Assembly: GCA_945878725.1 (NCBI GenBank)
Contig: CAMCTY010000010.1
Coordinates: 1 to 64,000 of the forward strand
Direction: 5' to 3'
Source of the DNA: Bifidobacterium breve
GTDB taxonomy: Bacteria > Actinomycetota > Acidimicrobiia > Acidimicrobiales > Acidimicrobilacustridaceae
DNA: 64,000 nucleotides
Shown here: positions 1-64,000 of the stretch, piece by piece
How the letters are laid out: each line of letters begins with the position of its first letter
How positions within the stretch are numbered: the stretch's first letter is position 1
The notes under the pieces: generated by a model
What the model was told of the DNA's origin: nothing
Seen by the model: the letters and a program-made list of their open reading frames with translations, nothing else
The model's database searches: none
Translations under genes and position numbers: made by a program

Positions 1-1
1 G

Positions 2-622
2 CTCTATTGCGCCGCGCATATGCCTGATCCGCGCAACGCCAAATTCGACGAGGCTGTCCATGACGAACTCGAAGCTCTCATCACCGCCGCCGGGGGGCGG
101 ACGATGGCGCTCTTCACGAGTTACCGCGCACTCCAACTCGCCGTTGAAGTCCTTCGCCCTCGTCTCGCCGTTGAAGTACTTGCCCAGGACGACTATCCGA
201 AGCCAGCACTCATCGAGCGCTTCACCAGCAATCCCGGAACCTGCCTTTTCGCAACCATGGGTTTCTGGCAAGGCGTCGATGTCCCGGGTGCGACGCTCAG
301 CCTTGTCACCATCGACCGGGTGCCGTTCCCGCGTCCTGATGATCCGCTTCTTCAGGCACGACGCGAGAAAGCGCGTGCCGACGCGTTCCGTGTCGTCGAC
401 CTACCGAGAGCAACAACCTTGCTCGCTCAGGGCGCTGGTCGTCTCATTCGCAGCGCCACCGACCGCGGTGTCGTCGCAATTCTCGATCCCCGGATGGCCA
501 AGGCCAGTTACAAGTGGGATCTGGTCAACGCATTACCGCCGATGAAACGCACCAAGGATCGCTCCGAAGTGGAGGACTTCTTGCGTGCGCTCCACGAAGA
601 CGAGCCGGCTGAAGACGCCTAG
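2..622 (+). CDS. dinG: DinG-family ATP-dependent DNA helicase, C-terminal part (5' end outside window)
   Basis: The reading frame is open from the left edge, so only the last ~206 residues are present; an internal ATG at 20 is not the real start. The visible part is the second RecA-like domain of an XPD/DinG superfamily 2 helicase. It opens with LYCAAHMPDPR, typical of DinG, and has motif V (GFWQGVDVPG) and motif VI (QGAGRLIR with the arginine fingers). DinG-type helicases unwind 5'-tailed DNA, D-loops and R-loops during repair. The N-terminal Walker A and Fe-S region lies outside the window, so Fe-S status is unknown. Its TAG stop shares the bases CTAG with the stop of the convergent era gene. 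Confidence 0.88.
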   Translation, partial: LYCAAHMPDPRNAKFDEAVHDELEALITAAGGRTMALFTSYRALQLAVEVLRPRLAVEVLAQDDYPKPALIERFTSNPGTCLFATMGFWQGVDVPGATLSLVTIDRVPFPRPDDPLLQARREKARADAFRVVDLPRATTLLAQGAGRLIRSATDRGVVAILDPRMAKASYKWDLVNALPPMKRTKDRSEVEDFLRALHEDEPAEDA

Positions 623-1458
623 AAACCGAGGCGGTCGAGCGACGGCGCCTTGCGTTGCCAGTCCTTGTCGACCTTCACGAAGAGTTCGATGAACGCACCT
701 TCCGGCAACTGCTCGCGCACGGCAATGCCGACCTGCTTCAGCACCGAACCCTTGTGGCCGATCACGATCCCCTTCTGAGAATCGCGCTCGACGAGAATCT
801 CAACCCGGATGCGAGGCCATTCCCATTCGACAACACGCGTGGCGATCGAATGGGGAAGTTCATCATTCGTGACAGCAAGCAATTGCTCGCGTACCAATTC
901 GGCCACCCAGAACGCTTCGGGAACATCGGTCACGGCGTCTTCCGGATACCACGCCGGGCCATCGGGAAGTCGCGACGTGATTTCCGCCAGAAGTTCGTCG
1001 ACGCCTTCGCCGGTCTTTGCCGAGACAGGGAAGTACGCCGAGAGGTTCAGTTGCTCGGCCGCACGTGCGAGCTGGATCATGACCTCGTCGGCCGATGCGA
1101 TGTCGGTCTTGTTGACGATAATGATCGCGTCGGACGGGACCTGCTCGGCTACAAACCTGTCGCCGGGACCAATGGGGCCCGTCGCATCAACAACAAGACA
1201 GACGACATCCGGACCTGAGGTGAGTTCCTTGGCCCGCGCATTGAGTCGCTCGCCAAGTAGCGTGCGCGGCTTGTGAATGCCCGGCGTGTCCACAAAGACG
1301 ATCTGCAAGTCGGGACGGTTCAGCACGCCGCGGATCTGGGTGCGCGTTGTTTGCGGTTTGTCCGAGGTGATCGCCACCTTTGTACCGAGTATGCAGTTGA
1401 GCAACGTCGACTTTCCTACGTTGGGTCGTCCGACGATCGAAACAAATCCTGACTTCAT
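619..1458 (-). CDS. era: GTPase Era, 16S rRNA/30S maturation factor
   Basis: 279 residues, slightly shorter than E. coli Era (301). G1 is GRPNVGKS (10-17), G3 is DTPG (57-60), G4 is NKTD (116-119), G5 is SAK (about 147), and a C-terminal KH domain carries IGHKGSVLKQVG. Era binds the 3' end of 16S rRNA and checks 30S assembly. It is the last gene of a minus-strand operon phoH-ybeY-corC-era. Its ATG overlaps the corC stop as ATGA, so translational coupling is likely. YbeY, two genes upstream, acts in the same rRNA maturation step. Confidence 0.97.
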   Translation of the reverse strand: MKSGFVSIVGRPNVGKSTLLNCILGTKVAITSDKPQTTRTQIRGVLNRPDLQIVFVDTPGIHKPRTLLGERLNARAKELTSGPDVVCLVVDATGPIGPGDRFVAEQVPSDAIIIVNKTDIASADEVMIQLARAAEQLNLSAYFPVSAKTGEGVDELLAEITSRLPDGPAWYPEDAVTDVPEAFWVAELVREQLLAVTNDELPHSIATRVVEWEWPRIRVEILVERDSQKGIVIGHKGSVLKQVGIAVREQLPEGAFIELFVKVDKDWQRKAPSLDRLGF

Positions 1459-2774
1459 TCTGAGGGCTCCTCTTCATCAGTTGGCGTGATGCGCTCGAGG
1501 CGCACAGCGCCGATGCGACGGCCCTGCACTCGTTCAGCCCGCAACCGGAACCCGTGGGCTTCGGTGGTTTCACCTTCATAAGGGACATGTCCGAGCAGAT
1601 GGAACATGAGTCCACCGATTGTGTCCCAGTCCCCTTCCGGAAGTTCTGCTTCAAGCAGATCTCCAACTTCGTCGATCGCCATCCGGGCCTGGACCCGAAC
1701 CACGCCATTGGGAAGATGTTCGATCATTGGATCTTCGCGATCGAATTCGTCAACGATCTCGCCGATCAGTTCCTCGATGAGATCCTCGAGCGTGACTAGT
1801 CCGGCAACACCGCCGTATTCGTCAACGACGACTGCCATGTGCGTCTTGCGCGCCTGCATCTCTGGCAACAACTCGGCGATCCGTTTCGTTTCCGGAACGA
1901 AATACGCCGCACGCGAGATGCGCGAGACGCGGTCCTTGCCACGGCCGCTGCGCTCGGCACGCATCATGTCTTTGACGTACGCAATGCCGACGATGTCGTC
2001 GATCCCATCGCCACAGATCGGAAGGCGACTGCGGCCGGCATTAAGCGCGATCTCCATTGCATTAGTGATGAACTCGTCCGCCTGCGCCGTCAACATGTCC
2101 GGGCGTGGAACCATGACTTCGCGACAAATCGTGTCGCCGAACTCAATTACCTGCTCGATGAGCTCACGTTCCTCCGCTTCAATCACGTCGTCGCTAAGCG
2201 CCTTGTCGGCGATGGCGAGAAAGTCTTCCTCGGAGACAAACGGGCCTTCCTTCAGACCCTTGCCAGGCAGGATGACGTTCGCGATACCGATGAGCCCACG
2301 TACCAAGAATCGAAGAGGAAACACCGCCGCAAGAAGGCGAACCGGCACGACCGACGAAAGCGACGCGCGATCGGGATGTTCGATCGCCCAAGTTCGGGGA
2401 ACGGCCACGCCGACAACGAAAACGACCACGACGTTCACGGCCGCCGCGATCGCAAGACCCCAACCACCAAAGAGTCGATCGGCGAGAACACCAACGAGGG
2501 TCGCCTGCACCAGTTGGCAGGCCAACATCGAGAACATGACCGTGTTGAGATAGTGCTCGGGACGGCTGGCCAGTTCGACGATGTGCTTCGTGCCCCAGCC
2601 ACCCTTCTCTGCGAGCGTCTGCGCCCGTGTGATCGTCAGGCGGTTGAGGGCGACCTCAGCCATAACGAGAACCGCGGAGATAAGGAGTAGGACCGCAACC
2701 GCGACGATGAGCCCGACTTCGGTACTACCGATTTCAGCGAGGATCGGACCGGATGACACGTGACTAACCGGCAT
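1455..2774 (-). CDS. CNNM/CBS-domain membrane protein, HlyC/CorC family
   Basis: 439 residues. The N-terminal DUF21/CNNM membrane domain has about four hydrophobic segments (roughly residues 18-200). A CBS pair follows (about 225-345, with VPRPDM and VVVDEYGGVAGLVTLEDL), then a CorC_HlyC domain (about 360-430). Related proteins are implicated in Mg2+/Co2+ homeostasis, and the old haemolysin name is misleading. It sits between ybeY (11-bp overlap at its start) and era (4-bp overlap at its end), a common actinobacterial order. The substrate cannot be read from the sequence. Confidence 0.9.
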   Translation of the reverse strand: MPVSHVSSGPILAEIGSTEVGLIVAVAVLLLISAVLVMAEVALNRLTITRAQTLAEKGGWGTKHIVELASRPEHYLNTVMFSMLACQLVQATLVGVLADRLFGGWGLAIAAAVNVVVVFVVGVAVPRTWAIEHPDRASLSSVVPVRLLAAVFPLRFLVRGLIGIANVILPGKGLKEGPFVSEEDFLAIADKALSDDVIEAEERELIEQVIEFGDTICREVMVPRPDMLTAQADEFITNAMEIALNAGRSRLPICGDGIDDIVGIAYVKDMMRAERSGRGKDRVSRISRAAYFVPETKRIAELLPEMQARKTHMAVVVDEYGGVAGLVTLEDLIEELIGEIVDEFDREDPMIEHLPNGVVRVQARMAIDEVGDLLEAELPEGDWDTIGGLMFHLLGHVPYEGETTEAHGFRLRAERVQGRRIGAVRLERITPTDEEEPSE

Positions 2775-3414
2775 CGGGTTCGGTTATCGGATCAACAAGG
2801 TTTGCCGCGGCGTCGTCGGAAGCTTCCGCAGCAGCGACGGCAGCCCACGGGTCGCTGGTCATAGGTCCGTAATGAGCGGAAAGAAGCTCACGCTCGCGCG
2901 CCTGCATGGCATTGCGCTCGGCTTCGACCGCATGATCCATTCCCATCAGATGCAGGATTCCGTGAACAACCAACAACGCAATTTCGTCGTCGAAGGTGCC
3001 GGCGTGTTCGGGGGCATTACGACTGGCGACCGCCGGACAAATAACGACGTCACCAAGAAGTAGCGGCAAGTCGTCGGGGGTGTCATCAGCACGATCTGGT
3101 CCGGGACCACCATCGTCGGGCCAACGACCAGGAGGGGTCGGATCGCCGTCGATCGGGAACGACAGCACGTCGGTCGGACCTTCGTGACCCATGAATCGGT
3201 TATTGAGATCGGTCATCGTGAGTTCGTCAACAAACAGAACCGACATCTCGCATTCACCCTCGACACCTTCGTCAAGAAGAACAGCCAACGCGAGTTCTTG
3301 CCAGCGGCTCGGTTCAACTGCGGCAACGTTCTGCTCGTCGGAGACGAACACCGTCACGTCACCATCAGATGGCCCGCGACGACGCGGCCGACGGGTGCGA
3401 GGCGGTTCAGCCAT
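2764..3414 (-). CDS. ybeY: Endoribonuclease YbeY (rRNA maturation factor)
   Basis: About 216 residues from the ATG at 3414; a longer frame runs to 3447 but lies inside phoH. The metal-binding signature VHGILHLMGMDH gives the three zinc-ligand histidines (HGxLHLxGxDH). YbeY is a single-strand endoribonuclease needed for 16S 3'-end processing and ribosome quality control. The ATG overlaps the phoH stop by 8 bp. It has a proline/arginine-rich N-terminal extension and an alanine/aspartate-rich tail beyond the zinc site, making it longer than the ~155-residue E. coli protein. Confidence 0.93.
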   Translation of the reverse strand: MAEPPRTRRPRRRGPSDGDVTVFVSDEQNVAAVEPSRWQELALAVLLDEGVEGECEMSVLFVDELTMTDLNNRFMGHEGPTDVLSFPIDGDPTPPGRWPDDGGPGPDRADDTPDDLPLLLGDVVICPAVASRNAPEHAGTFDDEIALLVVHGILHLMGMDHAVEAERNAMQARERELLSAHYGPMTSDPWAAVAAAEASDDAAANLVDPITEPDAG

Positions 3415-4372
3415 TCGAACGCTGCTTACTCTCGGCCGCGTTCTCATACGCAGTCACGATGTCCTGAACGATGCGATGTCGGACAACGTCAGCGGCAGTG
3501 AGCTTCACCCAGGCCAATCCTTCGATGTCGCTCAGAATCGGTTCGAGTCCGAGCAGACCGCTGCGACCACCCTGGATGTCGATCTGCGTCGTATCACCCG
3601 TGACGACCACCTTTGAGCCGAATCCGATTCGGGTGAGGAACATCTTCATCTGCTCCGGTGTCGTGTTCTGGGCCTCGTCGAGAATGATGAAGCTTCCGTT
3701 GAGCGTGCGACCACGCATGAACGCAAGCGGCGCAACCTCGACAGTGCCGCGCTCGAGCAAACGCTGAGCTCCTTCGGCTTCGACCATGTCGTACAGCGCG
3801 TCATACAGCGGCCGCAGGTACGGATCGACCTTCGCCATCATGTCGCCCGGGAGGAAACCGAGGCGCTCGCCGGCTTCAACCGCTGGGCGAGTGAGGATGA
3901 TTCGATCAACTTCTTTGGCCTGCAGAGCCTGAACGGCCATCGCCACTGCGAGCCAGCTCTTGCCCGTACCAGCCGGGCCGACGCCGAAGGTGACGATGTT
4001 GTTCTTGATCGCCTCGATGTAGCGCTTCTGACCACTCGTCTTCGGTCGGACCATCCGCCCGCGGGAGCTGCGCAGAACATCAGTGGTCAGCACTTCCGAT
4101 GGGCGCTCGTCGGCCTTAACCATGTCGATACTCCGTCGCACGGCCACTGGTTCGAGAACCTGACCTTGCTGGAGCAGAACGACAAGCTCCTCGAAAAGTC
4201 GGCCAACTAGTTCGGCGGCGGGGCCAGAAACGGTGATCTCGTTGCCACGAACGTGAACGATCGAATCCGGAAACGCATCTTCGACCAAGCGCAGCAATTC
4301 GTCGCGGGAACCGAGCAGGCCGGTCATCAGGTGATTTCCGGGGACGTGGACGACAACGGTGGTTTCAGGCAT
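3407..4372 (-). CDS. phoH: PhoH-family ATPase
   Basis: 321 residues from the ATG at 4372 (MPETTVVVHVPGN). Upstream in-frame codons lack family similarity and would cross the promoter. Walker A is GPAGTGKS and Walker B is FIILDEAQNTT, in the order expected for PhoH, a P-loop ATPase related to helicase domain 1 and usually linked to ybeY. A TANNNT box (TAGGCT, 4381-4386 on the minus strand) ends 8 nt before the ATG, suggesting a leaderless or nearly leaderless operon promoter. It is the first gene of phoH-ybeY-corC-era. Confidence 0.93.
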   Translation of the reverse strand: MPETTVVVHVPGNHLMTGLLGSRDELLRLVEDAFPDSIVHVRGNEITVSGPAAELVGRLFEELVVLLQQGQVLEPVAVRRSIDMVKADERPSEVLTTDVLRSSRGRMVRPKTSGQKRYIEAIKNNIVTFGVGPAGTGKSWLAVAMAVQALQAKEVDRIILTRPAVEAGERLGFLPGDMMAKVDPYLRPLYDALYDMVEAEGAQRLLERGTVEVAPLAFMRGRTLNGSFIILDEAQNTTPEQMKMFLTRIGFGSKVVVTGDTTQIDIQGGRSGLLGLEPILSDIEGLAWVKLTAADVVRHRIVQDIVTAYENAAESKQRSNG

Positions 4373-4476
4373 GTGGCCACAGCCTAGAGGCGGGCCGGAT
4401 GACTCTGCCCCAGCCGGGGTCATCCGTGTGATCCTCCGATTCCGCCATCTGCCCAACCTCGCGCGCTGGAGCACTC

Positions 4477-5046
4477 ATGACTACTCAATCCCCCGACAGC
4501 ACTTCGCCCGGATCCGACGACGAGATCGGCGTCTGGATGCTCCGCTTCATGGCTGACGACGCCGCCGATGGGCGAGCACGAGTCGAGACATGGCGACGGC
4601 GAACTGATGAGAGCGCCACTGTCGTCGGAGTTCTTGCCGACATCGCCGAAAGTGACCGGTCCGTCGAGATCAACACCATCTCCGGCAACACTCATGTCGG
4701 ACATGTTGCGCACGTTGGCGACGCCGCCGTCGTCATCGAAACTCAGAATCGACAACTCGTTGTCGTCCGAACGTCGGCGATTGCGGCAGTTATCCCCGAG
4801 CGGGGATTCCGAGTACCCGGCGAGGGTGTTTCGACCTCGACCCGGTCGCTCCGAGCGATCATTGACGCCGTCATCGAGCCCGGGGACGTTCTGAACGTGA
4901 TCGCCGGAGGGTCATCGATTATCGGGGAGTTCATCAGCTGCGGACAGGAAGTTCTCCTGTTGCGGGCAGCAATGAACCGGACCTTTTACCTCGCGCTCGA
5001 GGCGATCGGCGAGATCTCGCTAGCGACCAACTCGGGATGGAGATGA
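4477..5046 (+). CDS. Unknown protein with two internal LSm/SH3-like repeats
   Basis: 189 residues, not recognised. ATG 4477 is preceded by GGAG with 7-nt spacing. There is no signal peptide or membrane segment, so it is probably cytoplasmic. Residues ~65-107 and ~139-182 look like copies of one unit: an I-x-G turn, then G[HE][VF]xx[VC]G, a hydrophobic strand, a polar turn, and a hydrophobic strand ending in AI. This suggests two small beta-barrels of LSm or SH3 type. It is divergent from phoH and its last 61 bp overlap the convergent regulator gene. A link to the tad locus downstream is only positional. Confidence 0.7.
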   Translation: MTTQSPDSTSPGSDDEIGVWMLRFMADDAADGRARVETWRRRTDESATVVGVLADIAESDRSVEINTISGNTHVGHVAHVGDAAVVIETQNRQLVVVRTSAIAAVIPERGFRVPGEGVSTSTRSLRAIIDAVIEPGDVLNVIAGGSSIIGEFISCGQEVLLLRAAMNRTFYLALEAIGEISLATNSGWR

Positions 5047-5243
5047 TCCAGCGAACCCGGTTCGATGCGGCATGACGAGACAAACGATTCGACCTCGTGA
5101 CGCTGCAGACGAATGACCCGACCAAACCGGTACGCGGGCAGACGACCCTCGTCAATGAATCGGTAGAGCGTGCGCGTACCGATGCCTAACAACTCAGCGG
5201 CATCGCTGCTGCTCAACCATTCCGTTTTCTGTCGCTCCGACAT
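4986..5243 (-). CDS. Small helix-turn-helix regulator, excisionase/BldC (MerR-like) family
   Basis: 85 residues from ATG 5243 (another ATG lies at 5255). The N-terminal half, LSSSDAAELLGIGTRTLYRF followed by a wing with GRLPAYRFGRVIRL, is a winged MerR-like DNA-binding domain of the excisionase/BldC type. TATGTT (5251-5256 on the minus strand) ends 7 nt before the 5243 ATG, which favours that start and a leaderless mRNA. It is divergent from the tad operon beginning near 5373, so it may regulate pilus genes (inference). No integrase or phage gene is nearby, so a true excisionase role is unlikely. Confidence 0.85.
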   Translation of the reverse strand: MSERQKTEWLSSSDAAELLGIGTRTLYRFIDEGRLPAYRFGRVIRLQRHEVESFVSSCRIEPGSLDHLHPELVASEISPIASSAR

Positions 5244-5349
5244 GGCGCACAACATACGGATAGTGACTGGCTGACGTAAGCGCCGAACGACCCATCTTCA
5301 GCGAGCGTCGACAGACGCTTGTCACTTCGCAAATGGTCCATTCGGCATC

Positions 5350-5378
5350 TTCACGGTTCCCGATCCGTTCCCTATGGT
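5350..5378 (+). promoter_or_regulatory. Putative promoter of the tad operon
   Basis: TTCACG (5350-5355) and TATGGT (5373-5378) are separated by 17 bp. They match a -35/-10 pair, and transcription would begin around 5385, giving a ~37-nt leader ahead of the ATG at 5422. It lies in the gap shared with the BldC-like regulator. Confidence 0.45.
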
Positions 5379-5421
5379 GCCGCTCCCCAACCCGGTCCGG
5401 CAGAGGCGGAAGGCGATCGAT

Positions 5422-6201
5422 ATGCACACGACAACACCTCAAGATGGAACGATTCCGACAACAACCGAGACCGGCGGCGCCATCCGCACACGCCTAGTCC
5501 CGCGGGTTCGACCTCGCCCCAACGGGCGCTCGCTCGCTGGTGCACTACTCGTCACGCTCGCCGCGGTCGGAGCCTTTTGGGTGGCGGGGGCCGACAGTGC
5601 ACCACCGACACAATCGGTCCTCGTCGCCCGTCGCCCCCTTTCGCCTGGCGAACAACTGACATCGTCTGATCTCGAGATCCGCAAAGTCACGATTTTGGAT
5701 GGGTTCGATACCCACACGTATTCCGATCCTGCGCAGGTCATTGGGGGCGCCATGCTCGCCCCACTAGGCAAAGGCGAATTACTCCAGCGCAGCGCGGTTC
5801 TCACCGACGCTTCCGCAAAAGTAGGGGCCCTCGAATTCTCCTTCCCGATCGACAGGGAACGAGCCATGAACGGCGAGCTACGCCCGGGCGAGACGATCGA
5901 TCTTCTGGCTACATACGGGACGGGCATCGATGCGGTCACGACCGTGCTCGCTCGCAACGCTCTCGTTCGCCAGCTCGATAAGCAGAACGACGGCACCATG
6001 GGTGCCACCGGACGCGTCGTGCTCACCATTGGACTGGCCACGGCAGACGAACTGCTCAACGCCGTGCACGCTGCGCAGGTTGCCGGTCTCACTGCCGTCC
6101 GCTCGACCGGGGCCGGCCCATCGACCATCGGGCGAACATCGACGTCCAGCCCGATTTCTGCAGATCGAACAATGACTGACCTTCTCGGGGCACAGCGATG
6201 A
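5422..6201 (+). CDS. cpaB: CpaB/RcpC-type pilus assembly protein with SAF domain
   Basis: 259 residues from ATG 5422, preceded by GGAAGG at 8-nt spacing; the frame extends to 5374 but that would cross the promoter. A cytoplasmic arginine-rich stretch is followed by one membrane segment (LAGALLVTLAAVGAFWVAG), then a SAF domain (VLVARRPLSPGEQLTSSDL). A second beta-rich CpaB region carries FPIDRERAMNGELRPGETID. CpaB acts as an extracytoplasmic component of Tad/Flp pilus machines. It is the first gene of the operon and overlaps the next by ATGA. Confidence 0.85.
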   Translation: MHTTTPQDGTIPTTTETGGAIRTRLVPRVRPRPNGRSLAGALLVTLAAVGAFWVAGADSAPPTQSVLVARRPLSPGEQLTSSDLEIRKVTILDGFDTHTYSDPAQVIGGAMLAPLGKGELLQRSAVLTDASAKVGALEFSFPIDRERAMNGELRPGETIDLLATYGTGIDAVTTVLARNALVRQLDKQNDGTMGATGRVVLTIGLATADELLNAVHAAQVAGLTAVRSTGAGPSTIGRTSTSSPISADRTMTDLLGAQR

Positions 6202-7481
6202 ACTCCGAGCAGTTTGTTGTATTGGGTCTAGCCCGCCCTCGCACACCGTGGTTTGCTGACGTCGGCCAGTGGGCTACCTCGGCTGAACTCCCGATCGAAT
6301 TCGTGCGCTGCGTCTCGGCTGACGAGATCAGGGCTCGTATCGGTTCTGGTCGCTCCTATTCAGCTCTGCTCCTCGATGAAGACTCTCCCGGCGTCGACCG
6401 AGATCTTCTGGCCCTTGCCGCTGAGTCCGGTTGCGCGTCATTCATCGTCGTCGGGCCGAATCCTCGTCGACGCTGGATCCAAATCGGCGCCGTCGGGGTG
6501 CTTGAACGCCCCCTCACACCCGACGCTCTTCACGCTGCCTTGCGGACCCGAGCCCGCAGTGTCGAACGGGTCGATGACCTCGCGTTTAGGGATCGGGCCG
6601 GGAGCATTTCTCCGCTCTCCGGTCGACTGATCACGGTTGTCGGGCCAGGAGGTTCCGGAACGTCAACCATCGCAATGGCGATCGCACAAGGAGCAGCAAC
6701 CGATCCCCGCAATGGCGGAAGTGTTGCCCTCATCGATGCATGTCTGAATTCGTCGCTTGCTCTCCTCCATGATCTCGGTGACGTTGTCCCCGGGCTTCCC
6801 GAACTCGTCGAAGCCCACCGCGTCGCTTCACTCGATCCGAACGCAGTCCGAAACGGACTGTGGGTCTGCGCCGAGAGGGGTTACGACCTTCTTGCCGGGG
6901 TCAGGCGCCATCGCGACTGGACATCGCTTCGACCCCGAGCCACCGAGTCTGCAGTGCGTTCACTCCGCCAGACATACGCACTCGTTGTTGCCGATACAGA
7001 TTCAGAGTTCGAAGGTGAACGCGAGACCGGCTCGCTCGATATCGAGGATCGAAATCATCTCGCACGACATCTCGCCTTCAGCGCTGACCTCATTGTCGTC
7101 ACGGGGCGAACCGACATCAACGGATTTTCTCGAATGCTCCGCCTCGCCGCTGACCTGCTCGATCACGGGGTCGAACCGGAACGCATTCAGCCGGTAGTGA
7201 TTGGGACATCGCGTAACCCCCACCTCGCTCGAGAACTCCGCCGTTCACTTCATGACCTCCTCTCCACGATGAGTCCTGATTCAGAGACACAGCCCGCTCT
7301 ACTGATCCCAACGTCACGCGAGATTTCCTCAATCCGTCACGACGGATCGGCACTCCCTAATCGACTCGTTGCGCCACTCACCAGTCGTATCCGCTCGTCG
7401 CTTGCGAACGTTCCGATCAAGCGAGCCGCTGCCGCCGAACCAATTCGTATCCCTACCACTCGCCTCGGACGGGTCTCATGA
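6198..7481 (+). CDS. tadZ: TadZ/CpaE-like ATPase, pilus localisation factor
   Basis: 427 residues. The N-terminus (about 1-120) resembles an atypical receiver domain. A MinD/ParA-type P-loop then reads VVGPGGSGTSTIAMAIAQG. The signature lysines of the deviant Walker A (KGG and GK[ST]) are both replaced, as in some TadZ proteins, so ATP hydrolysis may be weak or absent. TadZ/CpaE proteins sit at the cell pole and recruit the other Tad proteins. The ATG overlaps the cpaB stop by 4 bp and its own stop overlaps tadA by 4 bp. Confidence 0.82.
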   Translation: MNSEQFVVLGLARPRTPWFADVGQWATSAELPIEFVRCVSADEIRARIGSGRSYSALLLDEDSPGVDRDLLALAAESGCASFIVVGPNPRRRWIQIGAVGVLERPLTPDALHAALRTRARSVERVDDLAFRDRAGSISPLSGRLITVVGPGGSGTSTIAMAIAQGAATDPRNGGSVALIDACLNSSLALLHDLGDVVPGLPELVEAHRVASLDPNAVRNGLWVCAERGYDLLAGVRRHRDWTSLRPRATESAVRSLRQTYALVVADTDSEFEGERETGSLDIEDRNHLARHLAFSADLIVVTGRTDINGFSRMLRLAADLLDHGVEPERIQPVVIGTSRNPHLARELRRSLHDLLSTMSPDSETQPALLIPTSREISSIRHDGSALPNRLVAPLTSRIRSSLANVPIKRAAAAEPIRIPTTRLGRVS

Positions 7482-8716
7482 CACTCCCGGAAATCGAACT
7501 CGCAGTTCAGCAACGGGCCAAATCGGTCGATCTCGACATGGCTACCGAAACTGGCCGGACGGCGCTGCGCGCACTCATTGATGACGAACTGCATCGTTTG
7601 GATGATGACGTCCGCCGCGGCACGCGATTAGAGCCCCTAGCCAACACTCCGCTCCTTGCCGACCGGGCATGGCGCAATCTCGCTCTGTACGGGCCACTCA
7701 CCGAGTTGCTCGCCGACCCTGATGTCTGGGAGATCGAGCTCAATGCGCCCGGCGAGATCTTCGTGAAACGACACCGAGGGATGAGCGGGTATCACCACGA
7801 GGGATTTCATGACAACGACCATGTGACGCGAACACTCACCAAACTGCTCGACGATTCCTCCAGTAGTCATCGCAAACTCGACCCAACCGAAGGCCTGCAG
7901 GATGCACAGCTCGATGATGGATCGCGCCTTCACATCGTGCACGGAGACCTCGCCAGAGGCGGTCACACCATGGTGAACATCCGACGATTCACAGGGGTCC
8001 CGTACACGCGCCTCGAGGAACTCGTTGAGCGCGACACCCTCAGCAGTGCTGCCGCCGAGTTCCTTGCCGAGGCTGTACGCAATGGCGCCACCATCGTCTT
8101 CGCCGGCGCACCAGGCTCGGGGAAGACCACGATGCTCTCGTGTTGTCTCGGCGAACTCGACCCATCCAAGAGGGTCGTAATTGCCGAGGAGGTGTTTGAA
8201 GTCGACGCCCCGCTCTCGAACGTCGCAAGCATGCAGACACGCGCCGCCCGCAGCGATCGACCTAGCATCGACCTCAGAAGGCTCGTCGCGGGATTCCTAC
8301 GAATGGCACCCGACGTCGCCGTTGTGGGCGAAGTTCGCGATCGCGAAGCACTACCGCTTCTTCTGACATTGTCGTCAGGAGTCAAGGGTTTCACCACGAT
8401 CCACGCTTCCAACGCTCGCGGCGCGTTGTCGCGGATTCGCTTCCTCGCCGAACTATCCGAGGCGGCCCGCAATCTTCCCCACTCTGCACTCACAACACTC
8501 GTATCCGAAGCCGTTGATCTCGTCGTCTTCTCCCGACGCGGCCCCGAAGGACCACAGGTCGTGGAGATCATTGCGGTCGAGGACCTCACCGGAAGCAGTG
8601 AGTCCGGAACGTTCACCACAACCGATTTGTTCAACCGCGACAATCCAGAGCGCGTGCTCGCCCGAACCGGAAACAGTTCACGACGACTCGCCTGGATGAC
8701 AAAGGCCGAGCGATGA
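7478..8716 (+). CDS. tadA: TadA/CpaF secretion ATPase
   Basis: 412 residues. The N-terminal CpaF domain has PLTELLADPDVWEIELNAPG, Walker A is GAPGSGKTT, the Walker B region is MAPDVAVVGEVRDREA, and the His box is GFTTIHASNARGAL. These are the hallmarks of the VirB11-like hexameric ATPase that powers Tad pilus assembly in the cytoplasm. It overlaps both neighbours by 4 bp. No separate retraction ATPase is present, as is normal for Tad systems. Confidence 0.95.
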   Translation: MTLPEIELAVQQRAKSVDLDMATETGRTALRALIDDELHRLDDDVRRGTRLEPLANTPLLADRAWRNLALYGPLTELLADPDVWEIELNAPGEIFVKRHRGMSGYHHEGFHDNDHVTRTLTKLLDDSSSSHRKLDPTEGLQDAQLDDGSRLHIVHGDLARGGHTMVNIRRFTGVPYTRLEELVERDTLSSAAAEFLAEAVRNGATIVFAGAPGSGKTTMLSCCLGELDPSKRVVIAEEVFEVDAPLSNVASMQTRAARSDRPSIDLRRLVAGFLRMAPDVAVVGEVRDREALPLLLTLSSGVKGFTTIHASNARGALSRIRFLAELSEAARNLPHSALTTLVSEAVDLVVFSRRGPEGPQVVEIIAVEDLTGSSESGTFTTTDLFNRDNPERVLARTGNSSRRLAWMTKAER

Positions 8717-9600
8717 TCACGATTCTTGTGGCCGTCGGCGTCGCCTACGGGACCCATCTGCTCTACACCTCGTTGACGTTGGGATGGAAAGGAACCCGCC
8801 CCGGCCCCCATCGCCTTGTGCAGGTCCGGAGTGCCCGACACGGCTTTGCCGACTATTTGGCCCAATCCGGACTCGGAGCCACCCGGCCTGTCGAGATCCT
8901 CGCCGCTCTCGTCATTGCGTGGCTCGTTGGTGCCAGTACATGTTTCGCCCTTTTCGGTACTGCCCTCGCTGCCGCAGTCGGCGGAACCATGGCGGCAACC
9001 ACACCGATCGCCGCAATTCGCCAACGGCGGCAAAAGAGGCTTGCTATCGCCCGTGAGTCATGGCCCCGAATGATCGAGGAGCTTCGCCTTCTCACCGCGT
9101 CGGCGGGACGTTCGCTGCCGCAGGCCCTTCTCGAGGTCGGCCTTGGGGGTCCTCCCGAGTTTCGAGAAGCGTTTGCCTCAGCTCAGCGCGAGTGGACGCT
9201 CACGACCGATTTCCCCCGGACACTCCTCGTACTGCGTGACTCGTTGGCTGATCCAACGTGCGATGTCATCTGCGAAACGCTCCTCATCGCACACGAGGTC
9301 GGCGGCTCGGGGATCGAGCATCGACTTGCCGAACTGGCAATGGATCGACGCGAAGACGCGAAGTATCGCAACGACGTCAATGCTCGACAGGCAGGCGTCC
9401 GCTTCGCACGACGATTCGTACTTCTTGTCCCACTTGGTATGGCGGCCGCGGGTCTCTCGGTGGGTACAGGCCGCAGCGCGTACCAATCCACGCTCGGCCA
9501 GGCCGCCGTTCTCACCGCTCTCGCAATGATCGCCGTGTGCTGGATATGGGCTGGTCGGATGCTTCAACTGCCGGGCGAAGAGCGGGTATTCGCCCGATGA
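8713..9600 (+). CDS. tadB: TadB-like inner-membrane pilus platform protein (T2SF domain)
   Basis: 295 residues. Hydrophobic segments lie near the N-terminus, around 50-90, and as a pair near 240-285. The central cytoplasmic T2SF/GspF domain contains SWPRMIEELRLLTASAGRSLPQAL and DVICETLLIAHEVGGSGIEHRL. TadB and TadC form the membrane platform that TadA drives. The order tadA-tadB-tadC is conserved, with ATGA overlaps on both sides. Confidence 0.88.
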   Translation: MITILVAVGVAYGTHLLYTSLTLGWKGTRPGPHRLVQVRSARHGFADYLAQSGLGATRPVEILAALVIAWLVGASTCFALFGTALAAAVGGTMAATTPIAAIRQRRQKRLAIARESWPRMIEELRLLTASAGRSLPQALLEVGLGGPPEFREAFASAQREWTLTTDFPRTLLVLRDSLADPTCDVICETLLIAHEVGGSGIEHRLAELAMDRREDAKYRNDVNARQAGVRFARRFVLLVPLGMAAAGLSVGTGRSAYQSTLGQAAVLTALAMIAVCWIWAGRMLQLPGEERVFAR

Positions 9601-10505
9601 ACCGGCTCCCGATCTTCATCGTTCTCCTTGTCTCATGCGGGTCGTGGCTGCTCCTTCGGGAGATGCGCTGGTTCCGTCGTGTCGGTCTCACCGATCGGCT
9701 TCGCCCTTATCTGGCCGGCGGCTCAACGTCGCCAAGCACACCGATCGACAGGTCGATGGCCAGCTTCACTTCGGCTCTGACCCCGAGCATCCAAGCCATC
9801 GGCGACCGAGTGGCGTCGCTATTCGGCAGCACAGAAAGTCTCGGCCGACAACTGGAACGGGTTCACTCACCACTCTCCCCGGCCGCATTCCGACTTCGTC
9901 AGATCGGCTGGTGTGTCATCGGGTTTGCCCTCGGGTCACTCGTCGCCGTTTCCGTTCGCCCCCCGGCCCTGTTCACCATGCTCCTCGTCGTCGGCGCACC
10001 CACAATCATCTTTCTGCTCCTCGAACTCGAACTCACTCACCAGTCCACGCAGTGGCGACGACAGATCACCCTCGAACTCCCCGTCGTCAGCGAACAACTC
10101 GCGATGCTCCTTTCCAGCGGCTTCTCGCTCGGAGCAGGTCTGAATCGATTGTCCACCCGGTCAAGCGGAACAATCGCCAGAGACCTGCGGCGCGTCGTCA
10201 ACCGAATCCAGCAGGGTCTCGACGAAACACAAGCCCTCAGAGAGTGGTCCGACCTCGCCAATGTCCCGGCCCTCGACCGCCTCATTTCCGTCTTGGCCAT
10301 GAATCGCGCCGCAAGCGACCTTGGGCGACTCATCACCGACGAGGCACGGGTCTGTCGCGCCGACGTTCATCGCGAGCTCATCGAACGCATTGAGCGTCGC
10401 GGCCAACAGGTCTGGATCCCGGTCACTGTCGCGACCCTCGTGCCCGGGGTTCTGTTTCTCGCCGTGCCTTTTGCCCAGGCGCTCCAGATCTTCGCCAGCG
10501 GATGA
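9597..10505 (+). CDS. tadC: TadC-like inner-membrane pilus platform protein (T2SF domain)
   Basis: 302 residues from the ATG at 9597, which overlaps the tadB stop as ATGA; in-frame codons further upstream lie inside tadB. An N-terminal membrane helix is followed by two central helices. The T2SF domain has ELPVVSEQLAMLLSSGFSLGAGL and ends in a hydrophobic C-terminal helix (VTVATLVPGVLFLAVPFAQAL). It partners TadB. It was assigned mainly by domain plus operon position. Confidence 0.87.
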   Translation: MNRLPIFIVLLVSCGSWLLLREMRWFRRVGLTDRLRPYLAGGSTSPSTPIDRSMASFTSALTPSIQAIGDRVASLFGSTESLGRQLERVHSPLSPAAFRLRQIGWCVIGFALGSLVAVSVRPPALFTMLLVVGAPTIIFLLLELELTHQSTQWRRQITLELPVVSEQLAMLLSSGFSLGAGLNRLSTRSSGTIARDLRRVVNRIQQGLDETQALREWSDLANVPALDRLISVLAMNRAASDLGRLITDEARVCRADVHRELIERIERRGQQVWIPVTVATLVPGVLFLAVPFAQALQIFASG

Positions 10506-10804
10506 AGAACAACAACCCCGACAGTCAGACCAAACAACAGATGGAGAAACCAATGCAGAACGAAATCACTGTGCCCGAGACCGACTTGTCCGAAACCGAC
10601 TTGTCCGAAACCGATGAGCCCACCATGCCGGAGAATACGCGCCGCCGTGGCGTCGGAGACCGGGGCGAGGGTGTGATTTCCGCGGCTATCGCCGTGTTGA
10701 TCATGGCCTTTCTCGGAGCTGCAATGTGGGTGGGCTTCCAACAGATGTGGAAGACCACGGAGTCGACGACGAACGAGAAGATCATGCAGATCGGCTCGAG
10801 GTGA
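10502..10804 (+). CDS. Small single-span protein, candidate pilin or pilin-like subunit of the tad locus
   Basis: 100 residues. An acidic N-terminus is followed by DRGEG and a single hydrophobic helix (about 58-80), then a short polar tail. The position directly after tadC and this topology fit a Flp-type pilin or minor pilin. However, the usual G/XXXXEY prepilin cleavage motif is not clear, and the N-terminal leader of ~55 residues is long. A 15-bp tandem repeat encodes ETDLS-ETDLS-ETD. Stop and start overlap the neighbours (ATGA, GTGA). Confidence 0.6.
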   Translation: MKNNNPDSQTKQQMEKPMQNEITVPETDLSETDLSETDEPTMPENTRRRGVGDRGEGVISAAIAVLIMAFLGAAMWVGFQQMWKTTESTTNEKIMQIGSR

Positions 10805-11238
10805 CCCACAAAAGTGGAGTCGTCGACAACGATCCTGTCGAGCACGAGCGTGGCAGCGGCCTTATCGGAACCATTAGCGGACTTCTGGTTTTCCTTGCAC
10901 TCATGCTTTTCGCCGTGCAATCGCTGATCGGCGTCTACGCAAGGTCGATGGTTACCGATGCCGCGTATGAGGGTGCGCGGCTCGTCGCTGGAGCGCGCGT
11001 CGACCAAAGTGACTGGATCGCGCGCCAATCGGCACAACGCGATGCCGAGTTGGAGGTCCGATCGCTTCTCGGAGAATTCGGGAAGACGATTTCTCTTGAT
11101 TGGTCGCAAACGACTCCGGACACAGTCGCTCTGACCGTCAAGGCTCGTCCCCCCGCGTTCGCTTTGGCCAGCCTCGGCCCTGCCGCACTCTCCCTCATCG
11201 AAAAGACCGTGCGGGTCAGAGTCGAGCAGTTGCAATGA
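10801..11238 (+). CDS. TadE-like pseudopilin
   Basis: 145 residues from GTG 10801, which overlaps the previous stop as GTGA; the frame extends further upstream but that would overlap the candidate pilin. A TadE-like membrane segment (GLIGTISGLLVFLALMLFAVQSL) is followed by VTDAAYEGARLVAG, the usual TadE helix. TadE proteins are minor pseudopilins of Tad systems. It is translationally coupled to the next TadE-like gene by ATGA. Confidence 0.8.
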   Translation: MTHKSGVVDNDPVEHERGSGLIGTISGLLVFLALMLFAVQSLIGVYARSMVTDAAYEGARLVAGARVDQSDWIARQSAQRDAELEVRSLLGEFGKTISLDWSQTTPDTVALTVKARPPAFALASLGPAALSLIEKTVRVRVEQLQ

Positions 11239-11702
11239 GGCAGAGCGACCGCATCGACTGGCGCAGCGAAAGTGGTCAGGTAGCCGGCGTCGAGGTTTTG
11301 CCCTTCGGCATCCTCACGTTCGTCATTGGAATGCTCCTTGTCGTGAATGCGTGGGCGGTGGTCGATGCCGATCTCGCCACCACGAGCGCAGCACGCGAAG
11401 CCGTGCGCGCCTATGTCGAAGCGCCAAATGGTGACGTTGCCCCGTGGCTCGCCGTGGCCGCGGCAACACGGGCATTTGGCGGTCACGGTCGATCCGTCGA
11501 CTCGAACTCACTTTCATTCGCACACGAAGGAGATAGGCCCTGGGGTCGATGCGCCCGAGTCACTGTCACCGTCCGACATCCCATGCCGGCCCTTCGTCTG
11601 CCCGTCATAGGTGGGTTCGGACACGCATTCGACGTCGTCGCACGACAGAGCGAGATCATCGACCCCTATCGCAGCGGGCTCGCCGGCGAAGCCCGATGTT
11701 GA
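11235..11702 (+). CDS. TadE/TadF-like pseudopilin
   Basis: 155 residues from ATG 11235 (ATGA overlap). An N-terminal ESGQVAGVEVLPFGILTFVIG segment forms one membrane helix. It is followed by ATTSAAREAVRAYVEAP, the helix typical of TadE/F proteins in which A-REA-R replaces A-EGAR. It is the second minor-pilin-like gene. The following tadG-like ATG overlaps its stop by 7 bp. Confidence 0.75.
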   Translation: MRQSDRIDWRSESGQVAGVEVLPFGILTFVIGMLLVVNAWAVVDADLATTSAAREAVRAYVEAPNGDVAPWLAVAAATRAFGGHGRSVDSNSLSFAHEGDRPWGRCARVTVTVRHPMPALRLPVIGGFGHAFDVVARQSEIIDPYRSGLAGEARC

Positions 11703-12133
11703 AACGTCGGTGCGGCAACGAGCGCGGCAGTGTCCTCATACTCATGCCGTGCGCTGTCCTCATTGTCATCATCCTCGGGGCCATCGCCGTCGATCTTGCG
11801 GCCGTGCGCCTCGGCCAACGCGATCTTCAGGCAGCGGCAACCGACGCAGCTAACGATGCCGTCACCGCCGGACTCGACGAGTGGGCGTTTCGCATCGGTG
11901 CGGGGTACCGACTCGATCCGGTCCTCGTGAACAACGCCGCAGTCCGGGCCATCGGCGCCAAGGGACTCCTCGGAGTTCTTGATGCCGCCCCCGAGGTCAC
12001 GATCAATTTCGACGGATCGGTAAGCGTTCGCCTCCGACAACGAGTCCCCCACATCTTCGGTAAGGCGATTCCGGGGACAGCCAACGACACACTCGTAAAT
12101 GCGATAGCTACGGCACACGTCCGACAGCGCTGA
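11696..12133 (+). CDS. TadG-like protein with putative Flp pilus-assembly N-terminal domain
   Basis: 145 residues from ATG 11696. NERGSVLILMPCAVLIVIILGAIAVDLAAVRLGQRDLQAAATDAA matches the TadG N-terminal helix followed by the QAAADAAA-type amphipathic helix. It is much shorter than TadG proteins carrying a von Willebrand domain, so only the pilin-like part is present. It is the last gene of the tad operon; 48 bp separate it from the MFS gene. No prepilin peptidase (TadV/CpaA) is in the window, so processing must be encoded elsewhere. Confidence 0.75.
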   Translation: MLKRRCGNERGSVLILMPCAVLIVIILGAIAVDLAAVRLGQRDLQAAATDAANDAVTAGLDEWAFRIGAGYRLDPVLVNNAAVRAIGAKGLLGVLDAAPEVTINFDGSVSVRLRQRVPHIFGKAIPGTANDTLVNAIATAHVRQR

Positions 12134-12181
12134 AATCCCGGTTCGTAGGCGGGCCCCACTGCGCCGTACTGTCGGAGGTCC

Positions 12182-13492
12182 ATGACCGACGCTGACGAAC
12201 CAGAGGACTTTGTCCTCGAAGAGGCCGAAGAGGCCCTGGTCGACGGCGACCGCGCCTTTGAGCCGGGATCGGTTCGGGCCGTTCTGGCCAACCGGAACTT
12301 CCGCACGATGTGGTTGGCGATGCTTGGTTCAGGCATTGGCACGTGGATGCAGAACGTCATTCTGGCCGCCTACGTCTATTCGGTCACCAGAAGTGCATGG
12401 CTTGTCAGCCTCGTCGGCTTCTTTAACCTTGTCCCCCAGTTGCTCTTCGCGACATTTGGCGGCGCGATCGCTGACATGTTCGATCGCAAGAAACTCATCA
12501 TTTGGCTCTCGCTTGAGCAGATGATCGCTTCACTCGCCATTGCCTGGATCGTGCGAACAACCGACTTCTCCCGACCCGCCCTTCTCGCCGCTGTGGGTGC
12601 AGTTGGCATTGGCGCCGCATTGCAGGGCCCTGTATTTCTGGCTGTCACGCCATCTCTCGTACCCAAAAAGGATCTCGCCGGAGCGATATCACTCAACTCC
12701 GTGAGCATGAACGTGTCACGGGTGATCGGTCCCGCGATCGGCGCCGTTCTTTACGTGTTCGTCGGCGCGTCGTGGGTCTTTGTCGCCAACGCCGCCACGT
12801 ACGTCTTCATCATGATCGGTATCACGTGGGTGCAGGTTCCGAAGGTCGAGAAGATTCAGGGCGAGAGTGGCCTGGAAAAGATCCTCGGCGGATTTCGGTT
12901 TGTACGACGCGATCCCGTTGTCTTGCGAGCCGTTTCGACGGTGTTCTTGTTCTCCATGTTCTGCATGCCGTTCGTGGTTGTCTTTCCCGTTCTCGTCTCC
13001 GAACACATGGGTGTCGCTACGAAGAGCACCCTTTATGGCCTCCTCTATGCCACGTTCGGACTCGGTGCCGTCGTCGGTGCGCTCTCAATCGGCACGTTCT
13101 TCTCGGGACGCAATCTGACATCGCTCGTCCGGGTGTCCTTCGTCGGTTTCGGCATCAGCCTCGCAGTTTTCAATTCCGTCAAAGGCCCAATCCCTGCGTT
13201 TCCTGTCGGATTCATTCTCGGCTTCTGCTACTTCGCGACCGTCACATCGCTCGCGACTGTCTTTCAGTCGCGACTTGATCACAACATCCGCGGTCGTGTG
13301 AGCGCGGTCTGGATGATGTGCTTCGGTGGAACTGTTCCGGTGAGTGGACTCATTGCCGGTTGGGTTGTCACGCGCACATCGGTCGGAGCCGTTGTGTACT
13401 TCGGCGCCGCCTTCGCGCTATTTCTTGCCGTCTTCGCCGATCTGCGCATGCCCGAGCAGCGCACCGGCATCAGACAATTACTCAGACGCTGA
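12182..13492 (+). CDS. MFS transporter, EntS-like (MFS_3) family
   Basis: 436 residues with about 11-12 hydrophobic segments and an acidic N-terminal extension (about 40 residues). Motif A-like GGAIADMFDRKK follows the second helix. The family contains enterobactin and macrolide exporters, but the substrate cannot be deduced. The ATG has GGAGG 3 nt upstream, and TACTGT (12167-12172) could be its -10. It ends 11 bp inside the convergent murF gene. Confidence 0.85.
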   Translation: MTDADEPEDFVLEEAEEALVDGDRAFEPGSVRAVLANRNFRTMWLAMLGSGIGTWMQNVILAAYVYSVTRSAWLVSLVGFFNLVPQLLFATFGGAIADMFDRKKLIIWLSLEQMIASLAIAWIVRTTDFSRPALLAAVGAVGIGAALQGPVFLAVTPSLVPKKDLAGAISLNSVSMNVSRVIGPAIGAVLYVFVGASWVFVANAATYVFIMIGITWVQVPKVEKIQGESGLEKILGGFRFVRRDPVVLRAVSTVFLFSMFCMPFVVVFPVLVSEHMGVATKSTLYGLLYATFGLGAVVGALSIGTFFSGRNLTSLVRVSFVGFGISLAVFNSVKGPIPAFPVGFILGFCYFATVTSLATVFQSRLDHNIRGRVSAVWMMCFGGTVPVSGLIAGWVVTRTSVGAVVYFGAAFALFLAVFADLRMPEQRTGIRQLLRR

Positions 13493-14789
13493 GCAACGCC
13501 GCCGCCAGCCGTTCGAGACCGGCGATCCGACTGCCCTTCACCAATACTGCATCGGATGGCCCAAGATCACCGAGTGCGGTGACCGCGCCCTCAATCGAAT
13601 CCACGGGTTTCACCCCGTAGGCATTGGTTCCGAAGGCGATTAAGCGAACGCCGAGTTCCGCGGCCAATGCAGCAACGTCCAGGTGTGCCGCCTCACTGTG
13701 ATCACCAAGTTCCGCCATCGGACCGAGTACTGCGAGGTGACGATCTGCCGACAGGTGCGCGACAGATCGCAACGCGGCGGCCATCGATGCTGGCCCCGCG
13801 TTGTATGAATCGTTAAGGATGCGCGCACCAGATGGTGCGACCTGCAGGTCCATCCGCCACGGTGAGATTGCCGCTTCTTCGAGCCCGAAGACCACATCGT
13901 CCAACGGCATGTCGTTCACGAGAGCGATAGCCGCGGCTGCGAGTGCGTTACCGACATGATGGTGACCGCGGACCGCAAGCCGAACATCGGTCGATCCCCA
14001 CTCGGTTTCGAGACGGAACGACGCTCGCAATTCATCATCGAGGACGATGTTGGTGGCACGAACATCACCCGAATCGATTCCGAAGAACAGCACCCGGGCC
14101 GATGTGCGCGACGCCATGGCCGCGACATGAGCATTGTCGGCATTCAGAATCGCCACTCCTGATCCAGGAACAGCTTCGACCAATTCGCCTTTAGCGCGAG
14201 CAATGTCTTCAAGGCCGCCCATGAATTCCGAATGCGCCAGTTCAACGGCGGTGACAACGGCGATGGTCGGGCGAGCAATCGCACACAGATCATCTATGTG
14301 CCCGATGCCGCGCGAACCCATCTCGATCACAGCGATCTGCGTGCCAAAGACTGCGTTCACAAGAGTCAACGGAACACCAAGTTCGTTGTTGAAGCTTTTC
14401 TCGCTGGCAGTCACAACAAGCTGCCGCGACAAGATTGCTGCCGCAAGATCCTTCGCTGACGTCTTGCCCACCGAACCAGTGATGCCCACCACCCGATCGG
14501 GAAGTCGATCGCGGGCCAGTGCTCCGAGAGCTGAAAACGCGGCCTCGACGTCGGTGACGACAATCGAGGTCGCGCCCTCAAACGGCCCTTGAGAAGTCAG
14601 AACGGCACCCGCTCCAGATGCAGCGGCGGAAGCGAGAAACTCGTGCCCATCTCGATCACCGCGGACTGGCACGAACAGCTGACCGGGGACGAGGATGCGC
14701 GAATCGATCGCGGCACCGTCAATCTCCACGTCTACGCCGACAAGAGTGCCCCCAACAGCAGCGGCGATCTCAGAGGCGAGGAGTTTCAC
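13482..14789 (-). CDS. murF: UDP-N-acetylmuramoyl-tripeptide--D-alanyl-D-alanine ligase
   Basis: 435 residues with a GTG start. The Mur ligase P-loop is GITGSVGKTSAKDL. Central-domain signatures are FNNELGVPLTLVNA, VIEMGSRGIGHI and ILNADN, and the C-terminal domain has ILNDSYNAGPASMAAAL. MurF adds D-Ala-D-Ala to the UDP-MurNAc tripeptide in the cytoplasm. It is divergent from ddl, which makes that dipeptide. TATGTT (14796-14801 on the minus strand) ends exactly 6 nt before the GTG, so the mRNA is probably leaderless. Confidence 0.95.
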   Translation of the reverse strand: MKLLASEIAAAVGGTLVGVDVEIDGAAIDSRILVPGQLFVPVRGDRDGHEFLASAAASGAGAVLTSQGPFEGATSIVVTDVEAAFSALGALARDRLPDRVVGITGSVGKTSAKDLAAAILSRQLVVTASEKSFNNELGVPLTLVNAVFGTQIAVIEMGSRGIGHIDDLCAIARPTIAVVTAVELAHSEFMGGLEDIARAKGELVEAVPGSGVAILNADNAHVAAMASRTSARVLFFGIDSGDVRATNIVLDDELRASFRLETEWGSTDVRLAVRGHHHVGNALAAAAIALVNDMPLDDVVFGLEEAAISPWRMDLQVAPSGARILNDSYNAGPASMAAALRSVAHLSADRHLAVLGPMAELGDHSEAAHLDVAALAAELGVRLIAFGTNAYGVKPVDSIEGAVTALGDLGPSDAVLVKGSRIAGLERLAAALLSV

Positions 14790-14795
14790 TCTCCA

Positions 14796-14841
14796 AACAT
14801 ACCGGCGTGTGATCGATTGAACGGGCGCCCCCGACTACGGT
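14796..14841. promoter_or_regulatory. Divergent murF/ddl promoter region
   Basis: The minus-strand -10 TATGTT (14801 to 14796) and the plus-strand -10 TACGGT (14836-14841) each end 6 nt before the start codons of murF (14789) and ddl (14848). Both transcripts would therefore begin at the start codon. The shared 58-bp gap means both -35 regions overlap. Confidence 0.6.
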
Positions 14842-14847
14842 CGGTTC

Positions 14848-15936
14848 ATGGCCGGTTCCGAACGATTGCGACTCGTTGTGCTTTTCGGCGGTCAGTCCGC
14901 CGAACACGATGTCTCTCGGGTGACTGCCCGTCACGTTCTCGCCGCCGCTGATCCAGAGCGTTATCACCTGCTTCCTATTGGCATCGGCCGTGATGGTCGC
15001 TGGGTCCGCGCCGACGCAGCGATCGCCGCTCTGGCTAAAGGAACCGAGTTCCTTCCCGAATCGCTCGCTGTCGAAGGACCAACCGTCAATCCATTCGACG
15101 TTCTTGACAAGACCGACGGTCCCGTCGTCGTGATGCCTCTGCTTCATGGCCCTATGGGCGAAGACGGAACTGTCCAAGGCCTGCTCGAAGTGGCCGGCGT
15201 CGCCTACGTCGGTTCTGGTGTCCTCGGTTCATCAATGTCAATGGACAAAGTCGCCGCCAAGCATCTCGCTGCTGCCCACGGGTTCGCCCAGACGGCATGG
15301 CGCGGCCTGCATCGCAGCGACGTCCCCGACTCACCGGTAGGCGAAGAGTTTCTCGACGGACTCGCAAAGGAACTTGGATTCCCAATGTTCGTCAAGCCCG
15401 CCAACATGGGTTCGTCGATCGGCATTTCAAAAGTTGGTGACCGTGCGACATTGCGCCCGGCAATCGACGCTGCGCTTCAACACGACGACTGGATTGTCGT
15501 CGAAGAAGGCGTTGTTGCTCGCGAGATCGAAGTCGCTGTTCTTGGCCACACCACATCGCCACGAGCATCGGTTCCGGGCGAGATCATCGCCGGTGCCGAG
15601 TTCTACGATTACAACGACAAATACGCCGATGGCGTGGCGCAGCTCCTCATACCTGCTCCACTCAATGATGAATTGACTGAACAGGTTCGCGATTTTGCCT
15701 GTCGGGTGTTTCGTGCGTATCGGGCCGAGGGCTTTGCCCGCGTCGACTTTCTCTTTGAGGAAGGCGGACGCGGCCTATTGCTCAACGAAATCAACACGAT
15801 TCCTGGATTCACGCCTATCTCCATGTATCCGCAGATGTGGCAGGCATCAGGACTTCCGTACCGGGCCCTGATCGACGAACTGGTTGGCCTCGCCATTGAG
15901 CGGCACGATCTCGCCGCCCGGACCCGCCTGCACTAA
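14848..15936 (+). CDS. ddl: D-alanine--D-alanine ligase
   Basis: 362 residues. ATP-grasp features are FGGQSAEHDVS near the N-terminus, LLHGPMGEDGTVQGLLE, GSSMSMDKVAAK, VKPANMGSSIGISKV and the metal-binding LLNEINTIPGFTPISMYP. It joins two D-alanines for peptidoglycan. It is divergent from murF, so supply and use of D-Ala-D-Ala can be co-ordinated. The -10 box lies 6 nt before ATG 14848. It ends 9 bp before the convergent TetR gene. Confidence 0.96.
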   Translation: MAGSERLRLVVLFGGQSAEHDVSRVTARHVLAAADPERYHLLPIGIGRDGRWVRADAAIAALAKGTEFLPESLAVEGPTVNPFDVLDKTDGPVVVMPLLHGPMGEDGTVQGLLEVAGVAYVGSGVLGSSMSMDKVAAKHLAAAHGFAQTAWRGLHRSDVPDSPVGEEFLDGLAKELGFPMFVKPANMGSSIGISKVGDRATLRPAIDAALQHDDWIVVEEGVVAREIEVAVLGHTTSPRASVPGEIIAGAEFYDYNDKYADGVAQLLIPAPLNDELTEQVRDFACRVFRAYRAEGFARVDFLFEEGGRGLLLNEINTIPGFTPISMYPQMWQASGLPYRALIDELVGLAIERHDLAARTRLH

Positions 15937-15944
15937 GTCTGGTT

Positions 15945-16670
15945 CTACGGAACCGCGACCATTGCGGCACGTAGGAAGGCCAACAACTCGCGACGACGGA
16001 TCACCGTCGAGCGCAATGTCGGTTCGACTCCGACGGCACGCAGCACCTCGGCTTCGGTCGCAACGCCAAGCACGGTCGAATACGCAGACACAAGAAGCAG
16101 GCCGGGATCACAACGCCGAATGCGACCGGCGTCCATCTCGCGAGAGAAATAGTCGCGGGCCCGTTCCACGAATGGTTCGAGGTCAGTCGACACGCGAAGG
16201 GCGGCATTGCCACCCAAACGACTCACTTCACGGATCAGGCCGAGCAGCTCCGGGCGACGCAACGCGACGCGAAAGACCGCCCGCACGAGAGACTCGATGC
16301 GATCCCAACCGGTACCGGCGTCGTTTAGGGCCCCGTCGAAGGCGATGATCAGATCGAGGCAGGCCCGGTCGATAACGGCATCAAGAAGGGCGACCTTCGA
16401 GGGGTAGTGGTACAGGATCGCCTGCTTCGACACCCCAAGTTCTGCGGCGATCTGATCCAGTGAGGTCGCATCGAATCCGTCCGTGCCGAACGAATTGAGG
16501 GCTTCGTTCAGGATCCGATCCTCGGTGGCTTTCGTCTGTGCCGCCCGTTTACCCGGCTTACGGGGCCCTGTTCCAGCCCCTGATCGAGGCCGCGCTCGAA
16601 GCTCCGATGCCATGGGGGGAAGGGAAACGGGGGCGGCCATGAGGACCATGGTAGACGATTCACTTACCAA
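15945..16670 (-). CDS. TetR-family regulator of the adjacent lipid operon (start uncertain)
   Basis: Up to 241 residues. A TetR N-terminal HTH (ILNEALNSFGTDGFDATSLDQ ... GVSKQAILYHYPSK) follows a basic, proline-rich extension, and the rest is a helical ligand domain. Possible starts are TTG 16670, ATG 16649, ATG 16640 and ATG 16613. AATGTT 6 nt before TTG 16670 is close to the local leaderless promoter pattern, but no start has a good Shine-Dalgarno sequence. It is divergent from the acyl-CoA reductase operon, with a perfect palindrome in the 17-bp gap region. It probably senses an acyl-CoA or lipid (inference). Confidence 0.85.
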   Translation of the reverse strand: MVSESSTMVLMAAPVSLPPMASELRARPRSGAGTGPRKPGKRAAQTKATEDRILNEALNSFGTDGFDATSLDQIAAELGVSKQAILYHYPSKVALLDAVIDRACLDLIIAFDGALNDAGTGWDRIESLVRAVFRVALRRPELLGLIREVSRLGGNAALRVSTDLEPFVERARDYFSREMDAGRIRRCDPGLLLVSAYSTVLGVATEAEVLRAVGVEPTLRSTVIRRRELLAFLRAAMVAVP

Positions 16671-16677
16671 GTGGTAA
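16664..16677. promoter_or_regulatory. Palindromic TetR operator
   Basis: TTACCAAGTGGTAA is a perfect inverted repeat (TTACC-N4-GGTAA) between the divergent TetR and reductase genes. It overlaps the likely -10 region of the reductase promoter (AAACAT, 16676-16681) and the first codons of the longest TetR frame. Binding would block both promoters. Confidence 0.75.
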
Positions 16678-16687
16678 ACATTCGTCC

Positions 16688-19045
16688 GTGATTCGTGAAT
16701 CTCTCGCCGGCAAGCGTCTATTCATCACCGGCACCACCGGGTTCCTCGGCACCAACCTGCTCGAGCGACTCCTGCGTTCGGTGCCCGAGTGTGAAGTTGT
16801 GTTGCTGGTGCGCGCCGGTAAACGATCGAGCGTCGAGCAACGCGTCAAGCGCGAGATCTTTAAGAACGACGCTTTCGACCGTTTGCGGGCCAAACTCGGT
16901 GCCGAGGGGTTCGCCGAGATGATCGAACGCCGCGTCACGTCGGTTGCCGGCGATGTCGGCCGTGACGGCCTTGGTCTCGACGAAGCAGGCCGTGCGGTGC
17001 TGGCCAGTTGCGACATCATCATTCACTCAGCCGCCACCGTGAGCTTCGATTCCCCGCTCGATTCGGCCGTTGAGGTCAATCTCCTCGGCCCGACCCGTAT
17101 TGCACTCACGTGCCAGGACCTCGGCATCACACCTCATCTCGTCGCCGTCTCGACCTGTTACGTCGCTGGCAATCGCCGCGGTGCCGCTCCCGAACAACTC
17201 GTTGACGAAAGCCCCTTCTTTATTGATGTTCCGTGGCGCGGAGAAGTCGAGGGCGCGCGTCGTGCTCGTCGCGACGCCGATGCCGACAGCCGCACACCCG
17301 AGAAGCTCAAGGAATTCCGTGAACGGGCCCGCCGCGAACTCGGTGCCGCCGGCACTCCCCTGCTCGCCGACAAGACCGAACAGTGGCGCACCCGATGGGT
17401 GGCCGATCGCATGGTCGAAGCCGGCCGCGCTCGCGCCGCTTCGCTCGGATGGCCCGACGCGTATGCCTATACAAAGGCCCTCGGCGAACGAGCACTTGTC
17501 GAGAACCGGGGCAACGTGCCCGTCAGCATCGTGCGTCCCTCGATTATCGAGTCGGCACTCGCCGAACCGGTTCCCGGCTGGATCCGCGGCTTCCGGATGG
17601 CCGAGCCGGTCATCATCAGTTACGCACGCGGTCTGCTCAAGGAATTCCCGGGCATCCCCGAAGGCATCGTCGACGTCATCCCCGTCGATCTCGTGTCGGC
17701 CGCGATCATCGCCGTGGCCGCCAAAGGGCCCGAAGAAAAGCCCGAGGTCGTGCAGGTCGCATCCGGATCGCAGAATCCCCTGCGCTATCGCCGACTCGTC
17801 GATCTCATCAGCGCCTGGTTCCAGCTGCATCCGCTCTATGACACAAAGGGCCAGCCGATCATGGTGCCCACGTGGTCGTTTCCTGGTCGCGGCAGTGTTC
17901 AAACACAGTTGCAGCGGGCGAAGTCCGGCCTCGAACGCGTCGAAAGCGTGCTCTCGGCTCTGCCGTTGCGCGGCGCACAGGCCCAATGGGGCGCATCGAT
18001 TGAAGCAAAACGTGAAGAAGCGGAACGTGCCCTCGGATACGTCGAGCTCTACGGCGCGTACGCCGAGTGTGAGGCCGTTTACGGACTTGATCGCCTCATC
18101 GCGATGTGGGACGCACACAGTGCGGAGGACCAGCGGGACTTCTGCTTTGATCCCCGCGTTATCGACTGGGACTACTTCGTTGAGGAGATCCATCTGCCGT
18201 CGGTCGTCAAGGCCGCCCGTGTGCGCACGACGCCCGGAGGAAAGGTCGGAGCATCACGTTCGACTCGTCTGCGCGAGCAGGTACTCGCCCCCGAACGTCA
18301 GCTCGCCGCATTCGATCTCGAGAACACCCTCATCGCGTCGAACGTCGTATCGAGTTACGCGTTCATCGCAACACGACGTATGCCCCGCGACGAGCGCATT
18401 CGTTTCGTTGCCTCGCTTTTGGCCGAGGGACCCTCGCTGCTCTCACTCGATCGTAAGGACAGAAGCGATTTCCTGCGCATGTTCTACCGTCGCTATGACG
18501 GTGCCCCGATCGACCAGATCGCCGAGGACTCGGCCGAAATGTTCAGTCGGCTCATCCTCGCCAAGTCGTTTCCTGCGGCAATCAGACGCGTTCGTGCCCA
18601 CAAGGCAGCTGGCCATCGCACGGTATTGATCACCGGCGCACTCGACTTTGTCGTCAAGCCCCTCGAGCCTCTCTTCGACGACATCATCGCCACCGAGATG
18701 AACACAAGCGGCGGCACCTACAACGGCGAGCTCGCCAATGTTCCGCCGACCGGTGAGAGTCGTGCCCAGGTGTTGATGGACTACGCCGAGCTACACGGAC
18801 TCGACCTCGCCGAAACAGTTGCGTACGCCGATTCAACCTCTGATCTGCCGATGCTTGAGGCCGTCGGGTTCCCTGTGGCCGTGAATCCGGAAATGCGACT
18901 CGCAGCACTCGCCCGCAAACGCGGCTGGCTCGTCGAACAGTTCTCGAAGTCGCCAGGTTCGGCTCGCACGCTCGTCCCGATCGGGCCTCGTCGGGGTCGC
19001 AACGGTGGTCTTTCCAATCCCCTCGTTCCTGGAGGCACAGCATGA
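16688..19045 (+). CDS. Fatty acyl-CoA reductase fused to a HAD-IB hydrolase domain
   Basis: 785 residues with a GTG start. Residues ~1-500 form an NAD(P)-dependent fatty acyl-CoA reductase. It has a Rossmann TGTTGFLG (14-21), a YAYTK catalytic pair (Y259, K263), and a FAR_C-like region. Residues ~535-760 form a HAD-IB phosphatase-like domain with motif I DLENT (D543, E545 instead of the second Asp), motif II TGA and motif IV DSTSDLPML (D715, D719). The reductase makes fatty aldehyde or alcohol from acyl-CoA; the HAD substrate is unknown. It is the first gene of a four-gene operon and overlaps the next by ATGA. Confidence 0.88.
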   Translation: MIRESLAGKRLFITGTTGFLGTNLLERLLRSVPECEVVLLVRAGKRSSVEQRVKREIFKNDAFDRLRAKLGAEGFAEMIERRVTSVAGDVGRDGLGLDEAGRAVLASCDIIIHSAATVSFDSPLDSAVEVNLLGPTRIALTCQDLGITPHLVAVSTCYVAGNRRGAAPEQLVDESPFFIDVPWRGEVEGARRARRDADADSRTPEKLKEFRERARRELGAAGTPLLADKTEQWRTRWVADRMVEAGRARAASLGWPDAYAYTKALGERALVENRGNVPVSIVRPSIIESALAEPVPGWIRGFRMAEPVIISYARGLLKEFPGIPEGIVDVIPVDLVSAAIIAVAAKGPEEKPEVVQVASGSQNPLRYRRLVDLISAWFQLHPLYDTKGQPIMVPTWSFPGRGSVQTQLQRAKSGLERVESVLSALPLRGAQAQWGASIEAKREEAERALGYVELYGAYAECEAVYGLDRLIAMWDAHSAEDQRDFCFDPRVIDWDYFVEEIHLPSVVKAARVRTTPGGKVGASRSTRLREQVLAPERQLAAFDLENTLIASNVVSSYAFIATRRMPRDERIRFVASLLAEGPSLLSLDRKDRSDFLRMFYRRYDGAPIDQIAEDSAEMFSRLILAKSFPAAIRRVRAHKAAGHRTVLITGALDFVVKPLEPLFDDIIATEMNTSGGTYNGELANVPPTGESRAQVLMDYAELHGLDLAETVAYADSTSDLPMLEAVGFPVAVNPEMRLAALARKRGWLVEQFSKSPGSARTLVPIGPRRGRNGGLSNPLVPGGTA

Positions 19046-20256
19046 GAGCGCTCCGTTTCGAACGGAACATCCCGCGCTTCGCTGCCGCAACCATCGCCAG
19101 TCGTCTCGGCGGCAGCGGTGCCAAGGTCGGCCCGTTGCGTCTGCGCTCAATCGATGCTCCGAAACTTCCTGGCGCCGACTGGGTCGAGATCCTTCCCCGC
19201 CTTTCCGGCATCTGCGGTTCCGATCTCGCCACCATCAACGCACAGAGCACGCGCTACTTCGAGCCGATCGTTTCGTTTCCTTTCGTTCCCGGCCACGAGA
19301 TCGTTGCCGACCTGCGTGAGCCCGTCGGCAACATTCCTGCTGGCCGCGTGGTTGTCGAACCCGTGCTCGGTTGCGTTACTCGGGGCATCGCTCCCGTCTG
19401 TGCAGCATGCGAACGTGGCGATCTCGGCAACTGCGAGCGCATCGCGTTCGGGGCCCTCGAAGCCGGATTGCAGACCGGGTTCTGCTGCTCGACGGGTGGC
19501 GGCTGGTCAACGCGCATGGTCGCTCATGTCAGCCAGCTGCATCCCGTTCCCGAATCCTGGACTGACGAGGCGGCCGTCATGGTCGAGCCGACCGCGTGTG
19601 CCGTGCACGGGGCTCTCATCGCCGATGTGGCCGAGGGCGACCTTGTTGTCGTGCTCGGTTCCGGCACCTTGGGCCTGCTCACCATCGCCGCACTGCGCCG
19701 CTTCGGTCGGCCCTGCACAATCCTTGCGGTCGCAAAACACCCACATCAACGCGAACTAGCGGCCGAGTTCGGCGCCGACATCGTCGTGTCGCCCAATGAG
19801 CTCACCCGTTCGGTCCGTCGGGCCAGCAACTCACTTGCACTCGGAGACGGAGACATCATCCGCCTCACCGGTGGCGCCGATCACGTGATCGATTGCGTGG
19901 GTTCGCAGGAAAGCATCGCCGAAGCGCTCGGCGTCGTGCGTCCGAAGGGTCGCATCACGCTCGTCGGGATGCCGGGCCACGTGTCTGTCGATCTCACCGG
20001 TCTCTGGCAGCGCGAGATCACACTTTCGGGTTCGTATGCCTACGGGACCGAAACCCTCCCCGACGGTTCGCGTCGCCGCACCTTCGATCTGGCCTTCGAG
20101 CTGGTCGAGGCTGCCGATCTCGGACGTCTCGTGTCCGCTGTCTATCCGCTCTCCAGCCATGAACAAGCCCTCGCACACGCGTCGGCTTCAGGAGCCCGAG
20201 GTGCTGTTCGCATCGCCTTTGACCTCCGTGATGAAAAGGAACGCAATCGTGCCTAG
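19042..20256 (+). CDS. Zinc-dependent medium-chain alcohol dehydrogenase
   Basis: 404 residues. The GroES-like N-terminus has the catalytic-zinc motif GICGSD and FPFVPGHEIVADL. A cysteine-rich structural-zinc lobe (CVTRGIAPVCAACERGDLGNC) and a Rossmann core with VVLGSGTLGLLTIAAL follow. It probably interconverts an alcohol and aldehyde, plausibly the product of the reductase encoded just upstream (ATGA overlap). Substrate chain length cannot be read. The next gene starts inside its last codons. Confidence 0.87.
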   Translation: MRALRFERNIPRFAAATIASRLGGSGAKVGPLRLRSIDAPKLPGADWVEILPRLSGICGSDLATINAQSTRYFEPIVSFPFVPGHEIVADLREPVGNIPAGRVVVEPVLGCVTRGIAPVCAACERGDLGNCERIAFGALEAGLQTGFCCSTGGGWSTRMVAHVSQLHPVPESWTDEAAVMVEPTACAVHGALIADVAEGDLVVVLGSGTLGLLTIAALRRFGRPCTILAVAKHPHQRELAAEFGADIVVSPNELTRSVRRASNSLALGDGDIIRLTGGADHVIDCVGSQESIAEALGVVRPKGRITLVGMPGHVSVDLTGLWQREITLSGSYAYGTETLPDGSRRRTFDLAFELVEAADLGRLVSAVYPLSSHEQALAHASASGARGAVRIAFDLRDEKERNRA

Positions 20257-21844
20257 ACCAGGTTTCGTCCTCGATGTCGATCGCTCGACACCACCAATTC
20301 TCTTTCACCACGGTGAGGGATTCCGGCTTGAGCGCCTGCCCGCAGGCCGAAGCCGCGTGATCTACCCGTCGGAGCCGATTGAGGCACTCAAGAACCCCGA
20401 CGCGGCGATCCGCGACGCACTGATCAACCCGATCGGCGACAGCGAGCCGCTCACCGCGCTTCTCAAGCCCGGCATGAAGCTCACCATCGCGTTCGATGAC
20501 ATCTCGCTGCCGTTGCCCCCAATGAAGCGCCCCGACATCCGTCAGCGCGTCATCGAGGCTGTCCTCGACCTCGCTGCCGCCGCAGGTGTCGACGACGTCA
20601 TGCTCATCGCTGCACTCGCACTGCACCGTCGCATGACCGAGTCCGAACTTCGTCACGCCGTCGGTGACCGCGTGTATGACGCCTTCGCACCCGACGGTCG
20701 GCTGATCAACCATGACGCCGAAGATCCCGACAACCTTCTCTACATCGGCTCGACCGAAAAGGGTGAAGAGGTCGAGATCAACAAGCGCGCTGCCGACAGC
20801 GATCTCATCATCTACGTGAACATCAACCTCGTGTCGATGGACGGCGGCTGGAAGTCAACTGCCACGGGGCTGGCCAGTTATCGCTCGCTTCGCCATCATC
20901 ACAACGTGCGCACGATGCAGCACTCGAAGTCGTTCATGGATCAGCACAAATCTGAACTCCATTCCGCCAACTGGCGTATGGGCAAGGTCCTGCGCGACTC
21001 CGGCATCAAAGTCTTCCAGATCGAGACCACGATGAACAACAACGTGTTCGGAACCGAAGGCCCGATGAGCGTTCTTCAGAAGCGCGAATGGGAATGGTCG
21101 CTCAAGGACCGCGTCACGATGGCCGGCATGAAGACTGCCCTTGATCTGATGCCGTCGCGCACAAAGCGTTCGATCTTCCAGGGTTGGCAAGCTCCGCACG
21201 CAATGACGTCGGTGCAAGCCGGTGAGGTCGAGGCCGTCCACAAACTCACCACTGAAAACGTCTACAAGCAGCATCTCGTGCAGGTCGAGGGACAGACAGA
21301 TATCCTCACGATGGGCCTCCCCTACATCAGTCCGTACAACGTCAACTCGATCCTTAATCCGATTCTCGTTGCGTGTCTTGGGCTCGGTTACTTCTTCAAC
21401 CTCTACCGCGGTAAGCCCCCGGTGCGCGAGGGCGGCGTCGTCATCATGAGTCATCCGACGCCGTGGGAATTCCATCCCGTTCATCACCCGAGCTACATCG
21501 ACTTCTTCGAGCAGGTCCTGTCGGTCACGACAGATCCGCTCCGGATCGAAGCGGAGTTCGAGAAGTCGTTCGCCGAAGACGAGTGGTACCGACACCTCTA
21601 CCGCACGAGCCACGCCTATCACGGCGTGCATCCGTTTTACATGTGGTACTGGTGCTCGCATGCACTGCAACACGTCGGCGAGGTCATCATCGTCGGTGGT
21701 GATGTGCGCGCCGTTCGTCGTCTCGGCTTCAAGCCGGCATCAACTCTGCAAGACGCACTCGAGATGGCCAGTGACGTCGTCGGCCGCGATGCCACGATCA
21801 CCCATCTTCATAACCCGCCGATCCTCATGGCCGACGTCTCCTGA
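20249..21844 (+). CDS. LarA-like DUF2088 protein (nickel-pincer racemase relative) in a lipid operon
   Basis: 531 residues from GTG 20249. AAGGA 8 nt upstream decides this start, and it overlaps the dehydrogenase stop by 8 bp. LarA-like signatures are ALHRRMTESEL and NHDAEDPDNLLYIG in the N-domain, then IIYVNINLVSMDGGWK with GLASYRSLRHHH. LarA racemises lactate using a nickel-pincer cofactor made by LarB/C/E; none of those is nearby, and the canonical ligand stretch is altered. The C-terminal third is unusually long and histidine/tryptophan-rich. A racemase or epimerase of a hydroxyacyl compound is a guess. Confidence 0.7.
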   Translation: MPRPGFVLDVDRSTPPILFHHGEGFRLERLPAGRSRVIYPSEPIEALKNPDAAIRDALINPIGDSEPLTALLKPGMKLTIAFDDISLPLPPMKRPDIRQRVIEAVLDLAAAAGVDDVMLIAALALHRRMTESELRHAVGDRVYDAFAPDGRLINHDAEDPDNLLYIGSTEKGEEVEINKRAADSDLIIYVNINLVSMDGGWKSTATGLASYRSLRHHHNVRTMQHSKSFMDQHKSELHSANWRMGKVLRDSGIKVFQIETTMNNNVFGTEGPMSVLQKREWEWSLKDRVTMAGMKTALDLMPSRTKRSIFQGWQAPHAMTSVQAGEVEAVHKLTTENVYKQHLVQVEGQTDILTMGLPYISPYNVNSILNPILVACLGLGYFFNLYRGKPPVREGGVVIMSHPTPWEFHPVHHPSYIDFFEQVLSVTTDPLRIEAEFEKSFAEDEWYRHLYRTSHAYHGVHPFYMWYWCSHALQHVGEVIIVGGDVRAVRRLGFKPASTLQDALEMASDVVGRDATITHLHNPPILMADVS

Positions 21845-21854
21845 GGGCACTGAC

Positions 21855-22859
21855 ATGAGCAACGCAACACCTTCACGAATGCCAATCACCCGCAAGCAGG
21901 CGATAAAGCTGATCAAACGGCTTCCCGTCAACCGCACCGTGGGGAACTCTGTCGTCCGCAGAGGCGGCTCGATCGGCCGAATCGTGAAAACCCTCGTCAC
22001 CGAGCCCACCGTTCCGAACGGCGTCAAGGTTCTCGCCAAGGAAAGCAAGGTCGGCGCCAATTACGACACCGACTGGGCGCGTTCGTATCCCGCCCGCGCC
22101 GCACGCGTTCTGCTTGTCGAGGGTCTCGTCCGGCCGCTCATCGACATCCTTGCCACCCCGACGGTTTACGGCGACGATCGTCTCACCGACATCGAAGGTC
22201 CGGTTGTCTTCGCTGCGAACCATCACAGCCACATCGATACTCCGTTGATGCTGTCGGTCATTCCGGAACCGTGGCGCCACCACCTCTTTATCGGTGCCGC
22301 CGCTGATTACTTCTTCGGAAACCAGATCACCTCCACTCTTTCGGCGCTGGTGATTGGTGCCATCCCGATTGAACGCACGAAGGTCACCCGCAACTCCGCC
22401 GATCAAGCGGCAGTTCTCCTTGACGACGGATGGAGCATGCTCATCTTCCCTGAAGGCGGACGCTCCCCCGACGGTTGGGGTCAGCAGTTCCGTGGAGGCG
22501 CTGCGTATCTCTCGCTTCGTTGCAACGTTCCTGTCGTTCCCGTGCATCTCGAGGGAACCGGCAAGGTGCTTCGCAAGGGCAAGAACATTCCCCGACTGCA
22601 TCCGACGTCGGTCACATTCGGTAAGCCCATCATGCCGAACGAGGGCGAAGATTCACGACACCTCGCCATTCGTATCGAGGAAGCGGTCGCCGCTCTTGCT
22701 GATGAAGCAGCAACCGATTGGTGGCAGGCCCGCCGACGCGCGGCAGCAGGCGAGACTCCATCGCTTCAGGGTCCCGATGCGGGTTCATGGCGCCGGTCGT
22801 GGTCACTTGACGATCGCAAGCGCGCTCGAAACGGAAAGCGTAACTGGCCCGAGGTCTGA
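21855..22859 (+). CDS. PlsC-like 1-acyl-glycerol-3-phosphate acyltransferase
   Basis: 334 residues from ATG 21855, 10 bp after the LarA-like gene. The acyltransferase HX4D motif appears as NHHSHIDT, block II is IPIERTK, and block III is FPEGGRSPDG. A PVVPVHLEGTGKVLRKGK region completes the family pattern. These enzymes transfer acyl groups to lysophosphatidate or other alcohols at the membrane. As the last gene of the reductase operon, it may acylate a special lipid made by this cluster. It ends 18 bp before the convergent lipoprotein gene. Confidence 0.86.
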   Translation: MSNATPSRMPITRKQAIKLIKRLPVNRTVGNSVVRRGGSIGRIVKTLVTEPTVPNGVKVLAKESKVGANYDTDWARSYPARAARVLLVEGLVRPLIDILATPTVYGDDRLTDIEGPVVFAANHHSHIDTPLMLSVIPEPWRHHLFIGAAADYFFGNQITSTLSALVIGAIPIERTKVTRNSADQAAVLLDDGWSMLIFPEGGRSPDGWGQQFRGGAAYLSLRCNVPVVPVHLEGTGKVLRKGKNIPRLHPTSVTFGKPIMPNEGEDSRHLAIRIEEAVAALADEAATDWWQARRRAAAGETPSLQGPDAGSWRRSWSLDDRKRARNGKRNWPEV

Positions 22860-22877
22860 ATTCGTTTTTGTTCAGCC

Positions 22878-23936
22878 TCACTCGGTGATGAACGTCAGCG
22901 TCGCGACATCGGGAACGTAGTCACCCGGATTCGCACCGACCTCGCCTGATGCACCGTCGAGATAGATGCGCCAGAAATCTGTTGTCGTCGCCGCGGTGAC
23001 CGCAAATGCACGTGATGACCGCACGATGTAGGAATTTCGATCGGCGCCACGAAGAGTGAGTAACCCCTTCGGAGCACGCGCCTCGGCGAAGATTTCATCG
23101 CTCATCGTCTCCGGCGATGCGACCCTGGCATCGCCGGAGACGACGAGCAACGGTCGATTTTGCGGCCATTCAACTGCGCCGCTCATGTACTCGTTTGTCC
23201 CTAGTGACATAACGATGAACGCGTCGATTCTCTCATCGAGGCAACACGGGTTCGCCAACATCGTCGCAGCCGTGCCCGCGCCCGCACCGTCACCGACGAT
23301 CCCGATCGATGACGAATCGATCATTCCCGCGAGGATTCCGCCATCGTTGGCATCGGACAACTCGAGTATCCGATCAATCACTGCGCGTACATCCCCCGGC
23401 TGGTTGATGGAATCACTTCCGTCAGGACCTCCCGGCGCATAGGAATCGCTCAGAGGGAAACTCGGTGCCGCCACGACAAAACCGGCACCAGCCCAAGCGG
23501 CAGCGAGGTCACCATAAAGCGCCGGCGTTGACCCAAGATCGTGGGCGAGAACGATGAGGGGGAACGGCCCAGAGGCCGTCGCCGGATTTTCATCGAACAT
23601 CGGGGTCGGGCTCGGAATGGAATTGAAGTTGTCATCGACTGCATCAGCCAGCGACGGCGCCACCCCCGGATACCACACCCGAACCTGTAGAAACCGCTCC
23701 GGAGCGCCAGGTTGCGACGGTGTCGCAGGCACCGATCTCGTGGCGTCCGTGACGGCAAACGCCGTGATCCCCACCGGAAAGGAAGTCGCGTCGGGCGCAA
23801 TCGTTGGCGCCGGTTTCGCCGAACCACTCGAGGAGCATCCCGAGGCAACAACAAGCATTGCCGCCACTGCCGTGAGACCGATTGCCGTCGTCACCAACCG
23901 TCCGAACTCCGCAATTCGCGGGCAGCGTTCACGCAT
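22878..23936 (-). CDS. Lipoprotein with alpha/beta-hydrolase fold, catalytic residues missing
   Basis: 352 residues. The signal peptide ends in lipobox LVVASGC, so it is a lipoprotein on the outer face of the membrane. The body resembles chlorophyllase/dienelactone-hydrolase-like proteins: PFPLIVLAHDLGSTPALY (oxyanion turn) and a nucleophile-elbow region IGIVGDGAGAG. The elbow serine is glycine (GDGAG instead of GHSxG), and the histidine region reads GADRNSY instead of GADHxxF. It is therefore probably non-catalytic or binding-only. TAGTGT (23943-23948 on the minus strand) ends 6 nt before the ATG. Confidence 0.78.
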   Translation of the reverse strand: MRERCPRIAEFGRLVTTAIGLTAVAAMLVVASGCSSSGSAKPAPTIAPDATSFPVGITAFAVTDATRSVPATPSQPGAPERFLQVRVWYPGVAPSLADAVDDNFNSIPSPTPMFDENPATASGPFPLIVLAHDLGSTPALYGDLAAAWAGAGFVVAAPSFPLSDSYAPGGPDGSDSINQPGDVRAVIDRILELSDANDGGILAGMIDSSSIGIVGDGAGAGTAATMLANPCCLDERIDAFIVMSLGTNEYMSGAVEWPQNRPLLVVSGDARVASPETMSDEIFAEARAPKGLLTLRGADRNSYIVRSSRAFAVTAATTTDFWRIYLDGASGEVGANPGDYVPDVATLTFITE

Positions 23937-23942
23937 GAGCCG

Positions 23943-23958
23943 ACACTATGGCGAGAAT
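23943..23958. promoter_or_regulatory. Back-to-back -10 boxes of the lipoprotein and MauE-like genes
   Basis: TAGTGT on the minus strand (23948 to 23943) and GAGAAT on the plus strand (23953-23958) are 4 bp apart. Each ends 6 nt before its start codon (ATG 23936 minus, GTG 23965 plus). Two RNA polymerases could not occupy both at once. Confidence 0.5.
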
Positions 23959-23964
23959 GTACCT

Positions 23965-24444
23965 GTGACCTCAGCAGGCATTGGATACCTCGCAGCGCTT
24001 TTCCTCGCCGCCACGTTCCTCATTGCCGCCATCTCAAAACTCCGTGACGTCTCAGCGACTGCCGATGAGTTCGAGCTTCTCGGCGTGCCCGCTCCCAAAG
24101 CGATGGCCCGGTTCGTCCCCGTCATTGAGCTCGCCATTGCTGCGGGTCTGGTCATCGTTCCGGCGGTCGGCGGGCTCTTCGCCCTCGTAACACTTGCGTT
24201 CTTCACCACGTTTCTCGTCGGCCGTCTGCGCGCCGGCGTCAGAGTTCCGTGCGCGTGCTTCGGGGCGGCAGGAACCGCTTCTCTCTCCGGCGTTGAGATC
24301 GTTCGCAACCTCGGCCTCGTCGTGCTGGCTGCCGCCGCGATGTTGGTGCAGGAACCAACCATTCCGTCCGTTGCGGACTTCGTTCTGACCGGGGCTGTCC
24401 TCGGAGCTTGCGCCCTGAGTCTGCGCTGGGCACGGTCCCGGTAG
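23965..24444 (+). CDS. MauE/DoxX-like four-helix membrane protein
   Basis: 159 residues from GTG 23965. A start at ATG 23935 is possible but would overlap the divergent lipoprotein start, and GAGAAT (23953-23958) ends 6 nt before the GTG. It has four hydrophobic helices with FLAATFLIAAISKLRD in the first and VPCACFGA, a CxC motif, between helices 3 and 4. This matches MauE-like proteins, which act with thioredoxin-like partners in disulfide chemistry. No thioredoxin-like partner is adjacent. A proline-rich membrane protein gene follows 13 bp later. Confidence 0.78.
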   Translation: MTSAGIGYLAALFLAATFLIAAISKLRDVSATADEFELLGVPAPKAMARFVPVIELAIAAGLVIVPAVGGLFALVTLAFFTTFLVGRLRAGVRVPCACFGAAGTASLSGVEIVRNLGLVVLAAAAMLVQEPTIPSVADFVLTGAVLGACALSLRWARSR

Positions 24445-24457
24445 CCTCATCTTCGTT

Positions 24458-25078
24458 ATGAGCGACTCCGGCGACAACAACGTTCCCCGTGATCCCTGGG
24501 GTAACCCGATTGGCCCCGGCGTTCGACCACCAACGCCCCCAGCCCCATCAACGCCCGCAGCTTCTCCGTGGACACCAGCGCCAGCAGTAGCTCCGACGCC
24601 ACCCGCGCCCACACCGGCACCGTCGTCGAATCCGGCCTGGCCCGGATCAGCCCCGACGCCTCCGCCAACCGTTCCCCCGACCCCGCCACCGTTCGGTGCC
24701 CCAACCTCGTTCGCGCCTCAGGGCCAACCGGTCGCCCCGCCGTGGTCGGGCCCGAAGACCGATGGACTTGCGATCGCCTCGCTTGTCGTCGGAATCATTT
24801 CGCTCTCCTGTGCCGGATACCTCGGAATCGTTCTTGGTCCGATGGCACTCATCTTCGCCAGCAAGGCCCGCACCCGCATTGAACGATCGGGCGGTTGGAC
24901 CAAGGGAACCGGTCTCGCCACGGCCGGAATCGTCCTCGGCGTCATCGGCACGATTGTCTCGATCGTTTACCTGATCTTCGTTCTCCAAAACCCCAACTTC
25001 TTGCAGGATCTGGTTGATCGATTGTCGACTACGACGACCACGCCCTCCTCAGGTTCGGGTTCTCTCAACAACACCTGA
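24458..25078 (+). CDS. Proline-rich DUF4190-type membrane protein
   Basis: 206 residues. The N-terminal ~100 residues are a proline/alanine/threonine-rich cytoplasmic tail. A DUF4190-like region with two membrane helices follows: GLAIASLVVGIISLSCAGYLG, then GPMALIFASKAR, then GLATAGIVLGVIGTIVSIVYL. A short threonine/serine-rich tail ends the protein. This architecture is common in Actinobacteria; the function is unknown. TAGCCT 10 nt before the ATG could be its -10. It is followed 120 bp later by aconitase. Confidence 0.8.
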   Translation: MSDSGDNNVPRDPWGNPIGPGVRPPTPPAPSTPAASPWTPAPAVAPTPPAPTPAPSSNPAWPGSAPTPPPTVPPTPPPFGAPTSFAPQGQPVAPPWSGPKTDGLAIASLVVGIISLSCAGYLGIVLGPMALIFASKARTRIERSGGWTKGTGLATAGIVLGVIGTIVSIVYLIFVLQNPNFLQDLVDRLSTTTTTPSSGSGSLNNT

Positions 25079-25198
25079 CCTCATCGGCTGCGATCCCGGT
25101 CCCTGTCACATTTCGGCGCTGATCCGGTTGCCATAGACTCGGACCCCTACGCCGTACGGACACCCGTTCGTGTTCGCCGACTTCCGAGAGGTTCCCCA

Positions 25199-27475
25199 AT
25201 GGCCGTTTCCGCCACCACCCCGATCGAATTGATCAACGCCGTCTACGGCCGACTCGCCGAGCGAGTCGAACTCGGACGCACCCGTCTCGGTCGCCCGCTC
25301 ACGTTCGCCGAGAAGGTTCTCGTAAACCATCTCCGTGATCCGCAGAACCAAGAACTTGAGCGCGGCCGCAGCTACGCCGATCTCGATCCCGATCGCGTCG
25401 CCATGCAGGACGCCACCGCCCAGATGGCACTGCTGCAGTTCATGACCGCCGGTTTGCCCGAGGCAGCCGTGCCGTCAACCGTTCACTGCGATCATCTGAT
25501 CCAGGCAAAGAGCGAAGGTCGCATCGACCTTGCGGTCGCCAACGATGTCAATGCCGAGGTTTACGACTTCCTCGAATCCGTTTCGGCCAAGTACGGCATC
25601 GGCTTCTGGAAGCCCGGCTCCGGCATCATCCACCAGGTCGTTCTCGAGCAGTACGCGTTCCCCGGCGGCATGATGATCGGCACCGATAGCCACACCCCCA
25701 ACGCTGGTGGTCTCGGCATGATCGCAATCGGTGTCGGTGGAGCCGATGCCGTCGACGTCATGACCGGCTACCCGTTCAACGTTCGCTGGCCCAAGCTGAT
25801 CGGCGTGAAGCTCACCGGTGAACTCGCCGGTTGGTCGGCTCCGAAGGACATCATCCTCGAGGTCGCTCGCATCCTCACCGTCAAGGGCGGCACCGGCGCC
25901 ATCGTCGAGTACTTCGGCCCCGGCGCCAACTCGATCTCCTGCACCGGCAAGGCAACGATCTGCAACATGGGTGCAGAAATCGGTGCCACTACGTCGCTGT
26001 TCCCCTACGACGCGGCCATGTCTCGCTATCTCAAGTCCACCGACCGTGCGGCGGCGGCCGAAGCAGCCGACGCCGTTGCCGCCGACCTGCGCGCCGATGA
26101 CGACGTGCTCGCCAATCCCGAGAAGTACTTCGATGAGGTCATCGAGATCAACCTCTCGACCCTTGAACCGCTCATCAATGGCCCGCACACCCCTGACCGC
26201 GCCCGCAAGGTGAGCGAACTCGGCGCCGAAGCCAAGGCCGAAGGTTGGCCGATGGAAATCTCGTCAGCCCTTATCGGATCGTGCACGAACTCCTCGTACG
26301 AGGACATCAGTCGCGCTGCGTCGATCGCCCGCTTCGCTGCAGAGAACGGACTCAGCGCCAAGACGCCGCTCCTTGTCACCCCAGGTTCCGAGCAAGTTCG
26401 CGCCACTATCGAACGTGACGGCCTTCTCGCCGATCTCGAACAGATCGGTGCGACCGTGCTCGCCAATGCGTGCGGTCCGTGTATCGGGCAGTGGTCGCGC
26501 AGCGATGTGAAAGAGGGCGACACCAACATCATTGTCACCTCTTACAACCGCAACTTCCCGAAGCGCAACGACGGACTCGCATCGACGCTCGCGTTTGTCA
26601 CATCACCCGAAACCGTCGTGGCTATGGCGCTCGCCGGTCGCGTCGATTTCGATCCCATCACCGACACGCTTACGAACGCGTCGGGCGAACAGGTTTCGAT
26701 TCCGATTCCGGTGGGTATGGAACTTCCCGAAAAAGGCTTCACCCCCGGCGAGAGCAGTTTCATCGCTCCCCCAGCCGACAACTCGGGCGTTTCAGTGAAG
26801 GTCTCCCCGACTTCCGATCGTCTCCAGCTTCTTGAGCCCTTCGATGCGTGGGACGGCAATGACTTCACCAATCTGCCGATCCTCATGAAGGCCAAGGGCA
26901 AGTGCACGACCGATCACATCTCGGCGGCTGGTCCGTGGCTTAAGTATCGCGGCCATCTCGAGAACATCTCGGGCAACATGTTCATCGGTGCCGTCAACGC
27001 CTTCACTGACGAGGTCGGTCAGGGCAAGGATCAACTCGACGGCACGACCAAGTCCTTCCCCGACATCGGCAAGAGCTATCACCAAGCCGGTCAGGGCTGG
27101 ATCGCCATCGGTGACGAGAACTACGGCGAAGGTTCGTCACGCGAGCACGCCGCAATGGAGCCTCGCTACCGCGGCGCGAAGGTTGTACTCACCCGCAGCT
27201 TCGCCCGCATCCATGAGACCAACCTCAAGAAGCAGGGTGTGCTTCCGCTCGTGTTCGCCGATCCGAAGGTTTACGACCTCATCGAGCAGGACGATCGCAT
27301 CAACGTTCTTGACCTTGCCAATCTCACTCCGGATGTTCCGGTGAAGTGCCAGATCGTGAAGCCCGACGGCACGACGATCGACTTCGAAGGCATCCAGACG
27401 ATGAACGACGAGCAGATCGGCTGGTTCAAGGCCGGCGGCGCACTCAACATCATCCGTCAGCGCCAGGGCGTCTAA
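25199..27475 (+). CDS. acn: Aconitate hydratase (mitochondrial-type)
   Basis: 758 residues, close to the mitochondrial-type family and shorter than AcnA (~890). Cys362 (GSCTNSS), Cys425 and Cys428 (ACGPCIGQW) are the [4Fe-4S] ligands. [11 protein letters not shown] and [14 protein letters not shown] (swivel domain) are present. It isomerises citrate to isocitrate via cis-aconitate; citrate synthase lies ~3.6 kb downstream. The 120-bp upstream gap has TAGACT (25134-25139) as a weak -10 candidate. It is convergent with the BKACE gene, 15 bp apart. Confidence 0.95.
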
Positions 27476-27490
27476 CCGACACAACCGAGC

Positions 27491-28366
27491 TCAGCGGCGC
27501 GGAAGTTCGAGTATTTCGGCCGCCTCGTCGCACGTTGCGACAGCGACTCCCAATGCGTCACAGACCGCAACGGCTTCGTTGACGAGTTCGACATTCGTTG
27601 GTGTGCGTTCGCCGGCGAAGAACTCCAGGCCGAGATGGATGTGTCCGCCGCGTTCTACGGCGTAACGAGCAAGTCCAGTTTCGACCACGTCGCCACCAAC
27701 AACCGAGACCGCCCATGGAACGGGACAGTCACCGAGCAACTCGAGATACGCGTCTAGAGCGAGTGTGGTGGCGGGCAGACCAAACGGGGCGCCCAAGTAA
27801 CCGCGCTCGGTCGACAGGTAAAACTTGAACATGGTTCCGGCCGGCAATCGGCCTGCCTTCCACCACGCGAGAGCAGTCCGCAGGAACCCGGGTTCATACA
27901 TCGCGAGGCTCGGACCCAGTTGCTGTGATGCCGATAACTCCAACTGCTCAGCGATGCTGTCGTAGCTGTTCGAGTACACGAATCCACCGACAGGAACACC
28001 GTCGGGACCAACCCCACCAAGATTGACTGATCCAGGATCGCAAAGACTCAGACGCATCAGTCCGGTTGCACCGAGTATCTCGAGGTGACGAAGATCGAGT
28101 CGACCATCGATTGCATTGGCGGTCGGATAGAGCAGAGCATCGGGTCGCTCATCAAGAACAGGTCGCCAGCAGTTCAGGTACTCCTCGGCAACGGTGGCTG
28201 GTTCACCACTTCCGGAAATGTGGTTGTGGATGATCGATGCGCCAGCCTGAAACGTTGCGAGCGCATCGACAGCGATCTCGGCGGCGGTTCTCGGCACATG
28301 TGGGTTCGTCGATTTCTGCGTGATCCCGTTGATGGCCGACTCGATGATGACTGCTCCCCGTTCCAT
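27491..28366 (-). CDS. BKACE family (DUF849) beta-keto acid cleavage enzyme
   Basis: 291 residues. The N-terminal VIIESAINGITQKSTNPHVPRT and the metal-binding SIIHNHISGSGEPAT match the TIM-barrel BKACE family, with GGHIHLGLE near the C-terminus. These Zn enzymes cleave beta-keto acids with acetyl-CoA to give acetoacetate and a CoA ester; the best-known member acts on 3-keto-5-aminohexanoate in lysine fermentation. Substrate here is unknown, and no other lysine-fermentation gene is nearby. TAGGGT (28374-28379 on the minus strand) ends 7 nt before the ATG, giving a promoter separate from the 6C RNA upstream. Confidence 0.85.
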   Translation of the reverse strand: MERGAVIIESAINGITQKSTNPHVPRTAAEIAVDALATFQAGASIIHNHISGSGEPATVAEEYLNCWRPVLDERPDALLYPTANAIDGRLDLRHLEILGATGLMRLSLCDPGSVNLGGVGPDGVPVGGFVYSNSYDSIAEQLELSASQQLGPSLAMYEPGFLRTALAWWKAGRLPAGTMFKFYLSTERGYLGAPFGLPATTLALDAYLELLGDCPVPWAVSVVGGDVVETGLARYAVERGGHIHLGLEFFAGERTPTNVELVNEAVAVCDALGVAVATCDEAAEILELPRR

Positions 28367-28406
28367 CGGCCCGACCCTAGATCGGGATCCTCATGGGCAC
28401 CGGGGC

Positions 28407-28446
28407 AAAAAAGCCGGACCCGACTCTGGGGGCAGAGTCGGGTCCG
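28407..28446 (-). terminator. Intrinsic terminator of the 6C RNA
   Basis: A perfect 14-bp stem, GGACCCGACTCTG with its complement plus one closing C-G pair (28415-28428 and 28433-28446), surrounds a 4-nt loop. Six Ts on the minus strand (28412 to 28407) follow shortly after it. It lies upstream of the BKACE promoter, so it ends the small RNA and not that gene. Confidence 0.93.
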
Positions 28447-28537
28447 ATCACGAGTGGAAATCGTCGGGGGGACAATCTCGACACTCATCAGCGAACACTC
28501 TTCAGAGGGGGGCCTGATTCATGAGCGTTCGTCGTTG
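28407..28537 (-). ncRNA. 6C RNA (two C6-loop hairpins plus intrinsic terminator)
   Basis: On the minus strand, hairpin 1 (28530 to 28493) pairs GAACGCTC with GAGTGTTC and TCAG with CTGA around a loop holding CCCCCC (28512-28507). Hairpin 2 (28486 to 28452) pairs GAGTG with CACTC and an inner 8-bp stem around a second CCCCCC loop (28471-28466). A 14-bp terminator stem and six Ts follow. Two stem-loops with six cytosines and a terminator define the actinobacterial 6C RNA. CATTAT (28550 to 28545) may be its -10; the 5' end is approximate. C-rich loops may pair with G-rich ribosome-binding sites. Confidence 0.9.
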
Positions 28538-28593
28538 TCCTCAAATAATGCCCGAATGTTACCGATCGGTCCAACTGTTCTTAGAGATTCGTG

Positions 28594-28612
28594 CCATCAT
28601 TATTTGTGATGG
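28594..28612. promoter_or_regulatory. Inverted repeat at the LysR gene start, possible autoregulatory operator
   Basis: CCATCA-N7-TGATGG is a perfect inverted repeat containing ATCA-N7-TGAT, the T-N11-A pattern of LysR operators. It covers the -10-like CATTAT (28598-28603) and the ATG (28609) of the LysR gene. It lies about 50 bp from the 6C RNA promoter. Confidence 0.5.
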
Positions 28613-29526
28613 ACCTTCGGCAACTGAATTCACTACTCGCAGTGGTCGACCACGGAGGCTTCTCCTCGGCCGGCCGCGCCCTGCACACCGTGCAGTCCAA
28701 CGTCTCTGCCCACGTCGCCCGGCTGGAGAAGGAGTTGGGCGTGGTGCTCATCGACCGTGCCACCGGTTCGCTCACCGAGGAGGGCGCGGTCGTGGTAGGG
28801 CGGACTCGCCGGATCCATGCCGAGCTCGATGCGCTCATCGCCGATGTCGCATCAGTAAGGAATCAGGTCGCCGGACTCGTCCGCATCGGGCTGATCGGGA
28901 CCACCGCCCGATGGATCGTCCCGACCCTCGTCGAGGAGGTCGCCCAGCGCCACCCACTTGTCCGCCTTGAAGTACACGATGCGACAACGCCAGCGTTGAT
29001 GGTGCAACTCGAAGCGGGCGAGATCGATTTAGCCGTGGTCACGATGCCGGTGAACGAACCCGGTTTCACCATCGAACTGCTCTTCGAAGAGGATCGCCTG
29101 CTGGCCGTCTCCGCCGGCCATCCCCTCCAGCACCGCACCGAGATCACCCTCGCAGACCTCGACGGGATGCCCCTCATTCTCGAACCGGCGAGCCGACCAT
29201 TCCGGCGACTGTTTGAAACCCTGATGGCCGAGCAGGGATATTCACTTGTGGCGAAAGCAGAGATCGATGGCACCCGACTCATGACCTCGATGGTGTTCGA
29301 GGGTTTCGGGGCCGCGATCGTCCCAGCCACCGCAATCCCGCTCTGGCTTGGAGGCAATTGGCGAACCATGACGATCCACGGGCTCACCGGCCGGTCCGTC
29401 GGCCTCGCCACCCGCCGCAAGGGGTTACTCTCAACTCCTGCCCGTGCCGTCGGCGAACTGCTCCGCGAAGTCATCGCTGATCGGGCCACCCGCCATCCGG
29501 GAATCCATCCCGCCCGAATGTCCTGA
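28609..29526 (+). CDS. LysR-family transcriptional regulator
   Basis: 305 residues from ATG 28609 (MDLRQLNSLLAVVDHGGF), the usual LysR N-terminus. The winged HTH has SSAGRALHTVQSNVSAHVARLEKELG. The substrate-binding domain begins near residue 92 with VRIGLIGTTARWIVPTLVEE. It is divergent from the 6C RNA and BKACE gene and precedes the acyl-CoA carboxyltransferase gene by 58 bp. It could regulate either; the effector is unknown. The inverted repeat at its start suggests autoregulation. Confidence 0.92.
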   Translation: MDLRQLNSLLAVVDHGGFSSAGRALHTVQSNVSAHVARLEKELGVVLIDRATGSLTEEGAVVVGRTRRIHAELDALIADVASVRNQVAGLVRIGLIGTTARWIVPTLVEEVAQRHPLVRLEVHDATTPALMVQLEAGEIDLAVVTMPVNEPGFTIELLFEEDRLLAVSAGHPLQHRTEITLADLDGMPLILEPASRPFRRLFETLMAEQGYSLVAKAEIDGTRLMTSMVFEGFGAAIVPATAIPLWLGGNWRTMTIHGLTGRSVGLATRRKGLLSTPARAVGELLREVIADRATRHPGIHPARMS

Positions 29527-29584
29527 AATCTGCTGCATGTCCTGAACTGCAACTGTCGATCACCGCTTTGCGACTTCTTCTCTG

Positions 29585-30973
29585 ATGACTCCTCCCCCGC
29601 CTCCGCCACCATCAACGGGTCACACCGTGCAGTTGCGCTCGCGGGTGCCCGGCGTCGTGCGGGCGGAGATCACCTCGATCGATACGGTCCATGGACTGCG
29701 ATCCATCGTGCGTGTCCGCATCGGTCGGACCGAGAAGGCCGGCGCTCTCTCTCCACGTGATGGCGAGTCGATCGCCGAAGCGGCCCACGCCGCACTCGCC
29801 GAACGACTGCCGGTTGTTGTCGAACTGTCCTCCACTGGCGCCGACATCGGCGAAGGGCTTGCCGCCCTGCACGGATGGGGTCAGGCGGCGAAAGCCCTCA
29901 CGGCGTGCTCGGGCATTGTCCCCACCGTCATAACCGTCAGTGGTCCTGCGGTGTCCGGGCCTGCGCTCATGCTCGGCCTTGCCGACCATGTGGTCATGAC
30001 TCAAGAGGCCTATGCGTTTGTAAGCGGGCCGCACATGGTCCGGCAGTTCACCGGCGTTCCGATCGCAGCCGTTGATCTCGGTGGCGCCGCCAATCACGCC
30101 CGACACACGGGCGTCGCCAGCGTCGTCGTCGCTGATGACGACGCCGCACGCGAGGCCGTTGCCGCACTGTTCGATTACTTGCCGTCGCACAATGACGAGC
30201 TGCCCCCGCAGATTCCTACCGATGACCCGGTTGACCGACTCACCCCGGAGGCCGGCGCAATCATTCCGGCTACCGCGACCGGAAGCTACGACGTCCGCAC
30301 CGTGATGCGCTCGCTCGCTGATGATGGCGAGATCCTCGAACAGAAGGCGGCCTGGGCTCCCAACCTCGTGACAGCGTTCGCCTCCATCGGCGGTCGACCT
30401 ATCGGCTTTGTCGCCAATCAACCCTGCGCTCTCGCCGGCACGCTCGACATCCCCGCCTCGCAAAAGGGCGCCAGATTCGTTGCGTTCTGCGATGCGTTCA
30501 ACATCCCCCTCGTGACGCTGGTGGACACTCCAGGCTTCTACCCGGGCAAGGATCTCGAATGGCGCGGGATGATCCGCCACGGGGCACAGATGGCGTTCGC
30601 CTATGCGAGAGCCACGGTTCCGCGTGTCAACGTGACGCTGCGAAAGAGCTATGGCGGGGCGTACATCGTCATGGATTCCAAGGAGATGGGTAACGATCTC
30701 GCCCTTGCCTGGCCTTCGGCGGAGATTGCCGTCATGGGAGCGAAAGGTGCCGTCGAGATCCTCCACCGACGGGCCACTCCCGAGGAACGACTCGAGCTCG
30801 AAACCGCCTACGAAGCTCGTCTCCTCAACCCGTATATCGCTGCGGACAGGGGATTCATCGACGCGGTGATCGATCCAGCCGACACTCGTCGAGAAATCGC
30901 GGCGGCGCTCGCCGTGCTCGAGAACAAGCGCGAAAAACTCGGTCCGCGCTCGCACGACAACACGCCGCTCTGA
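29585..30973 (+). CDS. Acyl-CoA carboxylase carboxyltransferase subunit (AccD/PccB-like), short form
   Basis: 462 residues versus ~510-540 for usual PccB/AccD proteins. A proline-rich N-terminus replaces part of the first crotonase-like domain. Conserved segments are SGPHMVRQFTG with DLGGAANHA, LAGTLDIPASQKGARFV, TLVDTPGFYPGKDLEWRGM and RKSYGGAYIVMDSK with AWPSAEIAVMGAKGA. It should move CO2 from biotin to an acyl-CoA such as propionyl-CoA, but no biotin carboxylase subunit is adjacent. It follows the LysR gene by 58 bp. Confidence 0.85.
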   Translation: MTPPPPPPPSTGHTVQLRSRVPGVVRAEITSIDTVHGLRSIVRVRIGRTEKAGALSPRDGESIAEAAHAALAERLPVVVELSSTGADIGEGLAALHGWGQAAKALTACSGIVPTVITVSGPAVSGPALMLGLADHVVMTQEAYAFVSGPHMVRQFTGVPIAAVDLGGAANHARHTGVASVVVADDDAAREAVAALFDYLPSHNDELPPQIPTDDPVDRLTPEAGAIIPATATGSYDVRTVMRSLADDGEILEQKAAWAPNLVTAFASIGGRPIGFVANQPCALAGTLDIPASQKGARFVAFCDAFNIPLVTLVDTPGFYPGKDLEWRGMIRHGAQMAFAYARATVPRVNVTLRKSYGGAYIVMDSKEMGNDLALAWPSAEIAVMGAKGAVEILHRRATPEERLELETAYEARLLNPYIAADRGFIDAVIDPADTRREIAAALAVLENKREKLGPRSHDNTPL

Positions 30974-31022
30974 TCTAGGGCTTTCTGCCACGCAGACGGC
31001 ATCGCCCCCTCGCCACGGCCAC

Positions 31023-31085
31023 TAGTATGCGAGTGAATCGCACCGAAGTCGGCAGATGTTCGTCGACATCTTCCTGCCGACTTTT
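31023..31085 (+). promoter_or_regulatory. gltA promoter and 5'-leader hairpin
   Basis: TAGTAT (31023-31028) is a -10 candidate. A 10-bp stem (AAGTCGGCAG 31046-31055 with CTGCCGACTT 31074-31083) encloses a second ATGT/ACAT stem and is followed by TT. It would sit near the 5' end of the mRNA, 20 nt before the GTG start. It may stabilise the message or act as an attenuator; the T run is short. Confidence 0.5.
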
Positions 31086-31103
31086 CACCCAAGTGGAGCC
31101 TTT

Positions 31104-32372
31104 GTGAGCGAGAGCGTAACAATCACCGATAACCGAACCGGTCAGTCGATCGAGATTCCCATCGAGAATGGTGGTGTCGACGCCGCAAAGTGGTCGAAGT
31201 TGCTCCCTGGCATCTGGTTCTACGATCCGTCCTTCTCCACCACTGCCGCAGCATCAAGTTCCATCACCGATCTCGATGGCGAAGCGGGCATCCTGCGCTA
31301 CCGCGGTTATCCGATCGAACAACTTGCCGAGAGCTCGACGTATCTCGAAGTTGCGTACCTGCTCATCCACGGAGAACTGCCCACACCCGAGCAGTACACG
31401 GCGTGGCAGCACGACATCACGTATCACACGTTCATCCACGAGAACGTTCGCAAGCGCTTCATGGAGGGCTTCCATCACGACGCTCATCCGATGGGAATCC
31501 TCGTCTCGACTCTTGCTGCGCTCTCGACGTTCTACCCGGATGCCAAGCAGATCTTTGACGAAGAAAGCCGTTACAAGCAGATCATTCGTCTGATCGCGAA
31601 AATGCCGACAATCGCCGCCGGCGCCCATCGTCACAGCGTTGGCATGCCGTTCGTCTACCCAGACAACAGCATGGACTTTGCCTCCAACTTCCTCTCCATG
31701 ATGTGGAAAGTGGCCGAGCCCCGCTACGAGGCAAACCCCGTCCTTTCCCGTGCGCTCGACGTGCTGTTCATCCTTCACGCCGATCATGAGCAGAACTGCT
31801 CCACCACGGCAATGCGTGTCGTTGGTTCCGCCCACGCCGATCCGTATTCCGCGTCGGCCGCCGCTGCTGCTGCCCTCTATGGCCCCCGCCACGGTGGCGC
31901 TAATGAAGCCGTCATCCGCATGCTCACCGAGATCGGCACCATCGACAACGTCGAACCGTTCATCGCCGACGTGAAAGCCGGCAAGGGTCTCTTGCAGGGC
32001 TTCGGTCATCGCGTCTACAAGAACTTCGATCCGCGGGCCACGATCATCAAGAAGATCGCCTACGACGTGTTCGAGGTGACCGGTAAGAACAAGTTGCTCG
32101 ACATCGCGCTCAAGCTGGAAGAAACCGCCCTCGCCGACGAATACTTCGTCAGCCGCAAGCTCTACCCGAACGTCGACTTCTACTCAGGTCTGATCTACCA
32201 GGCCATGGGCTTCCCGATGGAGATGTTCACGGTGCTGTTCGCCATCCCGCGTGTTTCGGGTTGGCTTGCCCACTGGACCGAGATGCTCGATCAGAACGTC
32301 CGCATCGCTCGCCCCCGTCAGCTCTACGTGGGTTCCGATGTGCGCAACTACGTGCCCATCGGCGAGCGCTAA
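31104..32372 (+). CDS. gltA: Citrate synthase (type II)
   Basis: 422 residues from GTG 31104, with GGAG 5 nt upstream; the frame runs back to 31056 but that would lie in the leader hairpin. Active-site segments are HADHEQNCST (first His), GPRHGGANEAV (second His) and YPNVDFYSG (Asp). It condenses oxaloacetate and acetyl-CoA. Aconitase lies upstream on the same strand but is not co-transcribed. Its stop overlaps the convergent quinone oxidoreductase by 4 bp. Confidence 0.95.
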   Translation: MSESVTITDNRTGQSIEIPIENGGVDAAKWSKLLPGIWFYDPSFSTTAAASSSITDLDGEAGILRYRGYPIEQLAESSTYLEVAYLLIHGELPTPEQYTAWQHDITYHTFIHENVRKRFMEGFHHDAHPMGILVSTLAALSTFYPDAKQIFDEESRYKQIIRLIAKMPTIAAGAHRHSVGMPFVYPDNSMDFASNFLSMMWKVAEPRYEANPVLSRALDVLFILHADHEQNCSTTAMRVVGSAHADPYSASAAAAAALYGPRHGGANEAVIRMLTEIGTIDNVEPFIADVKAGKGLLQGFGHRVYKNFDPRATIIKKIAYDVFEVTGKNKLLDIALKLEETALADEYFVSRKLYPNVDFYSGLIYQAMGFPMEMFTVLFAIPRVSGWLAHWTEMLDQNVRIARPRQLYVGSDVRNYVPIGER

Positions 32373-33361
32373 ACGTCGATCAAGATCTTTCCCACATTGG
32401 CATTGGTCTCCATATACGCATGGGCCGCGCCGATGTCGGCGAGGGGATAGCGCGAGTCGATCACCGGGCGCGCCAGCCCTGCGATGAACAGCGGCAACAC
32501 TTCGGCAGCGAAACGCCGGCTGATGGCGATCTTTTCCGCAAGCGGACGTGAACGCAGCACTGTCCCGATGAGCGTTGCCCGTTTCGGCAACATCATCCCG
32601 ATGTTCACTTCGGTGCGACCGCCGCCCATCGTTCCAACCTGAACGATCGTCCCGCCCACGCGGATGGCCGCAATGTTCCGGTCGACATAGTCGCCACCGA
32701 TCACATCCAACACCACGTCGACACCAACACCGCCGGTGAAGGCGCTCGCAGCGGCGACAAAGTCCTCCGTCGCGTAGTCAATGGCAAGGTCGGCACCGAG
32801 CGCTCGACACGCATCAAGCTTCTTTGCCGATGTCGTGACGATCACGCGTGCACCCATTGCTTTGCAGATCTGAATTGCCGCCGTTCCAACGCCAGAGGCT
32901 CCGGCGTGGACAAGCGCAACCCGCCCAGAGGTCAGGCCTCCTTGGACAACCAACGCATCGAATGCGGTGATCCATACTTCGGGGATCGCTGCGGCGTCGG
33001 ACAGTGCAACCGTCGACGGGACCCGGAGCACCTGATGCTCGTGAACGACAAGCTTCTCGGCATAGGACCCGCCGCCAACGATCCCCATGACTTCGTCGCC
33101 GACGGACAGTGCGCCAACTCGTTCCCCAAGGGCGGCGACCCTGCCCGAGAACTCCATTCCGGGGATCTCCGGTGCCGGAGGAGTGAATCCGGCGAGCAAC
33201 GGGCTGGGGTAAAGACCCCGGCGCTGGAGCAGATCGGCTCGGTTGAGTGCCGTGGCAACGATGTCAACCAGGACCTCTTCGGGACCGGGAATCGGATCGG
33301 ACACCTCCGTCAATCGGAGAACATCAACTTCGCCATATTCCGTTAGAACGATCGCGCGCAT
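32369..33361 (-). CDS. NAD(P)H:quinone oxidoreductase, zeta-crystallin/PIG3-like
   Basis: 330 residues. It is a zinc-free medium-chain dehydrogenase: ALNRADLLQRRGLYP near the N-terminus, IPGMEFSGRVAALG, and the nucleotide-binding HAGASGVGTAAIQI. The pattern matches the PIG3/TP53I3 subgroup that reduces quinones with NADPH. No zinc ligands are visible. TAGGCT (33369-33374 on the minus strand) ends 7 nt before the ATG. It is divergent from the molybdopterin oxidoreductase gene. Confidence 0.88.
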   Translation of the reverse strand: MRAIVLTEYGEVDVLRLTEVSDPIPGPEEVLVDIVATALNRADLLQRRGLYPSPLLAGFTPPAPEIPGMEFSGRVAALGERVGALSVGDEVMGIVGGGSYAEKLVVHEHQVLRVPSTVALSDAAAIPEVWITAFDALVVQGGLTSGRVALVHAGASGVGTAAIQICKAMGARVIVTTSAKKLDACRALGADLAIDYATEDFVAAASAFTGGVGVDVVLDVIGGDYVDRNIAAIRVGGTIVQVGTMGGGRTEVNIGMMLPKRATLIGTVLRSRPLAEKIAISRRFAAEVLPLFIAGLARPVIDSRYPLADIGAAHAYMETNANVGKILIDV

Positions 33362-33411
33362 GATCGAAAGCCTACGATGCCGGAGCGAACCCCTCCCTCG
33401 GATGGAGAATC

Positions 33412-35676
33412 ATGGCCGACAACGACACGCTTCACTACCGATCCTGTCCGCTGTGTGAAGCGACCTGCGGCCTCGAGCTCACTGTTCGCGAGGGAACCGT
33501 CGTTCGAATCCGCGGCGATCGCGACAACAGCTTTTCCAAGGGCTTCATCTGCCCCAAGGGATCAGCGCTCCATCGACTCCACGCCGATCCCGATCGGCTC
33601 CGGATGCCCGTAGTTCGTCGTGGCGAAGACCCCGCAACGGCCACGTGGGAAGAGGTCACGTGGGATGAAGCTTGGGTTGTCGTCGAAGAGGGGTTGCGCG
33701 GCGTCATCGACACTTACGGTCGCGATGCCGTTGCCGTTTATCTCGGTAACCCGAGTGTTCATTCTCTCGGCCCAGTCATTTTCAATGGGCCACTGATCAA
33801 GGCATTGGGAACGAAGAACGTCTTCTCGGCGTCCACGGTCGACCAGATGCCGAAGCACGTGTCCAGTGGTTACCTGTTCGGCAACCCACTTCTTATGCCC
33901 GTACCTGATCTCGACCGGACCGATTATCTCTTCATGCTCGGCGCCAACCCGTACGAATCAAATGGGAGCCTCTGCACCGCACCGGACTTTCCGGGACGCA
34001 TGGAAGCGATTCGAGCACGCGGCGGACGCATCGTCACTGTCGATCCGCGCAACACCAAAACCGCGCAGAACTCCGACGAGTGGATTGCCATTCGCCCCGG
34101 AACCGACGCTCACCTTCTAGTGGCGATATTGCATGTCCTATTCGCCGAAGACCTCGTCCACACTGGGCAGGTAGTCGCCCTGACTTCGGGAATGTCAGAA
34201 GTGATCGAAGCGGTGGAACCGTTCTCACCCGAGATCGTGGCCCCGATCACCGGAATCGATGCCGACACCATTCGCCGCATCGCTCGCGAACTTGCCGCCG
34301 CCCCGACGGCCGCGGTCTACGGACGCATCGGAACCCACACTGTCGCGTTCGGCACACTCGCGTCGTGGGCCGTTGATGTCATCAACATCGTGACCGGCAA
34401 TCTCGATACTCCCGGTGGCGCGATGTTCCCCCTGCCCGCTCACGACAGTGGTCGCGGGAAGGGCAAGGGTCGCGGTTTTGTCACCGGCCGCCGTCACAGC
34501 CGGGTCAAGAACTATCCCGAGATCCGCGGCGAGTTCCCCGTAGCCACAATGGCTGACGAGATCCTCACTCCGGGCGAGGGTCAGGTGCGGGCCCTCGTAA
34601 CCGTGGCCGGCAACCCCGCGGTCTCGACTCCACACGCCGGTCGACTCGACGCTGCACTCGGTGAACTCGAGTTCATGGTGTGCGTTGATCCCTATCGGAA
34701 TGAGACCACGCGTCACGCCAACGTGATTTTGCCGCCGCCTTCCGCACTCGAGCGCAGCGATTACCACTTGGCGTTCTTCAGCCTCGCCGTTCGCAACTTT
34801 GCGGAATGGTCTGGACCCTTGTTCGAAACCGATTCGCCGCAGGAACACGAGATCCTTGGTCGACTCGCGCTTATCGCCACCGGCCCCGAGGCCGGCAGCG
34901 ATCCGGCGGTCCTTGACGCGATGATGCTCGATGGCGCGCTGCAGGCCGCTATCGGTGCCACCGATTCACCGATTGCCGATCGCAGCGTCGATGAACTTCG
35001 CGCCATCGTCACCGCTGATCCTGATCGCACGACGGTCGACCATCTCATCGACGTCATGATGCGAACCGGCGCGTACGGGGATTGGTTTGGTGCTGTTCCC
35101 GACGGGATTTCGCTTGACGCATTGCACAACTCGCCGCATGGCATCGACCTCGGGTCTCTTACCCCGCGACTGCCGGCAGCGTTACGAACCCAATCGGGCA
35201 CGATCGAACTTGCGAACCCCGCGATTATCGGCGACTTCGAACGTTTGCTCGCATCGCTCTCTGGGCCGCTGGCCGATCCTGATGCGCTCGTTTTGATCGG
35301 CCGTCGTCATCTCCGCTCAAACAATTCGTGGATGCACAACATTGATGTACTGGCCAAGGGAAAGTTCCGATGCACCCTGCAACTGCACCCTGATGATGCG
35401 GCCCGTCTTGGTCTTGTTGAAGGTGGCGACGCGCACGTCACCTCGAGCGTCGGAACACTCGTCGCTCCCGTGGAGATCACTGATCAGATCACGAAAGGTG
35501 TCGTGAGTCTCCCTCACGGTTGGGGCCACGACCGGCCCGGGAGTGCCTCAGAAATCGCGTCACGTCGACCTGGCGTGAATTCGAATCTGCTCACTGACCC
35601 GGAGATGATCGACCCTCTTTCCGGCAATGCGGTACTCAACGGCATTCCGGTTGAGGTTCGACCGGTTACCGCTTAG
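33412..35676 (+). CDS. Molybdopterin-dependent oxidoreductase with N-terminal [4Fe-4S] cluster
   Basis: 754 residues. Cys12, Cys15, Cys19 and Cys47 (CPLCEATC ... FICPKG) bind a [4Fe-4S] cluster, as in DMSO-reductase-family enzymes. VDPRNTKTAQNSDEWIAIRPGTD marks the guanine-dinucleotide cofactor site, and the C-terminal molydop-binding domain is present. The active-site region reads VDQMPKHVSSGYLFGN, with no obvious Cys or Sec ligand and no in-frame TGA. It resembles actinobacterial orphans such as M. tuberculosis Rv0197 (from memory). Substrate unknown. GGAG precedes the ATG; TACGAT (33373-33378) may be the -10. Confidence 0.87.
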   Translation: MADNDTLHYRSCPLCEATCGLELTVREGTVVRIRGDRDNSFSKGFICPKGSALHRLHADPDRLRMPVVRRGEDPATATWEEVTWDEAWVVVEEGLRGVIDTYGRDAVAVYLGNPSVHSLGPVIFNGPLIKALGTKNVFSASTVDQMPKHVSSGYLFGNPLLMPVPDLDRTDYLFMLGANPYESNGSLCTAPDFPGRMEAIRARGGRIVTVDPRNTKTAQNSDEWIAIRPGTDAHLLVAILHVLFAEDLVHTGQVVALTSGMSEVIEAVEPFSPEIVAPITGIDADTIRRIARELAAAPTAAVYGRIGTHTVAFGTLASWAVDVINIVTGNLDTPGGAMFPLPAHDSGRGKGKGRGFVTGRRHSRVKNYPEIRGEFPVATMADEILTPGEGQVRALVTVAGNPAVSTPHAGRLDAALGELEFMVCVDPYRNETTRHANVILPPPSALERSDYHLAFFSLAVRNFAEWSGPLFETDSPQEHEILGRLALIATGPEAGSDPAVLDAMMLDGALQAAIGATDSPIADRSVDELRAIVTADPDRTTVDHLIDVMMRTGAYGDWFGAVPDGISLDALHNSPHGIDLGSLTPRLPAALRTQSGTIELANPAIIGDFERLLASLSGPLADPDALVLIGRRHLRSNNSWMHNIDVLAKGKFRCTLQLHPDDAARLGLVEGGDAHVTSSVGTLVAPVEITDQITKGVVSLPHGWGHDRPGSASEIASRRPGVNSNLLTDPEMIDPLSGNAVLNGIPVEVRPVTA

Positions 35677-36938
35677 TGAAGGTTCGTCACCCGGGCTGAA
35701 GCCGCCGACACCGCTGCCGCTTCGGCCTCGGCGTCAGCCCGCAGATTTCTCGTGATGACGAGAAACACACATCCCCACACCAGACTCGCCATCGCAATGA
35801 TGCCGATTGTGAATGAGGGGCCGATAATCCCGCCCAGCAAGCCGGCAAATCCGAGTGACAGGCTCATCGCAAGAGTCACTAGCGCGAAGTCGGCGGCAAA
35901 GATGCGGCCCCGCAGTGCATCCGGCGTCAGCAACTGAAGTCCGTAGGTCGTCAACGCCCATTGCGCGCCACCACCCATGTGGGCAAGCGCCACGCCGATC
36001 GCCGCGACGATGAGGTACGGAGCCAGGGCTACACCCATGTACATCGTTCCGTAGCCGATAGCGGCAAGGCCGCAGGCGAGAAGCACACCATGGATACCCC
36101 GCGCTACGAGTCGACGGATAAGTAGGGGGCCGATCAGTACGCCCAAACCTCGACCCGCTAGAAGAAGCCCTGTCGCTCCGTCTCCCCCGTCGAACTTTTC
36201 GGTGGCGAGTACTGCCAGCAGTCCGACCACTCCGGCCCCGAATCCGAAACCGATATGCGATCCGAACAGCGCGAGGATCGCAGGATGTCGACGGGCATGA
36301 CGAAGCGCCTCAATCGTGTCGGTGATCGGGTGCATCCGTTCCGAGCGTTGCTCGCTGCGCGATGCCGCCTGCATTGATCGGCGGATGGAGAGCAGCAATA
36401 TGCCAGCGGTGAAGAAGCTCGCGGAATCAGCAAGGAATGCGGCATTGCGTCCGAACAAGACCGTAAATCCAGCACCGAGGGCCGCTCCGATGGCAAGCAT
36501 CGCTCCCCATGTCGCCGCCATCATTGCTGTCGCCGTAGCTAGGTCTTCTTCGTCGACGATATTGGCGACACCAGCCTGTGCCGCCGGTCCGAAGAATGCT
36601 CCGAGCAATGTGATTCCACCCTGAGCAACGAACACCATCCAGGGCAACCCCGCTCCAGCGAGCAGAAACAACAGCGCTGTTGCCGACTGGGCGAACGACA
36701 CCACGATCAGAATCCGTCGGCGATCAAACCGATCGGCCACCGTGCCGGCAAAGGGGCCCATCACGAAGGTCGGCAGGCTCTGGGCGACCCAAAACAACGA
36801 GGCGAGAAGGTCAGATCCCGTTGCGTCGATCAGCAGACCGATGGCGGCAACGGTCGCGAACCAGTCGCCCGCGAAGCTGATCACCTGAGCGGAGAACAGC
36901 CTGCGAAACGACGGGTTACGGCGGAGTAGTGACCACAT
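35673..36938 (-). CDS. MFS transporter
   Basis: 421 residues with about 12 hydrophobic segments. MWSLLRRNPSFRRLFSAQVISFAGDWF opens the protein, and motif A-like GTVADRFDRRRIL follows helix 2. This is the MFS_3/EntS-like type, the same broad family as the 12182-13492 protein but clearly divergent from it. Export of a drug or siderophore is possible but not shown. It overlaps the molybdopterin gene stop by 4 bp (convergent). Confidence 0.85.
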   Translation of the reverse strand: MWSLLRRNPSFRRLFSAQVISFAGDWFATVAAIGLLIDATGSDLLASLFWVAQSLPTFVMGPFAGTVADRFDRRRILIVVSFAQSATALLFLLAGAGLPWMVFVAQGGITLLGAFFGPAAQAGVANIVDEEDLATATAMMAATWGAMLAIGAALGAGFTVLFGRNAAFLADSASFFTAGILLLSIRRSMQAASRSEQRSERMHPITDTIEALRHARRHPAILALFGSHIGFGFGAGVVGLLAVLATEKFDGGDGATGLLLAGRGLGVLIGPLLIRRLVARGIHGVLLACGLAAIGYGTMYMGVALAPYLIVAAIGVALAHMGGGAQWALTTYGLQLLTPDALRGRIFAADFALVTLAMSLSLGFAGLLGGIIGPSFTIGIIAMASLVWGCVFLVITRNLRADAEAEAAAVSAASARVTNLH

Positions 36939-36973
36939 CAGGGGTGATGCTCGCCCTCAGTCAGAGGTATGTG

Positions 36974-38101
36974 TCACGACGGCGGCTGATATCCGTCGAC
37001 GACGCCAGTAAGCCCTGTCGGGGCGTGGGGACCGAACGCAAGTTGCTCGAGCACACCGATGCCCTCGCGCGAACCCATACGAACCTTGCACAACGTTTGA
37101 ATGTGGATGCAACTCGGATCGAGCGGATCAAAATCGGCGAGTGCGATCGACTCGCCTCCCACCTCAAGCTGACCGTGCACTGAGCCGTGGGCCCAATGAG
37201 GATGCATGTATCCGATACCGCGCATACGGAAGGTGTAGAGCGGCTCGAATTCAATCCGATCAACTACGCCATCGGCATGCGTTACTTCGAGTGCGGCCGT
37301 TTCCATCTCGCGCTTGCCAACCTGCCACTGCAACTCGTAGCGGACGCTTTCGAGTTCCTCGGGCTTCGGCACATCACCCCATGTGGGCGAATCGGCGGTC
37401 TCAAGTACGGGCACAACAAGTGCCGATTCCATCCATCGTGTTCCGTCGGCGCGTTCGAACAGGGCGAGGTGCGTGCAGATGTCATCGAAATGGAGCGGCG
37501 CCCAGAGCCAGAACACCTCAGGTGCGGCCGGCGGGAAGTTCGTCGGGGCCTGGACCCCGACACCACGCACGCCCCACGAGCGGTCGCGCACACCGAATGT
37601 CGATTCTGCGTTGACGACAACCGTTCGATCGCCGATCGTGACCGTGCCTTCCCACGTACCCCACTGCGTGAGACGCGTGTAGTCCATCATCAGTCGACCA
37701 TCGCGCACGATCGTCTGCTTCGGTTCCTCGATGGCTGCGGTGCGCGCCCGAAACACCAGATCGGCAGTGATCCCTCGTTCGTTCGGCGCCACGACGTATC
37801 GCAATGACCGCAGCGGCTCGATGATTTCGATCGACAGCGGCCCAACGGACGTGGACCGGTCGGCCGGCATCAGGCCCGAGGCGAATACCGAGTGCTCGAT
37901 CCCGTCGATGGTGATGCTGAAGGCTGCATCAATCACACCGCGGTTTGGGTAGTGCCCCATTGCCCCACCCAGCATGAACGCACCTTCACGGTCGAAGCCG
38001 TTGAAGAAATAGCGGTCGTAATGGTTCGGATCACCGCTTGCGGTGTGCGCAATCGGATCACCCGTCTGATGGACGGGAAAATCATCGAACGGAGTCAGCA
38101 T
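36974..38101 (-). CDS. Unknown protein, CrtC/hydroxyneurosporene-synthase-like (DUF7064/7065-type)
   Basis: 375 residues from ATG 38101, preceded by AAGGGGGA at ~6-nt spacing; a longer frame runs to 38215. There is no signal peptide or membrane helix. The repeated beta-strand pattern (YRSRSWGVRGVG-like turn, VFWLWAPLHFDDICTHLALFE, HADGVVDRIEFEP) resembles CrtC-like lipocalin-fold proteins found in actinobacterial lipid and terpenoid loci. I do not recognise a specific reaction. Neighbours (MFS gene, tRNA) give no hint. Confidence 0.7.
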   Translation of the reverse strand: MLTPFDDFPVHQTGDPIAHTASGDPNHYDRYFFNGFDREGAFMLGGAMGHYPNRGVIDAAFSITIDGIEHSVFASGLMPADRSTSVGPLSIEIIEPLRSLRYVVAPNERGITADLVFRARTAAIEEPKQTIVRDGRLMMDYTRLTQWGTWEGTVTIGDRTVVVNAESTFGVRDRSWGVRGVGVQAPTNFPPAAPEVFWLWAPLHFDDICTHLALFERADGTRWMESALVVPVLETADSPTWGDVPKPEELESVRYELQWQVGKREMETAALEVTHADGVVDRIEFEPLYTFRMRGIGYMHPHWAHGSVHGQLEVGGESIALADFDPLDPSCIHIQTLCKVRMGSREGIGVLEQLAFGPHAPTGLTGVVDGYQPPS

Positions 38102-38184
38102 GGCGGTTCCCCCTTGAACTGTCTGGATGAACATAGATGGTTCTGGCGAGTCGGGACTGACTAGCGCTGTCCCGGTTAGACCAA

Positions 38185-38236
38185 GGGCCACCCGAAGGTG
38201 GCCCCGAGGATTCAATCTGGTTGCAGGCTCTGCAAC
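38185..38236 (-). terminator. Terminator-like hairpins downstream of tRNA-Val
   Basis: Two hairpins lie just 3' of the tRNA on the minus strand: GTTGCAG-N3-CTGCAAC (38236 to 38220), then an 8-bp GGGCCACC/GGTGGCCC stem with a UUCG tetraloop (38204 to 38185). The second is very stable but lacks a U tract. They may help tRNA 3'-end processing or termination. Confidence 0.45.
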
Positions 38237-38238
38237 GG

Positions 38239-38315
38239 TGGTGGACCCGACTGGACTCGAACCAGCGACCCCTTCCGTGTCGAGGAAGTGCTCTAGCCAA
38301 CTGAGCTACGGGTCC
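38239..38315 (-). tRNA. tRNA-Val(GAC)
   Basis: 77 nt including encoded CCA. Acceptor GGACCCG pairs with CGGGTCC; the D stem is GCTC/GAGC, the anticodon stem CTTCC/GGAAG and the T stem GCTGG/CCAGT. The discriminator base is A73. The anticodon loop is TCGACAC, giving anticodon GAC at 34-36 but C rather than the near-universal U at position 33. Confidence 0.93.
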
Positions 38316-38321
38316 GTGCGT

Positions 38322-38363
38322 ACTGCTCTCCTGCATTCACTGCTCTCCTGCATTCACTGCTCT
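38322..38363 (+). repeat. 17-bp tandem repeat, two and a half copies
   Basis: ACTGCTCTCCTGCATTC occurs twice in tandem (38322-38338, 38339-38355), followed by a partial third copy ACTGCTCT (38356-38363). It lies 7 bp upstream of the tRNA-Val 5' end, where the tRNA promoter should be. The rest of 38364-38593 shows no gene or clear element. Confidence 0.85.
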
Positions 38364-38593
38364 ACTACTGCGTGCTTCTCATGCCAATTACTGCGGTGTT
38401 CGACGTTCTTTTACGACTACTGCAGGCCGACAACAAAGTTGTGGACCGGTGCGAGACCTTAGCAGGGTTGCCTACCCATTCCCCCATGCGCCAGCCCGCC
38501 CTCGGCCGTCGCGGTTCACTCCAGAAACCGCGGTCACCGGCATGACCATCGCTCCGCTGGAGGCGTACATCCTCCCTCCCAGCCGGTAAGACT

Positions 38594-38968
38594 GTGAACG
38601 TGGATCATCGCCAAGTACTTCGAATCTTGTCTGCCGCCCGAATCGTCGTCGGGGTAGTGCTTCTCACCGCACCAGGGATCGCCGGCGGCGCATGGATCGG
38701 TGAACCTGCCCGCGATCGACGGACCAAAATGATCATCCGCGGTTTCGGAGCCAGAGATCTCGCTCTGGGCTTGGGGACCCTGCGGGCACTCGACCGTGGC
38801 GAGCCCGTCGAGACTTGGGCACGCATGTCGGCTTTCGGCGATATGGGCGATGCTGGCGCCGCGCTTCTCGGTGCCCGAGGACTCGGACTCGCCCGCACCT
38901 GCGTAACAGTGATCAGCGCCGGCATTGCCGCAGCGCTCGGTACTGCCGCCGCCAACAATCTCGACTGA
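38594..38968 (+). CDS. Small DUF4267-like membrane protein
   Basis: 124 residues from GTG 38594, or 122 from GTG 38600, which has TAAGAC 7 nt upstream. About three to four hydrophobic stretches include SAARIVVGVVLLTAPGIAGGAW and CVTVISAGIAAALGTAAA. The centre reads MIIRGFGARDLALGLGTLRAL, typical of DUF4267 membrane proteins. The function is unknown. It stands alone between tRNA-Val and tRNA-Cys genes. Confidence 0.75.
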   Translation: MNVDHRQVLRILSAARIVVGVVLLTAPGIAGGAWIGEPARDRRTKMIIRGFGARDLALGLGTLRALDRGEPVETWARMSAFGDMGDAGAALLGARGLGLARTCVTVISAGIAAALGTAAANNLD

Positions 38969-39028
38969 CCCGGTATCGGCGCCGAGTCTCGCAGCCACCA
39001 GAAGCGGCGCTAGTGTGATGGCTTGCCG

Positions 39029-39103
39029 GCGGCGTGGCCGAGTGGCTTAGGCAGCGCCCTGCAAAGGCGCGTACCCCAGTTCGACTCTGGGCGCCGCCTC
39101 CAT
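39029..39103 (+). tRNA. tRNA-Cys(GCA)
   Basis: 75 nt including encoded CCA. Acceptor GGCGGCG pairs with CGCCGCC, the anticodon stem is GCGCC/GGCGC, loop CTGCAAA gives anticodon GCA, and the discriminator is U73 as expected for Cys. Confidence 0.96.
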
Positions 39104-39161
39104 ACCGGCATCCGGGAAACCGGAACCGAGAAGCACGCAGTTGATCTGCATGCAGAACGCA

Positions 39162-39191
39162 AAGAGACCCGGCCAACTGGCCGGGTCTCTT
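39162..39191. terminator. Hairpin terminator between tRNA-Cys and the secreted-protein gene
   Basis: AAGAGACCCGGCC (39162-39174) and its complement (39179-39191) form a perfect 13-bp stem around AACT. It lies 58 bp after tRNA-Cys and 50 bp after the 3' end of the convergent gene. The flanking T tract is short, so it may serve both directions weakly. Confidence 0.7.
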
Positions 39192-39241
39192 CGTTATCGG
39201 CATGTCGCCGGGAGCGGGGGGTCTCCCGGGAGGAACCGGAT

Positions 39242-39874
39242 TCAGACGGCAGGCGCCGTCATTCGTGCCCCAGCAGCGGCCGGGGCCTTGCCGCCAGGAC
39301 CACGTCCACCCTTGCCACGACCACCATCGGCCGGACGGGGATTGTTCACCATGTCGGTGATGCGGGTCCCGAGTTCAGCGAGCTTCACATCGGCTTCCGC
39401 CTGCGTCATTTCGCCGCTCGCAACTTCCTCGGCGAAGTGAGTTGTCGCCTGAGCAGTCAGGGCATCAATCACAACCTGGACATCGACGTTCTGGTCGGCT
39501 GCGATCTGAGCGATCGTCTTGCCGGACTCGACTGCGGCACGAAGATCGTCGGTGCTCATGCCGAGGGCTTGAGCGAGGACTTCGGCGCGTGCACCCTTGT
39601 CTCCACCGGAGCCGTGATCGCCACGGGCCTCGTGAGCGGCGACAAGCGCACCAGAGACAGCGTCGGCCTGCGCCTGTGTGATGGTGCCGGCGTCAACGAG
39701 GGGCTTGAGTACCTCATTGATGCGGACAGCCGGATCGGGACGAGCCGAATCGGTAGCGGTGGTCGTGGTGCTGGTCTGTGCACCAGAGATTGACGGAACA
39801 GCAATGACGAGACCGGCGATGCTGCCAGCAGCGAGACCGGCACTGAGGCCGACGATTGCGAACTTCTTGTTCAT
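39242..39874 (-). CDS. Secreted helical-repeat protein of unknown function
   Basis: 210 residues from ATG 39874, fixed by AAGGAG 6 nt upstream. The signal peptide (MNKKFAIVGLSAGLAAGSIAG ... ISGAQ) is likely cut near residue 32. The mature part is acidic and helical: GTITQAQADAV and GEMTQAEADVKL look like repeats of one motif, with LGMSTDDLRAAVESGKTIAQIA between. A glycine-rich tail ends it. It resembles actinobacterial exported proteins of unknown role. Its upstream region has a TTGTCC/GGACAA repeat cluster. Confidence 0.75.
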   Translation of the reverse strand: MNKKFAIVGLSAGLAAGSIAGLVIAVPSISGAQTSTTTTATDSARPDPAVRINEVLKPLVDAGTITQAQADAVSGALVAAHEARGDHGSGGDKGARAEVLAQALGMSTDDLRAAVESGKTIAQIAADQNVDVQVVIDALTAQATTHFAEEVASGEMTQAEADVKLAELGTRITDMVNNPRPADGGRGKGGRGPGGKAPAAAGARMTAPAV

Positions 39875-39976
39875 GTGAGGCTCCTTATGTGGTGGGGGTT
39901 GTCCTGTCGGGGACAAGGACAATTTGCCCCTCCGAGGTAAGGAGTCTGCCGGGTGAAGGTGAGAATCAGGGAAGAA

Positions 39977-40759
39977 TCAGGAATCGGCCAGATCAATAGC
40001 GGCGAAGTCAGGCTGACGCCGCTCGGCCAGCGCCACCATGGCTTCCATGTTTGCGGGACGGCCCATCAGATATGCGAACGCGGCGTTCTCGCGTTCACGG
40101 GCAGCATCGATCTGCGGCTTGATGGCGGCCATGATCGTCTTCTTCGACTCAACAAGCGACGAGATTGATTTCGATGCAAGCACTCGCGCGTGCTTCATGG
40201 TTTCGTCCATCAGCGCCTCGGGCTCGCACACTTTCCACGTGATGCCCATGTCAAGACATTCCTGTGGTGACAGCCACTCGGAGCTCATGAGCGCCCACGT
40301 TGCATTGTGACGGCCAATAAGTGCCGGGAACGTGTAACTGCTCGCTGCTTCTGGCGCTACCGCGAGTGCCGTGAACGGACAGCGGACTCGTGCTTCGGTG
40401 GACATGAACACAAGATCGGAAAGCGCGAGCATTGTTGCGCCGATACCGAGGGCCATGCCGTTCACCGCGCAGATAAGCGGCTTGGGAAAGTCAACGAGGT
40501 TATCGACGAGTCCAGGGAAACCATGGCGACCGTTTTCGACACCGCCGGTGTTGCGCATGGCCATTTCAACAACGTCGGTGCCGGCAGAGAATGAACGGCC
40601 GGTTCCCGTGATGATCACGACAGCAACGGAGTTGTCAGCGGCAGCGTCGATCAGCGCATCAGTCGTCGCGTCATAGAGCGCTTCGTTGAACGCGTTGAGC
40701 GCCTCGGGCCTATCCAGCGTGATCGTACGAATCCGATCGACATCGGTGATCTTGAGCAT
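39977..40759 (-). CDS. Enoyl-CoA hydratase/isomerase family protein
   Basis: 260 residues from ATG 40759, with AGGGGG 5 nt upstream. Crotonase-fold features are RPEALNAFNEAL, GTGRSFSAGTDV (oxyanion hole) and CAVNGMALGIGATMLALSDLVFMS. The acidic-residue region has VAPEAASSYTFP. Whether it hydrates or isomerises cannot be decided. The upstream region has no strict leaderless box. It is separated from the LPG-synthase-like gene by 95 bp. Confidence 0.88.
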   Translation of the reverse strand: MLKITDVDRIRTITLDRPEALNAFNEALYDATTDALIDAAADNSVAVVIITGTGRSFSAGTDVVEMAMRNTGGVENGRHGFPGLVDNLVDFPKPLICAVNGMALGIGATMLALSDLVFMSTEARVRCPFTALAVAPEAASSYTFPALIGRHNATWALMSSEWLSPQECLDMGITWKVCEPEALMDETMKHARVLASKSISSLVESKKTIMAAIKPQIDAARERENAAFAYLMGRPANMEAMVALAERRQPDFAAIDLADS

Positions 40760-40854
40760 GGGGTCCCCCTGGTCGGTGCAAACTCGTCGGCCTGAACTCG
40801 CTAGTGCGAGCACATCATCGTGCCACGTAGATGAGGACCCTCAGGAGTCTTGAG

Positions 40855-42018
40855 TCAGGCTGCGTCGGCAAGATCCCTGACGTTGGCAACCGGGGCGACA
40901 TCGCGGACGTCGGCATGGACGTGGGCATCGACATCGGCATCGGCCGACAGCCGAGCCCGCCAGCACAGATACAGGATCGACCCGAAGGCGATGGGCAACG
41001 CCCAGGTAATCGCCCGGTAGACCATCACCGAGGCAATCGCCGCTGATGGATCCACGCCAGCAGCTATTAGACCAGTTGTGAGGGCACCGTCGAGTACGCC
41101 CACCCCACCGGGCGTGGGGATGAAGGAGGTTGCGACTCGGGCCAACAGATACGCCCTCAGGATGATCCAAGGGTCGACCGAAGTCGCAGGTGTGAGGGCC
41201 TCGATCACGACGAGGATCATCGCTGCTCCCGCAAGCGTCGAAAGTGCACCGAAGAGCAACAGCGCAAGTCCTCGAGTTCGAACAAGGGAACTGGCTCGTG
41301 ACCGAACGCGCTCCGCCGACCGCTCGAGATTCATCGAACGGGCCGGCGGGAAGACCCGAGCGAGATGACGGACGAGACGATCCGCCGCCGAGACGACCCA
41401 CCGTGACGAACGGGAATCCGATGAGATCACCGTCCACACCAACACACCCGAGCCCAGCGCGACCAGCGCCGCCACAAGTGCACCCATATCGACCTGCGTC
41501 GCACGACCGGTCAGCATGATCTCACCGAGGACCGCAACGACTACGAGCCAACGCCCAAGGGCAAACGCCTGACCACTTGCGAAGACCGTGAGCCCAGCCG
41601 ACTCCGACGAATGACCGAGGCTTCGACTGACTCGGTATCGGAGCCCGATCCCAAGTAGTGATCCCCCCGGAACGCCGTTCGTTGCGGCGAGATTCACCTG
41701 ATCGAGCACGACACCATGACTGATGCGCAGGTCGCGATGAGTGTGGCGGTAGACCGCGCCTCGAGCCAGAACCATTGCGATCCAGAGTGCGCCGAGCGCC
41801 ATGATCGGCCACGGCCCGAGCACCAAGACCTGTCCGACCGCTCCTGAGAGTGAATCCCTCATGCGGCCGAAGGCCACAATCACGACGATCGGGATCAGAG
41901 CGAGAAGTACGACCCGCGTCGTTCGCCTTACGAGCCCTCGTTGAGGGTGCAGAGGTCCAACTCTCACGGGGAGTGAAACTTCGGCGGCGGGCGCCTTAAC
42001 GACCAAGCTCGAGGTCAC
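40855..42018 (-). CDS. Lysylphosphatidylglycerol synthase TM-domain (UPF0104/AglD-like) membrane protein
   Basis: 387 residues from GTG 42018. TACCGT (42026-42031 on the minus strand) ends 7 nt upstream, which favours this over the longer frame to 42108. About eight membrane helices and the motif FIPTPGGVGVLDGAL match the flippase-like LPG_synthase_TM domain. The catalytic tRNA-dependent domain of MprF is absent, so it is likely a lipid transport or flippase protein. The C-terminal tail (ADADVDAHVHADVRD) is acidic and histidine-containing. It is divergent from the SDR pseudogene. Confidence 0.83.
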   Translation of the reverse strand: MTSSLVVKAPAAEVSLPVRVGPLHPQRGLVRRTTRVVLLALIPIVVIVAFGRMRDSLSGAVGQVLVLGPWPIMALGALWIAMVLARGAVYRHTHRDLRISHGVVLDQVNLAATNGVPGGSLLGIGLRYRVSRSLGHSSESAGLTVFASGQAFALGRWLVVVAVLGEIMLTGRATQVDMGALVAALVALGSGVLVWTVISSDSRSSRWVVSAADRLVRHLARVFPPARSMNLERSAERVRSRASSLVRTRGLALLLFGALSTLAGAAMILVVIEALTPATSVDPWIILRAYLLARVATSFIPTPGGVGVLDGALTTGLIAAGVDPSAAIASVMVYRAITWALPIAFGSILYLCWRARLSADADVDAHVHADVRDVAPVANVRDLADAA

Positions 42019-42196
42019 GTCTGTGACGGTAGATGTGCGGACCACGCACTTGGACTCAATAGTCTCGGTATTCGCCTCGAAATGACCTCTCGGACACTCT
42101 CCCGTCATGTCGTTCGCCTGGCGATCACCCGGTCGTCATGAACACCTCACCCGCAGCCGTGGAGATTCGTTCAGGAATCTCTCGTATCGTGCACCG

Positions 42197-43027
42197 ATGC
42201 CCGAACAGACAGTCAACGACGACCGCTTCCTCCTGTCCGATCAGGTCGCAATCATCACCGGTGCAGGGAAGGGCATCGGAGCATCGATCGCCACGACCTT
42301 CGCCTGGGCCGGCGCCGACGTCGTCCTTACCTCGCGGAGTGTCGAAGATCTCGAATCGGTGGCCGCACAGGTCCGCTAGCTCGGTCGGCGTGCGCTCGCC
42401 ATCCCTGGCGATGTAAATGATCTCGCGGTTCTTGCTCACCTGGTCGACACCACCGTTGCCGAGTTCGGCCGTCTCGACATCGTGGTCAATAACGCCGGTG
42501 GATCCATCTCGCGACCGCTACTCGACACCACCGTCGATCAGATCGAGAAGTCATTCCATTTCAATGTTTCGGTTCCGTTCGAGCTGACCCGACTCGCCAC
42601 TCCGCATCTCCTGCAGAGTGAGAATGCTTCGGTGGTCAACATCAGCTCTGTCGCCGGTCAGCATGCCCTACGGGGATCGCTCACCCACAGCCTCACAAAG
42701 AACTCCGAATCGCATCTGACCAAGCTCATGGCCGCCGAGCTCGCCCCCCGCATCCGCGTCAATGCCGTGCTGCCGGGAGCGATCGAAACCGATGCCCTCG
42801 CCACCTATCTCTCGACCCGCGGTGCCGAGATTCGCGACACCATGCACGCCAACACGCTCATGCGCCGCAACGGGCTTCCTCAGGACATCGCCGATGCCGT
42901 GTTGTTCCTTGCATCACCCGCCGCGTGCTGGATCACAGGCAAGTTGCTTGAGGTTGATGGCGGAGCCGCCGAGAACATCGTGCCGAAAGCCATTCCTGAT
43001 CTCGGCCCCACTTCCAGTCCCAAATGA
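42197..43027 (+). pseudogene. Short-chain dehydrogenase/reductase, interrupted by an in-frame TAG and lacking catalytic Tyr
   Basis: A 276-codon SDR frame starts at ATG 42197, with TATCGT 6 nt upstream. It has TGAGKGIG and NNAGG cofactor motifs and a normal C-terminus (WITGKLLEVDGGAAE). The TAG at 42377-42379 falls where family members read VREL-GRRAL, so one base change (GAG to TAG) would explain it. The catalytic YxxxK is HSLTK: Tyr is replaced by His. Both changes suggest real decay. A fragment from an internal start could still be made from the second part. Confidence 0.85.
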
Positions 43028-43056
43028 AAGACCCCCGGCCGGAGCCGGGGGTCTTT
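43027..43056. terminator. Bidirectional terminator between the SDR pseudogene and tRNA-Gly
   Basis: AAAGACCCCCGGC and its complement (43027-43039, 43044-43056) form a perfect 13-bp stem around CGGA. The stem itself supplies short T runs on both strands. It overlaps the pseudogene stop and follows the 3' end of minus-strand tRNA-Gly by 4 bp. Confidence 0.8.
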
Positions 43057-43060
43057 CCTA

Positions 43061-43136
43061 TGGAGCGGACGACGAGATTCGAACTCGCGACCCTCACCTT
43101 GGCAAGGTGATGCTCTACCAGCTGAGCCACGTCCGC
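43061..43136 (-). tRNA. tRNA-Gly(GCC)
   Basis: 76 nt including encoded CCA. Acceptor GCGGACG pairs with CGTCCGC, the D stem is GCTC/GAGC, and loop TTGCCAA gives anticodon GCC with a normal U33. The discriminator is U73, as for bacterial tRNA-Gly. Confidence 0.96.
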
Positions 43137-43183
43137 AGGAGTAATGACCCTAGCAAGCCCGGGGGCCGCAGCGAAAAGCCGGG

Positions 43184-43843
43184 CTACGAGGTAGCGGCAA
43201 GGCGCTCGAGCGCCGCGCCCACCAGCGCTTTCTCGTGATCGGTCAGATTGAGCCCGAGAGCGGCCGCTCGACCGCGATCACCCATCTTCGGAACTGTGCG
43301 CACGAGAACATCGATCGTCTTTTCGTCGCCGAGTTTTTCGGCGACCGGCGTGAACTGGGTGACGAGGAACACCACACACAGAGCATCTTCATGAGTCTGA
43401 ACAGGAACAGGTTGACCGTTGACATCGGGCAGATTGCCCTTACCGAGTCCGTCCTTGCCAACAATCGCCTGGACAGCGGCGACGGTCTCGGCGTCGTAGC
43501 CCACGCCGGTCAACAACTCCCCGACTTCCTCGGCGTGGCAACGCCTCGCCTCTTTGCGCCATCGCAGATAACCAGCACGGCCTTCAGGCTGGGCATCACG
43601 TGGATACGCCCAGCGGCGGAGGTGATGAGCTCGGGCCGCCAGCAACTGCACCTCGGTTGCATTCGGATCGAGTCGCTGCACCCACTCGCACATTGCTTCA
43701 GCGTGCGCCTGTTCCTTGGGTCGCTCGACCCCGTCAATGACCAGCGTGAACGGATCATCGGAATTCGCAGCATCGATCGCTGCTATCGCCCGGTCGAAGA
43801 GATCAGCATTGGCACCTGCAGGCGCCTTCACAGGGCTCGTCAT
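43184..43843 (-). CDS. DUF4202 family protein
   Basis: 219 residues. The DUF4202 signature region LAARAHHLRRWAYPR, GRAGYLRWR and CHAEEVGELLTGVGYD is present. Conserved histidines and the helical pattern suggest an HD-like fold. The function is unknown. Its ATG overlaps the stop of the 74-residue gene by 4 bp, so they are translated together. Confidence 0.85.
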   Translation of the reverse strand: MTSPVKAPAGANADLFDRAIAAIDAANSDDPFTLVIDGVERPKEQAHAEAMCEWVQRLDPNATEVQLLAARAHHLRRWAYPRDAQPEGRAGYLRWRKEARRCHAEEVGELLTGVGYDAETVAAVQAIVGKDGLGKGNLPDVNGQPVPVQTHEDALCVVFLVTQFTPVAEKLGDEKTIDVLVRTVPKMGDRGRAAALGLNLTDHEKALVGAALERLAATS

Positions 43844-44064
43844 TCGCCTGAGGAACGTAGATCGATAGTGAGTGTGAGCACTCCGTCTACCAACGCAGCC
43901 TTCGCGTCACTGATGATCGCGAAGTCTTGGAAGTCGTTCTGCGCCTGTTCGATGAATCGCGTTCGCTCATCTCCCCCGATCGGCGGCAATGGCCGATTCT
44001 TCACTGCGTTGGCGCGATCGCGAAACCGCTGGAGCATTGCATCAAGATCAAGCGCTTCGGCCAT
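43840..44064 (-). CDS. Small conserved-looking protein of unknown function
   Basis: 74 residues. N-terminal helices are rich in Arg and Ala (LDLDAMLQRFRDRANAVKNR), followed by a short helix and a strand pair (DAKAALVDGVLTLTIDL). TACCGT (44071-44076 on the minus strand) ends 6 nt before the ATG, supporting it as a real, leaderless gene. It is coupled to the DUF4202 gene by ATGA. I do not recognise the family. Confidence 0.7.
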   Translation of the reverse strand: MAEALDLDAMLQRFRDRANAVKNRPLPPIGGDERTRFIEQAQNDFQDFAIISDAKAALVDGVLTLTIDLRSSGE

Positions 44065-44093
44065 ACCGACACGGTAGACGCGTCAACCGAGAT

Positions 44094-44756
44094 TCAGGAA
44101 GGACTGAGCCCGAGATCGTCGCGGGTGACAAATCCCGGTGATGGTTCCGCAATTGTGATCGGACCGGTCGTCGTGTCCGGACGCAAGGCCGCAGCTAGCG
44201 AGGGTTCAACTGGACCGACAAGGCCGGACGGCCCAGTAGATCCACCGGAGTTGCTTGTTCCGGTCTGCCCAGGCTGGGTCTGACGCCAGTACAGCACCGT
44301 CGTGAACGCAAGGCCCCCTGCTGCGGCAATCAACCCGGCGATGATCGACGCAATCTTCCAGCCGCTCGTGAACCAACCTCCACCGCCCGACGACGGGCCG
44401 CTGTAACCCGAGGGAGTGACCGGTGCCGGGGCGGCGGTGGTCGTTGTGGATGCAGTCGATGAGGTGGTCGACGAATTACGAGGGGCAGTTGACGTTCCCG
44501 AACGCTGCGTCGTCGTCGAACCCTGCTGCGTCGTCGTAGTGCTCGCTTGCGTTGTCGATGTCGTCGACGCCGACGTCGTGGTGGTGGTGGTCGACGGCGC
44601 CTCAGTGGTCGAGGTTGACGAACTCGACGTTGTCGTCGTCGAAGGGTCAGTGGTCGTCGGCTGCGCTGAGGCTGAAAGTGCCGAGAGGCCGAGGCCGCCG
44701 ACGAGGAGCGAAATCACACCGGCACCAAGGGTTGCTTTGAGTGCTCGGCTGTTCAC
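44094..44756 (-). CDS. Thr/Ser-rich exported membrane protein
   Basis: 220 residues from GTG 44756; TAGAGT (44764-44769 on the minus strand) ends 7 nt upstream, deciding this over the frame start at 44819. The signal peptide (LKATLGAGVISLLVGGLGLSALSASA) is followed by ~90 residues almost wholly Thr/Ser, likely extended and perhaps O-mannosylated. A glycine stretch and one membrane helix (IASIIAGLIAAAGGLAFTTVLYW) follow, then a cytoplasmic tail. It is a stalk-like surface protein; role unknown. Confidence 0.72.
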   Translation of the reverse strand: MNSRALKATLGAGVISLLVGGLGLSALSASAQPTTTDPSTTTTSSSSTSTTEAPSTTTTTTSASTTSTTQASTTTTQQGSTTTQRSGTSTAPRNSSTTSSTASTTTTAAPAPVTPSGYSGPSSGGGGWFTSGWKIASIIAGLIAAAGGLAFTTVLYWRQTQPGQTGTSNSGGSTGPSGLVGPVEPSLAAALRPDTTTGPITIAEPSPGFVTRDDLGLSPS

Positions 44757-44797
44757 GATCGACACTCTAACTGCGCCTCCCCGTCGGTCTGAGGCGG

Positions 44798-45583
44798 TCA
44801 GACCTGATGAACCGGACACGAATACGTAGTCCGGCCTCCGATGGTCCGCCGGTCAAGCGCCGCGCCATCCCGAGGACAGATTCCTCCTCGTTGGCGGGCT
44901 TGCTGGAGATCACCGAGATGGGAACCTCCCCGTTTGCCCAGATCTTTGAGTGTCCGCTTCATTTCGCGATGCAGCGCGGTGACGTCGTCGGCCGTGAGAG
45001 AACGCGACGGCCGGTTGGGGTCCAGTCCCGCCCGCCACAGGATCTCGTCGGTCAGCAGATTTCCGAGACCAGCCAACTTTGCCTGATCCATTAGGCGGGC
45101 CTTGAGCGGCGAGGTGCTCTCCGCAAGGATCGAGCGCAGTTGCGCGGCGCCGACCGTGGCGGCATCCGGTCCGAGCCGGTCCTCATCCGGGTCCAGCTCA
45201 ACGCCGCCCAGGCGGCGGGGATCTCGAAGCCTTAGTCCCCCACCTCCTTCGAAGTGCACGACGAATCTTTCCCACTCCGGGTTACGCCGATGCGTCGAAT
45301 ACTGAAGGACGTCGATCGCGTCGACGCCATCAAGTTCGAGAATGCCGGTCATCCCGAACCTGAGTCCGAGCGTCGGCCCGTCATCACTCGTGTCGAGCAA
45401 CAGCAATTTCCCGCGTCGACGATCAGCCACAAACTCCCGACCAATCAATGCATCGCTCACTGCCGCCGAGTTGATTCCGCCTTTAAGAAACCACGCATCC
45501 GGGGCCGAGACGTCGACGATCCGGCGGCCGAGCGCAGCATGTGCCGCTCGCCTATAGACCTCGACCTCGAGCATCTCCGGCAT
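44798..45583 (-). CDS. Fpg/Nei-family DNA glycosylase with unusual zinc-finger ligands
   Basis: 261 residues. N-terminal PEMLEVE provides the catalytic proline and glutamate, RRRGKLLLL the conserved lysine, and a helix-two-turn-helix region includes AGLGNLLTDEILW. The C-terminal finger reads CPRDG ... GGRTTYSCPVHQ. Two of the usual four cysteines are Asp and His, giving a C-D-C-H set. The arginine of the beta-hairpin loop is kept. It removes oxidised bases and nicks DNA. It starts 3 bp after the metB stop, in the met operon. Confidence 0.88.
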   Translation of the reverse strand: MPEMLEVEVYRRAAHAALGRRIVDVSAPDAWFLKGGINSAAVSDALIGREFVADRRRGKLLLLDTSDDGPTLGLRFGMTGILELDGVDAIDVLQYSTHRRNPEWERFVVHFEGGGGLRLRDPRRLGGVELDPDEDRLGPDAATVGAAQLRSILAESTSPLKARLMDQAKLAGLGNLLTDEILWRAGLDPNRPSRSLTADDVTALHREMKRTLKDLGKRGGSHLGDLQQARQRGGICPRDGAALDRRTIGGRTTYSCPVHQV

Positions 45584-45586
45584 GGA

Positions 45587-46762
45587 TCAGCCTGCGGATC
45601 GTTCGAGAGCCTGTGTGAAATCGGCAACCAGATCATCGGCGTGTTCGAGACCCGTCGAGACGCGGACCGTGCCGGGACTAATTCCGTTCGCCGCGAGTTC
45701 CTCGGGCGTGAGGTTCACGTGTGTCGTCGAAGCCGGGTGGGTCACGAGTGTCTCAGGCCCGCCGAGTGATGTCGCCAACTGCGCGATCTCGAGACCCTCG
45801 ACGAATGCCACGCCTGCCTCAATGCCACCAACAAGATCGAAGGTGAGCAAGCCGCCAGGAAGACGCATCTGACGTTGTGCGAGTTCGTACTGCGGGTGAG
45901 ATTCCAGACCTGGCCATCGCACCTCGGCTGTCGCCGAATGCGATTCAAGGAATCGGGCGAGAACCCCTGCCGTTGCGCTCTGACGTTCGAGACGCACGCC
46001 AAGGGTCCGCAAACCGCGCAATCCATTGAGCGCATCGAATGGCGAGGCGTTGGCACCCTGCAGCACTGCGAATGAGTACAGCCAGTCGACGAGTTCGGCC
46101 GCGCCAGCCACAACTCCGAGTGTCGCATCGTTGTGACCGGCGATCGCTTTCGTGGCCGAGTGAATAACCAGATCGACTCCGTGATCGAGCGGGCGTTGGA
46201 TGAGCGGCGTTGCGAATGTTGAGTCAACCACCGTCATCGGTCCTGCGATAGCGCCGAGTTCATCGAGATCGACGAGGTCGAGGCGAGGATTTGCCGGAGT
46301 CTCAGCAAAGACAAGTGTCGTACGGCCGGGAATAACAGCGGCAGCAAACGCTCCCGGCTCGGTTGCGTCGACGAAGGTGACATCGATGCCAAAACGCGGA
46401 CACGCGGTTTGCAACAACAGTTGAGTCCCGGCATAGAGCTGTCGTTGGGCGACGATGTGGTCGCCGGTCGAACACAGCCCGAGGATCACTGCACTAATGG
46501 CGCCCATACCAGAGGCAAACGCCCGAGCGGTTTCCGCCCCTTCGAGTTGGGCGATGGCGTCCTCGAAACCGGCCACCGTCGGATTGCCGTAGCGGCTGTA
46601 GAAGCGCGCTGAACCAGTACCGGTGGCCATAGCTCGACCTTCAGCGACAGTCGGCGTCACAAACGTGGTTGTCGCCCACAGAATCGGGGCGAGGGCAGTG
46701 TCGTTGTCGCGTCGGCCAGCGCGGATGGCTTTGGTCTCGGGATGAAGTTCGTGCTCTGTCAT
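45587..46762 (-). CDS. metB: PLP-dependent cystathionine gamma-synthase / O-acetylhomoserine sulfhydrylase
   Basis: 391 residues. Cys/Met-metabolism PLP features are FYSRYGNPT, ASGMGAIS, ETPANPRLD and the Schiff-base lysine in SATKAIAGHND. MetB (cystathionine synthesis) and MetY (direct sulfhydrylation) are hard to separate by motifs; the length fits MetB and lacks the usual MetY insertions. It uses O-acetylhomoserine from MetX, encoded immediately upstream with a 4-bp overlap. Control is probably through the SAM riboswitch ahead of metX. Confidence 0.85.
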   Translation of the reverse strand: MTEHELHPETKAIRAGRRDNDTALAPILWATTTFVTPTVAEGRAMATGTGSARFYSRYGNPTVAGFEDAIAQLEGAETARAFASGMGAISAVILGLCSTGDHIVAQRQLYAGTQLLLQTACPRFGIDVTFVDATEPGAFAAAVIPGRTTLVFAETPANPRLDLVDLDELGAIAGPMTVVDSTFATPLIQRPLDHGVDLVIHSATKAIAGHNDATLGVVAGAAELVDWLYSFAVLQGANASPFDALNGLRGLRTLGVRLERQSATAGVLARFLESHSATAEVRWPGLESHPQYELAQRQMRLPGGLLTFDLVGGIEAGVAFVEGLEIAQLATSLGGPETLVTHPASTTHVNLTPEELAANGISPGTVRVSTGLEHADDLVADFTQALERSAG

Positions 46763-47961
46763 GACGTTGCCTTCTCGATTTCGGAAAGAAAGGGAACAAG
46801 TGCATCTGCCACCTGATCGATAGCGATCAGGAACGCGTCGTGGCCGTCGGGACTGTGGATCTCGACGAGACGCGCGTCGCCGCCGGATCCGTTTACGAGA
46901 TCACGGATCGACTCCTGCTGATGAGGTGGGTACAGCACGTCGGAATCAATGGACATCGTGAGTACTGGGGCAGAGATGCGAGCAACGGCCCGTTCGAGTC
47001 CACCTCGACCCCGACCGAGATCGTGGAGATCCATTGCCCGGTTGATTACGAGATAGGAATTCGCATCGAAGCGGCGGGCGAGTTTCGCTCCGTGGTAGTC
47101 GAGATAGCCCTCGACTTGGAAGCGCTGCCATGGCGTGAAGCCGGCATCGAGGGGATCGAGTTCGTTTCGACCGAATCGCGTCGTAAATACCGAGTCGGTT
47201 CGATAGGTAACTTGCGCCGTCTCGCGCGCGATCGCCAGCCCCTGATGGGGGCCGTCACCCGGCGCAGCGTCGTAGTAGTCGCCGCCCCGCCATTTCGGAT
47301 CGAGCGCGATTGCGCTGCGTTGCACGCTTGAGAACGCGATCTGCCACGCGCTCGCCGCCAAGGTGGAAGCAATCGCCACGACACCGCCAACGCGATTGGG
47401 ATACATCACACCCCACTCAAGTGCTTGCATCCCACCCATCGAACCGCCGACTACCGCTAACCACCGATCGATGCGCAGGTGATCAGCGACCGCGGCCTGT
47501 GTGCGCACAATGTCACGGATCGTGACAACCGGGAACGACGAACCGTAGGGCGTTCCCGTGGCGGGATTGGTCGACGATGGACCAGTGGTCCCCTGACAAC
47601 CGCCTAGGACATTCACACAAACGACAAACAGCCTGTTCGTGTCGAGTGCCCGGCCGGGACCGATCAGAACGTTCCACCATCCCTCGGTCGGGTGTCCGGG
47701 ACCACTGGGCCCGGCAGCATGACTGTCACCCGTGAGCGCGTGACAGACAAGGACGGCATTGGTCGCCGAGTCGTTCAACTCGCCCCATGTTTCGAACGCG
47801 ACCGTGATCCCGCGAAGCGTTCCGCCACCTTCGAGCACAAACGCCCGATCCGCTCCAAGCGCGATGAACTTCCGACCGCCCGCGGGTTCGCCCGGCCGCC
47901 ATGCGCCAGAGGCGGGCAGCAGGTCGGCGCTCAGTGGCGCCCGACGGGTCGGTTGGGACAT
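46759..47961 (-). CDS. metX: Homoserine O-acetyltransferase
   Basis: 400 residues. Alpha/beta-hydrolase-type acyltransferase with HALTGDSHAAG, NVLGGCQGTTGPSS, the nucleophile elbow GGSMGGMQALEW, and a C-terminal SPDGHDAF histidine. It acetylates homoserine at the start of methionine synthesis. GAGGAG lies 5 nt before ATG 47961. A SAM-IV-like leader directly precedes it, and metB follows with a 4-bp overlap. Confidence 0.94.
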   Translation of the reverse strand: MSQPTRRAPLSADLLPASGAWRPGEPAGGRKFIALGADRAFVLEGGGTLRGITVAFETWGELNDSATNAVLVCHALTGDSHAAGPSGPGHPTEGWWNVLIGPGRALDTNRLFVVCVNVLGGCQGTTGPSSTNPATGTPYGSSFPVVTIRDIVRTQAAVADHLRIDRWLAVVGGSMGGMQALEWGVMYPNRVGGVVAIASTLAASAWQIAFSSVQRSAIALDPKWRGGDYYDAAPGDGPHQGLAIARETAQVTYRTDSVFTTRFGRNELDPLDAGFTPWQRFQVEGYLDYHGAKLARRFDANSYLVINRAMDLHDLGRGRGGLERAVARISAPVLTMSIDSDVLYPPHQQESIRDLVNGSGGDARLVEIHSPDGHDAFLIAIDQVADALVPFLSEIEKATS

Positions 47962-47994
47962 CGATACTCCTCGAACAGGTTGTTGCCGTCACCG

Positions 47995-48100
47995 GATGGT
48001 GGAAGCCGCATCCCCGCCTTTCGGCGGGTTGGCACCTTGGGTGTTCGCCCCAGGTTGCCGAGCCCGGATAACCGGGCCACTCGTGATGTGTGGGTCAATG
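47995..48100 (-). promoter_or_regulatory. SAM riboswitch, SAM-IV-like, in the metX leader
   Basis: On the minus strand the leader contains CACGAG, then a GCCCGG-TTAT-CCGGGC stem, the conserved GGCAACC, a P3-like CCTGGG/CCCAAGG stem, GGTGCCAA, and a CCCGCC-GAAA-GGCGGG hairpin. These match the SAM-I/SAM-IV core. The usual SAM-I kink-turn is lacking, so SAM-IV, common in Actinobacteria, fits best. It should lower metX-metB expression when SAM is plentiful. Boundaries are approximate. The remaining gap up to 48216 holds the DUF1330 promoter. Confidence 0.82.
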
Positions 48101-48216
48101 CTGCCCGCAGCGGGCCTAACGAGTCAAACACCGCTACTCGCCGCCGCTGCGGATTTCGATGCTCCCAACCGGGGAAAGCCCTTCTTCCCCGGGCCGGGAG
48201 GGCCTATGTTGTCGCC

Positions 48217-48630
48217 GTGACGACTCCCGTGCCTACCAATGTGACCCTCAACCCGACCGGTGAGCAACTCGGTGCCTTCGCAAAAGGAACCGATGACGGA
48301 CCCATCGTCATGGTCAACCTGCTCCGCTATCTCGACCAGGCCAGCGATGGCAGCGGCCGCACCGGACGGGAGGCCTATGGGGCCTACGGAGCGGTCGTTA
48401 TGCCCATGGTGATCGAGCGGGGCGGATCCTTCGAGGTCATCGCCTCGGCCCACGCCACCCTGATCGGCCCGGCCGACGAGCAGTGGCACGACGTCGTCCT
48501 TGTCCAGTACCCGTCACGTGCGGCGTTCCTCGACATGATCTCAAGCGACGCGTATCAGGTTGCGATGGTCGACCGTGAGGTCGCACTGGCCGACAGCCGT
48601 CTGATCCCCACCACTCGCGTCGACCGCTAG
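48217..48630 (+). CDS. DUF1330-type dimeric alpha/beta-barrel protein
   Basis: 137 residues from GTG 48217; TATGTT (48205-48210) ends 6 nt upstream. The fold pattern VMVNLLRYLDQA, GREAYGAYGAVVMPMV, DVVLVQYPSRAAFLDMI and SDAYQVAMVDREVALADSRLIPT matches DUF1330 ferredoxin-like proteins. Function unknown. Its TAG shares CTAG with the stop of the convergent methylase gene. A small inserted serine/glycine loop lies near residue 42. Confidence 0.85.
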   Translation: MTTPVPTNVTLNPTGEQLGAFAKGTDDGPIVMVNLLRYLDQASDGSGRTGREAYGAYGAVVMPMVIERGGSFEVIASAHATLIGPADEQWHDVVLVQYPSRAAFLDMISSDAYQVAMVDREVALADSRLIPTTRVDR

Positions 48631-50450
48631 TCGAGCAGATCGGCGCATTTCGCCCGCGCCGCCCACCAGCGCATAACGGCATCGGCATCGGCATCGGCCG
48701 GTTCAAGATCGTGCGCGGCTGTGAGCGCCTGGCCGGCAGCAAACAACTGCACCCGCGCCTCTTCGGCGTTCGCCGCAGTGGCCACCTTGCGGAGATGTTG
48801 CGCACCAACCGACCACTCGTCGATCCTTGTGGGCATAGGCAGATCGGCCAACTGGCGCGCCGAGAGCTTGAGCGCAGTTGGTGTCAGCGCGGTGCCGCCG
48901 GTTCGTTCCGCTGCCCATGCGCACGCGGGCGGTGCCATGAGTGCCGCAGCCACCAACCAGCGATGATCGTCGTCATCGAATTCATCGTGCAGATGCACAG
49001 ACAGGACCGGCACCGCTGGCCAATGCGTTCCGTCATTGTCGACAACGACCTCAACGATGCGGGACTGCGTTGCCACCAGCAGCTTGGGGCTAGAGCGCAG
49101 ATCGATCAATGGCCCGATCCTCGACTTGTTGCCAGCCACCGCACACCAAGTCCGTAGCCCTTCGACGTCCAGAACCGGAGCATTGAATTGCGTGCCGGCA
49201 ATGCGAGTCGATTTGAGTCCCCATGAGTGACGGGCGGCTTCAATCAATCCAGAGGTGATCACGCGTGGATGCCCGACCGTGGGTGGCTCGGCCGGATCGC
49301 ATTCAGAAAGAAAGGGAACGAGTGAATAGAACTCGTCGCGAAAGCCTGCGGTTGTGTGCGCCCACTTCGACAGGCGCTCACAGCCGCCCAGATCAAGAAG
49401 CGGCACGCCGACTGAAGCTGCGGCCGCCGAACCCCACGAACCGATTGCGTCGAACCGTTTCGAGTCGATCACGGCCACGATTGTTCGATCGATACCGATA
49501 CTGACCATCGTCGGTGTCTCGACCAGATCGGGCTCAGCGGGGGCGATGCTCTTGCGCCGGATTACTGGGGCACAGACATGAACCGCGGCACCGAAGAACT
49601 GTTCGCCCGCCAGCCAGAGTTCTTCCAGATCACCGCGCTCAATCACCCGCTCACGCACGGTTCCGGCATCGCGCGCACCGAGCAACGATGCAGGTTGCAC
49701 GAGAACCACGAGTCCTCCGGGCTTCACGGCGTCGAGTGCCCGAATGACAAAGAGACCTGCAGTATCGGTGTATCCGCCAGGCTTACCCATCACGGCGCGC
49801 GCCGCATCCTTGCTTGCGGCGTCACGGACGGTATTGCTGGCAAGTTGTCCGCCGAATGGTGGATTACCGATCACGACATCGAGGTTGGTGTCTCGGGGCC
49901 ATGTCTCGAGCAGGGCATCGCCGACAACAATCGACTCGGTGAGCATCGCTGCGACTCTCTCGAGATCGTCTCCCTTGATCCCCTCAGTCGCCGCCCAGAG
50001 GGTGAGAACCGTTCTGGTGACGTCGACTGCGATCGGGTCAATGTCGATTCCGGCCAGAACGCTGACAATCTCAATCGGGTCGATACCGTTGCCGCGCAGC
50101 AGTCGAGCCGCGGCCAACAAGAACACGCCGCCACCACAACTCGGATCGCAGATCAGAGGAAGTTCGACGTCCACTCCTTCGAGGGCTCTCTCGACAAGCG
50201 TCTCCGCCACAGCATCCGGCGTGTAGTGAACGCCGCGCTGCCGGCGATGTCCGTCGGCGAGAAGCGACTGATGGAGTTCCCCGAGACCGCTCAGCGTCAT
50301 TGCGCCAGCACCCTCGGGCCGATCTTGCGAATCGCCGTGGCCGAGGAGCGGGAGCAGGCCTGCGAGCGCGTAGACGTCGAGACCATGATCGGCGGCGAGC
50401 GCACGCGCCGCAGTACTGAGCGTTCGACGGATCTCGTCTTCCGGATTCAA
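48627..50450 (-). CDS. Orphan N6-adenine DNA methyltransferase, Eco57I/TaqI-like
   Basis: 607 residues. RRQRGVHYTPDAVAETLVERAL, the SAM-binding DPSCGGGVFLLAAARLL, and catalytic NPPF (VIGNPPFGGQL) identify an N6-adenine methylase. The C-terminal ~300 residues would hold target recognition. No restriction nuclease or specificity subunit is adjacent, so it may be a solitary methylase acting in gene regulation or cell cycle. The apparent TTG start at 50450 has no good ribosome site. It lies 15 bp after the DEAD-box helicase gene. Confidence 0.85.
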   Translation of the reverse strand: MNPEDEIRRTLSTAARALAADHGLDVYALAGLLPLLGHGDSQDRPEGAGAMTLSGLGELHQSLLADGHRRQRGVHYTPDAVAETLVERALEGVDVELPLICDPSCGGGVFLLAAARLLRGNGIDPIEIVSVLAGIDIDPIAVDVTRTVLTLWAATEGIKGDDLERVAAMLTESIVVGDALLETWPRDTNLDVVIGNPPFGGQLASNTVRDAASKDAARAVMGKPGGYTDTAGLFVIRALDAVKPGGLVVLVQPASLLGARDAGTVRERVIERGDLEELWLAGEQFFGAAVHVCAPVIRRKSIAPAEPDLVETPTMVSIGIDRTIVAVIDSKRFDAIGSWGSAAAASVGVPLLDLGGCERLSKWAHTTAGFRDEFYSLVPFLSECDPAEPPTVGHPRVITSGLIEAARHSWGLKSTRIAGTQFNAPVLDVEGLRTWCAVAGNKSRIGPLIDLRSSPKLLVATQSRIVEVVVDNDGTHWPAVPVLSVHLHDEFDDDDHRWLVAAALMAPPACAWAAERTGGTALTPTALKLSARQLADLPMPTRIDEWSVGAQHLRKVATAANAEEARVQLFAAGQALTAAHDLEPADADADAVMRWWAARAKCADLLD

Positions 50451-50465
50451 GGAGTGCGCCGCGAG

Positions 50466-51638
50466 TTACTTGGACGCAGTGTCGTTGCGGGGATCCCACG
50501 CGGTGAGATCGGCAAGACGCTTATCGTTGGAGAACACTTCGACGATCGGATAATCCTCAAGCTTCAGGCGCTTGAGGAGACGCTTGACCTCGAGTTCCTC
50601 GTTCCAGAGAACGAGGGTGACGACAACACCAGACTCACCAGCGCGTGCGGTGCGACCCGAACGGTGAAGGTAGGCCTTGTGATCTTCCGGCGGGTCGTAG
50701 TGGATGACGACGTCGACATCATCGACATGGATACCGCGAGCGGCAACATCGGTGGCGACGAGAACCTTGAGCTTTCCGTCGCTGAAATCTTTGAGCGCCT
50801 TCTCGCGATGACTCTGACGAAGATCACCGTGAATTGATGCGGCATCGACGTCCTCGCGCACGAGATCGGCAGCAACCCGATCGGCGGCACGCTTGGTGCG
50901 CACGAACACGATCGTGCGCGTTGATGCCCGAGAGATGGCCGCAGCAACCTTGATCTTGTCCATGTCGTGCACGGCAAGGAAGCGGTGCTGCATCTTGTCG
51001 ACCGTCACCTGTTCCGAGATGACCTCGTGCATGGCAGGGTCGGTCTGATAGCGCTTGATGAGCGTGTCGACCACACCATCAAGCGTTGCCGAGAACAGCA
51101 GCGTCTGGTGCTGACCGGGGATGTGACGCAGAATCCACTCGACCTGCGGAAGGAATCCCATGTCGGCCATGCGATCGGCTTCGTCGATGACGACCTGCAT
51201 GATGTCGCCGAGCGAGATTTCCTTACGCTCGATCATGTCGATCATGCGACCCGGTGTAGCGACGACAACTTCGACGCCCTTCTCGAGTTCCGCAACCTGA
51301 GTCTCCATCTTCGCCCCGCCGTAGATCGCGGTGACGGTGACATTTCGGACTGCCCCGATCGGGGCGAGTTCATCACGAACCTGCGTCGCGAGTTCACGAG
51401 TGGGAACAAGAATGAGTGCACGCGGTCGACGGGGTTCGGCGGTCTTGACCTTCTCGAGTACCGGCAGACCGAAGGCGAGCGTCTTGCCCGAACCTGTCTT
51501 GGCCTTGCCACAAACATCGCGCCCGGCGAGGGCATCAGCGATGGTGAGTTCCTGGACCGGGAACGGGCTAGTGATACCGCGCTCATCGAGTACGGCAGTG
51601 AAATCGGGCGAGATGCCCAAGTCGGCAAAGGTTGTCAT
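50466..51638 (-). CDS. DEAD-box ATP-dependent RNA helicase
   Basis: 390 residues from ATG 51638, with AGGAAA 7 nt upstream. Q motif region FPVQELTI, motif I AKTGSGKT, DEAD in VIDEADRMADMG, SAT in LLFSATLD, and motif VI HRSGRTARAG. It is RhlE/RhlB-like and lacks the long C-terminal extension of CsdA. It likely unwinds rRNA or mRNA duplexes. It is downstream of the broken substrate-binding gene and 15 bp before the methylase gene. Confidence 0.93.
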   Translation of the reverse strand: MTTFADLGISPDFTAVLDERGITSPFPVQELTIADALAGRDVCGKAKTGSGKTLAFGLPVLEKVKTAEPRRPRALILVPTRELATQVRDELAPIGAVRNVTVTAIYGGAKMETQVAELEKGVEVVVATPGRMIDMIERKEISLGDIMQVVIDEADRMADMGFLPQVEWILRHIPGQHQTLLFSATLDGVVDTLIKRYQTDPAMHEVISEQVTVDKMQHRFLAVHDMDKIKVAAAISRASTRTIVFVRTKRAADRVAADLVREDVDAASIHGDLRQSHREKALKDFSDGKLKVLVATDVAARGIHVDDVDVVIHYDPPEDHKAYLHRSGRTARAGESGVVVTLVLWNEELEVKRLLKRLKLEDYPIVEVFSNDKRLADLTAWDPRNDTASK

Positions 51639-51716
51639 CGGAGGCTTTCCTGAGGGGAAGTGCGACACCCTCAGGTGCCGCTGGACGACCGACGGCCGTC
51701 CCTAACGACCCTCATG

Positions 51717-52835
51717 CTACCTGACGAGGGTGAATTCTCCCCCGATGACCGTCTGAACGGCAGCGGAATAGGTGGGCTCATGTTCGGCATCGAATCCGAA
51801 CCGACCCAGCACCGTGTCCACGGAACCGATTCGAGCCAACGCCGCTTGGATCGCAACGGGCTCAGTCGATTTCGACAGTTTCATGGCTGCCAACAACACC
51901 TGGATGGCGGCATAGCCCTGAGCGGCGAAGGCATCAGGAGCAACACCATGCGCCTTTGTGTACGACTCGACGAATCCCTTCGACTGCGAATTCGAGGAAT
52001 TGATGTTCCATGAACCCGAGACGATGAGGCCGGAAGCCGACGCCCCAGCCGAGCCGAGGACGGAAGCCGAGTTGAAACCGTTGCCACCGACTCGAGCTGC
52101 GCTCGTGGAGGCCGTCGCCTTCAGGAAGTCGCCGGCGATCGTCGAGCGCAGTGCCATGAACACCACATCCGGCGACGACGCCAAGGCGGCCGATGCAACC
52201 GAACCAACTGTGGTCGATCCATCTACGTAGTTCTGTTAGCTAGTGATCGTGATTCCGTTAACTCGCGCCGCGGCACGGAATGATTCCGCCGAACCTGTGG
52301 AATAACCGTCGGCCGGCTCCCAGATCAGCACCGCATTCTTCGAACTCGTCAACTTGTTTTGAGCGACATAGGTGACAGACGCCGACACCATTGCGTTTTC
52401 AGACAACGACACCCGCCAGATCAAGTCACCGATCGCGCCAATGTCGAGAGTTGCGTTCGTAACTCCAAGCACCGGAATACCGGCGGCCTGTGCAATCGGA
52501 TCGGCCGAAGCTGCCACGGGTGAAAGTGTCGGACCGAGTACCACGGAGGCGCCAGCACTGATTGCCGCACGCATTGCTTCAGTACCGCCGGCCGCATCGG
52601 AGCGATCGTCAAACGTGCTCAGGTTGATAAGCCCGTTGCCCAGTTCGGCCACAGCAAGGGCCGTTCCGTTCTGTTGCGAGATGCCGTATGACGAAGCGCT
52701 CCCCGTACCCGACGCGATCGACGCAACGACCGCTGGCTGAGTTTTCGCCGACGTCGACGTGGAAGATCCACAAGCAGCGGCGAGCAGCGTCAGCGCGAGT
52801 ACTGGAACAAGCAGCAGAACTCGACGCGAGTTCAT
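51717..52835 (-). pseudogene. ABC-type periplasmic binding lipoprotein, interrupted by an in-frame TAA
   Basis: The frame starts at ATG 52835 (MNSRRVLLLVPVLALTLLAAACGS, with a lipobox). It runs ~199 codons to TAA 52238-52236 and continues in the same frame without frameshift to 51717. The two parts together form a type 1 periplasmic binding protein (Leu/Ile/Val-BP or urea type) of 372 residues. GAA or CAA to TAA would explain the break between ITITS and QNYVDG. No permease or ATPase genes are next to it. It starts 2 bp after the glutathione peroxidase stop. Confidence 0.8.
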
Positions 52836-52837
52836 CG

Positions 52838-53311
52838 TCAAGCGAGGACCGATTCGATGGCCGCGACGAGTTCGTCGGCTTCTGGGTCGACTGTGGGCCG
52901 GAACCGACCGACGATCTCGCCACCGGGAGCGACAAGGAACTTCTCGAAATTCCATTGAATGTCGCCGGCTTCGCCAGCTCCGTCGGCGATCGCCGTGAGT
53001 TCGGTATAGAGCGCATGACGATCGTCGCCGTTGACATCGATCTTCTCGGTAAGCGGGAACGTGACGCCGTAGGTGCTTGAGCAGAAGCTCTGGATCTCCT
53101 CAGGGGTACCTGGTTCCTGTCCCATGAACTGATTGCAGGGAACACCAAGGACAGTGAAGCCGCGATCGGCGTAACGCTTCTGAAGGCGCTCGAGACCTTC
53201 GTACTGCGGTGTGAGTCCGCACTTGGATGCGACGTTGACGACAAGCACGGCTTGTCCGTCGATGGCGGGAAGGGCAGTGCCGTCGAGTGCGGTGAGGTCA
53301 GACAGATTCAT
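52838..53311 (-). CDS. Glutathione peroxidase (thioredoxin-peroxidase type)
   Basis: 157 residues from ATG 53311. ASKCGLTPQYEGLE has Cys in place of selenocysteine, followed by VLGVPCNQFMGQEPG and WNFEKFLV, completing the Cys-Gln-Trp-Asn set. Such enzymes usually reduce lipid or organic hydroperoxides with thioredoxin. It overlaps lgt by 14 bp and is in the operon acyl-CoA dehydrogenase-lgt-gpx. Confidence 0.94.
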   Translation of the reverse strand: MNLSDLTALDGTALPAIDGQAVLVVNVASKCGLTPQYEGLERLQKRYADRGFTVLGVPCNQFMGQEPGTPEEIQSFCSSTYGVTFPLTEKIDVNGDDRHALYTELTAIADGAGEAGDIQWNFEKFLVAPGGEIVGRFRPTVDPEADELVAAIESVLA

Positions 53312-54164
53312 TGGTTTTCTCTTCTTTCGCTGTATCGGTTGGTGGAGTCCAGATGTGGCCGTCGAGATACGGCTCGTCGATGTCGTCGATAGTACGACGA
53401 AGACCGCGCACGAGCAGCACAATAACTGCGCCGCCGATGCCGATAATCGACATCCAAATGTTGATGCGGAACGGACCGATGGTGCTGGCTGCATCGATGC
53501 GAAGCGATTCGATCCAGAGACGACCGACGAAATACAGACCGACATAGATCGGCAGAATGTTTCCGGGTCGGAGTGAACGCTTGCGATCAATGAGAATCAA
53601 CAGACCGCACAATGCGAGGTTCCAGAGCATTTCGTAGAGAAACGTGGGCTGGAATGTGCTGTAACCGATGTAGTCGATCGGACGGTGAATCGGATCAATC
53701 CGGATCGCCCAGGGCAACGACGACGGTCGGCCGAACAATTCCTGGTTCCACCAGTTGCCGAGACGCCCGATTGCTTGGGCGAGCGGCAGGGCCGGAACGA
53801 CCGCGTCGAGGATGACCGACAGTCGAGCCCCACGGCGATGAGCCACCCACAGCCCGACGATCACGCCGAGGGCGATGCCTCCGGGAATCCCGAGTCCGCC
53901 GTTCCAGATCTTGAAGGCATCGAGCCAGCGGTCTTGGTACTGACGCCAATCGGTAGCGAGGTGATAGAGACGGGCGCCGATGAGGCCGGCAGGCACCGAC
54001 CAGAACGCGATCGCATAGAGATCATCGGGATTGCCGCCACGCGTCGCCCACCGTCGGCGTCCCAATTCCACGGCCGCGATGACACCGAGGGCGATCATCA
54101 GTCCGTACATGTGGAAGGGCCCGATGGTGTTCGAACCGGGACTCGGGATGGAGGCGAGGTTCAT
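53298..54164 (-). CDS. lgt: Prolipoprotein diacylglyceryl transferase
   Basis: 288 residues with seven membrane helices. The Lgt signature reads AIGRLGNWWNQELFG, containing the catalytic-region Arg and Glu, and YGLMIALGVIAAVELGRRR opens the protein. It adds diacylglycerol to the lipobox cysteine of lipoproteins such as those at 23936 and 52835. Its ATG overlaps the acyl-CoA dehydrogenase stop by 4 bp. Confidence 0.95.
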   Translation of the reverse strand: MNLASIPSPGSNTIGPFHMYGLMIALGVIAAVELGRRRWATRGGNPDDLYAIAFWSVPAGLIGARLYHLATDWRQYQDRWLDAFKIWNGGLGIPGGIALGVIVGLWVAHRRGARLSVILDAVVPALPLAQAIGRLGNWWNQELFGRPSSLPWAIRIDPIHRPIDYIGYSTFQPTFLYEMLWNLALCGLLILIDRKRSLRPGNILPIYVGLYFVGRLWIESLRIDAASTIGPFRINIWMSIIGIGGAVIVLLVRGLRRTIDDIDEPYLDGHIWTPPTDTAKEEKTNESV

Positions 54165-55966
54165 CCGGCCATTGTTTCAGGATCGATGGCGTAGAGATCG
54201 TCGAAGCCAGCCGTGACGGCCGGCGCAAGACCGGCCACGGCGGGCAGCAAGTTCTCGCAATAGAAACGGGCCACAACGATGCGCGCTTCGAGATAGTCGG
54301 CATCATCGGTCGACGTCGCCAGCGCGGCCTGCGCTGAGAGAGCACCTTCGGCCAAGTAGCGAGCACCGACGAGCAGGCCAAACATCCGCAGGAACGGCGT
54401 CGCACCAGCGAGTGCATTGCGGACATCGGCAACGCCATGCTCGGTGAGCCAACCAACTGTGTCGTGGACAACTCCGAGCGCAGCGTTCAGTTGCGTTCGG
54501 ATGACCGCGAACTTTGGTCCGGCATTAGCGAGATCACCGTCGAGAGCAGCAATGCCATCGAGAAAGTCACTCATGACTCCGCCGCCGCGCATCGGAAGTT
54601 TGCGACCGACAAGATCCATCGCTTGGATGCCGTTGGTTCCTTCATAAATGGAAGTGATCCGCGCGTCGCGGAAATGCTGCGGCACCCCGGACTCCTCGAT
54701 GTAGCCCATGCCGCCAAAGACTTGGATGGCGATCGAGGTGCATTCGATTCCCATGTCGGTGCCAAACCCCTTCGATACCGGGATAAGCAATTCGGCAAGT
54801 TCCTGATTGCGCTCGCGCACATCAGCATCGGGATGGTGAGCCGCCATGTCGAGCGCCTGCGCATTCACATAAACGATTGAGCGCAGCGCGTCGATCAATG
54901 CCTTCATCGTGAGGAGCATGCGACGAACATCGGGAAGATCCACAATCAGCGACATCTCCGAGCCGGTCTCACCGGGGGCGCGGCCCTGACGGCGTTCTTG
55001 GCTGTACTGAAGTGCATCCTGATAGGAACGCTCAGCGAGGGCGAGTCCTTCAAGTCCGACGGACAGGCGAGCGTTGTTCATCATCGTGAACATGTACCGC
55101 ATGCCGCGGTTCTCTTCACCAATCAGATAGCCGATAGCGCCGTCGTTCTCGCCATAACTCATGACACAGGTAGGACTGGCCTTGATCCCCATCTTGTGCT
55201 CGATCGAAACACAGGTCACATCGTTACGAGCGCCGAGAGAACCGTCATCGTTCACGAGGAACTTGGGGACGATGAAACACGAGATGCCCTTCGTTCCCGC
55301 CGGTGCATCGGGGGTACGGGCAAGAACGAGGTGGACGATGTTGTCGACCATGTCGTGTTCACCGAAAGAGATGTAGATCTTGGTACCGGTGATTCGGTAC
55401 GTACCGTCTCCCGCTGGTTCGGCCTTTGTCGCCACCGCACCCACATCCGAGCCGGCTTGGGGTTCGGTGAGATTCATGGTTCCGGTCCACTCGCCGGTGA
55501 CCATGCGCTTCAGGAACAGTTCCTTTTGTTCCTCGCTGCCGTGATGCATGAGCAGGTCGATCGCTCCCTGCGTCAGCAGCGGAGCCATCGAAAACGCCAT
55601 GTTGGCCGACGAGATGAACTCCTGCATGACGATGCCGACGAGCCAGGGGAATCCGCCGCCGTCATAATCCTGAGGGAATGGAACACCAGGCCAACCTGCG
55701 GCCACATATTTTTCGTAGGCGGCGATGAATCCGGTTGGGGTGCGAACAGTGTTCGTCGCCGGATCGTGTTGCGAGCCTTCAATGTCGCCAATGCGATTAA
55801 GCGGGGCAATCACTTCGGCTACGAACCTGGCGTTCTCCTCGAGCACGCCAATCATCGTGGCGGGGTCAAGCTCGTCGAAGGCGGGCAGAGCGCACAAGGC
55901 CTCAAGATCCGTCAGATGATCGAGAACAAAACGGATATCGCGCAGGGGGGGTCTGTAGTCAGCCAC
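54161..55966 (-). CDS. Acyl-CoA dehydrogenase, ~600-residue FadE type
   Basis: 601 residues with a GTG start. Features are TGTMNLTEPQAGSDVGAV (FAD site), KIYISFGEHDM, GMRYMFTMMNNARLSVG and the catalytic-Glu region SIYEGTNGIQAMDLVGRKL. The extra C-terminal ~130 residues are typical of this large subgroup. It introduces the first double bond in acyl-CoA beta-oxidation. TAGCCT (55973-55978 on the minus strand) ends 6 nt before GTG 55966. It is first in the operon with lgt and gpx, and divergent from an enoyl-CoA isomerase gene. Confidence 0.93.
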   Translation of the reverse strand: MADYRPPLRDIRFVLDHLTDLEALCALPAFDELDPATMIGVLEENARFVAEVIAPLNRIGDIEGSQHDPATNTVRTPTGFIAAYEKYVAAGWPGVPFPQDYDGGGFPWLVGIVMQEFISSANMAFSMAPLLTQGAIDLLMHHGSEEQKELFLKRMVTGEWTGTMNLTEPQAGSDVGAVATKAEPAGDGTYRITGTKIYISFGEHDMVDNIVHLVLARTPDAPAGTKGISCFIVPKFLVNDDGSLGARNDVTCVSIEHKMGIKASPTCVMSYGENDGAIGYLIGEENRGMRYMFTMMNNARLSVGLEGLALAERSYQDALQYSQERRQGRAPGETGSEMSLIVDLPDVRRMLLTMKALIDALRSIVYVNAQALDMAAHHPDADVRERNQELAELLIPVSKGFGTDMGIECTSIAIQVFGGMGYIEESGVPQHFRDARITSIYEGTNGIQAMDLVGRKLPMRGGGVMSDFLDGIAALDGDLANAGPKFAVIRTQLNAALGVVHDTVGWLTEHGVADVRNALAGATPFLRMFGLLVGARYLAEGALSAQAALATSTDDADYLEARIVVARFYCENLLPAVAGLAPAVTAGFDDLYAIDPETMAG

Positions 55967-56022
55967 GGGGAGAGGCTAGACCGACGATGCACGGACGCGA
56001 CGGGCCGTGCCAAGCTCAGGGA

Positions 56023-56685
56023 ATGGTTGAACTTTCTTGGCAGGGACCGGATGCAAGCGTCGCGGTCATCACGATGAACGACGGGGAGAACCGCTTCGAT
56101 CTCGACGTCGTCGCCCAGTGGCACGTGATGATTGACGAGGTAGCCGCCCACGAAGGACCGACGGCGCTAGTTACCACTGGCACAGACCGCTTCTATAGCA
56201 ACGGCCTTGCCCTTGATTGGCTGCTCGCCAACCCCGACAGCGCCCGTGAGTTCCTTCACGAGATCCATCGCCTCTGGGGCCGCATCCTCGGGCTCGACTG
56301 CATCACCGTTGCCGCCGTGAACGGTCATTGCTTCGGGGCCGGCGCCCTCCTCTCAAGCGCGCACGATCGCATCGTGATGCGCGAGGACCGGGGATATTGG
56401 TGCATGCCCGAGGTCGACCTCGCCCTTCCTGTCAGCGAGAAGATGGCGGCGCTACTCCTGGCTCGACTCCCCCGCCGCACCGTCGCCGAGGCGCTCAACA
56501 CCGGGCGCCGCTTCACCGGCCCCGACGCCCTCACCGCCGGGATTGCCGACGAGATCTGCCCGGAGTCTGAGGTCCTCGCATCCGCCATCGCCTGGGCGGC
56601 GACGATCGCACCGAAATCCCGCGAGGTCATCGGCACCCACAAAGAGATGCTCCACGGCGACACGATCAGGATTCTCGGCGCCTGA
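56023..56685 (+). CDS. Enoyl-CoA hydratase/isomerase family protein (ECI-like)
   Basis: 220 residues from ATG 56023 (MVELSWQG). Crotonase-fold segments are TGTDRFYSNGLALDWL, AAVNGHCFGAGALLSSAHDRIVM and WCMPEVDLALPVS, closest to the short delta3-delta2-enoyl-CoA isomerase group. It is divergent from the acyl-CoA dehydrogenase gene, fitting unsaturated fatty-acid oxidation. The start is uncertain because CAGGGA lies directly against the ATG. An NTF2-like gene follows after 28 bp. Confidence 0.83.
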   Translation: MVELSWQGPDASVAVITMNDGENRFDLDVVAQWHVMIDEVAAHEGPTALVTTGTDRFYSNGLALDWLLANPDSAREFLHEIHRLWGRILGLDCITVAAVNGHCFGAGALLSSAHDRIVMREDRGYWCMPEVDLALPVSEKMAALLLARLPRRTVAEALNTGRRFTGPDALTAGIADEICPESEVLASAIAWAATIAPKSREVIGTHKEMLHGDTIRILGA

Positions 56686-56713
56686 GCGGCCACACGGAAC
56701 TAGCGTCCGGGTC

Positions 56714-57163
56714 ATGTCCGATCATCGCGGTGCCATCGAAAATCTCCTCTACAGCTACGCCAATGCGATTGATGATGGCGATTACGACGCCATCGGCGCT
56801 CTCTTTGCAAGAGCATCACTCGCCGACGCTGACGGGAACGCCCTCGTTACCGGCGCTGAAGCGATTACCGGCATGTACAACTACACGACGTTTAAGCATG
56901 ACGACGGCACGCCGCGCACGCATCACGTCACAACGAATCTTCTGATCGAGATCGCTGACGACGAACTGACTGCCACATGCCAGTCACGTTTCACCGTTTT
57001 TCAGCAGACCGAGTCACTGCCTCTCCAGCCCATCATCGCTGGCCGCTACGCCGACTCGTTCGCCCGCACTGATGGCGAATGGCACTTCACCGAGCGGCGG
57101 ATGCGCCCCACGCTTTACGGCGATCTCACTCAGCATCTCCCCGCAGAGTTTCATCAGCAATGA
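56714..57163 (+). CDS. SnoaL/NTF2-like protein
   Basis: 149 residues from ATG 56714; TAGCGT (56701-56706) ends 7 nt upstream. The NTF2-like cone fold is seen in IENLLYSYANAIDDGDYDAIGALF, TGAEAITGMY, HHVTTNLLIEIADDELTATCQSRFTVF and RTDGEWHFTERRM. Members act as polyketide cyclases, isomerases or binding proteins; the reaction is not known here. The next SDR start overlaps its stop as ATGA. Confidence 0.85.
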   Translation: MSDHRGAIENLLYSYANAIDDGDYDAIGALFARASLADADGNALVTGAEAITGMYNYTTFKHDDGTPRTHHVTTNLLIEIADDELTATCQSRFTVFQQTESLPLQPIIAGRYADSFARTDGEWHFTERRMRPTLYGDLTQHLPAEFHQQ

Positions 57164-57936
57164 CCGATCCGGGCAGCCTGTTCGACATTTCGGGCAAGAC
57201 CGCTCTGGTAACCGGCGGGAGTCGCGGTATCGGGCTGATGATTGCGCGCGGCTTCATTGAGGCTGGCGCCCGCGTCGCAATCTCCTCGCGCAAAGCGTCC
57301 GTATGCGATGAGGTCGCGGCCGAACTCTCCGAGATAGGTGAATGCGTCTCGTTCCCAGCCGACCTTTCCACCGAGTCCGAGTGTCTGCGACTTGCCCGTT
57401 CCGTCGGCGAGTGGAGCGGCGGTTCGCTCGACATTCTTGTCAACAACGCCGGGGCCACTTGGGGTGCCACATTCGACGATTTCGATGACTCGGCGTGGGA
57501 CAAAGTGCTCGACCTCAACGTCAAGGGCGTCTTCCATCTGACCCGTTTCCTGCACGCCGAACTCGCCGCTGCCGCATCGGCAGCTGATCCGGCCCGTGTC
57601 ATCAACATCGGTTCGGTGGATGGCATTCAGGTGCCGCTGCTCGAGACCTATTCGTACGCCGCCTCAAAGGCCGCTGTGCACCAGCTGACCAAGGTGCTCG
57701 CCAAACGTCTCGCCGGAGAACACATCACAGTCAACGCAATCGCACCCGGTCCGTTCGAGTCGAAGATGATGGCGTCCACGCTCGAGAACTTCGGCGACTC
57801 GATCAGGGCCTCTGTGCCGCTTCACCGGATCGGCGAACCATCCGACATGGCCGGCACCGCGATCTTCCTGTCTTCGAAAGCAGGCGCCTACATCACCGGC
57901 ACCGTGATTCCTGTCGACGGCGGTCTGCTGCTCTAG
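57160..57936 (+). CDS. Short-chain dehydrogenase/reductase
   Basis: 258 residues from ATG 57160. TGGSRGIG (cofactor), NNAGATWG, and the catalytic set S (NIGSVDG), YAASK (Tyr and Lys) are all present. The C-terminal YITGTVIPVDGGLLL is typical of classical SDRs. Coupled to the NTF2-like gene by ATGA; the pair could act on one hydroxylated or keto substrate. It is convergent with a small membrane-protein gene 11 bp later. Confidence 0.92.
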   Translation: MTDPGSLFDISGKTALVTGGSRGIGLMIARGFIEAGARVAISSRKASVCDEVAAELSEIGECVSFPADLSTESECLRLARSVGEWSGGSLDILVNNAGATWGATFDDFDDSAWDKVLDLNVKGVFHLTRFLHAELAAAASAADPARVINIGSVDGIQVPLLETYSYAASKAAVHQLTKVLAKRLAGEHITVNAIAPGPFESKMMASTLENFGDSIRASVPLHRIGEPSDMAGTAIFLSSKAGAYITGTVIPVDGGLLL

Positions 57937-57946
57937 ACCAGCAACC

Positions 57947-58168
57947 TCAGGTCACGGCAATAAATGAGATCAGCATCGCCCCGATGAACACCACGGCGAG
58001 TGCGCCAAGGATCCATGTGAGCGTGTTCCGTCCCGGATGCATCAAGCCGAAATCGAGAACGTCTTCCCGGCTGCGCTTGAGTCGGTACTTGTCGTTCGCC
58101 GGCGTTCCCACCTTGGGAAGGTGGTTCTGGGGCTTGCGGGGCTTTTTGGTCTTCTTGTGGTTTGCCAC
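57947..58168 (-). CDS. Small basic membrane protein of unknown function
   Basis: 73 residues, GTG start. The N-terminal ~45 residues are strongly basic (KKTKKPRKPQN, RLKRSREDVL), followed by one membrane helix (TLTWILGALAVVFIGAMLISFIAV). TAGCGT (58175-58180 on the minus strand) ends 6 nt before the GTG, supporting expression. It is divergent from the metallo-beta-lactamase-fold gene. No family recognised. Confidence 0.7.
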   Translation of the reverse strand: MANHKKTKKPRKPQNHLPKVGTPANDKYRLKRSREDVLDFGLMHPGRNTLTWILGALAVVFIGAMLISFIAVT

Positions 58169-58215
58169 GCCGAGACGCTAGCGCCCAACCCCGGGTCGAA
58201 TGGCAGAATCGGACC

Positions 58216-59100
58216 ATGTTCGAACTTGGGCCGATGCCCGACACGCCCGACATCGGCCCCGCCGCGCCTAATGCGGGAAAGCTGGAACCGATCGCCCCTG
58301 GCGTGTGGGTCTGGATCGGGACCGACGGCGCCGGCCGGCCGGGACCGAACGTCGGCGTGATCGTCGAGGACGACGGAATCACCCTCATCGACGCATTGGC
58401 GGCCCCATCACCGGCCCGAGCTCTCAACAACGAGCTCAAGCGATTCGGTGTTCCTGTTCGCCGGGTTGTGTACACCTCAAGTCATGTCGAATCGGTCGGC
58501 GGTTCCGCGGTGTTCTGGATGGCAGCCCGTTACGGTCGCTCGCAAGCCAGCACGCTTCTCGAACAACCCGTCCCGATCGAGGCCTACCGCCGCCTTGTAC
58601 CCGCGTACGCCGCCGAATACGACGAATCGTTCGCGACGCGCCCGGTCTCGCATGTCGTCGATGCGGCGGCGTGGCTGACTCCGCTTGTGTGCGCTATTCC
58701 CGTGAGCGGCCAGCAGCACGAGAACATCGTCGTGCTCGTGCCATCTGCCGGTGTGATCTTCACCGGCGCATTCGCCACAATCGGAATCACGCCCAACGCG
58801 TGGGACGGATTTCCGGAAGTTTGGGCCGACACACTTGGCGAACTAGCCGAACAGGCCAACGTCGTCGTTCCCGGGATCGGAGCAGTCGGAGCACCTCGCC
58901 ATCTCGGTCTGTTGCAGGCCTATCTCTACGCCGTCGCCGATGCCGAGGGCGATGCCCGCCGCATTCCCGCCGGACCGTGGGATGATTGGGCCGACCGAGA
59001 TCTCGATGTCATCAACGTCGAGCGGGCTCTCCGGCTGTCGCGTGACGACCAAGGCGTTCCCATTGCGATGCTGCAGCGAATAGGCATGGGGGGCGACTGA
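58216..59100 (+). CDS. Metallo-beta-lactamase-fold protein with metal ligands lost
   Basis: 294 residues from ATG 58216; CAGAAT ends 6 nt upstream. The N-terminus GVWVWIGT, GVIVEDDGITLIDAL and VPVRRVVYTSSHVESVGG follow the MBL fold. The metal motif HxHxDH is SSHVES, the later GD is GA (VIFTGAFA), and the GHG turn is GIG. It probably cannot bind two zinc ions and may be structural or bind ligand only. It overlaps the NUDIX gene by 1 bp (TGATG). Confidence 0.8.
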   Translation: MFELGPMPDTPDIGPAAPNAGKLEPIAPGVWVWIGTDGAGRPGPNVGVIVEDDGITLIDALAAPSPARALNNELKRFGVPVRRVVYTSSHVESVGGSAVFWMAARYGRSQASTLLEQPVPIEAYRRLVPAYAAEYDESFATRPVSHVVDAAAWLTPLVCAIPVSGQQHENIVVLVPSAGVIFTGAFATIGITPNAWDGFPEVWADTLGELAEQANVVVPGIGAVGAPRHLGLLQAYLYAVADAEGDARRIPAGPWDDWADRDLDVINVERALRLSRDDQGVPIAMLQRIGMGGD

Positions 59101-59843
59101 TGGATGACGCAAAGAGCAATCGACCAGAGGAATGGGTCAAGCCAGAGGTTGAGCAGGTTGCCTTTGCCGCCGCCACGGTTGTTCTTGTTCGTGACGCGAC
59201 CGATGGGATCGAAGTTCTCCTTGCTCGTAGAAATTCAAAGATCTACTTCGCTGGTGGCGCGTGGGTTTTCCCCGGCGGCCGCATTGATGCCGAGGATCAC
59301 GGCGCCGAATTCAGCGGTGACCACTTCGACGAAGCGCACGATGACTTCCTCGGCGTGGCCCGCCGGGCTTGTGTGCGAGAAGCCGCCGAAGAAGCCGATG
59401 CCTTCATCAATGCCGATGAACTCGTATTCATGTCGCACTGGACTCCCCCGCTTGAAGCACCGAAGCGTTTCTCCACCTACTTCTTTATGGGCCCCGCCCC
59501 CACCGAGACACTCACCGCTGACGGAGACGAGATCCACGAACTCGCATGGATGCGACCCGCTGATGCGATGAGCAGACGCAATGCCGGCGAGATCGAACTC
59601 ATTCCACCGACGTTCATCACGCTTGCGTTGCTTGCGCCGTTCGCAACCGCCGCCGAAGCTCTCGATCACTATCGCAACAACCCGCCGGAGTATTTCGTCA
59701 CGAAGTTCACGCGGGCCGACGGCTACAACATTGCGCTCTACTCCGACGATGCCGGTTATGAGACCGCCGATGCATCAGTTCCCGGTCCACGTAACCGACT
59801 CTTCATGGGTGAAGGCGACTGGCGTTACGAACGCGACGTGTAG
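59100..59843 (+). CDS. NUDIX hydrolase, NUDT19-like acyl-CoA diphosphatase type
   Basis: 247 residues. The Nudix core is GGAWVFPGGRID, an insertion of ~20 residues, then VARRACVREAAEEA, retaining REAAEE. An extended loop between GG and RE is seen in the NUDT19/RP2-like family, some of which cleave CoA or acyl-CoA. That fits the lipid-rich surroundings but is inference. It overlaps the MBL-fold gene stop by 1 bp. Confidence 0.85.
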   Translation: MDDAKSNRPEEWVKPEVEQVAFAAATVVLVRDATDGIEVLLARRNSKIYFAGGAWVFPGGRIDAEDHGAEFSGDHFDEAHDDFLGVARRACVREAAEEADAFINADELVFMSHWTPPLEAPKRFSTYFFMGPAPTETLTADGDEIHELAWMRPADAMSRRNAGEIELIPPTFITLALLAPFATAAEALDHYRNNPPEYFVTKFTRADGYNIALYSDDAGYETADASVPGPRNRLFMGEGDWRYERDV

Positions 59844-59872
59844 TTGGTTCAGCCGGACTGTTAGCGGCTGAA

Positions 59873-60106
59873 CTAACAGCCGCACATCCCGCCGCCGCAA
59901 CCGTGACCGCCACCCGTGGGCATCTGTGCAGGAGCGCTAGCGCTGGTCGATGACGACGCGCTGCCCGTGGAAGCGAACACCGAGAGAAGTCGACGCGAGC
60001 CGACGTGCCCTTGCGGACAATCAATCGGATCGGATGCTTCCGCCATCGGCCGACGAGCTTCGAACGTGGTTTCGCACTCGGGACAGCGGAACTCGTAGAG
60101 CGGCAT
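59873..60106 (-). CDS. FmdB-family zinc-ribbon protein
   Basis: 77 residues from ATG 60106; TAGGAT (60113-60118 on the minus strand) ends 6 nt upstream. MPLYEFRCPECETTFEARRPM and IDCPQGHVGSRRLLSVFA match the FmdB/CxxC regulatory zinc-ribbon family. The second metal pair appears as C..GH instead of CxxC. A serine/alanine linker leads to a Cys/His/Gly-rich tail (GGGHGCGGGMCGC) that could bind another metal. Confidence 0.87.
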   Translation of the reverse strand: MPLYEFRCPECETTFEARRPMAEASDPIDCPQGHVGSRRLLSVFASTGSASSSTSASAPAQMPTGGGHGCGGGMCGC

Positions 60107-60123
60107 GACCAAATCCTAACGGG

Positions 60124-60915
60124 CTAGTGAGGAACCATGCCGCCGTCGGCGAGGATCACCTGTCCGGTCATGAAGCTTCCGGCATCGCTCGCCAGCAACA
60201 GCGCTGGGCCGACCATCTCATCGGGATGAGCAGCACGCTTCATCGGCGAAGCCGCCGCCATCGAGGCCTGAGCCTCGGGAGTGTTGGCCCGCACCATGTC
60301 GGTGTCGACGGTGCCAGGAGCGAGTGCATTCACTCGAATCTTCTTCGAGGCCAGGCCCGATCCCATCGAGCGAGTGAACGACATGAGCGCCGCCTTTGCT
60401 GCGCCGTACATCGCGACATTCGGTGATCCGAGAAATGCACCGGCACTAATGACGTTGACTACCGACGCGTGCTCGCTCTTCTCGAGGTACGGCAATGCGG
60501 CTTGGATCAGAAAAATCGGTCCACGCAGATTTACCTCGAACTGCTTGTCCCACGCTTCGGGGGTGAACTCACCTATCGGCATCGTTAGCCCCGTGGCCGC
60601 GTTGTTCACGACGATGTCGACTCCGCCGAACCGAGCCACGGTGGCAGCGACGAGCGCGTTCAGCGCCTCGATCTCTCCCATGTGCGTCGCCACACCCAGC
60701 GCACGGTTCCCGCGGTCGACGGCGGAAACCGCCAGAGCATTCAGATGCGTTTCCGTTTCGGCGCAGGCATCGGCCTTGCGACTGGCCACGACGACGTTCG
60801 CGCCAGCAGAGATGAATCCCTCGGCGATCGCTCGACCGATACCCCGGGTGCCTCCGGTGACAATGGCGGTGCGACCGGAGAGGTCGAAGAGGGCGGAAAG
60901 TTTCTGCGGGTCCAT
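60124..60915 (-). CDS. Short-chain dehydrogenase/reductase
   Basis: 263 residues from ATG 60915; TAGGTT (60924-60929 on the minus strand) lies 8 nt upstream, favouring it over the longer frame to 60948. TGGTRGIG, NNAATG and the catalytic YGAAK are intact, with MTGQVILADGGMVPH at the end. It is a classical SDR of the beta-ketoacyl reductase/hydroxysteroid type. It is divergent from an enoyl-CoA hydratase gene and 18 bp from the convergent-orientation end of the FmdB gene operon. Confidence 0.91.
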   Translation of the reverse strand: MDPQKLSALFDLSGRTAIVTGGTRGIGRAIAEGFISAGANVVVASRKADACAETETHLNALAVSAVDRGNRALGVATHMGEIEALNALVAATVARFGGVDIVVNNAATGLTMPIGEFTPEAWDKQFEVNLRGPIFLIQAALPYLEKSEHASVVNVISAGAFLGSPNVAMYGAAKAALMSFTRSMGSGLASKKIRVNALAPGTVDTDMVRANTPEAQASMAAASPMKRAAHPDEMVGPALLLASDAGSFMTGQVILADGGMVPH

Positions 60916-60977
60916 AGGCGGCCAACCTACCGTGCGTTCCATGAGCAAGGTTGACCCGTTCTGGTAGAACTGTCGCC

Positions 60978-61817
60978 ATGACTGACGCCGCCGACATCAT
61001 CGGGACCGACCTTCTCTGGAACATCGACGAGAACGGCGTGGCCTGGCTCACACTCAACCGCCCCGATGCCGCCAACGCCATCACCCCGGACCAGCGCAAC
61101 TGCACCATTGAGTTGATGCAGGCTGCCAGCAGCGATCTGAACGTCCGTGTCGTCGTCATCACCGCCGCCGGTGAGCGTCACTTCTGCACCGGCGCTGATC
61201 TGCGGGTCAGCACCATTCCCGTGAACCCTGGCCCCGACGACGCACCCGCCAAGGTGCTCGGCGATGTCGGCCGAAACATCAAGCGGGGCGCGCAGCGTCT
61301 CATCTCGTCGATCATGGATTGCGAGAAGCCTGTGATCTGTGCCGTCAACGGCACCGCCGCCGGCATCGGGGCACACATCGCCTTCGCCTCCGACCTCGTG
61401 ATCGCCGCCGACAACGCGAAGTTCATCGAAGTGTTCGTCCGCCGCGGCATCACTCCCGACGGTGGCGGCGCCTACATGCTTCCCCGCATCGTTGGACTGC
61501 AGAAGGCTAAGGAACTCATCTTCTTCGGTGACGATGTTCGTGCCGATGAAGCGCTTCGCCTCGGACTCGTGAACAAGGTCGTTCCGGGCGCCGAACTTCA
61601 CGCCGCCGCCGCCGAGTGGGCTGGCCGCCTTGCTGAGTCGCCGACCAAGGCGCTCATGCTTTCGAAGTGGCTCCTCAATCGCAGTCTCGACTCAGAGCGC
61701 CATGGCGCCTTTGAGGACGAAGCCTGGGCCCAGGAAATGGCCTCCTACACGCAGGACTTCCAAGAAGGCGTTGCTGCCTTCAAGGAACGACGCGAGGTGC
61801 AATACCGCGGTTGGTGA
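60978..61817 (+). CDS. Enoyl-CoA hydratase/isomerase family protein
   Basis: 279 residues from ATG 60978; TAGAAC (60965-60970) lies 7 nt upstream. Crotonase features are NRPDAANAITP, GERHFCTGADL, CAVNGTAAGIGAHIAFASDLVIAA and RRGITPDGGGAYMLPR. The C-terminal region FEDEAWAQEMASYTQDFQEGVAAFKERR is typical of EchA proteins. The presence of Asp rather than two Glu suggests an isomerase or specialised hydratase. It is convergent with the TetR gene 51 bp later. Confidence 0.9.
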   Translation: MTDAADIIGTDLLWNIDENGVAWLTLNRPDAANAITPDQRNCTIELMQAASSDLNVRVVVITAAGERHFCTGADLRVSTIPVNPGPDDAPAKVLGDVGRNIKRGAQRLISSIMDCEKPVICAVNGTAAGIGAHIAFASDLVIAADNAKFIEVFVRRGITPDGGGAYMLPRIVGLQKAKELIFFGDDVRADEALRLGLVNKVVPGAELHAAAAEWAGRLAESPTKALMLSKWLLNRSLDSERHGAFEDEAWAQEMASYTQDFQEGVAAFKERREVQYRGW

Positions 61818-61868
61818 TCCTCAGCCAGTGAACACAGAGCCGTATGCGACGCACGCGTCCGCTCTCGA

Positions 61869-62543
61869 TCACGGTCCTGACAGTGGTTCTCCGGTCAGTG
61901 AGGAAAGCAGAAGTCGTGCCATCGTCTCGATCATGGCGTCACGAGTCGTACCGCGCTTTTCGAACATTTCCCGATAGTTCGGCAGACGGTCGAGGGCTGC
62001 GAGCATCGCACCGGCCGTCGCCTCAGCGTCGAGTGCCGCTATCAGTCGCCCGACGCTCTGCGCCGATCGGACCTTCGCGACCATCGAGGTCATGAACGGA
62101 GCGTTGTACCCGCGACGGATCTCACGGAATCGTTCATCTTGTTCATCGGCACGTAGCAACATGATGCGAAGCACCGCGGCGTGTTCGTCCCAGAATGTCG
62201 TGTAATCAGCCACGAAACGTCGGGCTCGATCCGGGCCGTCAATGCCGGTCCAGTCATCGTCGAGTTGCGCGCTGATCGGGGCGACCTCGACGACGAGATC
62301 AGTGGCGAGCGCAAGGATCGCATCCTCGACGTCAGCGAAGTATTGGTAGAAGGTGGCCGGCGAGGTGCCGACTTCTCGGGCAACATCAGTCACCTTGAGA
62401 TCCAACGCACCTTGCTCTTTGAGAAGCGCGGCGGTTGTATCGAGGATGCGGCGACGCGTCTGAATGGCGCGACGACCGATGACGCGACCATCGGTCGCGG
62501 TCACGTCATCGATTGCGTCATCGCCCGCCGCGTCCTCGATCAC
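61869..62543 (-). CDS. TetR-family transcriptional regulator
   Basis: 224 residues from GTG 62543 (TTG 62549 is the other choice). HTH region ILDTTAALLKEQGALDLKVTD and VGTSPATFYQYFADVEDAILAL, then a helical ligand domain with TTFWDEHAAVLRIMLLRADEQ. An N-terminal acidic stretch of ~25 residues precedes the HTH. It directly follows the SDR gene stop, so the two are co-transcribed. Likely a fatty-acid/CoA-responsive regulator of the neighbouring genes (inference). Confidence 0.87.
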   Translation of the reverse strand: MIEDAAGDDAIDDVTATDGRVIGRRAIQTRRRILDTTAALLKEQGALDLKVTDVAREVGTSPATFYQYFADVEDAILALATDLVVEVAPISAQLDDDWTGIDGPDRARRFVADYTTFWDEHAAVLRIMLLRADEQDERFREIRRGYNAPFMTSMVAKVRSAQSVGRLIAALDAEATAGAMLAALDRLPNYREMFEKRGTTRDAMIETMARLLLSSLTGEPLSGP

Positions 62544-62549
62544 GAGCAA

Positions 62550-63452
62550 CTACTGGACTCCGTACACCGTGGCCGGCTTGGGGGCGGCTCCGATGAGATC
62601 GGCGACAACTGCACCGATTTCGGCCGGCTCCCACTTGGCGCCCTTGTCGAACGGCACACCGTGCTGCCATCCGTCCGCCACGCTGATCTCGCCACCGGCG
62701 CATTCGAACACGCGGCCGGAGACATCACACGCTCCGCTGCCCAGCCAAACAACCAGCGGGCTGATATTCGCTGGGTCCATGGCATCGAAACCCGATTCGG
62801 GCTTGGCCATCATCTCGGGGAAGGCATCTTCGGTCATGCGACTGCGGGCCGACGGTGCGATTGAGTTGGCCATGACGCCGATCCGTCCGAGTTCGGCCGC
62901 GATGTTGATCGTCATCGTGGCGATGCCGGCCTTTGCGGCGGCGTAGTTGGTCTGGGCGAGGCTGCCCATGAGTCCGGCGCCCGACGATGTCGTGATGATC
63001 CGCGCTTCACGCTGATTGCCGGCCTTCGCCTCCGCACGCCAGTACTCGACAGCGTGCTTCACGGGACAAAAGGTGCCGCGGAGATGCACGCGCATGACGG
63101 CGTCCCAATCGTCGACGGTCATGTTGACGAACATGCGATCGCGCACGATGCCGGCGTTTGTCACGACTGTGTCGAGACCACCGAAGGTGTCGATGGCGGC
63201 GCGCACGAGATTGCCGGCACCGTCCCAGTCGCTGATGTCGTCACCATTCGTGATTGCTTCGCCGCCCGCAGCGACAATGGCGTTGACGACTTCCTGCGCC
63301 GGGCTGACATCTTCGCCTTCACCGGTGAGCGAGGCACCAACGTCGTTCACGACGACCTTGGCACCCTCGGCCGCAAACGCGAGAGCGTGCTCGCGACCCA
63401 GACCGCGACCGGCTCCGGTGATGATGACTACTCGTCCGTCACAAATTCCCAT
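62550..63452 (-). CDS. Short-chain dehydrogenase, MFE-2/HSD17B4-like
   Basis: 300 residues with GGAG 8 nt before the ATG. VIITGAGRGLGREHALAFAAEGAKVVVNDVG, TNAGIVRDRMFVNM and the catalytic YAAAK are present, with Ser in TTSSGAG. The long C-terminal extension and the VVNDVG pattern are typical of the peroxisomal multifunctional enzyme 3-hydroxyacyl-CoA dehydrogenase type. It likely oxidises 3-hydroxyacyl-CoA. It forms an operon with the acyl-CoA synthetase upstream and TetR downstream. Confidence 0.9.
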   Translation of the reverse strand: MGICDGRVVIITGAGRGLGREHALAFAAEGAKVVVNDVGASLTGEGEDVSPAQEVVNAIVAAGGEAITNGDDISDWDGAGNLVRAAIDTFGGLDTVVTNAGIVRDRMFVNMTVDDWDAVMRVHLRGTFCPVKHAVEYWRAEAKAGNQREARIITTSSGAGLMGSLAQTNYAAAKAGIATMTINIAAELGRIGVMANSIAPSARSRMTEDAFPEMMAKPESGFDAMDPANISPLVVWLGSGACDVSGRVFECAGGEISVADGWQHGVPFDKGAKWEPAEIGAVVADLIGAAPKPATVYGVQ

Positions 63453-63507
63453 TACAGCTTCTCCTTGGGTGATTCAGTTGATGATTGATTCGGAATGCGG
63501 CGCAGCA

Positions 63508-64000
63508 TCAGCGTTCCCATGCCTTCTCGGCTTCGGCGGCGGCGGGCGCCAGCGCCCGCTTATCGATCTTGGACATCGCCGTGAGTGGCAGTTCGTCGAC
63601 GATGACGAGCGCATCGGGTGCTTTGTAAGTGGCGAGAGTCTGGTTGCACCACTCGCGCAGAGTGTCGAGACTCGGTGGCACAGATGAGTCCGCAGGAACC
63701 ACGAACGCCACGCCGATTTCGCCGAGAACCGGAGCCTCGGCTCCGAGGACGGCAACGCGATCGACACCCGGGTGCAGGCCAATGCAGTTTTCGACCTCGA
63801 TGGGATACACGTTGTAACCACCGCGTATGTACATCTCGGTGCTGCGGCCGGCGAGGTGCAGATCGCCACGCTCATCAAGAAAGCCAAGGTCGCCTGTGAG
63901 CAACCAACCGGCATCGTCGATCGATGCCGCCGTCAGTTCCGGTTCCTGCCAGTAACCGCGCATGAGGGCACGACTCCGCAAACAAACCGTTCCGACTTCG
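63508..64000 (-). CDS. AMP-forming acyl-CoA synthetase, C-terminal part (5' end outside window)
   Basis: The frame is open to the right edge. The visible ~163 residues contain the hinge region GWLLTGDLGFLDERGDLHLAGR, GGYNVYPIEVENCI, and the C-terminal lysine in LPLTAMSKIDKRAL, all typical of the AMP-binding superfamily. EVGTVCLRSRALMRGYW upstream continues the family pattern. The substrate is unknown; a fatty or aromatic acid is likely given the SDR and enoyl-CoA hydratase genes. Fifty-five bp separate it from the SDR gene. Confidence 0.9.
   Translation of the reverse strand, partial: EVGTVCLRSRALMRGYWQEPELTAASIDDAGWLLTGDLGFLDERGDLHLAGRSTEMYIRGGYNVYPIEVENCIGLHPGVDRVAVLGAEAPVLGEIGVAFVVPADSSVPPSLDTLREWCNQTLATYKAPDALVIVDELPLTAMSKIDKRALAPAAAEAEKAWER

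Follow-up and report, generated by a model that had tools for sequence, protein, structure and literature searches.

The nickel-pincer enzymes characterised so far catalyse the racemisation or epimerisation of small hydroxy acids and of sugar acids, according to the available text of PMC7583248 and PMC11770544. LarAH14 from Frankia was inactive in seven hydroxy-acid assays (PMC7583248), which counts against the reading that we prefer below, and the single-histidine relatives LarA_Sp and LarA_Bw have sugar enzymes as gene neighbours (PMC12611868). On the lipid side, insertion in elbD of M. xanthus strongly reduced the ether lipids, and elbD mutants lacked an i15:0 aldehyde, as the available text of PMC9131029 reports. 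Here, we analysed a window of 64,000 nucleotides (the whole stretch, from contig CAMCTY010000010.1) from a freshwater-type actinobacterium, in which a conserved and regulated set of genes for a fatty acyl-CoA reductase (FAR), a lipid acyltransferase and a LarA-like protein points to an undescribed lipid pathway. The operon partners of the LarAH14/15/16 family described below come from this analysis.

A conserved and regulated operon

Open reading frames and Pfam/NCBIfam matches identified a TetR regulator, a FAR fused to a HAD-IB domain, a zinc alcohol dehydrogenase (ADH), a LarA-like protein and a PlsC acyltransferase (Table 1). The last four genes are coupled as originally noted, with overlaps of 4 bp between FAR-HAD and ADH and 8 bp between ADH and the LarA-like gene (GTG start at 20249), followed by a 10-bp gap to the PlsC gene. 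An alternative in-frame ATG at 20231 would lengthen the second overlap to 26 bp. The range first assigned to the operon, 16649-22859, covers these four genes and leaves the TetR gene itself outside.

Table 1. Features of the operon, in window coordinates
Feature	Position	Strand	Basis
TetR-family regulator	15945..16649	-	PF00440 51.9 bits; divergent; ATG at 16649
Palindrome TTACCAAGTGGTAA, likely operator	16664..16677	.	Perfect; sole window site at <=1 mismatch
FAR-HAD-IB fusion	16688..19045	+	Pfam/NCBIfam
FAR (NAD_binding_4) domain	16724..17707	+	PF07993 200.1 bits; GxxGFxG and YxxxK motifs, conservation over 82 rows
HAD-IB domain	18305..18859	+	PF12710 103.4 bits; TIGR01490 107.8, cut-off 98.3
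Zinc MDR dehydrogenase, polyol/ketose-dehydrogenase-like	19042..20256	+	Pfam/NCBIfam, solved chains
LarA-like protein, LarAH14/15/16 family	20249..21844	+	NF052592 883.5 bits, cut-off 740; GTG start
His126, equivalent of first catalytic His	20624..20626	+	Aligned to His115 of LarA_Sp; His in 123/123 rows
Lys202, equivalent of nickel-pincer cofactor Lys	20852..20854	+	LarA_Sp alignment; Lys in 122/123 rows, other = masked X
His218, equivalent of nickel-ligand His	20900..20902	+	LarA_Sp alignment; 123/123 rows
PlsC/AGPAT-type acyltransferase	21855..22859	+	PF01553 67.8 bits; NHxSHxD-type motif conserved, 91 rows

The gene order is conserved far above chance. Among the 80 related loci, those with enough contig always carried FAR-HAD upstream of the LarA-like gene (67/67) and PlsC downstream of it (74/74), which bears out the claim of a single conserved operon. 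Among 120 genomes of the order Acidimicrobiales, FAR-HAD and the LarA-like gene were both present in 108 and both absent from 12, with no discordant genome; together with the synteny, this rules out chance neighbours, and the refuting outcome named beforehand, that no order would be conserved, clearly fails. Across 396 genomes of the phylum (FAR-HAD threshold E 1e-70), both genes were found in 82, the LarA-like gene alone in 4 and FAR-HAD alone in 9; inclusion of six partial LarA-like copies changes these counts to 86, 6 and 5. Of the 20 distant loci, 18 had enough contig upstream and all 20 downstream; FAR-HAD was not directly upstream in 3/18, and in 5/20 the 400 bp downstream contained no PlsC match. 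Judged from these comparisons, the gene order is ancient. In the 20 loci whose LarA-like gene scores under the family cut-off, the operon partners were never found. Among the neighbours inspected were a glycyl-radical enzyme (beside the gene of L134) and a CoA-transferase III (beside that of L136).

Of the 47 Acidimicrobiia loci for which 6 kb of upstream sequence was available, 37 have the regulator in divergent orientation. At one mismatch or fewer, the palindrome between TetR and FAR occurred once in the window and never in 100 shuffles, and a similar palindrome with 0-3 mismatches was found in 56/56 TetR-FAR gaps, the window included. A strict form, [CT]TACCANNTGGTA[AG], was scanned over 2.03 Mb of window and locus sequences from 122 sources (the window, L002, L003-L082 and L114-L153). 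It occurred 55 times, in 54 cases no more than 1.3 kb from a FAR start, the 55th being the window's own site beside FAR-HAD. A wider TetR regulon was therefore rejected within these sources. The palindrome is likely the operator, and its conservation supports the predicted control of the operon by TetR. An alternative TTG start of TetR, at 16670, would fall within it.

Such dedicated control would also suit a catabolic or detoxification operon, in which TetR responds to a fatty aldehyde or a hydroxy acid that is degraded or recycled by the enzymes, among them dehydrogenases that work in both directions. We consider this improbable, because the constant PlsC (or PlsY) partner and the acyl-CoA reductase suit synthesis better.

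The LarA-like protein and its cofactor genes

The LarA-like protein carries a Lar_N domain (PF09861, 135.9 bits, cut-off 23.3) and is the sole PF09861 match in its genome; the same holds for 95 of the 108 carriers at E 1e-10 or better. Residues were counted over 123 rows, comprising the window, 79 loci, the 20 distant loci, 11 loci from genomes without LarB and LarC (one partial) and 12 of the 20 under-cut-off loci, the other 8 falling below the coverage and score limits. Of the traits of the LarA superfamily, the Lar_N domain, the lysine that binds the nickel-pincer nucleotide (NPN) and the nickel-ligand histidine are present, and the pair of catalytic histidines is reduced to the first: no second catalytic histidine lies at residues 189-200, where a shorter loop holds Asn191 and Asn193. 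A membrane-binding amphipathic helix in the insert at about residues 285-315 was considered and dropped, as the hydrophobic moments (0.08-0.39 at the printed starts) were unremarkable.

It had been noted that the locus has no lar maturation genes. This is true only locally, because the same genome encodes, outside the operon, LarB (234.2 bits), LarC1 (201.2 bits) and a LarE-type protein (284.1 bits with TIGR00268, cut-off 150), TIGR00268 being presumably the LarE model. LarC was present in 97/108 carriers vs 1/12 non-carriers, while 11/108 carriers had neither LarC nor LarB; LarB was tested in 30 genomes. The concern that the protein might clearly group with lactate racemases backed by a full lar set thus proved right about the genes and wrong about the grouping, since it scored 83.9 bits with the lactate racemase model NF033504 (cut-off 460). 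We considered a P450 gene next to larC in this genome (PF00067; closest to solved chains of CYP125/CYP124 types) as a source of 2-hydroxy chains and dropped it, because it appeared in only 2/20 larC neighbourhoods of relatives.

Partner enzymes and a possible pathway

The best solved chain for FAR was 7eoz, named a fatty acyl-CoA reductase (198.4 bits), and we take GxxGFxG and YxxxK to be the FAR motifs. The first HAD-IB motif reads DLENT in 80/94 rows, with DxE in place of the usual DxD, so that phosphatase activity of this domain is uncertain. One alignment (A1) was built from the window plus 45 of the 76 full-length loci, and the ADH tree had 82 rows. The operon PlsC is not the only acyltransferase of its kind in the genome, since three PF01553 proteins are encoded there.

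The ADH lies between HAD and the LarA-like gene in 34/67 loci and is absent from the operon in 33/67, which weakens the plain scheme of reductase plus dehydrogenase proposed at first. The solved chains nearest to it include enzymes for xylitol, ketose, sorbitol and butanediol, whose substrates are vicinal diols or ketols, and also threonine dehydrogenases. Its best NCBIfam matches are polyol enzymes, though far under their cut-offs (scyllo-inosose 3-dehydrogenase 92.5, cut-off 450), and would fit a headgroup pathway, in which a polyol or a sugar acid is isomerised by ADH together with the LarA-like enzyme and acylated by PlsC, and FAR-HAD provides the alkyl part of a glycolipid or polyol lipid. 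The single-histidine LarA relatives have likewise been proposed to act on carbohydrates (PMC12611868), and a protein called LarAH15, a possible member of NF052592, is a gluconate/mannonate epimerase in the available text of a 2024 paper (PMC11770544). However, half of the Acidimicrobiia loci lack ADH and yet retain FAR-HAD and PlsC, and among the 20 distant loci other gene families than those of the module and TetR recur in 4 at most; those found in 3-4, under rough gene calling, include Ddl and aconitase flanks. We therefore regard a headgroup role as unlikely.

The combination of FAR and PlsC makes a lipid pathway the simplest reading, as originally suggested, and in L133, a relative without a PlsC match, PlsY adjoins FAR-HAD-ADH-LarA. 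Our tentative preference, held at somewhat less than even chance, is that the operon builds a lipid from a 2-hydroxy compound derived from a fatty acid, with a nickel-pincer enzyme as its isomerase, FAR as its reductase and PlsC as its acyltransferase. TetR would be the operon's own regulator of lipid biosynthesis, and FAR-HAD would reduce the thioester of a long acyl chain, probably of a 2-hydroxyacyl chain. The LarA-like enzyme, with its nickel-pincer nucleotide made by the LarB/C/E encoded outside the operon, could shift a hydride at C2 of a 2-hydroxy acid or aldehyde, setting the stereochemistry or the place of the redox change. Where retained, the zinc ADH may complete the alcohol or work on a vicinal ketol or diol, and PlsC would esterify the free hydroxyl to give an acylated lipid of the 1,2-diol or a similar type.

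Support for the pathway class is good, and membership of the operon in lipid synthesis is probable, while we infer the substrate and product. C2 chemistry of the LarA-like enzyme on a fatty chain falls just short of an even chance, and a diol as the product is doubtful; 1,2-diol lipids of this class did not turn up in our literature search, which gave nothing useful beyond Thermomicrobium.

Wax-ester or triacylglycerol supply, with FAR-HAD providing fatty alcohol to a wax synthase, might be expected from WS/DGAT genes, which are common in Acidimicrobiia according to the available text of PMC10351704 and were present in 72 of the 120 genomes analysed. However, they occurred in 62/108 carriers vs 10/12 non-carriers, and no WS/DGAT match (PF03007, E 1e-20 or better) was found in the genome itself (93% complete) or in three relatives of the same genus. 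Such a side pathway is thus very improbable.

A more speculative extension of the preferred pathway, to which we give less credence, is that the LarA-like protein would be the first nickel-pincer enzyme of lipid synthesis. A hydride shift in one direction only, carried out with a single catalytic histidine on a 2-hydroxy carbonyl of fatty-acid origin, would, together with FAR-HAD and PlsC, lead to an undescribed membrane lipid common to the majority of the Acidimicrobiales genomes sampled and to several more distant families of actinobacteria. If true, the near-obligate tie to genes for acyl-CoA reductase and lipid acyltransferase would bring the nickel-pincer cofactor into lipid chemistry, and would offer a testable substrate class for LarAH14, for which the assays tried gave no activity, and for the single-histidine puzzle. 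A new core lipid could also serve as a biomarker, because the carriers, so far as sequence record titles go, come from lakes, the sea and other habitats.

Comparison with known systems

The M. xanthus elb operon unites FAR, HAD and AGPAT-type acyltransferase parts in the available text of PMC9131029, as does the operon studied here. This likeness, the PlsC or PlsY partner and the assignment of the highest-abundance Agps homologues in suboxic Black Sea water to Actinobacteria among others (available text of PMC11868695) speak for an ether-lipid operon. FAR would then yield a fatty aldehyde or alcohol, an enzyme of the operon or from elsewhere would form the ether bond, ADH would reduce an alkyl-ketone intermediate, PlsC would acylate sn-2 and the LarA-like enzyme would act on a glycerol-like backbone. 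However, the elb operon as described there has acyl-CoA ligase and ACP domains (ElbD) and an NAD-epimerase part, whereas acyl-CoA ligase, ACP and AGPS are all absent from the Pfam matches of the five operon proteins. Moreover, its HAD is a separate gene rather than fused to FAR, that description names no LarA-like protein, and the LarA-like enzyme would gain no clear step. An ether-lipid operon therefore seems rather unlikely.

HAD-IB and PlsC are also paired in the HAD-PlsC fusions of Actinomycetota (available text of PMC10351704), but there HAD is fused to PlsC instead of FAR; some loci have such a HAD-PlsC fusion gene in the vicinity of the operon (e.g. L118:1049-2611). With lactate racemase LarA (NF033504) the LarA-like protein shares the Lar_N domain and NPN-binding residues, but only its N-terminal part matches, and it has one catalytic histidine. 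The best solved relatives are the single-histidine LarA_Sp and LarA_Bw (PMC12611868; 9q2u and 9q3j; 132.6 and 100.7 bits), the chain representing LarA_Sp having been assigned from residue numbers. They share with it the lysine, the nickel-ligand histidine, the first catalytic histidine and the absence of the second, which in them is replaced by Asn, whereas in the LarA-like protein the aligned loop has four residues fewer. The protein passes the LarAH14/15/16 model, which carries the name of LarAH14 of Frankia sp. (883.5 bits, cut-off 740), and its place is with this family rather than with the lactate racemases.

Gene order and chromosomal setting of the operon

The window corresponds to contig C10 of a 2.26 Mb genome that is 93% complete, and the closest relatives of its LarA-like protein carry the labels Microthrixaceae, Candidatus Microthrix and Acidimicrobiales. 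The five-gene layout in the original prediction was borne out: a TetR gene on the reverse strand, followed by genes for a fatty acyl-CoA reductase fused to HAD-IB (FAR-HAD), a zinc alcohol dehydrogenase (ADH), a LarA-like protein and PlsC. From FAR-HAD onward, successive genes overlap by 4 bp and then 8 bp, and 10 bp separate the last two. The operon is flanked by D-Ala-D-Ala ligase and aconitase genes; the same flanks occur in many Acidimicrobiia loci, and this is a conserved chromosomal place of the operon.

Features of the operon, its relatives and the cofactor genes
Feature	Location	Strand	Remark
D-Ala-D-Ala ligase gene	window 14848-15936
Palindrome TTACCAAGTGGTAA	window 16664-16677		perfect; only one in window
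LarA-like gene start	GTG at 20249 or ATG at 20231	+
Aconitase gene	window 25199-27475
larC and larB	L083:6155-9488		own genome, contig C26; ORFs overlap
HAD-PlsC fusion gene	L118:1049-2611		near operon
LarA-like relative and glycyl-radical enzyme	L134:328-4508		adjoining
LarA-like relative and family III CoA-transferase	L136:8791-11701		kin: L137-L139, L147
Carriers without LarB and LarC	L163-L173		G263, G294, G401, G404, G446, G451, G480, G485, G489, G491, G471

Partner genes were sought by tblastn in 80 related loci (L003-L082), the best among at least 575. Where the contig was sufficient, FAR-HAD lay upstream of the LarA-like gene in 67/67 loci and PlsC downstream in 74/74, and a divergent TetR gene was found in 37/47. 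The ADH gene lay between FAR-HAD and the LarA-like gene in 34 of the 67 loci and was absent from 33, where the HAD-to-LarA-like gap was at most 232 bp. A distant set of 20 loci, representing other families within the phylum and the order and all above the curated cut-off of NCBIfam NF052592 (LarAH14/15/16), had FAR-HAD directly upstream in 15/18, with ADH between in all 15, and PlsC downstream in 15/20. In one of the remaining loci (L133), a PlsY gene precedes FAR-HAD-ADH-LarA and no PlsC match follows. When ADH presence was mapped onto a phylogeny of 82 LarA-like proteins, two changes were needed, so that ADH looks ancestral in the operon and lost once or twice.

No operon partners were found in 20 loci with LarA-like genes below the cut-off; a family III CoA-transferase lay near the gene in five of them, the LarA-like relatives at L136 and its kin being about 39-42% identical. 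The below-cut-off relative at L134 adjoins a glycerol-dehydratase-family glycyl-radical enzyme, possibly another nickel-pincer pathway. The gene cluster of the HAD-PlsC fusion was present in 12 loci.

Co-occurrence with FAR-HAD and with cofactor genes

Among 120 genomes of the order (119 at a completeness of at least 95% plus the window's own), which share ancestry and are not 120 independent cases, 108 contained a LarA-like gene, which was split in one and over the cut-off in the other 107; these 108 (carriers) were also the ones with FAR-HAD at E 1.3e-51 or better. The best FAR-HAD match in the remaining 12 was 8.2e-24 or none, and the two such weak matches that were listed with position both cover the HAD part. 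These 12 non-carriers represent five families, four of which (f2, f4, f8 and f88) also contain carriers in the samples, so joint loss of the two genes probably happened more than once. Across 396 genomes of the phylum, 170 had some LarA-like model match, 86 over its cut-off, and 91 had FAR-HAD at E 1e-70. Both occurred in 82, the over-cut-off LarA-like gene only in 4 and FAR-HAD only in 9, 4 of which have partial LarA-like copies. The 82 pairs lay within 5 kb in 72 genomes, 7.6-7.8 kb apart in 3 and on separate contigs in 7.

The window's own genome carries larC and larB together, which stay adjacent in relatives, and on contig C2 a protein matching TIGR00268, a LarE-type model. Its only PF09861 match is the operon's LarA-like protein; 95 of the 108 carriers of the order likewise have a single PF09861 protein (E 1e-10 or better), and LarC was found in 97/108 carriers versus 1/12 non-carriers. 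The nickel-pincer genes are therefore very likely kept for the LarA-like protein. However, 11 carriers have neither LarC nor LarB, including all four sampled genomes of genus g15, and the non-carrier G430 has both. His126, Lys202 and His218 are present in 11/11 of these carriers; with the nickel-pincer nucleotide residues intact, these genomes may rely on salvage of the cofactor, carry diverged cofactor genes or have gaps in their assemblies. A P450 gene (PF00067, CYP125/CYP124 type) beside larC was rejected as a hydroxylation step, since it adjoins larC in only 2/20 relatives.

A palindrome between TetR and FAR-HAD

Like palindromes, taking the best per gap, were found with 0-3 mismatches in 56/56 TetR-FAR gaps, counting that of the window, and 55 lay at most 190 bp from the FAR start. 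In 200 shuffling trials per gap, an equal score came up at most 2.5% of the time, and the strict form had no occurrence besides FAR-associated sites in 2.03 Mb scanned. The best NCBIfam match of the regulator is RutR, at a sub-threshold score (54 of 230 bits), and the RutR operator core, ACCA-NN-TGGT, is the same as that of the palindrome.

The LarA-like protein and the proposed lipid

LarA-type enzymes act on the C2 carbon of hydroxy acids, and the operon ADH is of the polyol/ketose type. The FAR (YxxxK) and acyltransferase (NHxSHxD-type) motifs look intact in the alignments, which, with PlsC or PlsY, points to a lipid product; HAD activity is in doubt because the DxE motif is present in 80/94 rows. 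We infer that a 2-hydroxyacyl chain would be isomerised, reduced and then acylated, a route that would employ every operon part and yield a 1,2-diol-type lipid. An ether-lipid operon like elb of Myxococcus xanthus is a less probable alternative, and a polyol headgroup pathway another, slightly less probable still.

The LarA-like protein scored over the NF052592 cut-off and far below the cut-offs of four other matching LarA models. Aligned to the single-histidine LarA_Sp, it keeps His126, Lys202 and His218 (residue roles as in the accessible text of PMC12611868) and, in the C-terminal domain, Tyr363 and His461, without a His at the position of lactate racemase's second His. In the accessible text of the respective papers, groups 14 and 15 are without the second His (Gatreddi et al. 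2025, PMC12611868), and Frankia LarAH14 was inactive in seven assays (Desguin et al. 2020, PMC7583248). The 'LarAH15' of a 2024 paper is, in its accessible text, a gluconate epimerase from Phytophthora whose pocket resembles those of gluconate epimerases (PMC11770544), so published LarAH numbers may not correspond to the groups.

No account of the operon, the palindrome or the FAR-HAD/LarA-like pairing was found in searches of open-access PMC papers. The component families are already known, and group 14 neighbours may be listed in the supplementary context table of the 2020 paper (PMC7583248). The membrane lipids of Thermomicrobium roseum, the details of whose making are unclear in the accessible text of PMC2615216, are 1,2-diols.
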